Assembly: GCA_035946615.1 (NCBI GenBank)
Contig: DASYZB010000008.1
Location: forward strand, 1-40,272
DNA length: 40,272 bases
Direction: 5' to 3'
Source: Verrucomicrobiia bacterium
Lineage (GTDB): Bacteria > Verrucomicrobiota > Verrucomicrobiia > Limisphaerales > UBA8199
Below, one piece after another: positions 1-40,272 of this stretch (positions within the stretch are counted from its first letter, which is position 1; the number at the start of each line of letters is the position of its first letter). The position numbers were made by a program, and so were the translations under genes. The notes beneath the pieces are model-generated. The model was not told the DNA's origin. It worked only from the letters and a program-made list of their open reading frames with translations, and did no database searches.

Positions 1-56
1 GGAGGATTCGGCTGAACACCGGGTCGAACCGCGATTTGTGCAGATGGTGTTGGCAT
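1..56 (-). CDS. Start of an unidentified gene running off the left edge
   Basis: An ATG at 54-56 on the minus strand opens a frame that stays open to the window edge. It encodes Met-Pro-Thr-Pro-Ser-Ala-Gln-Ile and about ten further residues, too few to identify a family. The support is mainly upstream: a TATAAA box at 72-77 with TTGACC at 93-98 (15-base spacer), and an A-rich tract directly behind it. No Shine-Dalgarno site is visible, as for many genes here. The gene would continue the direction of the aminotransferase that ends at 165. It could still be a chance frame. Confidence 0.38.
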   Translation of the reverse strand, partial: MPTPSAQIAVRPGVQPNP

Positions 57-71
57 CACGATGGCGTTTAG

Positions 72-98
72 TTTATAGGGTGGGGCGGGGGGGGTCAA
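72..98 (-). promoter_or_regulatory. Putative sigma-70-type promoter of the left-edge gene
   Basis: Read on the minus strand, TTGACC (93-98) and TATAAA (72-77) are separated by 15 bases, slightly short of the usual 16-18. The start site would fall about 8 bases before the ATG at 56. A run of G on the plus strand lies in the spacer. Confidence 0.45.
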
Positions 99-100
99 AG

Positions 101-135
101 GGGATTTTAGACTTTGGATTTTAGGTTTTGGAGGA
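101..135 (-). repeat. A-rich tract abutting the -35 box (UP-element-like)
   Basis: On the minus strand this is a run of imperfect units of the type AAAATCC and TCTAAAATCC. It ends 2 bases upstream of the TTGACC box and about 45 bases upstream of the ATG at 56. Similar tracts lie at 9062-9093 and 9391-9420, each also just upstream of a gene start. They could be UP elements or a simple intergenic repeat of this genome. Confidence 0.5.
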
Positions 136-164
136 ATTTCGCAGGCGGCCCGGATCGTTGAATG

Positions 165-1103
165 TTAATGGCTCGGTCGTTTCTTGATCCGGCGGCCTCC
201 CAAGTCCACCACTTGCACACCTTCTATGCGGGTCAATTGACGAGACAACTTGCTCAAGCGCGCGGTCATAGGACCGGTTTGGCCGCTGCCGATAAGCCGC
301 CCGTCCAAGCTGATGACAGAAGCCAATTCGCCCATCGTCCCTGTGCAGAACATCTCGTCGGCGCGGTAAAACTCGGTCAGCGACAGGTCGCGTTGGGCAT
401 GGGGGATGGCGTGGTCGCGGCACAAGGCGAGCACCGTGGCGCGGGTGATGCCTTCGGGACAGGCGACCGCCCTGGGCGTGAGCACCTCGGGTCCCTTGAC
501 CAGAAACACGTTGGTCGCGTTGGTTTCGGCCACGAACCCGCGCAGGTCCAGCAAGAGCGCGTCATCGGCCCCGGCAATATTGGCCTGGACCTTGGCCAGG
601 ATGGACTGCAGCAGGTTGTTATGATGGATTTTTGGGTCCAGGCAATCGGGTGGAAAACGGCGCAGGGCGCTGGTGATGAGCTTGAGGCCGCCGCTGCCAT
701 AGACCGGTGGTTTATGTTCCGCCAGGATTATCAGGGTGGGGCCGGACTGGTTGAGCCGGGGGTCCATGCCGGAAGTGATCTTCACACCCCGGGAGAGCGT
801 CAGGCGGATATGCACGCCGTCGGTCATGCGGTTGGCAGCCAGGGTGCGCTTGATCTCGCCGATGATGCTGGCGCGAGGGGGTATTTGCCCGAAGGCCAGA
901 GCCTGGGCGCTTTCGCGCAATCGGTCGAGATGTTCGGTGAGCTTGAAAATCCTTCCATCGTAAAGGCGCAATCCTTCCCAAACGGCATCGCCGCCCTGGA
1001 CCACCGAATCGAACGGGCTGATGGCGGCCTCGTGGCGAGGCATGAGCTTGCCATTGATGTTGATCAGCAGGTCACGGTTTTTTTTGTTAAAGCTCTGCAA
1101 CAT
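165..1103 (-). CDS. Class IV PLP-dependent aminotransferase (BCAT-like)
   Basis: This 312-residue protein matches the fold-type IV aminotransferases (branched-chain aminotransferase, D-amino acid aminotransferase, aminodeoxychorismate lyase). Seen: an N-terminal strand pair ININGKLMP, the motif GGDAVWEGLRLYDGRIF, the likely PLP Schiff-base lysine at K158 in DPKIHHNN, and the glutamate E193 in FVAETNATNVF that typically contacts the cofactor. The C-terminal motif GTMGELASVISLDGR is also typical. Length and lysine position are close to E. coli IlvE. The real substrate within this superfamily cannot be told. The gene starts 10 bases after the sulfotransferase-like gene ends, so the two are probably co-transcribed. 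The start at 1103 is the first Met in the frame; a start two residues before ININGK is also possible. Confidence 0.85.
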   Translation of the reverse strand: MLQSFNKKNRDLLININGKLMPRHEAAISPFDSVVQGGDAVWEGLRLYDGRIFKLTEHLDRLRESAQALAFGQIPPRASIIGEIKRTLAANRMTDGVHIRLTLSRGVKITSGMDPRLNQSGPTLIILAEHKPPVYGSGGLKLITSALRRFPPDCLDPKIHHNNLLQSILAKVQANIAGADDALLLDLRGFVAETNATNVFLVKGPEVLTPRAVACPEGITRATVLALCRDHAIPHAQRDLSLTEFYRADEMFCTGTMGELASVISLDGRLIGSGQTGPMTARLSKLSRQLTRIEGVQVVDLGGRRIKKRPSH

Positions 1104-1113
1104 AAGTGTAGGC

Positions 1114-1875
1114 TCACGGTTTCACACAAAAGGCCGAGAGGCTTTGATAGTAGGGCAGGCATTGCTCATACAAGCCCAGGAGCCGCTCGGGTAGCGGCTT
1201 GGGCCTGGAGGTATAGGGACGAAAACCGGTGGTTGTTTCCACAGCGTTGTACCAATGTCTGGCCCAGACCCCATCCGTGGGCCGCAAGCCCGGCGCCCAG
1301 TGAAGCATGCTCTCCTGGAACGAGGCGCCAAAGATTTCGCAAAGCCGGATTAAAACCTGACGGGGCTCGCGAAGCAAATCGGCTGCGTCCACAACAGGGC
1401 ATGCCGCCCCGGTCTGCTCGCGGATAAGATTGAAGATTTCCACCTGCTGCGGGTAGCCGGTATCGGGCAACCGGGCCTGATGGAATTTCTCATCCAGCGA
1501 AGGCACTACTTCGCGCGGGTGCCGAATCAGGAAAAGATGGGTGAGGCGCAGCAGCCAATCGCGGCCTATCTCAGGCAACAAGTGATGAGCCATGTGCTTT
1601 TGAAAAAAGACGGATTTTCCCTCGGGGATGGGGCCGGTGAGCCAGGCGGTGACTTTGCGCCAATCGTTCTCCTGGCTGGCAATGACCTCCGCTGCCATCG
1701 GGTGCGGCCGGCCTGTCTTGAGCAGGTAGTGCGCATAAAGCGGCTCATCGCACACGTATGTATCGTCGCGATTGCCCCACGACCTCATGAATGCCGTCGA
1801 GACGTTGCGCGGCCCGCTCCACACCGCCAGCCGCAGCCCTATTGGCGGCTTTGAAGTCAGTCTCAGGTTTTCCAC
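1114..1875 (-). CDS. Sulfotransferase-like protein, co-transcribed with the aminotransferase
   Basis: About 253 residues from a GTG at 1875. The N-terminal motif LAVWSGPRNVSTAFMRSW (residues about 16-33) has the form of the PAPS 5'-phosphosulfate loop, and LFLIRHPREVVPSL (about 113-126) has the form of the 3'-phosphate-binding motif, both hallmarks of P-loop sulfotransferases. The frame stays open further upstream to 2202, but that part overlaps the RelE-type gene and reads as its shadow. The GTG at 1875 puts the P-loop strand about 15 residues from the start, as is usual; ATG 1989 is an alternative. The next gene, a class IV aminotransferase, begins 10 bases downstream. The acceptor substrate is unknown, and the protein may not be a true PAPS enzyme. 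Confidence 0.75.
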   Translation of the reverse strand: MENLRLTSKPPIGLRLAVWSGPRNVSTAFMRSWGNRDDTYVCDEPLYAHYLLKTGRPHPMAAEVIASQENDWRKVTAWLTGPIPEGKSVFFQKHMAHHLLPEIGRDWLLRLTHLFLIRHPREVVPSLDEKFHQARLPDTGYPQQVEIFNLIREQTGAACPVVDAADLLREPRQVLIRLCEIFGASFQESMLHWAPGLRPTDGVWARHWYNAVETTTGFRPYTSRPKPLPERLLGLYEQCLPYYQSLSAFCVKP

Positions 1876-1945
1876 GGCCCGAACAAAGCACACAAGGCGC
1901 CGCTGGCTCAACCAAATTAAGGAAGAAATGGGGGTGGCATCATTT

Positions 1946-2242
1946 TCATTCTCCCAATTGGTCAGCCAGCAGTCGGGAAAAGATTTCATAAACGACGCTG
2001 CGGGGATTGGCGAAGACGCAGTTGATGAATCGCGCGCCCCCGTGAGAGGTTTCTTTGTAGAGCACCCGATAGCCTCCCAGGCGGAGACGGCGCCAACCGG
2101 ACAGCTTGCCTTCCAGAGCCTTGATATCTCCTTTCTGGCGGGCCAGGCCTTTAATAGCGCGCCGCAACGCCTGGCGCGGCGCCGGCGCAAGCGATTTGAC
2201 AAATGCCTCCACTTGCGGACCGACCCGGACCTCAGTCTTCAT
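1946..2242 (-). CDS. RelE/ParE-superfamily toxin of a type II TA pair
   Basis: This 98-residue basic protein has the layout of RelE/StbE toxins: an N-terminal MKTEVRVGPQVEAFVKSL helix region, a basic segment RRAIKGLARQ, and the central strands GWRRLRLGGYRVLYKE, where the YRVLY motif is characteristic. RelE-family toxins usually cleave mRNA at the ribosome, while ParE members poison gyrase; the sequence does not decide between them. The gene overlaps the upstream Phd/YefM-like antitoxin by 11 bases, a usual sign of translational coupling. The C-terminus (FSRLLADQLGE) looks complete, so the pair is probably intact. Confidence 0.82.
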   Translation of the reverse strand: MKTEVRVGPQVEAFVKSLAPAPRQALRRAIKGLARQKGDIKALEGKLSGWRRLRLGGYRVLYKETSHGGARFINCVFANPRSVVYEIFSRLLADQLGE

Positions 2243-2483
2243 CCAGGCACTCGACGGGGTTGAGTTTCATTTTCCCCGAATCGAAGTCGCGAATGGCTCG
2301 CATGGCCTCGGGGTCGGCCAGAATCTCCATAGTCTCGATCATTGCCTCGACGCGGTCCTTGGAAATAAGGAAGGCGGCGATCCTGCCATGACGGGTCACG
2401 GCGGTCATGCCGCGGCGTTCGGTTTCCCTCACGATCCTGGGCGTCTGGGCTTGCAACTCAGAAATGGTTACCGTAGAATTCAT
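2232..2483 (-). CDS. Phd/YefM-family antitoxin
   Basis: An 83-residue protein beginning MNSTVTISELQAQTPRIV, the signature start of Phd/YefM antitoxins, in which the N-terminal half binds operator DNA. GMTAVTRHGRIAAFLIS forms the usual central strands. The acidic C-terminus would wrap the partner toxin encoded by the overlapping downstream gene. A longer frame reaches 2543, but ATG 2483 puts the family start at residue 1 and sits behind a promoter-like sequence at 2497-2525. The antitoxin and toxin are expected to repress their own promoter together; no clear operator palindrome was found. Confidence 0.83.
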   Translation of the reverse strand: MNSTVTISELQAQTPRIVRETERRGMTAVTRHGRIAAFLISKDRVEAMIETMEILADPEAMRAIRDFDSGKMKLNPVECLDED

Positions 2484-2496
2484 ATCAATAATCTGT

Positions 2497-2525
2497 AGAA
2501 TGCCATAAGGGGCGCGGCCGGGCAA
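2497..2525 (-). promoter_or_regulatory. Putative promoter of the Phd/RelE-type pair
   Basis: On the minus strand TTGCCC (2520-2525) is followed after 17 bases by CATTCT (2497-2502), preceded by TGG as an extended -10. The -10 neighbourhood, TTATGGCATTCTACAG, is nearly the same as that at 3967-3982 before the next antitoxin gene. The start site would lie only a few bases before the ATG at 2483. Confidence 0.45.
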
Positions 2526-2548
2526 GGGAAAGCTCTTGTCCAAATTGC

Positions 2549-2578
2549 TTGCGGCGGCACTCTCGATGGGGGTAGTTT
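2549..2578 (+). promoter_or_regulatory. Putative leaderless promoter of the beta-helix gene
   Basis: TTGCGG at 2549-2554 and TAGTTT at 2573-2578 are separated by 18 bases. TAGTTT lies exactly 6 bases before the ATG at 2585, so transcription would begin at or beside the start codon. The same 6-base spacing occurs at 3973-3978 and 4299-4304. Confidence 0.35.
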
Positions 2579-2584
2579 CCGGTC

Positions 2585-3937
2585 ATGCCGCTCGATGCGA
2601 GGCCGGTTTTGAGGTGGGTGCTTCCGCTGGGGCTGCTTTGCTTTCCAGCAGGCGATTCTGTGGGCGGCCCAGCAACCGATTTTTCTCCACCTGGAGAGGA
2701 ACAGCAACTTCCTCACGCGATGCACTCGCAGATGAAGGAGCGGCCTGTGATCACCGTGGGATTGCACGATGCGGACATTATCGGTTCTGACAACAGGGCC
2801 CTGCAGGCTGCGGTGGATTACATCGCCGGCCTGGGAGGAGGCACGGTTCAGATTGGGGAAGGCGAGTTCCTGATGCACGATTCGCTTCATCTTCGGCTCT
2901 TGGTTACGGTTCGGGGTAAAGGAGACAAAACCATCCTGCGCAAAGCCAAGGGGGACTCCTCCCCGCTGGCTCTCGACGGCGATTATGGCGAGGAACAGGT
3001 GACCCTGGCAAATCCGGATGGATTCAAGGTGGGTTATGGCGTGGCGGTGTGGGACAGCCAGTCCGGCGGGTTCCACACCACAGTAGGCCGAATCACCGGG
3101 AAAAATGGCAGCACTTTTTCTTTCGACACGCCATTGAGCGCGGATTGCATGGTGGCCAATAAGGCTCAGGCCGCCACGGTGTTTCCTGTGGTGAGCGGTT
3201 ATAACCTGGAAGGGGCGCGTATCGAGGACCTGGTTATTGATGGGAACAAAGAGGAGAATGTATCGCTCAATGGCTGCCGTGGCGGGGGTATTTTCCTTTA
3301 CCGCGGCTTTGGAACCGTCATCGCGGGCTGCGTGGTGCGGAACTTTAACGGGGATGGCATCAGCTTTCAGCAATCCAACGACGTTCGGGTCGAGGATTGC
3401 GCCAGTGAAGACAACACGGGCCTGGGCATACACCCGGGGAGCGGTTCACAGAGGCCCATTGTGCGAGGCTGCACGGCTCGGCGCAATGGGCAGGACGGTC
3501 TCTATTTATGCTGGCGCGTGCGTCACGGGCTTTTCGAGAAAAACATCCTCGAAGACAATGGCGGGTATGGCATCTCGATTGGGCATAAAGACAGCGACAA
3601 TGTTCTGCAAGAAAATGAAGTGCGTGGCAATCAGCAGGATGGCGTGCTTTTTCGCAATGAAACCGAAGGCATGGCCGGCCACCGGAATCGGCTGGAAAAC
3701 AACGTCATTGAAAACAACGGTGGCGGGCAAGAAGCCTCGGGCATTCGGGTGCGCGGGGAACCGCACGACCTGGTATTTCGCAACAACGTCATCCGCGACA
3801 CGCGCCCTGCGGGCGCCCGCAAGCAAACGGTCGGCATCCGCATCGAACAAGGGGTTGGCAGCGTCCGGCTCGATAACAACGAAATTGAGGCCAGGACGAA
3901 AATAGAGGATGAACGGAAGCCAAAGCCTCGAACCTGA
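2585..3937 (+). CDS. Exported right-handed parallel beta-helix protein
   Basis: This 450-residue protein begins with a basic and hydrophobic stretch (VLRWVLPLGLLCFPAG) that fits a signal peptide. From about residue 75 it reads like a pectate-lyase-fold protein: DNRALQAAVDYIAGLGGGTV opens the helix as in pectin-lyase-like enzymes. From about residue 210 there are regular coils such as GGGIFLYRGFGTVIAGCVVR, GDGISFQQSNDVRVEDC, NGQDGLYLCWRVRHG and NGGYGISIG, matching PbH1/NosD-type repeats. Such proteins bind or cleave polysaccharides outside the cell. No catalytic residues could be assigned, so the substrate is unknown. It is transcribed divergently from the toxin-antitoxin pair, with about 100 bases between them. 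Confidence 0.8.
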   Translation: MPLDARPVLRWVLPLGLLCFPAGDSVGGPATDFSPPGEEQQLPHAMHSQMKERPVITVGLHDADIIGSDNRALQAAVDYIAGLGGGTVQIGEGEFLMHDSLHLRLLVTVRGKGDKTILRKAKGDSSPLALDGDYGEEQVTLANPDGFKVGYGVAVWDSQSGGFHTTVGRITGKNGSTFSFDTPLSADCMVANKAQAATVFPVVSGYNLEGARIEDLVIDGNKEENVSLNGCRGGGIFLYRGFGTVIAGCVVRNFNGDGISFQQSNDVRVEDCASEDNTGLGIHPGSGSQRPIVRGCTARRNGQDGLYLCWRVRHGLFEKNILEDNGGYGISIGHKDSDNVLQENEVRGNQQDGVLFRNETEGMAGHRNRLENNVIENNGGGQEASGIRVRGEPHDLVFRNNVIRDTRPAGARKQTVGIRIEQGVGSVRLDNNEIEARTKIEDERKPKPRT

Positions 3938-3949
3938 GTTCCGCAACGC

Positions 3950-3978
3950 TTGACTTGGAATCCATTTTATGGCAGTTT
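3950..3978 (+). promoter_or_regulatory. Putative leaderless promoter of the RHH antitoxin gene
   Basis: TTGACT (3950-3955), a 17-base spacer ending in TGG, and CAGTTT (3973-3978), then 6 bases to ATG 3985. It shares GCTTGACTT and TGGCAGT with the sequence at 4273-4302 before the next gene. Confidence 0.5.
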
Positions 3979-3984
3979 ACGGCC

Positions 3985-4239
3985 ATGTCTGGCAAGCTCA
4001 AAACGGTGCATGTCACCCTGACACCTCAGATTGCCGAGTTGCTCGAGGCCGAGGTGGCGGCGGGGCGATTTGCGAATCTTTCCGAGGCCGTTCGCAATGC
4101 TGCCTGGAAAGCCTTTGCCGAAGACCCAGCCGCAGAACTGCGGGCCGCATTCAGCCAATTGGATGAATCGCCAGAGGAAGCCACACCGGACGGCGCTGTT
4201 ATCGCGGCTGAGATTCGCGCCTGGCGCGCTCGGCGGTGA
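3985..4239 (+). CDS. Ribbon-helix-helix (ParD-like) antitoxin, apparently orphaned
   Basis: An 84-residue protein starting MSGKLKTVHVTLTPQIAELL, followed by EVAAGRFANLSEAVRNAAW. This is the strand-helix-helix DNA-binding layout of ParD/CopG-type antitoxins; the GRFANLSEAVR segment is especially typical. The C-terminal part is charged and would bind a toxin. A Met ten residues upstream exists, but ATG 3985 fits both the family and the promoter spacing. The stop codon overlaps a GTG at 4236 in the manner of a toxin start, but that frame carries only the first residues of a PIN domain. The antitoxin therefore seems to have lost its partner, and may regulate the downstream gene or serve as an anti-addiction remnant. 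Confidence 0.75.
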   Translation: MSGKLKTVHVTLTPQIAELLEAEVAAGRFANLSEAVRNAAWKAFAEDPAAELRAAFSQLDESPEEATPDGAVIAAEIRAWRARR

Positions 4240-4274
4240 AAGTCATCGTCGTCGATACCAACACCTTAGCGGGC
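4236..4274 (+). pseudogene. Remnant start of a PIN-domain (VapC-like) toxin
   Basis: A GTG at 4236 overlaps the antitoxin stop as GTGA and encodes Met-KVIVVDTNTLAG. The strand plus DTN aspartate motif is the standard N-terminus of PIN nucleases. After about 13 codons the similarity ends and the frame runs on, without a stop, into the DUF1080 protein. The rest of the PIN domain, with its other acidic residues, is absent, so this cannot be an active toxin. A deletion that joined the toxin start to a foreign promoter region is the simplest explanation. The match is short and could be partly chance. Confidence 0.5.
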
Positions 4275-4304
4275 TTGACTTTTTCATTCAAAGTCTGGCA
4301 GTGT
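4275..4304 (+). promoter_or_regulatory. Putative leaderless promoter of the DUF1080 gene
   Basis: TTGACT (4275-4280), an 18-base spacer ending in TGG, CAGTGT (4299-4304), and 6 bases to ATG 4311. The layout copies that at 3950-3985. Confidence 0.45.
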
Positions 4305-4310
4305 CGCTTT

Positions 4311-5120
4311 ATGAATGGGATTCAAAACACCTGCGTCGATGGGAAGGAACCGGCAAAGTCGCACCACTTATTGCATCAATTCAGGCGCCGGCCCGAATTG
4401 GTCCTGGCCTTCGGGTTGGTCTTGCTGCTGGCAACAGGTCCGCTGGCCGCGCAGACGCCTGCTCCGGAAGAAGGTTTTGTGAGCCTCTTTGACGGAAAGA
4501 GCCTCGACGGGTGGAAGATAGGGGACAACTCGGAACTCTTCCAGGTTCATGACGGCATGATAGTGATGGAATGTCCGGCGACCGATCACCGGCCTGCGCA
4601 CTTGTTTTATGACGGCGCGGTGAATGGGCATCAGTTCAAGAATTTCGACCTGCGCGTGGACGTGATGACCTATCCGGGCGCTAACTCGGGGATTTACTTC
4701 CATACAAAATTTCAGCAGGCGGGTTTCCCCAGGCTTGGACTCGAATGCCAGGTTGATAATAGCCATAGCGATTGGCGGCGCACAGGCAGCCTCTATGGGG
4801 TCTGTAATCTGACCTGGGGCCCGGAAACACCGCCCGACGACAACAAACAAAACGTTTTCTTCGTGGAAAAGCCGCCGGTCACTGACAACGTCTGGTACAC
4901 CCAGGAGATTATTTGCCGGAACGGCGTAGTGACCCTCAAGCTGGATGGGAAGCCCATGTTTACGTACCGGATTACCGAGGCCGACGCCGAACATAAACTT
5001 TCCACTGGCGCGACGTGGTTGCCCGAAGGCACCTTCGCTCTGCAGGGACATCCTCCGATGCCGGGGCACATCAGCAAGGCTGCCTTCAGGAATATACGCG
5101 TGAAGGTGTTGCCGGATTGA
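4311..5120 (+). CDS. Exported DUF1080 (3-keto-disaccharide hydrolase-type) protein
   Basis: The 269-residue product has an N-terminal basic region, a hydrophobic stretch LVLAFGLVLLLATGPLAAQ and a probable signal-peptidase site after AAQ. The mature protein opens with GFVSLFDGKSLDGWKIG, the signature of DUF1080 proteins, which have a concanavalin/LamG-like beta-sandwich. Further family features are NFDLRVDVMTYPGANSGIYF, GLECQVDN and a C-terminal ISKAAFRNIRVK. Some members hydrolyse 3-keto-disaccharides; many are uncharacterised and the family is very expanded in Verrucomicrobiota and Planctomycetota. The frame remains open upstream to GTG 4236 and includes the PIN remnant; ATG 4311 is preferred because of the signal peptide and the promoter spacing. 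It converges with the GH97 gene. Confidence 0.82.
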   Translation: MNGIQNTCVDGKEPAKSHHLLHQFRRRPELVLAFGLVLLLATGPLAAQTPAPEEGFVSLFDGKSLDGWKIGDNSELFQVHDGMIVMECPATDHRPAHLFYDGAVNGHQFKNFDLRVDVMTYPGANSGIYFHTKFQQAGFPRLGLECQVDNSHSDWRRTGSLYGVCNLTWGPETPPDDNKQNVFFVEKPPVTDNVWYTQEIICRNGVVTLKLDGKPMFTYRITEADAEHKLSTGATWLPEGTFALQGHPPMPGHISKAAFRNIRVKVLPD

Positions 5121-5123
5121 TCT

Positions 5124-5158
5124 GAAAGCAGAAAGCAGAAAGCAGAAAGCTGAAAGCT
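5124..5158. repeat. Five tandem copies of a 7-base unit (GAAAGCA/GAAAGCT)
   Basis: Three GAAAGCA units are followed by two GAAAGCT units without interruption. The array starts 3 bases after the DUF1080 stop codon, in the gap between two convergent genes. Confidence 0.85.
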
Positions 5159-5167
5159 GGCTCCACA

Positions 5168-5205
5168 GCACGCTTTCAGCGTGCAGACAGCGGCGGGACG
5201 CCGCT
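5168..5205. terminator. Two adjacent perfect hairpins between convergent genes
   Basis: GCACGCT-TTC-AGCGTGC (5168-5184) and AGCGGCG-GGA-CGCCGCT (5189-5205) each have a 7-base-pair stem and a 3-base loop, 4 bases apart. The genes on both sides converge here, so a bidirectional terminator is reasonable, but no U-run follows either stem. A REP-like palindromic element is the alternative. Confidence 0.55.
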
Positions 5206-5242
5206 TTCACGGCAAAAATGTCCAAACTCCAGCGGTGCGCCC

Positions 5243-7234
5243 TCAGCGTTCTGCTTGCAGGCGCACGGCGTAGCCGCCACCGGGCGCCAGTTGCGCTTTC
5301 AAGACCGTTGCCGCGGAAACGCGTTTCTTCTGCTTCAGGATTTTTTTGGGAAAGCGGTCTGAGTCCGGGGAGTCTGCGTAGATTTCGGCGAGGAAATGGC
5401 CGGGGCCGAGGAAAGTGAGCGGTATTTCAAGCCGGCGGGGTTGCCAATTACTCATGCTGCCAATGAACCAGTCAGTCCCATGGCGGCGGGCGATGGTCAC
5501 AAACTGGCCAGGGGCGCCGGCGAGGCCGCGAGTTTCATCCCAAGTGGTGGGGACGCTTTTGATGAAGTCGAACGCAGGCTGGTCTTTATAGGCCTGGGGG
5601 CAATCCGAAACCATTTGGAATGGGGCTTCATAGACGACGTACATGGCGAGTTGCTGGGCGCGCGTGCCCATGACCATGGGCCTTCGCCCGCGCGGTTCAA
5701 ACTCGGCGAAGGTGACATTATCGAATCCGCCGGGGGTATAATCCATCCGGCCAGCGAGCATCCTCGTGAAGGGGAGCGTGACGCGGTGGTCCGGGTTGTC
5801 TCGCGCGCCCGCCTTGGATTGCTCCATCCCCGCCACGGCTTCATAGCCCATGATATTGGGATAGGTGCGGTCCAGGCCGCTGGGTTTGGTGCAGCCATGA
5901 AAATCGACCATGAGATGGTGGCGCGCGGCCATGTCCGCCGCGTGGTAATAGAACGCGATTCCCGCCTGGTCATCGCGTTCGATGAAATCGATTTTCACGC
6001 CGGCCACGCCCCATTTTTCGTAGATGGGAAACGCTTCATCCATTTGCCGGCTGGCTTCCTGGTAACCAAGCCAAATCCATACCTTCACATTCTTTTGGGC
6101 TGCGTATCGCGCGAGTTCGGGGATGTCCACGCGGCCATTCATCCGGGTGATGTCCCCGTGGGCGAACCAGCCGGCGTCCACGAGCATGTAGGGGAAGCCG
6201 GAAGTTGCGGCAAAGTCCACGTAATACTTCATTGTTTCTGTGGTGTAGGCGGATTTTCCGTCCGGCCCGATGCTGCCGCTCCACCAATCCCAGGCGGCTT
6301 TGCCGGGATGAATCCAGGAGGTGTCGGAAAACGCGGCTGGCGGGTTGAGGCTGGTGAGGACGGTGGATTCGATGAGTTTAGCCGGTTCACTGGCCACCAT
6401 CAGGACGCGCCAGGCCGAGTGGTAAGGCAATGTGCCCGAGACAGCCAGTGTGGGGTCCTCGACGTGCGGCGCCAGGCGGGTTTCGAACCAGTGGCCGCCC
6501 CAATTTCCGGAGGGGTTGACCAAATACATGGCGGTGGAATCCCGGAGGCCGGCCTCGGTAATGGCCAGCCAGCCTACGCCCGGCACATTCATCAGCAGCG
6601 GCAGGCCGAGCAGCACCGTGCTGGCCACGCCGCCCTGGTTTGAAAAGGCGGTGATGGGCAGCTTGAGAAATTCACTCTCATACATGGACCGGTAATTGGG
6701 AAGGACCAGGGCGTAGGTGGTCGCATCCTTGCTGATTCGAAACTGGGTGTTTTCCCTGGACAGGCGGAAGTCTTTGAGCCCGGGTTGTTCCGGAACGACA
6801 TACCGGAAGGCAACGGCGTCATCATAGGCGCGGGCTTCAATCGCGAGCTTTCGCGACGGGGCCGCGTTTTCGCGCAGGTCCAGGCGCAGGGCATTAAAAT
6901 GATTGCGCGCGGCGCTGACCTTGCCGGTCAGGAGGCGGTAACTCTCATCGGTCTGAGACGGGGTGGCATCGAGCAGCCGAACATCCGCGCCCAGAATGGG
7001 TTGGCCCTCGAATTCGAGACCAAGCCCCGATTCGTTGAGGAGCGGTTCGCCGCGGAATGAAACTGAATAAACCAGGTGCGCTGGGGCCGACGTGTTTTGG
7101 TCCGGCACGATGGAAAACTGAACTATCAGCCGGCCATCGGGCGAGGTGAGTGGCGGAAAGGCCGGTTGCGAAGCGGCGCACAAAGTTCCGAGGAGGAGTG
7201 TCAGAGCGGAATATCGCAAAGAATCAGAGAGCAT
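5243..7234 (-). CDS. Exported GH97 glycoside hydrolase
   Basis: A 663-residue protein with a signal peptide (LRYSALTLLLGTLCAASQ) and the full GH97 architecture: an N-terminal beta-sandwich (SPDGRLIVQFSI, LRENAAPSRKLAIEARAYDD, VAFRYVVP), a catalytic barrel from about residue 310 (PGKAAWDWWSGSI, YMLVDAGWF) and a C-terminal sandwich. Family members are alpha-glucosidases (inverting) or alpha-galactosidases (retaining) of the SusB group. GVKIDFIERDDQ, with Asp at about 416, resembles the region that holds the nucleophile in retaining members, so an alpha-galactosidase-like activity is suggested but not proven. It lies downstream of the isomerase-like gene on the same strand, across a purine-rich repeat. 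The product is probably periplasmic. Confidence 0.88.
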   Translation of the reverse strand: MLSDSLRYSALTLLLGTLCAASQPAFPPLTSPDGRLIVQFSIVPDQNTSAPAHLVYSVSFRGEPLLNESGLGLEFEGQPILGADVRLLDATPSQTDESYRLLTGKVSAARNHFNALRLDLRENAAPSRKLAIEARAYDDAVAFRYVVPEQPGLKDFRLSRENTQFRISKDATTYALVLPNYRSMYESEFLKLPITAFSNQGGVASTVLLGLPLLMNVPGVGWLAITEAGLRDSTAMYLVNPSGNWGGHWFETRLAPHVEDPTLAVSGTLPYHSAWRVLMVASEPAKLIESTVLTSLNPPAAFSDTSWIHPGKAAWDWWSGSIGPDGKSAYTTETMKYYVDFAATSGFPYMLVDAGWFAHGDITRMNGRVDIPELARYAAQKNVKVWIWLGYQEASRQMDEAFPIYEKWGVAGVKIDFIERDDQAGIAFYYHAADMAARHHLMVDFHGCTKPSGLDRTYPNIMGYEAVAGMEQSKAGARDNPDHRVTLPFTRMLAGRMDYTPGGFDNVTFAEFEPRGRRPMVMGTRAQQLAMYVVYEAPFQMVSDCPQAYKDQPAFDFIKSVPTTWDETRGLAGAPGQFVTIARRHGTDWFIGSMSNWQPRRLEIPLTFLGPGHFLAEIYADSPDSDRFPKKILKQKKRVSAATVLKAQLAPGGGYAVRLQAER

Positions 7235-7251
7235 ATGACGGAGGGAGACCC

Positions 7252-7364
7252 AAGAGTGGGAGCAGGAGTAAGAGTGGGAGCAGGAGTAAGAGTAGGAGCA
7301 GGAGTAAGAGTAAGAGCAGGAGTAAGAGTAAGAGCAAGAGCACGAGTAAAAGTAAGAGTAAGAT
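7252..7364. repeat. Purine-only hexamer tandem repeat in the leader of the GH97 gene
   Basis: About 113 bases are made almost wholly of 6-base units such as GAGTAA, GAGTGG and GAGCAG on the plus strand, with 12- and 18-base higher-order periods at the left end and drift toward GAGTAA/GAGCAA on the right. It fills nearly the whole gap between two minus-strand genes, ending 17 bases from each. In mRNA it would be a pyrimidine-rich leader. Slippage would alter spacing before the GH97 start rather than any reading frame. Confidence 0.85.
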
Positions 7365-7381
7365 ATAGAGGCGGGGACTTC

Positions 7382-9013
7382 TTAGGCAAGGGCCACTGCA
7401 CCGCACAAGTGGACCTCAAGCCCCAGTTCGGCGAGCATGGCCGCCTTGATGCGGCAGGCGCGATGGGCCTGCTTGGGGTTGGGCGCATAGACGACCTGGA
7501 TATGGTTGGACTTATGGCGGGCCATCATCTGGTCGCGCGTGATGCCTTCGAGCACCGCGTGCATAATCGGCCATTGGGGCGTGGTCTCGCGCCAGCGGCG
7601 CTGGGTCTCTTGCTCAGGCAATTCCACTACGCGCGCGACTCCGAGGTCGCAGTGCAGCTTGCCGTCCATGGTGAATATCCGGCTCCAAACGATGTGCCCC
7701 GGTTTTGAGACGCCTTTGATCGTGCCGCCTCCGAGCCGGAAGTACATTGGCGGTTGTCTTTCACTGACGGCCCCTTTGTAGCCGCCAATGAGATGGGCAG
7801 GGGGGACAGCCCCGGAGATGAGGAAGACCCAAATGTAATCGTTGAGCCCGCGCCCCCTGAAATGCCGGCCCCAACGCAGGTCATGCAGGGTGTTCTCCGG
7901 GGCAAACCCAAGCTGCCGCCAAAGGCGGAAGGTCACCAGGCCGTCCAGGCCGGCGCATTCATCGACTTCATTAAAGTGGGGAATGGGCTCGCCTTCGAAC
8001 AGAATTCGGCCTGATTCGCGGGACTTTACCGGGGGACGCTCCGAGTTGTTGAGGAGGCCCTCGACGAGGTCGCTAGCGGGGGCGAGGTCCTTGAGTCCTT
8101 GCTGGTATTGAATGCCGATAGCGGCGCAGCCAAACTCCGATGCCAGCCGGACCGCTGCCACATACATTCTGCATTGGTCGAGCGTCTGGGCTTTTGTAAG
8201 CTCCGTTTGCTCGTCGGTTCCCCAATGAAAGCGCATTCCCTTTTTGAGCAGCCAATCGAGCACCTGATTGGCCTCTGTGGCGGTGACCTGTTGCATGGCG
8301 GCATAAAGAGAGGACTGGCTGAGCCGCTCTTTGAACACGCCGGTTGGATGCAGGAGTTCGTCGGGGATAATGGCGTTAAACATGCCCATGCATCCTTCGT
8401 CGAACACACCCATGATGGCCTTGTCCTGGCGCAGTTTACGGGCAGCGCGTCTGCCGAGTTGGTCGTCCTCATGAGAGAGTTTGAGCAACCGCAAGTCCTG
8501 GACATGGCTTTGATCGTGGCGGATGGCGCCGTCGGCCAGCCAATCGCGGAGGCCTGCTTTGAAAAAGCCATCGGTAAAATCTTCGCTCCAAAGAGTGCTG
8601 TACGGAATGCCTGACTTGGTCATTGACCCATTCAGGTTAAGCATGCCGACCAATCCGGGCCAGGTGCCGCTCCAATTGGCGACGGTGAGGACAGGGCCGC
8701 GATGGGCGCTCAAGCCGGCCAGCAGATGATGGCTGTACTGCCAGACCGATTCCGCCACAATGAGCGGCGCGGATGAGTCGATGCGCCGAAAGACCTCCAT
8801 GCCCATTTTTTGGGAATCGATGAAGCCGTGTTGCTTTTGTTTATCGTAAGAGTGGGCGCGAACGATACTCCAGCCTTCCGCCTTGAGGGCCTTGCCGAGG
8901 GCGGCCTCCATTTTGGCCTGCTCCGGCCAGCATTTCTGGTTAGCGGAAAGCCGGAGGTCGCCATTGGAAACCAAATAAGCCTGTTTTGGTTTGAGGGGTT
9001 TAATGTTGTTCAT
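7382..9013 (-). CDS. L-fucose/L-arabinose isomerase-superfamily protein
   Basis: A 543-residue protein from ATG 9013; a TTG four codons upstream is possible. It has the length and layout of the fucose/arabinose isomerase superfamily: an N-terminal half with Rossmann-like segments ([35 protein letters not shown]), a middle region with [19 protein letters not shown] followed by [18 protein letters not shown], and a C-terminal domain ending [11 protein letters not shown]. These enzymes interconvert aldoses and ketoses with a divalent metal. The metal ligands could not be assigned with certainty, so the substrate and even the activity are open. It is divergent from the GalU-like and kinase-pyrophosphorylase genes and upstream of the GH97 gene, a context of sugar use. 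Confidence 0.7.
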
Positions 9014-9061
9014 AGCGCGAACCAAATTCGGCCTTGTTTAACATGGCCGTGGGCTTTTGAC

Positions 9062-9093
9062 CATTTTAGAATTTTGAATTTTGATTTTCGATT
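9062..9093 (-). repeat. A-rich tract upstream of the isomerase-like gene
   Basis: Read on the minus strand it consists of AAAATC, AAAATTC and TCTAAAATG-like units. It begins about 49 bases upstream of ATG 9013 and resembles the tracts at 101-135 and 9391-9420. Confidence 0.5.
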
Positions 9094-9150
9094 GGATGGA
9101 AGACAATTTTCCCAGGGTAGCTCGTTTCTCGCAACGCTGGGCTGGAGGAC

Positions 9151-9169
9151 AGAATCCCTTCGGGATTCT
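9151..9169. repeat. Perfect hairpin, 8-bp stem with TTC loop
   Basis: AGAATCCC-TTC-GGGATTCT. The TTC loop and short perfect stem are like the hairpin at 5168-5184, although the stem sequence differs. It is not near a gene end, which argues against a terminator and for a small palindromic repeat. Confidence 0.6.
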
Positions 9170-9390
9170 CGGGCGACACCTCCGTTGTCAGAAGGTCCGC
9201 AGCGACCAGCGGGGTGCGCGCTAGGGAGCACGAAGCCTCCCCCTGCCGGTTTTAGCTCGCTGCTGAGTCCGGAACCACATAACCAAAAACCAACAACAAC
9301 CGGCGAGCGTTTCGCGCACGGTGAGACAAAAGCACAAATTTATTTCGGGACTTGACCTGTATGTGAAAGTGGAGAGTGGGAAAGGAATAC

Positions 9391-9420
9391 TAAATCAAAA
9401 ATCAGAATCCCAAAATCCTA
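9391..9420 (+). repeat. A-rich tract upstream of the GalU-like gene
   Basis: Units AAATCAAAAATC, AGAATCC and AAAATCC. It ends 57 bases before ATG 9478 and about 20 bases before the TATTCT box at 9441, the position of an UP element. Confidence 0.5.
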
Positions 9421-9437
9421 CTCTGTTGACGGCCCCA

Positions 9438-9446
9438 TGCTATTCT
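9438..9446 (+). promoter_or_regulatory. Putative extended -10 promoter of the GalU-like gene
   Basis: TGC followed by TATTCT (9441-9446). No good -35 lies 17 bases upstream, which an extended -10 can tolerate. The same TGC-TATTCT occurs before hflX at 21153-21161. Confidence 0.35.
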
Positions 9447-9477
9447 GCAAGCCTCACCGGATTCGAGCGAAGAACCC

Positions 9478-10323
9478 ATGGAAATCAAGAAAGCCATTAT
9501 CACGGCAGCAGGCAAAACACAGCGGACGTTGCCGTTGCAGACGTTGGTTGATCGCGACGGGGTGACTAAAACGGCCTTGCGCATCCTGATTGAGGAAATT
9601 GGGGCCGCGGGCATCGAGGAAATCTGCATCGTGATTTTCCCAGGCGATCAGGCGGCCTATGAGGCAGCAGCCGCCGGGCATGGGAAAAGATTACGATTTG
9701 TCGAGCAGGACCAGGCGCTGGGTTATGGCCATGCGGTTTTCTGCGCCAAGGATTTTGCGGGGCGCGAGCCCTTTTTGCTTTTGGTGGGAGACCATCTCTA
9801 CGTCAGTGGCGGGCAGAAACGCTGCGCGCAGCAACTGGTCGAGATTGCAGCCGCCGAGAGTTGCGCCGTATCGGCCGCGCAGGCAACCCATGAAAGCAAG
9901 CTCCCCTATTACGGAGCGGTGGGGGGACACCTGGCTGCCGGGCGAAAGGGTTTGTATGAAATCGCGGATGTATTGGAAAAGCCGACGCCGACCGAAGCCG
10001 AGCAACGGCTCATTGTCCCCGGACTGCGCGCCGGGCATTACCTTTGTTTTTTCGGCATGCACGTGCTGACGGCGGCGCTGATGGAACTGCTGGCCGAAGA
10101 GATGACATGCTCCGCCGGCAAAGGTGTCCATCTGACGCGCGCGTTATCGCGTCTGGCCAAGCGTGAACGGTACCTGGCTTGCGAGCTTTCCGGGCGGCGC
10201 TATGACATCGGGGTGAAATATGGGCTGTTAACTGCGCAATTGGCGCTCGCGCTGGATGGGCAGGACAGGGATGAGGTCCTGAGCGGGGTGGTGGAATTGC
10301 TGGCGCGCCGCGTGATGGGCTGA
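9478..10323 (+). CDS. GalU-like sugar nucleotidyltransferase with altered signature loop
   Basis: The 281-residue protein has the length and fold pattern of bacterial UTP-glucose-1-phosphate uridylyltransferases: [20 protein letters not shown] at the start, [18 protein letters not shown] (GalU: Q..P.GLGHAV), LLLVGDHLY for the metal-binding Asp strand, and [17 protein letters not shown] at the end (GalU: D.G...G...A). The N-terminal loop deviates: the usual G-x-G-T-R-x-x-P-x-T-K-x-x-P-K pattern is missing its second lysine and several glycines, reading [17 protein letters not shown]. Activity may be altered or regulatory. It lies 24 bases before the kinase-pyrophosphorylase fusion, so they should be co-transcribed. 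Confidence 0.75.
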
Positions 10324-10347
10324 GTTGGCTGTCGCAAGGGGCTTGGC

Positions 10348-13300
10348 ATGTCTAAATTAACTCGCATCATCACGGCAACGGACCCGTTCGAGCGGAACCA
10401 ATCCGTCGAAGGGGCCTGTGCCGGGGTTTCGGTTGAGGGCCTGCTCGAGGAATGCGCTGAGTTGGACCGGTTCCGCCGGCACTGCGATAACCTGTATGAG
10501 CGAGTGCGCGCCCTTTTTTTCCTGTACGCCCTGCACCGATTTCATCTGCCCCAGGCATTGGCAGCGCAATCTTCGGAGGCCCGTCCGGGGCCTCGTTCGT
10601 TCATCCCGTTCAAAGGTTACGAGCACCTGCTGCAGCGGCGTTTCGAAGAGGCTATCGAGCAATTTCTCGAGGCCCAACTGGCCGCCGGGCCCAGCGACAC
10701 CATTTCGAGCGCGTTGGCTGCAGCGTATCACCGGCTAGCCTTTCAAACGCTGGCCGACCAGGTCCGCCGCAGCGTGCGCTCGGTGCGCGGCAACCAATGG
10801 ATGTTCCGCATGGGCCACCCGTCCGACCAGCCCCTGCGGCTGCGCCCTGAACTGCTCCGGCGCGACCCTGCCGATGGGACCTACCCGATTCTGCGCGAAT
10901 GCACTCCCGTGCGCATGGACCTGACCCATTGCGGCTGGAGCGACATCTTCTTTCTAGGGATGGACTATCCCGAGGGGGCGAAGGTTCTCAATATCTCGAT
11001 TGATCTTGGCGTGCATGGCCGTGATGATTTGCCGCGCCCGCCCGTCGAGGCCTACCTGCGCGTCATCGAGGAGCCTATCTTGCGCCTGGTGAGTGTCGAT
11101 CTGGGGGCGGCGGCGGACATCTCGACCCTGGCGGAGGTATTCGATTTTGCGAAGGATTACCTGGGATTGCTCAAAGCGGCGGTGATCGCTGCCGGCATCG
11201 TTCCTCCAGGCATCGAAGGGTCCGGCCATAGCCTGGCCGACCTCCTGGGCCGCATTGTCCGGCCCGGAGCGGGCCTGGAGATTGTCAGCAGCGTCAACCA
11301 TATCCCCAAAGGCTCGCGCCTTGCGGTCTCAACGACTTTGCTGGCGGCCCTTGTGAGCGTTTGCATGAGGGCCACCCGCCAGGCGGCATCGCTTGCCGGC
11401 CCGTTGGAAGAACATGAGCGGCGACTGGTTTTGGCGCGCGCGCTTCTGGGCGAATGGCTGGGGGGTTCCGGCGGCGGCTGGCAGGATTCGGGCGGTGTTT
11501 GGCCGGGAATGAAATTAATTGAGGGCGTGCTGGCCGGGGAAGGGGACCCTGAATTTGGGATCAGCCGTGGCCGGTTGATGCCGCAGCACCGCATCTTGCA
11601 AGCCGAGGATGCCTCTGCGCAAATCCGCAAGAAACTCCAGGACAGCCTGGTCCTGGTCCATGGCGGCATGGCGCAGAACGTCGGGCCGATTCTTGAAATG
11701 GTGACCGAGAAGTACTTGCTTCGTTCGGAAGCCGAATGGGCGGCGCGCCAGAGCATGCTGGGCATTCTGGACGAAATCCTGGCGGCGTTGCGGGAGGGCA
11801 ACGTGCAACGGATTGGCGCGGCAACGACTCGCAATTTCCAGCAGCCAATCCAAACCATTATTCCCTGGGCCACAAATTATTTCACCGAAAGCGTTATCAG
11901 CCGAGTCCGGGCGGAATTGGGGGCTGACTTTTGGGGGTTTTGGATGCTGGGCGGCATGTCGGGTGGGGGCATGGGTTTCATTGTTGCGCCGGAAAAGAAG
12001 GCCATGGCCCAGGAGCGACTGCAGGAAATCATGCGCGGGGCTAAACGGGAGCTCGAACAGGCACTGCCTTTTGCCATGGACCCTGTGGTCTATGATTTTG
12101 CCATCAACGAACGCGGTTCAGTGGCAGAATTGTTTGAGGGCAGCGCGGCATTGATGCCTTCCGGCTATTATACCCTCATCGCGCCGGGGCTGCTGCGCCT
12201 GGACCGCCACTCCCTTTCCACCCTGCGCCGGGCGGAATTAGACAAGTTCGGCGCTGCGTGCCGCACCCGGCCTGAATTGGGGGGCGTGGTGCAGACTCTC
12301 TTTGATGTGATGCTGCCCCGAGGCAGAGCAGAGATGACCGGCGGACAATCTCTGGCCGCGCTTCTTGAACAACACGGCTTCGACCGCTTGCAACACGAGC
12401 AAATCCGCGCCGACCTCAAACAAGGGCATATTGGTCTCGCGCAGAACCGGCTGCCGGCGAGCGTGGTTTTGGAGGATGCCGGCGTGGAGGAAGTAGCGGA
12501 CCTCAGCAGGCCCGAGGCATCGGCTGCCCCGTCGAGCGCGGAGGCGGAGCTTCAGGAAATAGGTTTGGCCTCTCTTAAGAGGGGGGAAGTTGCGGTGGTT
12601 TCGCTTGCGGCGGGGGCGGGGAGCCGGTGGACCCAGGGGGCCGGGGTGGTTAAGGCACTGCACCCATTCTGCAAACTTGCCGGGCGCCATCGCTCATTCA
12701 TTGAAACCCATTTGGCCAAGAGCCGGCGGATTTCACAAATCGCGGGCGTTCCTCTTGCGCACCTCTTTACCACCAGTTACCTCACTCATGCGCCCATCGA
12801 GGAGTTCCTCAACCAACAGCGGCATTACAATTACCAGGGGCCTCTATTCCTTTCGCCCGGCAAATCGGTCGGCTTGCGCCTCATTCCCACTGTGCGCGAC
12901 CTGAGGTTCATGTGGGAAGAAATGCCCCAGCAAATCCTCGATGAACAGCAACAAAAGGTCCGCGACAGTCTCCGGCACGCCTTGATTAATTGGGCCCGCA
13001 CGGCTGGTGAGGCCAGCGATTACACGGACAATCTTCCGCTCCAATGTCTGCATCCGGTCGGTCATTGGTATGAAGTGCCAAACCTCCTTCGCAACGGGGC
13101 TCTAGGGCGCCTCCTGGCGGAGCGTCCGCAACTCAAATACCTGCTGCTTCACAATATTGACACGGTGGGCGCGGACGCCGACCCGGGATTGCTGGGGCTG
13201 CACATTCGCAGCGGGGCCTGCCTGACATTCGAAGTTATCCGGCGGCGCCTGGAAGATCGCGGGGGCGGTTTGGCCCGAGTCAATGGCCGCGCGCGGCTGG

Positions 13301-13716
13301 TGGAGGGGCTGGCTGTGCCGCGGGAAGAGATGGAGTTTGCGCTGAGCTATTACAACTCGAACACCTGCTGGATCGATCTCGATAAACTTTTGACAGCCTT
13401 TGGGCTCACGCCCTCGGACCTCAATGAGGAGTCCAAGGTCGCTGCGGCCATACGCGCCCTGGCCGCCCGGATGCCGACCTATATCACACTCAAAGAGGTG
13501 AAGAAACGCTGGGGCCATGGACAGGAGGACATCTTCCCCGTTTCCCAATTCGAAAAGCTCTGGGTGGATATGACCGGGCTGCCGGAGATCGATTCGAGAT
13601 TTGTGGTGGTGCCCCGCTTGCGCGGCCAGCAACTCAAAGACCAGGCCCAACTCGACGGCTGGTTGCGCGACGGCTCAGCCAATTATGTCGAGACTTTGTG
13701 CGACTGGGGGCGCTAA
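10348..13716 (+). CDS. Fucokinase-type GHMP kinase fused to UDP-sugar pyrophosphorylase
   Basis: The 1122-residue protein has two enzymatic halves. The first (about 1-735) is a GHMP kinase of the fucokinase/FKP type: [16 protein letters not shown] near residue 187, [17 protein letters not shown] near 320 (the usual G-L-G-T-S loop altered), the hallmark [17 protein letters not shown] near 376, and [12 protein letters not shown] near 536. The second (about 745-1122) is a UDPGP-family uridylyltransferase: [12 protein letters not shown] at 750, [23 protein letters not shown] near 935 and [12 protein letters not shown] near 1001. Together they could phosphorylate a free sugar at C1 and activate it to UDP-sugar. 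Bacteroides FKP combines a kinase of this type with a pyrophosphorylase in the opposite order. A sequence AAGGGG stands about 6 bases before the ATG. Confidence 0.85.
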
Positions 13717-13744
13717 TTCGCGGATACCAGCCCGAAACTCCAAT

Positions 13745-13801
13745 GACACGAATTGCCGCGAAGGGGATTTGAGAGAAAAACTTCTAACCCAAATTCGTGT
13801 C
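13745..13801. terminator. 10-bp inverted repeat between convergent genes
   Basis: GACACGAATT (13745-13754) and AATTCGTGTC (13792-13801) are perfect inverted copies 37 bases apart. The fusion gene and the alpha-2-macroglobulin gene converge on this 153-base gap. The long loop is unusual for an intrinsic terminator, so a protein-binding or mobile-element role remains open. Confidence 0.4.
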
Positions 13802-13869
13802 TCCCAAAAGGAACTCAGGCAGGCTGGGATTCCCACCTCCGAGCGCGCTTGGCCAAAGCCTGTGGACCA

Positions 13870-16800
13870 TTAGAGATCTGCACCGCCCTTGTCTTTGACC
13901 AACAGGCGCAGTTCCTCGCCATTGCAGCGGATTTCAGGGACATACATGGCGCTTCCGATTACGGGCAGGGCATGAAATCTGCCGGGGACTTCCGCGCGCA
14001 GTTCATAGCGGATTTCCCAAAGGCCTTGCGGCAATTTGTCGATGAACAAGGCGATCTTGCGATCGCGCAGCTCCTGATGCACCCAGCGCGTCTGACCTGT
14101 GTAATCGGTTTCCTCCGGCATGCTGCCCGGCAGGGTTGCCTGAGCGACGCGCATGGATTGGCTGAATTTGTGTTCCAGGGCGCCCGACTTGAGTTGGCGC
14201 GCGTCGAGGGATTCGCCGGTGCGCGCTTCGACCGCTTCCAAGCCGGCCGGCTTGAGGTCTTCGAACAGGAGGTATTGGTAATTATTTTTTGTTTCGATTG
14301 TGAGGACGGTCTCGACGCGCTCGCCGCTCGCGACGCTCTGGCCATCGGCGAGGGGTTGCTTTTCATAGATGTAACCCTTCAGCAACGTGGGGCGGCCAAC
14401 CAGTTTAAAATATTGGCGTTTAACAAAAATCTCGTTGCCGGCGGGCGCAATGGGCTCTTCGAGACTGAAGAATTGGGCAGCGACTGCGAAATAGATGGGG
14501 GTATCGCCGTGTGTGCGGCGAATGCGGATTTCGTTGGCATTGTGTATCAGGCTGGCATCGATGAGAAAGGTGCTGGGGGCGTTGAAGACATCGGCGCCGC
14601 TAATCTTTTTCTTTGCGATGGTTGCGCCATTGACGAGCAATTCGTATTCGACGTCGGATTTAAGTTCACCGCTTTCGCGGAGGTAATCGTTTAGGGCGAG
14701 CACGACGATGGCGGTATCGCGCGTGCTGGACCACTGGGCGGCGCGCCGGTTTTTGATGAGCCAATTGGTGACCGGCTCGATGAGGGCATTTTTGGGGTCG
14801 ATAGCCAGCAAAGCCCTGAGCGCAAAAGCGGTGGCTTCGACCCCTCCTTCGGACCAGTGCCAGTAGATGCCATCCTCACCCCAATGGACGGCGGCAATGG
14901 CGGAGTGTTGAGGAGCGGGCGTGGGGGTACTCGACACCAGGATTGAGCTGTCGGGGCGCTCGTCGCGATTGACGCCGTTTTCGAGGTTCTGGACCAGGAT
15001 TTTGGCATTATCGGTTTTGCCAAAGTTGTGGGCGGCCAGGGCGAACAAGGCGCGAGTGTAAGCATTGAGTTTGTCGCGGTTGTTCCAAAGATTGTCGAAT
15101 GCGTTGGCCTGAAATTTCGAGGGTTGGGCGATGCGCATTGAATGGTTGTAAGCAGCCAGGGCGTGGAGCATCCAGGTTTGCATGTCGAGGTTTTCCTCTT
15201 CATCGACGAGCGTTTTGTCCAGGTAAGAGGCGCCGCGATCAAGGGCGTTCCTTCCGTTGGCAACCGGGAGGCCAGTCTGGGGGTCGGTGCTGGAACCTGG
15301 CGGGGAATCCTTGAGCTGGATTCCGGCATCGCGGGCGAGGGCCAGACCCCAGACGACATAAGCCGTCATCCAATGGTCGCTCTCGCCTTCCTTCCACCAG
15401 CCCCAGCCGCCGTCGGGATGTTGAAAATCATAGAGCCGGTTGAGGCTGGCGTTGATGGTTTTGTCCAGTTCCGCCAGGTCCTTCTTGCCGTTTGGATGAG
15501 TGGCCGCTGCGTGGGCCGGTTCGATGCCCCCAAAGAGCCGGCTCATGATGTCTTCTGGTTGCAAGCCCAGGTCCTTGAGAGTTTTGGCGGTAATGGCGGC
15601 CGGCAGGAACCGGCTCATGGTTTGCTCGGTGCAGCCGTAAGGATAATCGATGAGGTAAGGCAAGGCATCGAGCATGGTGACAGCCATTCTGGGGGTGATC
15701 TGAACGGTGAGGGTGGTCGAGTTGGGCCGGCGTTCCTTCGGCAAATCGAATTTAATGGTGATGTCGTTGGCGCGGGCTTTGCCGGATTTAGCGATGAATT
15801 TCTCGATGCCATGTTCATAGACGAGGTAAGATTTTTCCATTGCATCGGAGTATTTGCCGCCTCGGGCGATGACCTTCAGCTTGACGTTACCGGGATGGGT
15901 GACTTCCGCCGGCCAATCAATCCGTGTTTCGCCGTGCGCAGGGACCGAGACGGTCTCATTACTGGCGTGGCCCAGCTTAAGCCCGCCGAGGGCTGTCAGA
16001 GTGACTTTTGTGTCTATGGGTAAATCGGTGTTATTGTTGAGGACCGCCGAGAGCGTAAGGGTGTCGCCCACGAGAAAAAAGCGGGGTGCTTCGAGCCGGA
16101 CGAGCAATGGCATTTTGGTGCGGGTGGAGGCATTGGCGATGCCAAACTGGTTGGCCTTGGAAGCGACGCGCGCGGTTGCTTTCCAACTGGTCAGGGAATC
16201 GGGGTACCTGACCTTGACCGTAGCCGTGCCGTTTTCGTCAGTCGTAATATCAGGTTGCCAAAAGACTGTTGAGCGGAAATCCGTGCGGACCTGGACGGGT
16301 GCTTGCGCATTGGGAACCTCTTGGGCCGGGGCCGCACCTGCTACCGCGGGCAACGAGGGCAACGCCATATTAAAGGTTTTGAATGCATCCGCTGTTGTAC
16401 CGCTCATAGCGAGGGAGCGTGTGGCTGCTCCAGGTGCTTTCACTTGCAGCGCCCCTCCTCCAATGCCGCCACCGCCGCTCCGATCCAGTTCGTCACTTAG
16501 AGCCAAGTCATCTTTACGCCGGTTCCAGCCCTGCTTGGCGTCTTCGAGGGCTTCCTGTTCCAGCAGCAACTCCCGATCGTCAATGAGTTGGCCCTGCGGG
16601 CCCTTAACAAATTTCGTGTAGCCCTTTTGGTTCATGGTGCTCTGGGTTTGAACCAGCTCCTGGCGTTTTGCGCCGAAAAAAAACTGGCGCGGGTCACCCG
16701 CGTAATCCTGCTGGATGTAGAAGACCGATTCATCAACCAAACCAAAGGCGACCTGGGAGGGGACCGGTTTGCCGCTGTCATCGCGTGTGGTGATGGTAAA

Positions 16801-19800
16801 GATTCCCTCTTCACGCGGTTGGTACTGGGTGCGGTCGGCTTTGACATCCACATTGAGAAAGTTCCTGGTTGGCGGCACGACGACTTGCTTGGAATCAATA
16901 AAGATTTGGCGGTCGGTGACGAGAGTGGCGCTCAGGAAGACGTTGGGGACATGTTTTTCTTCGATGGGCAGCTCGATGAGCTTCACGGCGCCATCGAGGT
17001 GAACGACCTGGTAATTATAGAGGTCTTCACCCTCGACGGTGAACAGGACGTAGCGGTTGTTTGCAGGAACGGCCAGCATGATGGGCGCATTTTGGCCGGC
17101 GCGGAAGGTGTCTTTATCGGCGATGATTTCGAGGCCTCCGTGGCGGTACCCGAGGTCGGTGGTGGCGCCGGTTGCGCACCAGACGGTGGTTTCGGCGGTG
17201 ATCGGCGAAGGAGGCGGAGGGCGTTTGCCGGGGCGTGTTTTGGGCGCGCGGTCTTCGCTGGCCCAGCGGACTCGATAGTAACCTTCGCGTTCCGGGGTGA
17301 AGGTGAGTTCCGCGACGCCATTGGTGTCAGTTTTAAGAGAGCGCGTCAGGATGTCGTCGTGTTGATAGCCCCGGAATTTGAGTTGCCAGCCAGGCTGATT
17401 GGGCTCGGGGGCAGGCGGGAACAACGGGTGAAGGGCGCGGAATCGTTTGAGTTCTTGGCCTTTGACCTCGTGACCATCGGGGTTGAGCCAGGTTTCATAC
17501 CAATAATCGCGAGTGACTTTGACAAGGCCCTCGGCTTGGACCGGTTGTTCATTGGCATCGAGCGCCTTGAACTCGACTTTGACCTTGTCTTGCGGGCGAT
17601 AGAGGTTGTGCGCCGGGTCGGCATAGACGCAATAAAGCTGGCGCGTGACGCGGACATTGCCGCTGCCGATGATTTCGCGCCGACTCGAGTCGGTGACGCG
17701 CGCCTCGATTCGGTAATCGAAATCCTGGTTGACGTTGGGGGGCGTGTCGAAGGTGAGTGTTGCCTTGCCGGCGGCATCGGTTTTGAGAGTTTCACGTTTG
17801 ATAATCTGGCCCGAACCGCCATACCAGCGGTTCCAGCGCGAGTAGCCGCTGTCCATGTCCTCATAAAACCAGGGGTACTCGCGCGGGAAATGCCAGTAAT
17901 GATAAAAGGGATTTTGATAAACGAGGATTTCGATATTGGCATTGGCGACGGGCCCGCCGAAGTAGTAATCGGCTTGGACATTTACTTCGACCTTGTCGCC
18001 CAGGCGGAATGTTTTTTTTAGGCCATGGTCCTCCGGGGTTTGGACGCTGACTTTAAATTCAGGCAGTTTGTATTCCTCGAGCCGGAAGAGGGTGGCATTG
18101 CCCACGGTTCGATTGCGGGAGTCGTTCCACGACTGGCCGGCCTCGTAAAACGTGATGCGATATTCGCCCAGCGGCATTTGCCCGGTCAGGCCGAGTGAGC
18201 CCCAGGCGCTGCCAAAGGCATTGAGCTTGATCTTCTCCTCCTTCACCAGCGCGCCGCGCGGGTCTTCGATGCGAAACAGAATCATCTGATCGGCCGGGGT
18301 GGAATAAACAGAGCCATTGTAGCGGCGGGCGATGAATTTCCATTGAACGGTTTCGTTGGGCCGGTATGCGGGACGGTCGGTGACGGCATAGATTTTCCAG
18401 GAATCAGAATCGCGGGAGTAGCCGTAAGTATTGCCGGCGCTGAAGGCCTGGCGCTCCTTGAGGATGGCACAGGCGAAGAGCTCCGCGTTGTTGGGTTGGC
18501 GCTGGGCCAGGTCGAAGAGCGCCAGACCGTCCTGGCCGGCGGTCTTTTCGTAAGCGCGGGAGTGGTATTGGTTGTCCTGCCACCAGCGTTCCCAGAGCTT
18601 GATCCTGGCGCCGCCCAGGGGTTCGCCATTGAGCGCGTTGCAGAACCAGGCCAGCGCCTGTTTGCCGGAAGTTTTCAGGACCAGGGTTGCATCCGAAACC
18701 AGGAGCAGGTCGCGAGCGCTTTTGCCGCCGCCGCTGGCCTCCAGCACGTAGGCGCCCGGTTTGAGTTTTTCATCCAGGCGAACCGTTTCGCTGCCCGGCT
18801 TGTAATCCCCTTTATCTTCGGGTGTTCGCGACCAAGTTTTGAGTTTCTCGAGCTTCGAGAGGTCGATGGAATTAAGCCAGCTCTCCGAATCATGGAGTCT
18901 GACATCGCGATTGAGTTCGACCGGATAGAGGGCGAGGTCGATTCGTTTGAGGTTGCGCCAGGTCAGAAAGTATTGGACCTCGGAATCGGGCAGGAAAACA
19001 TTCTGGACGCTCAGGCCAACCTGGGGGTCTGTGATGTTATGGATTTGGTTTTGGGCCTGGTCCCAGCAGCGGGTTTGGCCTTTTTGGAATTCGGCGACCA
19101 AACGGCGGAAGAGTTCGAGGGCTTTGACATAATCGGGCTGCTGGAGAACCGAGCCATCCTCATTCCAGACGACGCGGCCCCGATTGAGCATCCACTCGCC
19201 ATAATTATATAGCGCATCGTCATACCAGTCGGTTCCTTTGCCAAGCTTGACAGCGGCTTGAAATTCATCGGGGACCCGGGCGCGCTGGTCCCAATCGCCG
19301 CCCTGGTTTCTGAGGGTCATCGCGACCAGATAATGGGCGTGTGCCTTGTCGTTTTGGGTTTGGGCGATTTTCAGGGCATTGTCGAGAACGTCGAGCGGGA
19401 CGTAATTGCCCCAAGAGCCGTAGGAGTAGTAGGTTTCGACGCCCGGTGGTTTGGCCAGGCGCCAGACGATGTCGAGATAGCGCTGGCGGGCCAGGTTGAT
19501 ATCCGGGGCGCCCGCCCACCAATCGAGGGCAGCCTGGTAGCACGGCCAGGCCGCGCCCCAGTTGTGTTCGTCTCGGCGGACCCAGTGGTAATCGCCCAAG
19601 GATTCCTCGACCTCGGCCCAGACGCGGTCATGGTCCTCGACCCGGGTGATGTCGCGCACCAGTACTTCGAGTTGATGGCGGGCCTCGTCGAGTTTAGTGG
19701 TATCGGCTGTTTTGGTGGCCGCCTGTGAGCGCCACTCGGTATCGGCCAGGCGAAACTTAACCCAGCGGACCTGGGCGGGGGAGAGGTTGGTTGTGAGGGC

Positions 19801-19950
19801 TTTTGTGTAGGCCTCGTGGGCCAAAGCGAAGGATTTGCCGGCGTAGAGTTTTTCGGCCTGGCTTTTTAGCTCCTGGTAGCGGTCAGGTTGCGCCCCGGCG
19901 AGGTGAAAGGCCAGGCACGCTGCGGGCAACAGTGCATTTCTCAGTCTCAT
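13870..19950 (-). CDS. Exported alpha-2-macroglobulin-family protein with thioester motif
   Basis: A 2026-residue protein with a signal peptide (RNALLPAACLAFHLAGAQ), so it is periplasmic or surface-located. Residues about 25-330 look like a TPR-type helical extension. The rest follows bacterial alpha-2-macroglobulins: MG-type strands (YAVTDRPAYRPNETVQWKFI, an MG2-like motif; LYRPQDKVKVEFKALD), a variable Gly-rich bait-like stretch near 1150-1200, the A2M block TVFWQPDITTDENGTATV, then the thioester motif YGCTEQ with Cys about 1440, and an alpha-alpha barrel (DGGWGWWKEGESDHWMTAYV). These proteins trap proteases covalently. Family members are often coded beside penicillin-binding protein 1C; none is next to this gene. 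No lipobox is obvious, in contrast to E. coli YfhM. Confidence 0.9.
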   Translation of the reverse strand: MRLRNALLPAACLAFHLAGAQPDRYQELKSQAEKLYAGKSFALAHEAYTKALTTNLSPAQVRWVKFRLADTEWRSQAATKTADTTKLDEARHQLEVLVRDITRVEDHDRVWAEVEESLGDYHWVRRDEHNWGAAWPCYQAALDWWAGAPDINLARQRYLDIVWRLAKPPGVETYYSYGSWGNYVPLDVLDNALKIAQTQNDKAHAHYLVAMTLRNQGGDWDQRARVPDEFQAAVKLGKGTDWYDDALYNYGEWMLNRGRVVWNEDGSVLQQPDYVKALELFRRLVAEFQKGQTRCWDQAQNQIHNITDPQVGLSVQNVFLPDSEVQYFLTWRNLKRIDLALYPVELNRDVRLHDSESWLNSIDLSKLEKLKTWSRTPEDKGDYKPGSETVRLDEKLKPGAYVLEASGGGKSARDLLLVSDATLVLKTSGKQALAWFCNALNGEPLGGARIKLWERWWQDNQYHSRAYEKTAGQDGLALFDLAQRQPNNAELFACAILKERQAFSAGNTYGYSRDSDSWKIYAVTDRPAYRPNETVQWKFIARRYNGSVYSTPADQMILFRIEDPRGALVKEEKIKLNAFGSAWGSLGLTGQMPLGEYRITFYEAGQSWNDSRNRTVGNATLFRLEEYKLPEFKVSVQTPEDHGLKKTFRLGDKVEVNVQADYYFGGPVANANIEILVYQNPFYHYWHFPREYPWFYEDMDSGYSRWNRWYGGSGQIIKRETLKTDAAGKATLTFDTPPNVNQDFDYRIEARVTDSSRREIIGSGNVRVTRQLYCVYADPAHNLYRPQDKVKVEFKALDANEQPVQAEGLVKVTRDYWYETWLNPDGHEVKGQELKRFRALHPLFPPAPEPNQPGWQLKFRGYQHDDILTRSLKTDTNGVAELTFTPEREGYYRVRWASEDRAPKTRPGKRPPPPSPITAETTVWCATGATTDLGYRHGGLEIIADKDTFRAGQNAPIMLAVPANNRYVLFTVEGEDLYNYQVVHLDGAVKLIELPIEEKHVPNVFLSATLVTDRQIFIDSKQVVVPPTRNFLNVDVKADRTQYQPREEGIFTITTRDDSGKPVPSQVAFGLVDESVFYIQQDYAGDPRQFFFGAKRQELVQTQSTMNQKGYTKFVKGPQGQLIDDRELLLEQEALEDAKQGWNRRKDDLALSDELDRSGGGGIGGGALQVKAPGAATRSLAMSGTTADAFKTFNMALPSLPAVAGAAPAQEVPNAQAPVQVRTDFRSTVFWQPDITTDENGTATVKVRYPDSLTSWKATARVASKANQFGIANASTRTKMPLLVRLEAPRFFLVGDTLTLSAVLNNNTDLPIDTKVTLTALGGLKLGHASNETVSVPAHGETRIDWPAEVTHPGNVKLKVIARGGKYSDAMEKSYLVYEHGIEKFIAKSGKARANDITIKFDLPKERRPNSTTLTVQITPRMAVTMLDALPYLIDYPYGCTEQTMSRFLPAAITAKTLKDLGLQPEDIMSRLFGGIEPAHAAATHPNGKKDLAELDKTINASLNRLYDFQHPDGGWGWWKEGESDHWMTAYVVWGLALARDAGIQLKDSPPGSSTDPQTGLPVANGRNALDRGASYLDKTLVDEEENLDMQTWMLHALAAYNHSMRIAQPSKFQANAFDNLWNNRDKLNAYTRALFALAAHNFGKTDNAKILVQNLENGVNRDERPDSSILVSSTPTPAPQHSAIAAVHWGEDGIYWHWSEGGVEATAFALRALLAIDPKNALIEPVTNWLIKNRRAAQWSSTRDTAIVVLALNDYLRESGELKSDVEYELLVNGATIAKKKISGADVFNAPSTFLIDASLIHNANEIRIRRTHGDTPIYFAVAAQFFSLEEPIAPAGNEIFVKRQYFKLVGRPTLLKGYIYEKQPLADGQSVASGERVETVLTIETKNNYQYLLFEDLKPAGLEAVEARTGESLDARQLKSGALEHKFSQSMRVAQATLPGSMPEETDYTGQTRWVHQELRDRKIALFIDKLPQGLWEIRYELRAEVPGRFHALPVIGSAMYVPEIRCNGEELRLLVKDKGGADL

Positions 19951-20006
19951 AATGTCTTTCTGTTGGACGGAGTTCAGTGCGGAATGCTCCGGCGGTCAAG
20001 CGCGGT

Positions 20007-20038
20007 CGTGAATAACTTCGTGAATAAGCTTTGGATAA
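20007..20038. promoter_or_regulatory. Three DnaA-box-like 9-mers in tandem
   Basis: CGTGAATAA (20007-20015), CGTGAATAA (20019-20027) and TTTGGATAA (20030-20038) lie 11-12 bases apart in one orientation. On the minus strand they read TTATTCACG twice and TTATCCAAA, each one base or so from TTATCCACA or TTATTCACA; TTATCCAAA is the R3 box of E. coli oriC. They sit between the alpha-2-macroglobulin start and a small gene. No dnaA, dnaN or rpmH is near, so an origin is not shown; direct repeats for another regulator are possible. Confidence 0.4.
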
Positions 20039-20071
20039 CTCATAGTTGCAGTTTCCTCGTGAGCAACGATT

Positions 20072-20275
20072 ATGGAGCATATGAACGAGCAGGAATTGCC
20101 CGCCGCGATTGAGATTTACGAAGTCGGCGCGCGGCGGTTGTATGTGAAAATGACCGGTCCCGGTTTTGCGATTTTTGAGGATGAACTGACTCCGGACGAA
20201 TTGATGGCGATTGCGCGGGACATTGCTGCGCGGCGGGAGCAATGTGAGCCGGAGGCGGCCATCTTGACGGCATAA
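20072..20275 (+). CDS. Small acidic protein of unknown function
   Basis: A 67-residue frame from ATG 20072, or from ATG 20081 three codons later, with GGAG just before the latter. The composition reads like a real protein: EIYEVGARRLYVKMTGPGFA forms probable strands, ELTPDELMAIARDIAARREQ a probable helix. I recognise no family. It follows the DnaA-box-like cluster and precedes the end of the convergent nucleotidyltransferase gene by about 35 bases. Confidence 0.5.
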   Translation: MEHMNEQELPAAIEIYEVGARRLYVKMTGPGFAIFEDELTPDELMAIARDIAARREQCEPEAAILTA

Positions 20276-20309
20276 CAGGAGCGCGCCCGTGGCGGTTGAG
20301 TTCTGAGGG

Positions 20310-21035
20310 TCAGGTTTCCCCGGTGCGGGGCCGTCGGCCCATCTTTTGTTGTCGCTGTTGGGCTTCAGCAATCATCTTTTGCAGCTCCCGTAAGTCGCTC
20401 GCGAGGATGTGATGCGCCAGCAAGGCATAAATCGGCTCCAGGTTCGGACGATAGCGCGCGAGCAACTGCTTGACATCGCTCTCATAAAGGTAAACGCGGT
20501 CCCAGTCGAGTTGGCGATAAAGTGACGGCAGCGCATAGAGCTTGAGCACCAGCAAACCGTCCACAGTGGCGGCAGGCACTTCCCTTTCGGCAAACCGGTG
20601 CATGGTGGCAAACCGCTCCTGCACCAGCTTGAACAGTGGATTCGTCGTGAGCAGCAAATCCACCCGCAGACTGCGGAAACTTGCCTTAATAAAAAAGTCC
20701 GCTCGTTCCTCGATGTGCAGCTCCGGCACTGCGCTGAGGGCTTCCACAGACAGAAGCAAATCTACGTCTCGGGTATTCCGGCCTTGCACGTAAGTGAGCA
20801 TGGCGATGCCGCCGACCAGCAGATAGGATACCTTCCGTTCGGCCAGGAGTTTGAACAATTCCAAAGCGTCCTGGGGCAGGGGAGGCGGTGAGTTTCCCGG
20901 CCCAGCTTCCTGGAGCTGTAGAGGCGAATCATTCCATTGGTTGCCGCCCACTTCCCAGGCCTCCAGCAGCACCTGGCCGACGCGCTGAAGACTGACCCCC
21001 GGCGGCAGCGTGACTGTGGATTCATTTTGCTTCAT
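20310..21035 (-). CDS. Nucleotidyltransferase-fold protein (AbiEii-like)
   Basis: A 241-residue protein from ATG 21035. The segment YLLVGGIAMLTYVQGRNT followed by RDVDLLLS (residues about 70-95) is the core of a polymerase-beta-type nucleotidyltransferase: GG, then an Arg-Thr and the D-x-D metal pair. RSLRVDLLLTTNPLF supplies the third acidic residue. The arrangement is like AbiEii/DUF1814-type proteins, some of which are toxins of abortive-infection systems, but no AbiEi-like partner sits beside it, so the role is uncertain. An upstream Met at 21170 would add a stretch that looks non-coding. It is divergent from hflX with about 170 bases between. Confidence 0.68.
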   Translation of the reverse strand: MKQNESTVTLPPGVSLQRVGQVLLEAWEVGGNQWNDSPLQLQEAGPGNSPPPLPQDALELFKLLAERKVSYLLVGGIAMLTYVQGRNTRDVDLLLSVEALSAVPELHIEERADFFIKASFRSLRVDLLLTTNPLFKLVQERFATMHRFAEREVPAATVDGLLVLKLYALPSLYRQLDWDRVYLYESDVKQLLARYRPNLEPIYALLAHHILASDLRELQKMIAEAQQRQQKMGRRPRTGET

Positions 21036-21152
21036 TCGCGGAAGCGAGTATTCACTGGAGCATAGCGATGGAGCGGCGGGGTCGCAAGCACGGTGGGTCT
21101 GGGTCGAATGCCTCAATGCCTCGCCCTTTTTGCTTTCTCCTGGCCGGAATTG

Positions 21153-21161
21153 TGCTATTCT
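21153..21161 (+). promoter_or_regulatory. Putative extended -10 promoter of hflX
   Basis: TGC then TATTCT (21156-21161), the same nine bases as at 9438-9446. It would give an hflX leader of about 40 bases. No good -35 was found at 17 bases; TTGCTT lies at 20. Confidence 0.35.
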
Positions 21162-21206
21162 GATAAGCAACGATAAAACGAAAGAGAGACGCCCAGACGC
21201 GCTGAA

Positions 21207-22505
21207 TTGAAAGCACTGATCGAGACAAGGAACCGCAGAACGGAACGAGTTTTTCTCGTTGGAGTCGAACTAAAGTCCAGGAACGGATGGGACACACACG
21301 ATTCTCTGGAGGAGCTTTCCGAGTTGGCCACAACTGCCGGGGGTGAAGTCATCGGCGATGGCCTGCAGAAGATGGCCGCCCCGTGCGCCGCCACGTTTAT
21401 CGGCAAGGGCAAAGCCGATGAATTTGCCAAAGAGTGCCGCCGGGCCGATGTGGATACCGTTATTTTCGATGACGAATTGTCCCCCGCCCAAAGCCGGAAT
21501 CTGGAAGCGGTTTTCCATTGCAAAGTGCTGGATCGCACGTCGCTGATTTTGGATATCTTCGCGCAGCGCGCCCACACACGGGAAGGCAAATTGCAGATTG
21601 AACTGGCCCAACTGCAGCATCTGCTGCCGCGCCTGACGCGTTTTTGGGGCCACTTGTCCAGGCAAAAAGGCGGCATCGGGATGCGCGGCGGCGAGGGTGA
21701 AACGCAATTGGAAACCGACCGGCGCCGCGTGCAGGACCGGATAGCGCGCATCACGCGCGACCTTGAGGTGGTCCGCCGGCAACGTTCGACCCAGCGCCAG
21801 GCGCGCCAGCGCAATCATTGGGCATTGGCCTCGATTGTTGGCTACACCAACGCCGGCAAATCAACGTTGCTCAATCATTTGACCGGGGCGGGTGTGCTCG
21901 CCGAAGACAAACTGTTTGCAACGCTCGATCCGACCACGCGCCGGCTGCGTCTGCCTACAAACCAAAACGTGCTTTTAACCGATACGGTGGGGTTTATCCG
22001 CAAACTGCCGCACGGCCTGGTCGAGGCCTTCAAGGCAACACTGGAAGAGGTGGTCCAGGCGGACCTGCTGGTGCATGTGGTCGATGTGAGCCATCCACAG
22101 GCGCGTGAACAAATTCAGTCGGTCGATGCAGTCCTTAACGAGATTGGCGCCGAAGGCAAACCGACGCTGATGGTATTTAACAAGATCGACCAACTCAACG
22201 GGGACCGCGGTGTTCTGAGCGGGTTGCTCGAAGGGCATCCCGGCGCCGTTGCTATCTCGGCGGTCACCGGCGAGGGCATTTCTGAGTTGCTGGCCCAGTT
22301 GGGCAGCCAATTGAGGCCTCTGCGCGAATTCATCGAATTATCAGTGCCCCACGGGCAGGCGGGTGTGATAGCCCGGCTGCACGAGGTAGCTCAAGTGGTC
22401 GAACGTCATTACGATGGAGATTACGCCCGTTTCAAGGCGCGCATCCCCCCTCACGCGCGGGATGAGTTTGCGCCTTTTGTGGTGCGGGAATTGCAGACGG
22501 CCTAG
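21207..22505 (+). CDS. hflX: Ribosome-associated GTPase HflX
   Basis: A 432-residue protein with the complete HflX order: an N-terminal nucleotide-binding domain (residues about 15-120, with IGKGKADEFAKEC and FDDELSPAQSRNLE), a helical linker with the family hallmark GGIGMRGGEGETQLETDRR (about 153-171), then a G domain with GYTNAGKST (G1, about 212-220), DTVGFIRKLPH (G3) and NKID (G4), and a short C-terminal domain. HflX splits and rescues stalled ribosomes in stress. The start appears to be TTG at 21207: no ATG or GTG lies near enough, and the next Met falls inside the N-domain. The gene stands alone, without hfq or miaA neighbours. Confidence 0.95.
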   Translation: MKALIETRNRRTERVFLVGVELKSRNGWDTHDSLEELSELATTAGGEVIGDGLQKMAAPCAATFIGKGKADEFAKECRRADVDTVIFDDELSPAQSRNLEAVFHCKVLDRTSLILDIFAQRAHTREGKLQIELAQLQHLLPRLTRFWGHLSRQKGGIGMRGGEGETQLETDRRRVQDRIARITRDLEVVRRQRSTQRQARQRNHWALASIVGYTNAGKSTLLNHLTGAGVLAEDKLFATLDPTTRRLRLPTNQNVLLTDTVGFIRKLPHGLVEAFKATLEEVVQADLLVHVVDVSHPQAREQIQSVDAVLNEIGAEGKPTLMVFNKIDQLNGDRGVLSGLLEGHPGAVAISAVTGEGISELLAQLGSQLRPLREFIELSVPHGQAGVIARLHEVAQVVERHYDGDYARFKARIPPHARDEFAPFVVRELQTA

Positions 22506-22662
22506 GAGCGACGAGATCCCGCGAATCCTCATCTCCGGTTCGGAGAGAGGACTCCGTGGGTCCCCATTAACGCCATTAACCGGAGGTTCTTCGGCAATCA
22601 GTGATGTGAATCGCTCACTTCAGAGAGCCCCCGGTTTTGAATCGCCCACAAGTGGATGGTTT

Positions 22663-23109
22663 TCATTCGCCCGGTGACAGCGGAGACGAGCCGTCCCCGC
22701 CTCTGCCGCGCATGGGATCGAAATAAGGGTAAATGCCGACTGAAACGTATCCATTGCCGCTTGCCGCTCGGAAAAATTTTTGAGGCGCGTCATTGTTGAC
22801 AGGCAGAAACCACAGATTGTTGGTCGAGGGGTCGGGCACGGCAATTTGACCGAACTCCCATTCGGAATCCGTGATGTTGGCCTTGAAAAGCAGTTCATAC
22901 AGGTTCGTTGAAGTGACGTTGTGCAGTTCAAGATCAAATTGATCGGGATTGTTTGTGTCGATCAAAATGGACAGGTAAAGGTCCGTCGGTCCGTAGAGCG
23001 GGCTCGGTCCATCGGGGCTCGCATCCAGTGGGGTCATGGCGGTCATCGCATTGAGGGCGTCGTAATCAACGCCAGTGTCATCATAGACGTAAACCGGATG
23101 AAGGCCGAT
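22663..23109 (-). pseudogene. C-terminal fragment of an exported verrucomicrobial protein
   Basis: A minus-strand frame reads convincingly as protein from LIGLHPVYVYDDTGVDYDAL to the stop: LYLSILIDTNNPDQFDLELH, NVTSTNLYELLFKANITDSE, NLWFLPVNNDAPQKFFRAAS. The ending with QKFFRAAS resembles the C-terminal regions of large exported proteins of this phylum, which often close with a strand like Y/F-Y/F-R. No ATG, GTG or TTG stands near the start of the protein-like part, and upstream the frame enters the antisense of radC. It therefore looks like the 3' remnant of a gene cut by radC's arrival or by a deletion. An unusual start codon cannot be excluded. Confidence 0.55.
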
Positions 23110-23176
23110 TAATGTTTTTTGATTCCAAATAATTTCTTCTGGCGCTTTCCGGCGAGTCGCGGGTAGAGTTCCGGCT

Positions 23177-23887
23177 ATGAGCCGAGGGTTGCTGATGAAG
23201 GAACTGCCCGAAAACGAACGGCCACGCGAACGGCTGGCAGCCGAGGGTCCTGATGCTCTGAAATCTTCCGACCTGCTGGCCATCCTTTTGCGGACCGGGA
23301 CCGCTGGCAGCTCGGCCCTGCGGATCGCCCAGGAACTTATGTCGAAGTACCAGACGCTGGATAATCTCTCGCGTGTCGGGCTCCCGGACCTTTGCCAGGT
23401 CAAGGGGATTGGGCGGGACAAAGCGGTGACGCTCGTTGCGGCTTTTAGCCTGGCGCGGCGGATGGCCAAAGAGATGCGCCACGAGTCGCCCACGCTGGAC
23501 AGCCCGGACAAAATAGCCGAACTGCTTCGGGAGGACAATCGGCCATACGAGGTGGAGAATTTTCAGGTCTTGCTCTTGAATACGCGGCGCAGGCTCATCC
23601 GGGTCGAGAACATTACACAAGGGACCCTGGATACGATTCTGGTGCATCCGCGCGAGGTATTCAAAGCGGCCATCGCCGCCAACGCCGCGGCGGTCGTGCT
23701 GGCGCACAATCATCCCAGCGGCGATCCAACACCCTCGGAAGCCGACATCAAAGTGACGCGCGACCTGATCCGCGCCGGGCAATTATTGAAGATCGAAGTG
23801 CTGGACCACGTCATTCTCGGTCGCGCCTCAGCGGAGCGGCCCAGGGATTACGTTTCGCTTCGAGAGTTGGGTTATTTTTATTCGTAA
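23177..23887 (+). CDS. radC: RadC-family JAMM/MPN protein
   Basis: A 236-residue protein with both RadC parts: an N-terminal UPF0758 helix-hairpin-helix domain (ELPENERPRERLAAEGPDAL, then DLCQVKGIGRDKAVTLVAAF) and a C-terminal JAB1/MPN domain with the intact metal motif AHNHPSGDPTPSEADI (His177, His179, Asp about 190) and an upstream Glu in VHPREVFKAAI. Length and order are standard. The function is debated; the DNA-repair name comes from an old misassignment. ATG 23177 is used, while ATG 23195 (MKELPENE) is equally good by family alignment. It lies alone, divergent from a gene fragment. Confidence 0.93.
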   Translation: MSRGLLMKELPENERPRERLAAEGPDALKSSDLLAILLRTGTAGSSALRIAQELMSKYQTLDNLSRVGLPDLCQVKGIGRDKAVTLVAAFSLARRMAKEMRHESPTLDSPDKIAELLREDNRPYEVENFQVLLLNTRRRLIRVENITQGTLDTILVHPREVFKAAIAANAAAVVLAHNHPSGDPTPSEADIKVTRDLIRAGQLLKIEVLDHVILGRASAERPRDYVSLRELGYFYS

Positions 23888-23990
23888 GTTCAACCGGTTG
23901 GCGCGCCTTTTGGCCGGCGCTAGACCCGGGGACGAACCCTTGACGTCGAGCGGGGGAAGGGTCATTGCAGAGCAGAGCTTATTCCGAGGG

Positions 23991-24272
23991 TCAGGCGCTC
24001 TCATAATGCCTTACATCCGCGTAAATTCCAGGTTTTCTATTGTTCCAATACTCATTTCCGAAAGCGGGCTCGGTGGAGGACAGTTGAGTCACTGCGTATT
24101 GCATCGGGGTGAGCTCTTTTTGCAACTCAGCCTGAGAAGGTTTCTGGAAATTTGTATTAACGAAAAAGCCGGGGGGCGCGTTGGTCGGCTGAGAACCGGC
24201 GCGCGAGTGACTGGTCAGCGCGAAGAGCGCGAGCAGCACCCCTGCCAATCGCAGAATGTATATCTGGCGCAT
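23991..24272 (-). pseudogene. Truncated exported methionine sulfoxide reductase B
   Basis: The 93-residue frame begins MRQIYILRLAGVLLALFAL with a signal peptide ending near SRAG. It then reads LQKELTPMQYAVTQLSSTEP followed by AFGNEYWNNRKPGIYADV, an unmistakable MsrB N-terminal half (family: L-T-x-x-Q-Y-x-V-T, then Y-W-x-x-x-x-x-G-I-Y). It stops soon after, at RHYESA. The catalytic half, with the G-T-G-W-P-S-F motif and the R-C-C/U/S-x-N segment, is missing and was not found in the other frames of the following 110 bases. So it is a 3'-truncated gene, or a short protein that reuses the N-terminal half. Confidence 0.7.
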
Positions 24273-24968
24273 GCCGAACAATAGCGCGGGTCTTTTGAAA
24301 AAGCTCCCCTGCGAGGAGCAGGTTTTGAGCAGGATTGAAAACGGGCTTGTAGTCAGAATCCTTACAACGCATTCCAGGGTTTCCTGACTGACAACCCGCA
24401 AGCCGCCCGCTAAATTAGAATTGCGAACCCGATGACGACGAACCGCCATTTGAGAACCGCCAGTGGGGCTGCAAATGAGTGATGCGCGGAAACGAAAGAA
24501 GTCGCGAGTGATACCCGGGGTTGAGTTGCGGGCAACAAGGAAGATTCCGGGTCAATCGAATAGATTTCTCTCGCTGAGGCCCACACGCAGGTCGTATAAA
24601 ATTGTTTTGATAGAGAGTATGCGCGGCAGTGACGCGGGCCAAATCGAGCGGTGGGTCGGAAGATTTTCCTCTTCCCTCTCTGCGGAGAAGAAGGGGATTT
24701 TATTTCTGCGCGCGGGCACAATCTGTTCTCCGAAAACCCCTCGCTCGCCGTGCCCTCTCTATTGGGGAGAGGGTACCGGCGGGCGGAATTCTCCCAGGTT
24801 GGTTCCCAAGAAGGGCGGCGGGAAGGGGGCGAATTTTTTTGGAGCGCTTGATTTTTTGCTTTTGTGTTTGACCCACAGTTGGAATTTGGATAACCGTCAC
24901 GGGCTGCCTGCAGACCCGAACGGGTATCGAGGCGGCGAGAACGTGTTGGCGGCAAGCCACAACAGCAC
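24273..24968. other. 696-base region upstream of the pilus operon, no gene recognised
   Basis: Several frames stay open, but none resembles a protein and they overlap each other in opposite directions. A hairpin CCCTCTC-7 bases-GAGAGGG lies at 24753-24773. TTGACC at 24868 has GATAAC 15 bases downstream, a weak candidate promoter for the operon. The length of the region before such a long operon suggests regulatory content. Confidence 0.5.
24753..24773. repeat. 7-bp-stem hairpin upstream of the pilus operon
   Basis: CCCTCTC (24753-24759), a 7-base loop, GAGAGGG (24767-24773). No U-run follows, so it is not a typical terminator. Confidence 0.5.
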
Positions 24969-26870
24969 ATGCTGAATACCAAATCATTTTTGGCGATCGA
25001 CTTCGGAGCGGGCAGCCTGAAGCTGGCTGAGTTCGAGATCAACGAAGCGGGCGGCTTGCGTTTGAAACAATACGGCCTCAAATCCCTGGGGGCCGAAGGG
25101 GCGCAGGAGACGGCGCGTGAAGCGGTGGTGCTCAAGGCGCTGCAGGAAATGCTGGCCGAGCGTTCGATCAAAGCCAAAATCGTCAACGTCTGCGCGCCCG
25201 GGTTTCATGTCTTTTCCAAATTCGTCAAACTCCCGCCGGTGGATGCGGGCAAGGTGACCCAGATCATCCAGTACGAGGCGCAGCAGAACGTGCCCTTCCC
25301 GCTGGAAGAGGTGGTGTGGGATTATCAGATTCTGGGCTCGACGCCCGGTGGCGAGCTGGAAGTGCTGCTAGTGGCCATCAAGGCCGACATCGTCGAGGGG
25401 CTGTTCCGGGTCTCCGAGGCTGCGGGCCTGCGCTTGCAATTGTGCGACGTCTCGCCGGCCGCCTTGTGCAATGCCTTCCGTTACAACTACGGCGAATTGG
25501 AAGACTGCACGGTGCTGCTGGACATCGGGGCTAAGACCAGCAACCTGCTCTTCTTCGAAAAGGGCAAGGTCTTTTCCCGCAGCATTAACCTGGGGGCCAA
25601 TTCGATTACGCAGGATTTCGCCAACGAATCCAAGAAGAAGTTCGATGTGGCCGAGAAGATCAAGATTGACGAGGGCTTTGTCAGCCTGGGGGGCGCTTAC
25701 GAAGAGCCTGAGAACCAGGACCAGGCGGCCATCTCGAAAATTGCGCGTCAATTCATGACACGGCTGCACATCCAGGTCAATCAGACGATGCAGTACTACA
25801 GGGGCCAGCAGGGCGGCTCGGCGCCAGCACGGCTTTTCCTGTCGGGCGGGGCCTCGATCATGCCCTACACGGCGCAGTTTTTTGCTGAAAAGCTCAATGT
25901 GCCGGTCGAGTATTTCAATCCGCTGCGGAACATTCAAATTGACCCCACCATCAACCTGGAAGACCTGGCGCGGGTGGCCCACTCGCTGGGCGAGGTGGTC
26001 GGGTTGGGATTGCGCAACCTGGCGCACTGCCCGGTCGAGCTCAACCTGATGCCCGAGAGCACGCTCAAGTGGCAAAGTTTCAACCAGAAAAAGCCGTATT
26101 TGATAGCGACGGTCTTCAGCATGGTGGCGGTTATCGCCGCTATTGGGCTGCTGTTCGGCACGCTGGCGAAGGCCAAGAACGACGCGCTGCAGGCGTTGGA
26201 AACGGAGATCGCGCCCGCCGAGGGCAAACAGCAAAAACTCGAACAGGAGTTGGGCGCTCTCAGGAAGCGACAGAACGAGGCCAATCAAATGGTTGAATGG
26301 ATGGACGACCGTTCGTACTGGCCCGAAGTGCTCACTCAGTTGCGCGGGGTTCTGATGAAGGTTGAGGCGGGCATGAAAAACCGGTACCAGGCCGACACCG
26401 GCATCTGGGTCGAGCAATTCATCACGGCCACCCCGCGGGCAGGCGAGGAGATGGCCGGGGGCGACAATTCCCCCGCTCCGATGTCCGACAGCGACGCCAT
26501 CGCCCGGATGAAGATCATGCAGCGGTATGGTTTGGGCCCCTACGCCCACCGGGGCGCGGCGGCGCCCACCCCCGTCACACCCGATACCACCACCGCCTCG
26601 GCCACTCCGGGGGTCGTCAAAAAGAAGGGCGACACCAATGACGTTTCCTCGATTACCATCACCTTCCGCGCGGTGAGCCTTGCCCCCATTTCGGCCGAGG
26701 CGAACAAGGAAATCTATTATGCCGTCCTGAATGAGCTTAGGAACAACCCCATTTTCGATCCGGACCCGACCTATACGCACGACAACGGACCGATTAGCGC
26801 AGACGACCAGGCGACCGGCACTTTCACCTTCCCGCTGATAGTTGGGCTCAGACGCCCGCTGCACCTCTAG
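24969..26870 (+). CDS. pilM: PilM-PilN fusion, type IV pilus / secretion platform
   Basis: A 633-residue protein. The first ~355 residues are PilM-type actin-like ATPase: FLAIDFGAGSLKLAEFE (phosphate 1), FSKFVKLPPVDAGKVTQII, EAQQNVPFPLEEVVWDYQIL (the PilM signature), TVLLDIGAKTSNLLFF (phosphate 2) and LFLSGGASIMP (adenosine). A membrane segment follows (YLIATVFSMVAVIAAIGLLF, about 375-400), then a coiled coil and the motif DRSYWPEVLTQL as in PilN, and a C-terminal ferredoxin-like part. PilM and PilN are separate in most bacteria and bind each other through the PilN N-terminus. The layout fits Akkermansia Amuc_1101. No Shine-Dalgarno site is seen. It is the first gene of the operon; the next ATG is one base after the stop. 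Confidence 0.85.
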   Translation: MLNTKSFLAIDFGAGSLKLAEFEINEAGGLRLKQYGLKSLGAEGAQETAREAVVLKALQEMLAERSIKAKIVNVCAPGFHVFSKFVKLPPVDAGKVTQIIQYEAQQNVPFPLEEVVWDYQILGSTPGGELEVLLVAIKADIVEGLFRVSEAAGLRLQLCDVSPAALCNAFRYNYGELEDCTVLLDIGAKTSNLLFFEKGKVFSRSINLGANSITQDFANESKKKFDVAEKIKIDEGFVSLGGAYEEPENQDQAAISKIARQFMTRLHIQVNQTMQYYRGQQGGSAPARLFLSGGASIMPYTAQFFAEKLNVPVEYFNPLRNIQIDPTINLEDLARVAHSLGEVVGLGLRNLAHCPVELNLMPESTLKWQSFNQKKPYLIATVFSMVAVIAAIGLLFGTLAKAKNDALQALETEIAPAEGKQQKLEQELGALRKRQNEANQMVEWMDDRSYWPEVLTQLRGVLMKVEAGMKNRYQADTGIWVEQFITATPRAGEEMAGGDNSPAPMSDSDAIARMKIMQRYGLGPYAHRGAAAPTPVTPDTTTASATPGVVKKKGDTNDVSSITITFRAVSLAPISAEANKEIYYAVLNELRNNPIFDPDPTYTHDNGPISADDQATGTFTFPLIVGLRRPLHL

Positions 26871-26871
26871 T

Positions 26872-28011
26872 ATGTCCTGGATCAAGCGCAACCTCTATTT
26901 TTTCATCGGGAGCATCCTGGCGGTGGGGTTGATGGGCCTGGCCGGCTGGTATCTCTATTCGAAATGGGACGAGAACAACAAGATCGTTCAGAGCCTGAAC
27001 GATGATTATGAAAAACTCCGCCGTCTCAATACCCAAAAGCCGCACCCTGGCAATGACAAGATCAATAATATCCAGACGGCCAAGGACCAGCAAAAAGAGC
27101 TGATGGATATTATTTCCAAGGCGCGGGGCTATTTCCAGCGCATCCCTCCGACTCCGAATGAGGCCAATATCAATGACCACGATTTTACAGTCGCCCTCAG
27201 CCTGGCCATTAACGAGCTGCAAAAGGATGCCACCAACGCCAGCGTCATTTTGCCGCCGGATTATAATTTTTCTTTCCAAGCGGAGAAATCGAAAGTGTCG
27301 TTTGTGGCCGGGGGGCTGAGCCCGCTGGCGGTTCAGCTCGGGGAGATCAAAACTATTTGCGGAGTGCTCTTCGCCGCCAAGGTCAATTCGCTCGACAACA
27401 TCCGGCGCGAGCGGGTTTCGAGCGACGATTCCAGCGGTCCGCAGAGCGATTACCTGTATGATAAGTCAGCCACCAATGACATGGCGGTGCTCTCGCCCTA
27501 TGAATTGACCTTTAAATGCTTCAGCGCCGAGCTGGCGCATGTGCTGGCTGGATTTGCCAGTTCCTCCAACGCGCTGATCGTTAAAACGATCAATGTCGAG
27601 CGAGCGCCGGCACAGGCTGAATCCGAACAGCCCGGAGGTCCAGTCGCCCAGTACATCCAGCGTTATGCCGCGCCGGCTTACGATGCAATGTCAGAACAAC
27701 AGAGGATCGCCCAGCGCTATGGGATATCGGCATCCGGGCCGGCCAACCGGTATGGCGGCGGCGGCCCCAGCCTTGCAGACCGTTACGGCGGTGGCGGAGG
27801 CGCCAGCCTGGGTGGTATTCCCTATCGCCCGCTGCAGGCCACAGAAGCACCACCGCCGGTTTATCAGCCGCCGCCGGTTTATGCTCCCACAGGGGCAGCC
27901 CCGCAGGCGGGAGCGCCGGGGGGCAAAGGCGGTTTGCCCACCGTTCTGGATGAAAAAGAGCTCAAGGTAACGCTCGCACTGGACGTGATGAAACTTCTGC
28001 CTTCGAAATAA
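26872..28011 (+). CDS. Amuc_1100-like type IV pilus-associated protein
   Basis: A 379-residue protein starting MSWIKRN with a single N-terminal membrane segment (FFIGSILAVGLMGLAGWYLY), a coiled-coil stretch (residues about 35-85), and a folded periplasmic part. It has the layout of Akkermansia Amuc_1100: SPYELTFKCFSAELAHVLAG and LIVKTINVERAPAQ match the place of that protein's second ferredoxin-like domain, and KELKVTLALDVMKL its last strand. Gene order relative to pilM and the secretin is also the same. A PilO-like role in the alignment complex is inferred. Between about 290 and 360 there is a Tyr/Gly/Pro-rich linker (RYGGGGPSLADRYGGGGG). The start is set by the ATG one base after pilM. Confidence 0.72.
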   Translation: MSWIKRNLYFFIGSILAVGLMGLAGWYLYSKWDENNKIVQSLNDDYEKLRRLNTQKPHPGNDKINNIQTAKDQQKELMDIISKARGYFQRIPPTPNEANINDHDFTVALSLAINELQKDATNASVILPPDYNFSFQAEKSKVSFVAGGLSPLAVQLGEIKTICGVLFAAKVNSLDNIRRERVSSDDSSGPQSDYLYDKSATNDMAVLSPYELTFKCFSAELAHVLAGFASSSNALIVKTINVERAPAQAESEQPGGPVAQYIQRYAAPAYDAMSEQQRIAQRYGISASGPANRYGGGGPSLADRYGGGGGASLGGIPYRPLQATEAPPPVYQPPPVYAPTGAAPQAGAPGGKGGLPTVLDEKELKVTLALDVMKLLPSK

Positions 28012-28012
28012 G

Positions 28013-28858
28013 ATGGATTTTCTCAAGAAACATTTTGAAAAAATCCTGCTTGGGGTGGTGTTATTGGGCCTGGCAGTTGCGGTGGCCTTTCTTCCGTTTG
28101 TTATCGCCAACGAAAAGCAGCGCCTCGAGGACATGAAGACCAGCGTGCTGCATCCCAAAGTCGAGCCGCTGACCAACCTGGACCTAAGCATGGCGCAAGC
28201 AGCCCTCAAGAGTGTCGCCATGCCGGTCAGTCTCGACCTGGGCCCGCCCAATCGCCTTTTTAATCCCATGCCATGGCAAAAAACGGCGGATGGCCACCTG
28301 GTCCCCCAGGACAAAGTAGGGCCGAGCGCGCTGACGATTGTCAGCATCACGCCGCTGTTTATGAAGCTGACGCTGGACTCGATTACGCCGGCGGACCCCG
28401 GAGGCAGCCCCCAGTACATCATTGGAATTGAAAAGCCGGCGGCCTACGGCGCGCGGAAGATCAAGACCCAGGACTATTGCACCACCAATCCGCCTACCCA
28501 GAACAAGACCTTCGAGATGCTTTCAGTCAAGGGCAAGCCGGATGACCCGCAGGTGATTGTAAAGCTCAAAGACACAGGGGAAACGGCGGCCATCAGCACC
28601 AACAAACCCTTTGAGCGCATTGAGGGCTACATGGCCGATTTGCGGTATGAACCTGAAAAGAAACATTGGGAAAACTGCCGCCCCAATGTGCGGACCTCGC
28701 CGCCGCTGGCCTTTAACGGGGAAGAGTACAACGTCGTTGCCATCAACCCCCGCGAGGTCGTGCTCGCCGCCAAGTCAAACGGGAAGAAATGGACCATCGC
28801 GGCCAACCCGACCAACGCCGCGCCCGTGACCGCTGCTTCAGCCAGCGCCTCACCCTAA
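28013..28858 (+). CDS. Amuc_1099-like pilus operon protein
   Basis: A 281-residue protein with one N-terminal membrane segment (ILLGVVLLGLAVAVAFLPFV), then a mostly periplasmic body with strands (SALTIVSITPLFMKLTLDSI, EEYNVVAINPREVVLAAKSN). The last part, from about residue 225, resembles a small beta-domain of the type seen in PilP or secretin-binding pilotins. The ATG is one base after the upstream stop and the gene lies between the Amuc_1100-like gene and the secretin, the place of Amuc_1099 in Akkermansia. A job linking the inner-membrane complex to the secretin is inferred from position. Confidence 0.6.
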   Translation: MDFLKKHFEKILLGVVLLGLAVAVAFLPFVIANEKQRLEDMKTSVLHPKVEPLTNLDLSMAQAALKSVAMPVSLDLGPPNRLFNPMPWQKTADGHLVPQDKVGPSALTIVSITPLFMKLTLDSITPADPGGSPQYIIGIEKPAAYGARKIKTQDYCTTNPPTQNKTFEMLSVKGKPDDPQVIVKLKDTGETAAISTNKPFERIEGYMADLRYEPEKKHWENCRPNVRTSPPLAFNGEEYNVVAINPREVVLAAKSNGKKWTIAANPTNAAPVTAASASASP

Positions 28859-28908
28859 AACCGATGTAAGATTTATCCTCCTATTTACTGAACCTAACTG
28901 TAAACCCC

Positions 28909-31665
28909 ATGATGAAATCAGCCTCCCTCCCCATTGGTCTTGCTTTGTTCTTCGCCGCCGCGGCGGTTGTCCACGCCCAGGCGCCCGCTGAAGAAAGCGC
29001 CGTCAATGAAGCGGTCATGCGCCAGGCCGGGCGCATCACCCTGCGCCAGAAACTGGCCGCTGCCAGCGAAGCACAGGCCCGCCACGACCTGGTCACCGCC
29101 GCCAAGCTCTATGACGATGCCTGGCTGCTGGTGCAGAAAATCGGCGCCAACGTCGAGGCCGAGGCCGCCGATGCCCGCACGGGCCTGGCCACCGTCCGTC
29201 TCGAGTTGGCCCGAGAGGCCCAACGCCGCGGCGACCTTAAAGAGGCCGCTGTGCAGGTCAATGACGTGCTCCGCGTGGACCCCTCGAACGCCGACGCCCT
29301 GAGCTTCAAACGCAACAACCAAAAGCTCCTGGCCGAGCAGGCGGGCCGGATTCCAGACGACGATACCAAGAGCCAGGTCCCGATTATCATGAAGGAGAAA
29401 GTCAGCGCCGGCACCCTTGTCCAGGATGGCAAGCTGCTGTTTGAGATGGGCAAAATGGATGAGGCGCGCAAGAAGTTCGAAGAAGCCACCAAAATCGATC
29501 CGCAAAATCAGGCTGCTTATTATTATCTGAACCTGATCAACGAAGCGCGGTTCAAGGAGGCGCTCAATAAGCGGGATATTGCCTCCCGCACCGCCATCGT
29601 GGATATCGAGAATGCCTGGTACACGCCCCCCAATCGCGACAAGCTGCCGGTGCCCAACTTGTATGCCCGCACAAACCTCATTCATACCAGCCCCAGCCGC
29701 CAAGTCATTTATGCCAAACTCGACCGCATCCACCTGGATACCGTCACTTATGACGGGTTGCCGCTGACGGAAGTGGTGCGGTTGCTGAGCGATGAAGCGC
29801 TGAGGCGCGACCCGGAAAAGCGTGGGATTAACTTTATCGTCAATCAGAACGTCGATGTCGGCACCAGCGGCGGGGCAGGTGTGGCCGCCCCGGGGGCTAT
29901 CGATCCAACCACCGGCTTGCCCGTGGCTGCCGCGGCCGCGCCGCCGGAGTCAGTGGATATGAGCCAGATTTCGATTAAGATCGTTCCGGCGCTGCACGAT
30001 GTGAGCCTGGGGCAGGTCCTCGATGCGATTGAGAAAGTGGCGGATCGCCCAATTAAATACTCGATCGAGGATTATGCGGTGGTCTTCTCGTTGAAGACGC
30101 GCGATACGGCCGCGCCGCTTTACGTTCGGTTCATCAAAGTGGACCCGAACACCTTTCAGCAAGGCCTCGAGAACGTTGTCGGGTTTGACTGGGGTTCGAT
30201 TGCCCAAGCCAGCAACGGCGGCGCAGGCGGAGCCGGCGGCATTGGCGGTGGCGGCGGCATTGGCGGGGGTATCGGGGGTGGTGGTGGCGGCATTGGCGGC
30301 GGCACTGGCGGCGGCCTGCTCACGGTGCCACGCGTCAATATCGCGCCTGGCGGAGGAGGAGGTATTGGGGGCGGGGGCGGAGTAGGGGGGGCCGGCGGTC
30401 TCTCCTCAGTGACGCGCACGAATAACATGGCCTTCGTCCAAGCCATGGTGCGCCAGTTCTTCCTGACGATGGGCATAGACCTCAATCCGCCTAAGAGCAT
30501 TTTCTTCAATGACCGCGAAGGCACGCTGGTTGTGCGGGCCACCTTGCAGGATTTGGATACGATCGAGACCGCCGTCCAGGCCCTCGACATCGCCCCGCCA
30601 CAGGTCAACATCAAAACCAAGTTCGTCGAGGTTGCCCAGAACGACAGCCGGGCATTGGGCTTCGATTGGTTTTTGGGCAACACCTTAATGAATAACGGGG
30701 CGCTCGGCTTCCAGGGCGGCTCGGCCCCGGCCTTTAACGGCGCCCCCACAACCGCCAACCCCTTGGGCTCTTTCCCCGCCAGTCCGAATCCGGCGCCGAA
30801 TGACGTGCCCCAACTGCTCACCTCGGGCCTTCGCAACACGGTCGGCTCGCAAAACGCCTCCATCCCGGCTGTCGGCACCTTGAGCGGCATCCTGACGGAC
30901 CCGCAGTTCCGAGTTGTGATTCGCGCCCTCGAACAGCGCGATGGGTCTGATTTGCTCAGTGAATCCTCGGTGACGACCCTGAGCGGCCGCCAGACCGAGG
31001 TTATGGTGGTTGATTTGAGGACGATTGTCATTGGGACATCGCTGGGCCAGACGGCTGGTGGCGGCTTCGGCGGCGGCGTCGGCGGCATCGGGGCCGGGGC
31101 TGGCGCGATTGGCGGGGCAGGAGTGATTGGTTCGCAGGTCAGCTATCCCACCGAGACGCTGCCGTTCGGCCCGACCCTGGACGTCATCCCTTACGTATCG
31201 GCAGACGGCTTTACCATCCAGATGACCATCATCCCGACGCTGGCCGAGTTTATTGGTTATGACGATCCCGGCGCGTTTGTGCCGCAGGTCCAATCGGTAT
31301 CCAGCGGCGGCGCCGGCAGCGGCGTGGCTCTCCCGTTGACCGCCACGCTCCCTTTGCCCCGCTTCCGCATCCGGCAGGTGACCACTTCGGCCATTGTCTG
31401 GGACGGCCAGACGGTGGTATTGGGCGGCTTGATTGCTGAAAATGTGACCAAGCTAAAAGACAAGGTGCCTGTTCTAGGCGACCTGCCGCTGGTGGGCCGG
31501 ATGTTCCGCAGCGAATCCACGTCGAGCCAAAAGAAGAACCTGATGATTTTCGTCACACCCACTATTATCGACCCGGCGGGCAACCGCGCGCATTCTGAAG
31601 AAGAAATGCCTTTTGCTCAAACCGCCATCCCGGTCCAAAAGCCTATTGTCCCCCTGCCGCAGTAA
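28909..31665 (+). CDS. pilQ: PilQ/GspD-type outer-membrane secretin
   Basis: A 918-residue protein with a signal peptide (IGLALFFAAAAVVHAQ), TPR-like helices (residues about 40-220, with KLLFEMGKMDEARKKFEEAT), N-domains (VSLGQVLDAIEKVADRPIKY; GTLVVRATLQDLDTIETAVQ), a long Gly-rich insertion (about 436-498), and a C-terminal secretin domain with QVNIKTKFVEVAQNDSRALG and the gate signature VPVLGDLPLVGRMFRS near 855, closing LMIFVTPTII. The channel would let a pilus or secreted protein cross the outer membrane. The TPR part before the N-domains, instead of AMIN domains, is like the verrucomicrobial secretins (Amuc_1098). Met 28909 and 28912 are both possible starts. Confidence 0.92.
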   Translation: MMKSASLPIGLALFFAAAAVVHAQAPAEESAVNEAVMRQAGRITLRQKLAAASEAQARHDLVTAAKLYDDAWLLVQKIGANVEAEAADARTGLATVRLELAREAQRRGDLKEAAVQVNDVLRVDPSNADALSFKRNNQKLLAEQAGRIPDDDTKSQVPIIMKEKVSAGTLVQDGKLLFEMGKMDEARKKFEEATKIDPQNQAAYYYLNLINEARFKEALNKRDIASRTAIVDIENAWYTPPNRDKLPVPNLYARTNLIHTSPSRQVIYAKLDRIHLDTVTYDGLPLTEVVRLLSDEALRRDPEKRGINFIVNQNVDVGTSGGAGVAAPGAIDPTTGLPVAAAAAPPESVDMSQISIKIVPALHDVSLGQVLDAIEKVADRPIKYSIEDYAVVFSLKTRDTAAPLYVRFIKVDPNTFQQGLENVVGFDWGSIAQASNGGAGGAGGIGGGGGIGGGIGGGGGGIGGGTGGGLLTVPRVNIAPGGGGGIGGGGGVGGAGGLSSVTRTNNMAFVQAMVRQFFLTMGIDLNPPKSIFFNDREGTLVVRATLQDLDTIETAVQALDIAPPQVNIKTKFVEVAQNDSRALGFDWFLGNTLMNNGALGFQGGSAPAFNGAPTTANPLGSFPASPNPAPNDVPQLLTSGLRNTVGSQNASIPAVGTLSGILTDPQFRVVIRALEQRDGSDLLSESSVTTLSGRQTEVMVVDLRTIVIGTSLGQTAGGGFGGGVGGIGAGAGAIGGAGVIGSQVSYPTETLPFGPTLDVIPYVSADGFTIQMTIIPTLAEFIGYDDPGAFVPQVQSVSSGGAGSGVALPLTATLPLPRFRIRQVTTSAIVWDGQTVVLGGLIAENVTKLKDKVPVLGDLPLVGRMFRSESTSSQKKNLMIFVTPTIIDPAGNRAHSEEEMPFAQTAIPVQKPIVPLPQ
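30214..30402 (+). repeat. Gly-rich coding repeat inside the secretin
   Basis: About 63 codons are mostly GGC/GGT/GGG, in units like GGIGGG, interrupted once by LLTVPRVNIAPG. A second, shorter GG-I/V-GG stretch lies near 31066-31130. Loops in secretins are often variable; here the length would be prone to slippage in steps of three bases. Confidence 0.8.
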
Positions 31666-31686
31666 CGCAGAGAAAGATGTCTAGTT

Positions 31687-33636
31687 ATGTCATTGCGCTT
31701 TGTTCCTAAGGCCCTCCTGTGCCTCTCATTAGGTATAGGCATTTGTGGCAGCGTTTTTGCCCAGGGCACCTATGCGACCAACGGCGGCGAATATGCCATC
31801 GCGGGCGCTTTGCCTGGCGACCAGGTCCATCCGGCAGTTGCCCTGACCACCAACGGCGGGTTCCTGGTCTGGCAAGACAATATTACTGACCCCACTGGGC
31901 TGGGGATTAGCGCGTTGCGGCTGGACAGCAGTTTCTCGGGGGTCCTCTCTCCGTTTCGCGTGAATGCGGGCCAGGTCGGCGACCAGGAACGTCCGCAGGC
32001 CTCTTTGCTGTCCAATGGCGGGGCGGCCTTTGTATGGCAGGGAGGCAATCTGGGGTTTCAACACATTTACGCGCGGTTTCTTTCAACCAGCAACACCTGG
32101 CTCAGTTCGAGTGACATCCTGGTTAATTCGATCACCAACAAGGGCCAGCTTAATCCTGCCCTGGCCACCTTAGCCAATGGGAACGTGGTGGTTGTGTATG
32201 GCAGCATGAACCAGCAAGACACCAATAGCATGCAGGATGTCTATGGACAGATGCTCTCACCCACCGGCCAGAAGATTGGCGGTGAGTTCCTGGTCAATCT
32301 CTTTACTGCCTTTAACCAGCGCACACCCTCGGTGGCCGCCCTCAGCGGCGGCGGCTTCGTCGTGGTCTGGGTCTCTGAACAGGAACGCAGCGGGCCGGTG
32401 GATAGCCCAAGCAGCGGCGCGGACTATTCCCCCACGAACCTTCCCAGCGTCGATATCTACGCCCGCATTTACTCCGCCAACGGCACTCCCACTACCGGTG
32501 AAATCCTGGTCAATACCGATTCCTATGTTTGCGCTAATCCACGGGTAGCTGCCGGCACTGACGGCGGGTTCATGGTGACCTGGGGTCAGAAAAACACCCT
32601 GATCCAGGCCTATAGCTGGGATATTTTCGCCCGGCCATTTTCTGCGACAGGGGCCGGCGGCCTCGTTACCACAGTCAATACCTACCTGATCGGCGACCAG
32701 TATATCCCCCAAATCAGCGCCTTGGGCAGCGATTACCTTATCGTCTGGACCAGCCTGGGCCAGGACGGTTCACGCGAAGGGGTTTTTGGACAGTTCCTCA
32801 ACAACACATCAGCCAAGATCGGCGGTGAATTCCAGGTCAATACAACCGCCATTGCCCAGCAGATGCACCCGGCGGTCGCTTCTGACGGGAATGGGCGGTT
32901 TCTGGCGGTCTGGACCAGCTATATCGGCGGGGTCGGCAGCTTCGACCTCTACGCGCAGCGTTACATCAATAATGCCGAACCGCTGCTGCCGATGAACGCG
33001 CCCTTTGTTTATGCGCCCTTTACTTTCAGCAATGGCGTCTATCAGCCCCAACTCCAGGTGAGCTGGCCGTTCGAGCCGGGGCTGCCCATCGATCATTATG
33101 AGGTCTATGTGGACGGCGCGGTGTCACCCGCCGTTTCGGTTGCGACCAATATGTGGACGCTCGCCGGCCTGGGTACCAGCAGCACCCATAAATTCCAGGT
33201 CGCCTATGTTGTCGCGGATGGACGCCGCTCGCCCCTCTCGCCGGCAACCAGCGGCTCGACCTGGAGCGGCTATAGCTGGGGCGGCATCCCCTTCGAGTGG
33301 ATGTCCACTTATTACGGCGGGTCAGTCAATGTATTTAACTGGCCGTCGCCCAGCGCCCCGTTGAGCCCGGGGGGCCCTACGCTGGTGCAAGTCTTTCTGA
33401 GCGGCGGCAACCCCACCAACCCGAGCACGTGGTTGCACGTGGGCCTGGCGCCATCGCCACAGGGCTATTTCCTGACCTGGAACCCCCAGCCGGGCATGAT
33501 CTACCAGGTCCAGAGTTCAGGTGACCTTCTCAACTGGACCAATGTGAGCAATCCCAGGTTCGCGGCCGGCGCCGCCGACTCGCTCTTTGTGGGCGCCAAC
33601 AACGTCGCCTATTACCGCATCCTGCGCTTGCGCTGA
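31687..33636 (+). CDS. Exported beta-propeller-like protein with FN3-type end
   Basis: A 649-residue protein with a signal peptide (ALLCLSLGIGICGSVFAQ). Residues about 30-430 hold about seven blade-like repeats of the form Q-x-x-P-x-V/A-A, x-x-x-G-G-F-x-V-x-W, Y-A-R/Q, e.g. GDQVHPAVALTTNGGFLVWQ and RTPSVAALSGGGFVVVWVSE, which fits a beta-propeller. It continues with a fibronectin-III-like region (LQVSWPFEPGLPIDHYEVYV) and ends AYYRILRLR, a C-terminal strand common in exported verrucomicrobial proteins. No enzyme motif is visible. The gene starts 21 bases after the secretin gene and is likely co-transcribed. A surface or pilus-linked role is inferred. Confidence 0.7.
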   Translation: MSLRFVPKALLCLSLGIGICGSVFAQGTYATNGGEYAIAGALPGDQVHPAVALTTNGGFLVWQDNITDPTGLGISALRLDSSFSGVLSPFRVNAGQVGDQERPQASLLSNGGAAFVWQGGNLGFQHIYARFLSTSNTWLSSSDILVNSITNKGQLNPALATLANGNVVVVYGSMNQQDTNSMQDVYGQMLSPTGQKIGGEFLVNLFTAFNQRTPSVAALSGGGFVVVWVSEQERSGPVDSPSSGADYSPTNLPSVDIYARIYSANGTPTTGEILVNTDSYVCANPRVAAGTDGGFMVTWGQKNTLIQAYSWDIFARPFSATGAGGLVTTVNTYLIGDQYIPQISALGSDYLIVWTSLGQDGSREGVFGQFLNNTSAKIGGEFQVNTTAIAQQMHPAVASDGNGRFLAVWTSYIGGVGSFDLYAQRYINNAEPLLPMNAPFVYAPFTFSNGVYQPQLQVSWPFEPGLPIDHYEVYVDGAVSPAVSVATNMWTLAGLGTSSTHKFQVAYVVADGRRSPLSPATSGSTWSGYSWGGIPFEWMSTYYGGSVNVFNWPSPSAPLSPGGPTLVQVFLSGGNPTNPSTWLHVGLAPSPQGYFLTWNPQPGMIYQVQSSGDLLNWTNVSNPRFAAGAADSLFVGANNVAYYRILRLR

Positions 33637-33641
33637 AGGCC

Positions 33642-36005
33642 ATGACCCCATTTTCTATGTTGCGATTATTGAAGCAAATCACCTGCCTGGCCCTTCTGGC
33701 AGCCGGCGCCCAGCTCTCGTTCGGCTTCGCGCTGCTGGGACCTATTAATGAACCTTACCAGACTCAGGAAATCGGATACAATCTGCCCGGTGATATCGGC
33801 GCCCCGAAGAATCTTGGCGAGGAGTACCGCCGCAATATGCCGGTCCTTTATTATACCTGTGATGCCAACTTCCTGGATTATTTCGGGTCCAACGGCCTGG
33901 CCGAGGTGGATAAAGCATTTAACGTTTTCAATAGCCTGACAAACGTTTCGAGCTACAGCAGTGATCTGTCTGAATTCCCTCTTGAAACGAAGCGAACAAA
34001 CTATAAGGCGGAGTCCTTGTACATGTTCGATCTCAAGTCCTGGGTCATGTCGCTGCTGATCGAATCGATGGGTCTGGCTGAGCCGATCCGGTTTACATGG
34101 ACATTGCACGACCGCTTCCTAATCCCTGGGGGCACCTGCCCCTTCGGTGAAGAATATATCATAATCAAGCGCAATTTCGATTCCGCCTTCGGCACCTCAG
34201 TCGATCAACTCAAACCAAGCAGCTATGTCAATAATATTCTCTATTCCTACCAAATCGCCGAGTACTGCACTGCCCCAGCCAACTTTCCATACATCGCCGT
34301 GACCTTTCCGTTTTCGGTGGACCCGGATGCGAACGCCTTTACGCCCGTGGCGTCAACTTTCGGTTTCGGCAATAGCTTCCTGTTCTCTCCTTACGGGCTG
34401 TTCTACACGGGAATAACGCGCGACGACGTCGGCGGATTGCGTTATCTGCTCCGCGCTAACAACATGAATGTCGAGAATGCGGGCCCCGGCACATTGACCC
34501 TCGAGACCAATTACGTTCCGCAGTTGCTGGTCAGTTCGAACTTGAGCCTCTTGGCGGCGCAAGCCATCACTAACGACGCGCCAACGCTCCAGGGCCTCTA
34601 CCCGAACCTGGTCATCCTTTCGACGAGCAATTTCTTCTCGAACATCTTTACCACCAACATCACCGCTTATTTTACCAATTTCCCCTGGGACCCCGCCGGC
34701 ACCCCTGCGCACCTGGCCTTTCTTACCAACTCGACCCCTTCCGTAGCGACGCGCTATATCCATACCTTCGGCAACGTCTTGCGCCTGTTGCCGACCGCCA
34801 ACGGGTGGGTGGCTAAACCGCTGTTGAATGCACCCACCAGGCCGAACAGCCCGGAATGGGTGACTGTCGAGACCGACAGCGTGGGGGCTTCCAACATGGC
34901 CTGGGGGCCGGTCGGCAGCACGTTTATCACCACGAACGTTTTCGATCAGAGCTACATCACCAACGGGGTGGTGGGAGACTATGTAATCCTGCCGACCAAC
35001 CTCTGCGATATTGGCATTGTTAGCTCGCAACTGACCAATGTCGTGTCCAGCACCAATGTCGTTTTTGTTGCCACCAATACCTTTGTGAGCACCAACGCCC
35101 TGGGCTTCACCAATGCGGGGACGCTCCTCTCCTACACCCAAAACCTGATCACTTATTTCACGAATCACACGTTTGTCATATATCCGGTGGTGTGCGATCC
35201 CACTAACGTTTCGCTGCGGCAGGGCATTGAGAAAATCACGTTTATCCGCCGAGACTATGATTCACTCCTGACGCGATTCTTCTATCCGATAACGAACGAC
35301 TACACGATCAACACGGTCACCAATAACGCCATCATTCCCTTGCGGGTCCGGCGGGTGGTCACACAGCCCGATTTCCTGCTGACCGCCCAGGATACCGTGG
35401 CGGGGCCGGACGCCCTGCCGACTGTTCCTGCTGTGCGGCGCGATATTTTGTATAATACAAATAGCGAATATCTTGGGTTAGCCGGGCCTGGCACCATTGA
35501 ACCGGCAACAGGGGCTCCAGCGGGAACCACCTTTATCTTCAATAAAGTCGGTCCGATGTTCATCAACTTCGGGCTCGTCAATACGAATGCTTATCTGACG
35601 GAAGTGGAACAGATTCCCATATATATTTGGGGTTCCTTTGATGCTTCGACCAATACGCCAGTGATATATCCTAATGACGTAAGTGTCAGCGACCTCGAGA
35701 ACCAGGTCTTGATCCAGGTCACTCCTTCGGCCTTGCCGCCGGGAACCTTGGGAACCGCCTATTTGGGCCAGTTGCAAACGGTGGGTTATACCCCCAATTG
35801 GCAGGCTCCTTACTCGTGGTCTTTGGCGCCGGGTTCGCCGGGGTTGCCGCCGGGCCTGTTCATTACCAACCCTGGAGACGGTTCGGGGGTCATCAGCGGC
35901 ACACCAACAACCGTTGGATTCTACGACTTTATCATTCGCGTGACCGATGCCGTTGGCCGCAACCTGGACCGGAGTTTCAGCATTAATATTACTCCCGATC
36001 CCTAG
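33642..36005 (+). CDS. Large exported Asn/Thr-rich protein with matrixin-like N-terminus
   Basis: A 787-residue protein with a signal peptide (LKQITCLALLAAGAQLSFG). Residues about 65-160 recall matrixin-type metalloproteases in layout (VDKAFNVFNSLTNVSSYSSD, then DLKSWVMSLLIESMGLAEPI), but the zinc motif HExxH is absent, so it is either a non-enzymatic relative or unrelated. The middle is rich in TN pairs (STNVVFVATNTFVSTN). The end is a putative Ig/cadherin-like domain (PPGLFITNPGDGSGVISGTP followed by TTVGFYDFIIRVTD). The gene starts 5 bases after the preceding stop. ATG 33657 is an alternative start. Confidence 0.65.
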   Translation: MTPFSMLRLLKQITCLALLAAGAQLSFGFALLGPINEPYQTQEIGYNLPGDIGAPKNLGEEYRRNMPVLYYTCDANFLDYFGSNGLAEVDKAFNVFNSLTNVSSYSSDLSEFPLETKRTNYKAESLYMFDLKSWVMSLLIESMGLAEPIRFTWTLHDRFLIPGGTCPFGEEYIIIKRNFDSAFGTSVDQLKPSSYVNNILYSYQIAEYCTAPANFPYIAVTFPFSVDPDANAFTPVASTFGFGNSFLFSPYGLFYTGITRDDVGGLRYLLRANNMNVENAGPGTLTLETNYVPQLLVSSNLSLLAAQAITNDAPTLQGLYPNLVILSTSNFFSNIFTTNITAYFTNFPWDPAGTPAHLAFLTNSTPSVATRYIHTFGNVLRLLPTANGWVAKPLLNAPTRPNSPEWVTVETDSVGASNMAWGPVGSTFITTNVFDQSYITNGVVGDYVILPTNLCDIGIVSSQLTNVVSSTNVVFVATNTFVSTNALGFTNAGTLLSYTQNLITYFTNHTFVIYPVVCDPTNVSLRQGIEKITFIRRDYDSLLTRFFYPITNDYTINTVTNNAIIPLRVRRVVTQPDFLLTAQDTVAGPDALPTVPAVRRDILYNTNSEYLGLAGPGTIEPATGAPAGTTFIFNKVGPMFINFGLVNTNAYLTEVEQIPIYIWGSFDASTNTPVIYPNDVSVSDLENQVLIQVTPSALPPGTLGTAYLGQLQTVGYTPNWQAPYSWSLAPGSPGLPPGLFITNPGDGSGVISGTPTTVGFYDFIIRVTDAVGRNLDRSFSINITPDP

Positions 36006-36037
36006 CGGACTGTAGAGCAACCGAATTCAACAATTTT

Positions 36038-38938
36038 ATGAAGCAGAAGTTTTTAGCCGGTGTAACGGTGCTGGGGCTTGTGTCCGGCGCCATCGGCCAA
36101 CCCTCGCAGATTTGGGAGAACTGGGGTCAGGTCTCCACCGCTCCCCAAATTGATGCCTTGACATTTATTAACCATCAGGGCGCCACGTTCGTCATCGACA
36201 CCAGCGACTTGTTCGAGACCGCCGACACCCTCAATTATACCAACCAAGGCTTCATGAGCGGCTTCCCGGGATTCAATCTGCAGACATTCCCAACCGCGGT
36301 GGGGCAGCCGACAATGGCATCGAGTTTTGCCAACCTGGCCGGGGGTATTAATAACGGCGTCATCGATGTCAACGGCACCTTCTCCTTCATCCTGGCACCG
36401 GGTCTGCTTTTTGGAAATCTGACTGGCAATTCGAGGTTCCTCATCAGGGCGACGAACATCGTCAATAACGGCACGATTAATATGAGTGCCAGCAGCCTTC
36501 TGAAAATGGATGGGCAGAACATCGACTTGAGCCGCGGCGAGATGTCGATGGTCAATCCAACCACCTCGATTGTTTTTGGCACCAATGTCCTTTTTGGACG
36601 CACATTCAATGCGGGCATCCTGGACGGCTATTGGGCTGCGGACACCGCTACCAATGCCATGGTCCCCTCCGCTCTGCTCAATGACATCACCCCCTTTCAC
36701 ACCGTCACCAATCGACAATACCTCGTCTTTAATACCATCGTCTTCGCGCCGAACGCGGTCGTGTATGTCAATGATTCGGGGACGGTCAATTCAAACCGTT
36801 TTGTTCAGGTGGTGTTTCTGAGCAATCTGGACCCGAGTTTTGTAAATTCGGTTTATTTCACCCCTGCAGAAATCGCGGTGCAATGGCAGTGGGCAAGCCC
36901 CGTGTGGCCGACCCACTCTCTTCAGACCAATTTTATGTACCTCACTGACAATTTCGGCGAGGTGACCAATATCGGCGTGGTTCTTAATGGGGATATCAAT
37001 CCCCAGTCAGCCTATCCAATCCCGACCTACAGACCGATGAACTATAATTTCGTCACAGGCACGCCTTACAACACGAACCTGGCGCCCGCGGTGGCCGGCT
37101 TGCTGCCAAACCTCTTTGGCAATACCTCCCTTACCAACCAATACGCCGCGTACGAAGGTATCTTTATCCCAGGAACCGAACTGGCAACAGACGTCGCCGG
37201 TGGGAATGCGACTAACATGGCTGGCCGGATAGAAATCACCGCGGATAACACCCTGAAATTAAACAGCAGCCGCATCTCGTCGCTCAATTACCTGCTCCTC
37301 CGGGCCACAAATCATTTCCGTGGCAGCCCCAACGCCATCATTTCGAGCCCAACCACCGACCTTTACCTGCGCACGACTAATGGGGTTCTGAATGTGACGA
37401 ATATCCTGGTCCCCTTCCTCACGCATCCCTCGGGGACTTGCGACCTATGGAGCGGGCGCTGGACCAACGTGGTGAATAGCATTACCAATGGCTATCATGT
37501 GCTGTTCGTTGATAGCCTGCTGCGTCCGACTTCCCAAGCTCTCGTTCAAACTCTTAACCTGGCGGTGACGAATTTCTCGGGCGCGCCCAACAACCTGGTC
37601 ATCAATGATGTCTTGAACGTGACCACGAACCTGTTGCTCAATGCCGAACGCGTCACATTGGCCACCAATGACCCCAGCGCGTTCAATCCCAACGGCGCCT
37701 TGAACATCCTGAACGATAATATCCTATGGTCCACGGCCACACCTGGCCTGCAGTATCTGACCAACTGGGGTGATATTATGACATTCAACGCGGCTTACTT
37801 CGGCGGCTCGCGCACCCAACCGCCTTACAACACCAATACGGTCGATATCCCTTACCAGGCCTTTGTGAATCACGGGGGCGTTACGAACCAAGGAGTCTTG
37901 ATCTGGGCCAATTACTTCGAGAACAGCGGGGTTTTCGAGGATTTCCAGGGATCAATCGTCCTGCAACAATCTCAAACCGCGGTGCTCTCCGGCGGCGCGT
38001 TCGACGCGTTTAATGGCCAGGTCAGCATTAACTCGGACAACTTGAGCGTGAGCAACTACTCGATCTTTGCCGGCGGCAGCATCGATCTGACCGTGAGCGG
38101 CGCCATGACCGACGGCGGCCCATTCAATGGCAACCAGTGGTTCGCCGGCAACGGGTTCAGCCTCCATCAAAAACCGGCGACCGGCGACTTGCTTGGCACG
38201 ATTGTCTTCAGTTCCGCCCCGGATTTTGCCGAGACCCTCAATTATTGGGCGGGTGAAGACCGCGGGGCGTCGCCCTCGGGTTACCTCAACAACGGGGCAG
38301 TGGGCCAGTTGATGCTCTTTGGAGGGACCAACAGCGCCTTCCATTTCATTGCGACGGGCGCCCAGAACGCGTTGTATGTCGATGTGCTGACCCTGAGCGG
38401 CTCGGCCATCAACCGGGACGCTGCCGGCAACTTCCCCAACCTCGATATCGACCCGAACATGACGGTCTATTTCGCCGATGCCCTTGTCAATGGCCAGTCC
38501 ATTGCCGAGAAGCTCAACGGCAAGAACGGCGGGCGGCTGGTTTGGGTTTCCAGCTATGCCGGGGCTTATTCTTCGACCAATATCACCTATCCCAGCGGCA
38601 TTACCTACACGTTCAACCGCGCGCTGGTGCAGAGCTGCACTATTGATTCCAACGGCAACGGCATCCCCAACTGCATCGACCCGGCCCCCATCCCGGTGCC
38701 GGGCCAGCTTAACCTCAGCGTGATGGCGACCAATTCGCCGCGCGCCAATGTGCTGACTTGGCAGACCCTGGCCAACTCGACCAATTACGTCTTCTACAAG
38801 ACCTCGTTGGCGGGCGCCAATTGGCAACTGCTCACCAATTTTGTTTTTGGCCCGATTGCCGGGAAGGCGACGGTTCTGGACGCCACGGCCGCGTCGAGCC
38901 GCTATTACCGCGTGCGCATCGAGGGCAAGCAACCTTAG
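36038..38938 (+). CDS. Large exported beta-rich repeat protein
   Basis: A 966-residue protein with a signal peptide (FLAGVTVLGLVSGAIGQ). It is made of short strands with frequent N-x-G turns (IDVNGTFSFILAPG, NNGTINMSASSLLKMDGQNI, GGSIDLTVSGAMTDGG), like a beta-helix or autotransporter-type filament. Near residue 870 a DSNGNGIPNCIDP motif fits a thrombospondin type 3 calcium-binding loop. The C-terminus, SSRYYRVRIEGKQP, has the same Y-Y-R strand as the gene at 31687. The body is low in charge and rich in Asn and Thr. No catalytic motif is seen. It lies 32 bases after the preceding gene on the same strand. Surface adhesion or cargo of the secretin machine is a guess. Confidence 0.65.
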   Translation: MKQKFLAGVTVLGLVSGAIGQPSQIWENWGQVSTAPQIDALTFINHQGATFVIDTSDLFETADTLNYTNQGFMSGFPGFNLQTFPTAVGQPTMASSFANLAGGINNGVIDVNGTFSFILAPGLLFGNLTGNSRFLIRATNIVNNGTINMSASSLLKMDGQNIDLSRGEMSMVNPTTSIVFGTNVLFGRTFNAGILDGYWAADTATNAMVPSALLNDITPFHTVTNRQYLVFNTIVFAPNAVVYVNDSGTVNSNRFVQVVFLSNLDPSFVNSVYFTPAEIAVQWQWASPVWPTHSLQTNFMYLTDNFGEVTNIGVVLNGDINPQSAYPIPTYRPMNYNFVTGTPYNTNLAPAVAGLLPNLFGNTSLTNQYAAYEGIFIPGTELATDVAGGNATNMAGRIEITADNTLKLNSSRISSLNYLLLRATNHFRGSPNAIISSPTTDLYLRTTNGVLNVTNILVPFLTHPSGTCDLWSGRWTNVVNSITNGYHVLFVDSLLRPTSQALVQTLNLAVTNFSGAPNNLVINDVLNVTTNLLLNAERVTLATNDPSAFNPNGALNILNDNILWSTATPGLQYLTNWGDIMTFNAAYFGGSRTQPPYNTNTVDIPYQAFVNHGGVTNQGVLIWANYFENSGVFEDFQGSIVLQQSQTAVLSGGAFDAFNGQVSINSDNLSVSNYSIFAGGSIDLTVSGAMTDGGPFNGNQWFAGNGFSLHQKPATGDLLGTIVFSSAPDFAETLNYWAGEDRGASPSGYLNNGAVGQLMLFGGTNSAFHFIATGAQNALYVDVLTLSGSAINRDAAGNFPNLDIDPNMTVYFADALVNGQSIAEKLNGKNGGRLVWVSSYAGAYSSTNITYPSGITYTFNRALVQSCTIDSNGNGIPNCIDPAPIPVPGQLNLSVMATNSPRANVLTWQTLANSTNYVFYKTSLAGANWQLLTNFVFGPIAGKATVLDATAASSRYYRVRIEGKQP

Positions 38939-39011
38939 GGACAGCGGGGCAAATGAACTTTAGTCGCGCGCAGCGAGCAGTACCGCTGTGCGCTCAGTCG
39001 TGAAAGTGATT

Positions 39012-40272
39012 ATGCAAAGATTCGCAAGTCAGATTGTAAAATGTGCCCTCCGCCCCGGCGCGGTAAAGTGGGGCTGTCTTCTTTCGGCGGGGGTCCTGGC
39101 CTCGAGCGCCTTGGCCCAGCCCGCCAACGATAATTTTGGCAGCGCCCAGGTCATCAGCGGCGATTTCGGCACCGTAACCGGCAGCAACGTGGGCGCCACC
39201 GCCGAGCCGGGCGAACCCAACCACGCCGGGCTCAAGCCCAATGCCTCGATTTGGTATGTCTGGACCGCCAACAACACCGGGCCGGTCGAGTTCGACACAT
39301 TCAACAGCACCTGTGACACCGTGCTGGCGGTTTATGTCGGCCCCACGGTTGGCAACGCCACGGTTGGCAACCTGAACCAGGTTGTCGCCAATGACGACAT
39401 CAACACCACCAACCCGGAAAACGCGAATAGACACTTCCACTATAACGACCCCTATTTGGATAATCCCTATTTAGGGCCAAGCGGTGTGAAGTTCAACGCC
39501 GTGCGAGGCACTACCTATTACATCGCGGTGGACGGCTATACCAAGAACAACAGCAGCTTGCCGGGCCAAGGCGCCATTACCCTGTCCTGGGCGTATAACC
39601 CATCGGGGGTCTTCAGGGTCAGCCACCCCTTTTATTTCTGCACCGAAGCCGAATCAGATAAACCGGTTGACGGCTCTTACGCCGAGAGCGCCCAAGGCGC
39701 ACGAATCACGGTCACTCGCGTATTCGGATCGTCCGGCAAGGCCATCGTCTCGTTTGATCTTCGCGACGGCAGTGCGCGTGCCGGCGTAGATTATAAACGA
39801 CCTGACAAAACGACGCTCCTTTTCGATGACCATGAAATGAGCAAGAGTTTTGTCATCCCTATCATTGACGATGGCAGCGTGGCGGTTAGAAATCCCGCCC
39901 GAATAGGCGTTCCGAACAATAACCGTACCTTTTCGATAATCCTGACCAATGTAGTCCTGGATGCGCAGGAAGACCCCACGGTTTTGCCTGCACCGCGGTT
40001 CGACAATAACCACATCAATTCCATCGTCGAGATATTCGATATGGATATACCCATTTTATTGGACCCTACCAGCCCTACAGTGGGTATTACCAACGGCGTA
40101 GTAAACTTCGAGCGAAGCGTTTATCGCGTGCGCGAGGGCGTAGGTATGGCCCGCATCCTGGTCTATCGTGGTTTCCCTGGAACTTTTGGGCTCCCAAACG
40201 CTCAGGGCACAGAGATTCATTACGAAATCGACACCACATGGTTCCCTGAAGCCTTCACCGACGACAATCAGT
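39012..40272 (+). CDS. Exported PPC/Calx-beta-domain protein, cut by the window end
   Basis: The frame is open from ATG 39012 to the right edge, 420 codons without stop. It has a signal peptide (WGCLLSAGVLASSALAQ), then a domain starting PANDNFGSAQVISG with NASIWYVWTANNTGPVEFDT and CDTVLAVYVG, the pre-peptidase C-terminal-like type common in Verrucomicrobiota. From residue about 215 Calx-beta-like repeats follow: GARITVTRVFGSSGKAIVSF, AGVDYKRPDKTTLLFDD, and a second starting VNFERSVYRVREGVG. Such domains are usual in large adhesins. The real length is unknown. A GTG at 39000 is an alternative start. It continues the pilus operon after a 73-base gap. Confidence 0.75.
   Translation, partial: MQRFASQIVKCALRPGAVKWGCLLSAGVLASSALAQPANDNFGSAQVISGDFGTVTGSNVGATAEPGEPNHAGLKPNASIWYVWTANNTGPVEFDTFNSTCDTVLAVYVGPTVGNATVGNLNQVVANDDINTTNPENANRHFHYNDPYLDNPYLGPSGVKFNAVRGTTYYIAVDGYTKNNSSLPGQGAITLSWAYNPSGVFRVSHPFYFCTEAESDKPVDGSYAESAQGARITVTRVFGSSGKAIVSFDLRDGSARAGVDYKRPDKTTLLFDDHEMSKSFVIPIIDDGSVAVRNPARIGVPNNNRTFSIILTNVVLDAQEDPTVLPAPRFDNNHINSIVEIFDMDIPILLDPTSPTVGITNGVVNFERSVYRVREGVGMARILVYRGFPGTFGLPNAQGTEIHYEIDTTWFPEAFTDDNQ

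Follow-up and report, generated by a model that had tools for sequence, protein, structure and literature searches.

A type IV pilus secretin operon followed by large exported proteins is conserved across Limisphaerales

The genes described here form a genuine unit that is conserved across Limisphaerales, an order of Verrucomicrobiota, and in which genes of a pilus alignment complex and its secretin run on into genes for large exported proteins. We read it as an order-specific Verrucomicrobiota type IV pilus alignment/secretin operon with an added extracellular module, whose outer parts would work with the pilus gate, and we give this reading a probability of roughly 45%. The fixed order of pilus gate genes and exported proteins suggests a surface apparatus, not previously described, that is tied to the pilus machine. 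The MUL2 locus of Akkermansia, tied to mucin foraging, figures among the few genetically studied attachment and uptake loci in Verrucomicrobiota. Limisphaerales are known chiefly from metagenomes of soil and water, and they seem to combine the MUL2 core with different outer parts. If the link between these parts and the pilus operon holds, the locus would offer a testable parts list for polymer attachment and consumption by mostly uncultured bacteria, and an example of a pilus machine that has been given a new exterior.

Gene layout and the pilus core

The window, meaning the whole 40,272-base stretch of DNA analysed, is the start of contig C8 (109,698 bases) in a 5.6 Mb genome (G000). An ORF re-check found eight plus-strand reading frames where the original prediction had placed them, and the contig beyond the window completes the series:

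24969..26870, +, PilM, probably a PilM-PilN fusion, Amuc_1101-like (TIGR01175, PF11104)
26872..28011 from an ATG start (the automatic ORF list had an earlier TTG), +, Amuc_1100-like, PilO-like by position (NF038287, below cut-off)
28013..28858, +, Amuc_1099-like, putatively PilP/GspC-like by position and topology (family conserved in the order)
28909..31665, +, secretin of PilQ type, Amuc_1098-like, with a TPR region (PF00263)
31687..33636, +, E1, exported beta-propeller with an FN3-like domain and a generic C-terminal module (structure model)
33642..36005, +, E2, exported, with a conserved N-terminal domain and a cadherin-like C-terminal domain (sequence and structure comparison)
36038..38938, +, E3, exported, probably beta-helical (putative), with a TSP3-like loop near the C terminus (conserved family)
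38988 (GTG) or 39012 (ATG)..40272, +, E4, start only in the window, full ORF to 48434 (contig reading)
48452-55279, beyond the window, E5, S53 pro-kumamolisin of 2275 aa, with coaE next

From PilM to E5 the intergenic gaps are 1, 1, 50, 21, 5, 32, 49 and 17 bases with the GTG start for E4. The spacings first reported downstream of the secretin (21, 5, 32 and 73 bases) stand, the last being 73 with the ATG and 49 with the GTG. All four exported proteins reported there are present, and signal peptides can be read on these giant proteins, but they are not the whole set, as five (E1-E5) precede coaE. Promoter-like and terminator-like sites across 24.4-40.3 kb show no excess over shuffle expectation. 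Together with the short gaps, this would fit a single operon and allows co-transcription. On the opposite strand, the ORF at 23991-24449 (-) has a signal-peptide-like start followed by about 40 MsrB-like residues (LTPMQYAVTQ..TEPAFGNEYW) and then a stop; judged by eye, it looks like a truncated or decaying gene.

Two core proteins are recognised outright. PilM matches TIGR01175 at 137.7 bits (cut-off 133) as well as PF11104, and the secretin matches PF00263 at 97.7 bits (cut-off 27.5), as expected of a type IVa alignment complex with a PilQ-type secretin. A type II secretion system does not fit: the GspD model TIGR02517 reaches 148.6 bits against a cut-off of 351, and a scan of the locus found no ATPase, GspF or pseudopilin gene. 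The PilM domain spans residues 10-350 and is followed by a hydrophobic stretch and a coiled coil, a topology suggesting that PilN is probably fused to it. Candidates for PilN, PilO and PilP have the expected places and sizes, and gene order and topology point to these roles, while family and PDB profiles give no match: neither Pfam nor PDB profiles link the Amuc_1100-like protein to PilO, and the Amuc_1099-like protein, assigned by place and alignment and conserved as a family within the order, matches no family or PDB profile. The locus thus resembles a type IVa PilMNOPQ operon in its PilM and secretin, and in having PilB, PilT and PilC elsewhere in the genome. It differs in that PilN, PilO and PilP are unrecognisable by sequence and in its appended exported proteins.

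Conservation across Limisphaerales

Gene order was read by a six-frame HMM scan in two sets of loci. The first comprises 36 loci fetched around the best Amuc_1098-model match in 35 genomes of the order. The second, an independent set of 80 loci found through E2 in the genome collection, partly overlaps the first, and its record titles name Limisphaerales, Verrucomicrobia subdivision 3, Pedosphaera, unresolved Verrucomicrobia and, in a few cases, Akkermansia muciniphila. Three MAG records with the last title (L154, L172 and L176) nevertheless carry a Limisphaerales-type operon with E1-E2, and their gene content suggests that they are probably mislabelled.

The Amuc_1098 model finds a match in 58 of 58 relatives (E <= 0.001), and a single order prevails throughout: PilM, Amuc_1100-like, Amuc_1099-like, secretin, an optional exonuclease, E1, E2, E3, an optional slot, CoaE. 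E1-E3 are present in every one of the 29 secretin-seeded loci that extend 8 kb downstream, and E1 and the secretin in every one of the 58 E2-seeded loci that extend 4.5 kb upstream. Opposite-strand genes are absent from the judged loci of either set, no judgeable locus has the block of E genes (E block) away from the pilus operon, and adjacency preserves the order in 24 families, which goes beyond chance. The adjacency of exported genes and secretin, on which the original prediction had rested its own refutation, is therefore conserved in relatives. The set of four proteins is not order-wide, however; three core proteins and a variable slot take its place. E1 occurs in 161 of 196 Limisphaerales genomes, usually as a single copy, whereas none of 194 sampled genomes of the phylum outside the order has a full-length E1, and only the C-terminal module or partial propellers turn up there. 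In one relative (G294, contig C562, 8703-13029) there are two tandem E2-like copies, one apparently split across frames.

Adjacency alone is no proof of function, since the same synteny is kept by two genes, the exonuclease and coaE, for which no working link to the pilus is plausible. The exonuclease was first considered as a new component, being a gene of about 310 aa between the secretin and E1 in other families, and was set aside when sequence inspection read it as a PolA-type 5'-3' exonuclease; it occupies that position in 46 of 103 loci, across many families. A passive arrangement is thus conceivable, in which the E block was inserted once into the exonuclease-coaE interval in the order's ancestor and serves some other surface function by other export routes. 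The equally stable synteny of exonuclease and coaE, and the E block's place between them in many families, agree with this. So does the one clean exception, a genome (G045, locus L066) that has lost the E block and kept secretin, exonuclease and CoaE, with E1 and E2 not found elsewhere in it; in the other genomes that lack E1, frequent contig breaks or low completeness keep the absence from being firm. We nonetheless regard the passive arrangement as unlikely, because the window's family has lost the exonuclease and yet holds its E block 21 bases from the secretin, because the block never leaves the operon in judgeable loci, and because its presence coincides with an apparent loss of Amuc_1102. 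The intervening exonuclease and the G045 locus still count against our pilus-linked reading, as do the other secretin loci of the genome, considered below.

The exported proteins and the slot behind them

E1, E2 and E3 represent three families without known counterparts along most of the sequence, and no enzymes are recognised among them; PDB sequence profiles give only partial FN3, cadherin-like or dockerin-like matches. The propeller first read in E1 is confirmed by its structure model (pLDDT 90.5), which superposes on the CylK propeller with Z 41.7 and 2.8 A over 365 residues. The model also resembles integrin alpha chains and the lectin CV39L (Z about 28-30), and the fold type is common among ligand- and sugar-binding propellers. 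The C-terminal module of E1, ending in Tyr/Phe-Tyr-Arg, was tried as an export signal and rejected as generic: it stands at 10 other places in this genome, is widespread in the phylum, and is missing from many E1 orthologues, which match through the propeller only.

The N-terminal domain of E2 is strongly conserved, carries FG..G and TRDD.GGLR motifs and fits no known family. Among E2 proteins of the window's family the C-terminal domain is cadherin-like, and it dominates the matches of a structure search with the whole model (Foldseek/VIA). An earlier likening of E2 to matrixins fails, as the HExxHxxGxxH site is absent, HExxH occurs in 0 of 95 E2 sequences and an M10 match in 0 of 66 members. 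E3 matches no Pfam family, though it is conserved in the order, and the TSP3-like loop predicted for it is visible near the C terminus.

Between E3 and CoaE lies the variable slot. Of 44 loci, 29 have less than 500 bases there and 15 have more. In the window's genome it begins with E4 (3148 aa), which carries the Calx-beta domain expected of the fourth exported protein together with DUF5122 propeller and DUF11 domains. E5 combines a pro-kumamolisin domain (PF09286, 87.6 bits), S53 motifs, P-domains and DUF11; the activation domain, EVSLD at 325 and GTSVAAP at 515 (E..LD / GTS..xP) mark it as a predicted sedolisin/kumamolisin (S53). Among 21 slot ORFs scanned from the loci, nine have an S8 subtilase domain and four an M36 fungalysin domain. 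A tail of about 600 aa is common to both kinds and 37-47% identical between head types, so that S8 and M36 peptidase heads have been exchanged on one tail. With the S53 protein E5 in the window's family, the slot has held three peptidase types.

A pilus machine with new outer parts

Motor and alignment operons are usually separate in type IVa pilus systems. The original prediction saw no motor genes at the locus and proposed a dedicated secretin machine. This is unsupported, because the same genome encodes PilB, PilT and PilC elsewhere. T2SSE and T2SSF genes are present away from the locus. On contig C73 stand a PilB-like gene, PilT, PilB and PilC, with 58, 72, 62 and 59% identity to a cluster from another order, where the motor genes adjoin the same pilM-secretin-exonuclease operon (L185, L188 and L189). 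Prepilin-like N-termini, by pattern match only, lie beside the C73 cluster, so that the motor genes and candidate prepilins of a type IVa system are in the genome. Three further secretin genes, on contigs C30, C55 and C103 (L008, L009 and L010), each lie about 12 kb or less from a T2SSE-type ATPase, and these loci could handle exported proteins.

A functional link between the exported proteins and the pilus operon is plausible, and the proteins may be cargo or partners of this secretin. Under our pilus-linked reading, the PilB/PilT/PilC motor would drive a filament that works through this secretin, and the module added behind it would consist of a core (the E1 propeller, E2 and E3) plus a facultative slot in which giant surface proteins, often peptidases, are encoded. 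E1-E3 would act beyond the outer membrane in concert with the pilus gate, binding polymers or particles as adhesive or polymer-holding elements, and a slot protease, where present, might cut the captured (glyco)protein.

Pilus cargo of the TcpF type has an N-terminal peptide that is bound by a minor pilin. A cargo model, which goes back to the original prediction, would here make E1-E5 substrates exported by way of this secretin, in the manner of TcpF. Their position in the same operon, their giant size and signal peptides, and the peptidases of the variable slot would all suit secreted cargo, and TcpF is exported through the toxin-coregulated pilus encoded by its own operon (PMC9565799). The likeness to that operon is one of arrangement, homology not being claimed: both are pilus operons that also encode exported protein, but TcpF is soluble, whereas here there are several much larger proteins and no pilin in the locus. 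We consider cargo an unlikely explanation, since no common export signal was found, the one candidate module of E1 being generic and often missing, and since the genome has other secretin systems. That E1-E3 instead build a structural sheath or surface layer, enclosing either the secretin or the entire cell, rather than a capture or foraging device, is in keeping with their beta-rich make-up without recognised enzymes and the cadherin-like domain of E2, but no surface-layer family matches and a peptidase slot is ill-suited to a purely structural role, and we think this very improbable.

Our pilus-linked reading parallels the role proposed for Akkermansia MUL2 (Amuc_1099-1102), whose secretin is Amuc_1098. 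In Akkermansiaceae the MUL2 core is reported to serve pilus-like attachment to, and uptake of, mucin or fucoidan (PMC13174399, citing Davey et al. 2023), and its proteins are reported as abundant in the cell envelope (PMC5332112). Core genes and their order are the same in both systems (PMC13174399, PMC5332112), the Amuc_1101-1100-1099-1098 succession of the original prediction holding at the locus, and a published synteny figure legend also places a dephospho-CoA kinase downstream in Akkermansia. Unlike MUL2, the window has no recognisable Amuc_1102, its proteins fall below the equivalog cut-offs (NF045709 for Amuc_1101 on PilM, 481 bits against 650; NF038287 for Amuc_1100, 82 against 180; NF042912 for Amuc_1098 on the secretin, 343 against 750), and Limisphaerales have three to five exported proteins between secretin and coaE. 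Because Amuc_1102 was not found upstream of PilM, we place the locus outside MUL2 and treat it only as a variant of the operon type that the two share.

Other orders of the class usually have an Amuc_1102-like gene upstream of PilM and lack E1-E3, often with the exonuclease and/or CoaE 3' of the secretin. An Amuc_1102-like profile found nothing in 52 genomes of the window's order, this one included, and matched in 12 of 14 control genomes from other orders, several of which were not used in building it. The order is without a recognisable MUL2A (Amuc_1102) and has the E block instead, a correlation that is suggestive only, since for the order as a whole each counts as one event. E1-E3 might perhaps take over the outer functions given to Amuc_1102 in Akkermansia. 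A bolder version, in which Limisphaerales rebuilt the pilus gate as their own foraging or attachment apparatus, with an extracellular E1-E3 complex at the secretin replacing Amuc_1102 and the slot loaded with exchangeable giant proteases, is possible, though we hold it to be doubtful.

The operons of other orders vary in further ways, given here in operon orientation. In L184 (8830-9372) and L194 (9548-10084) a single prepilin-like ORF lies downstream of the secretin, where the window has none, and in L182 (5646-10696) and L183 (5323-10363) tandem secretin genes end the PilM operon. In L196 (from 7352) and L197 (8341-12417) the secretin is followed by giant same-strand ORFs of 1358-1856 aa, which give no match to E1-E3 and may represent a separate instance of this arrangement.
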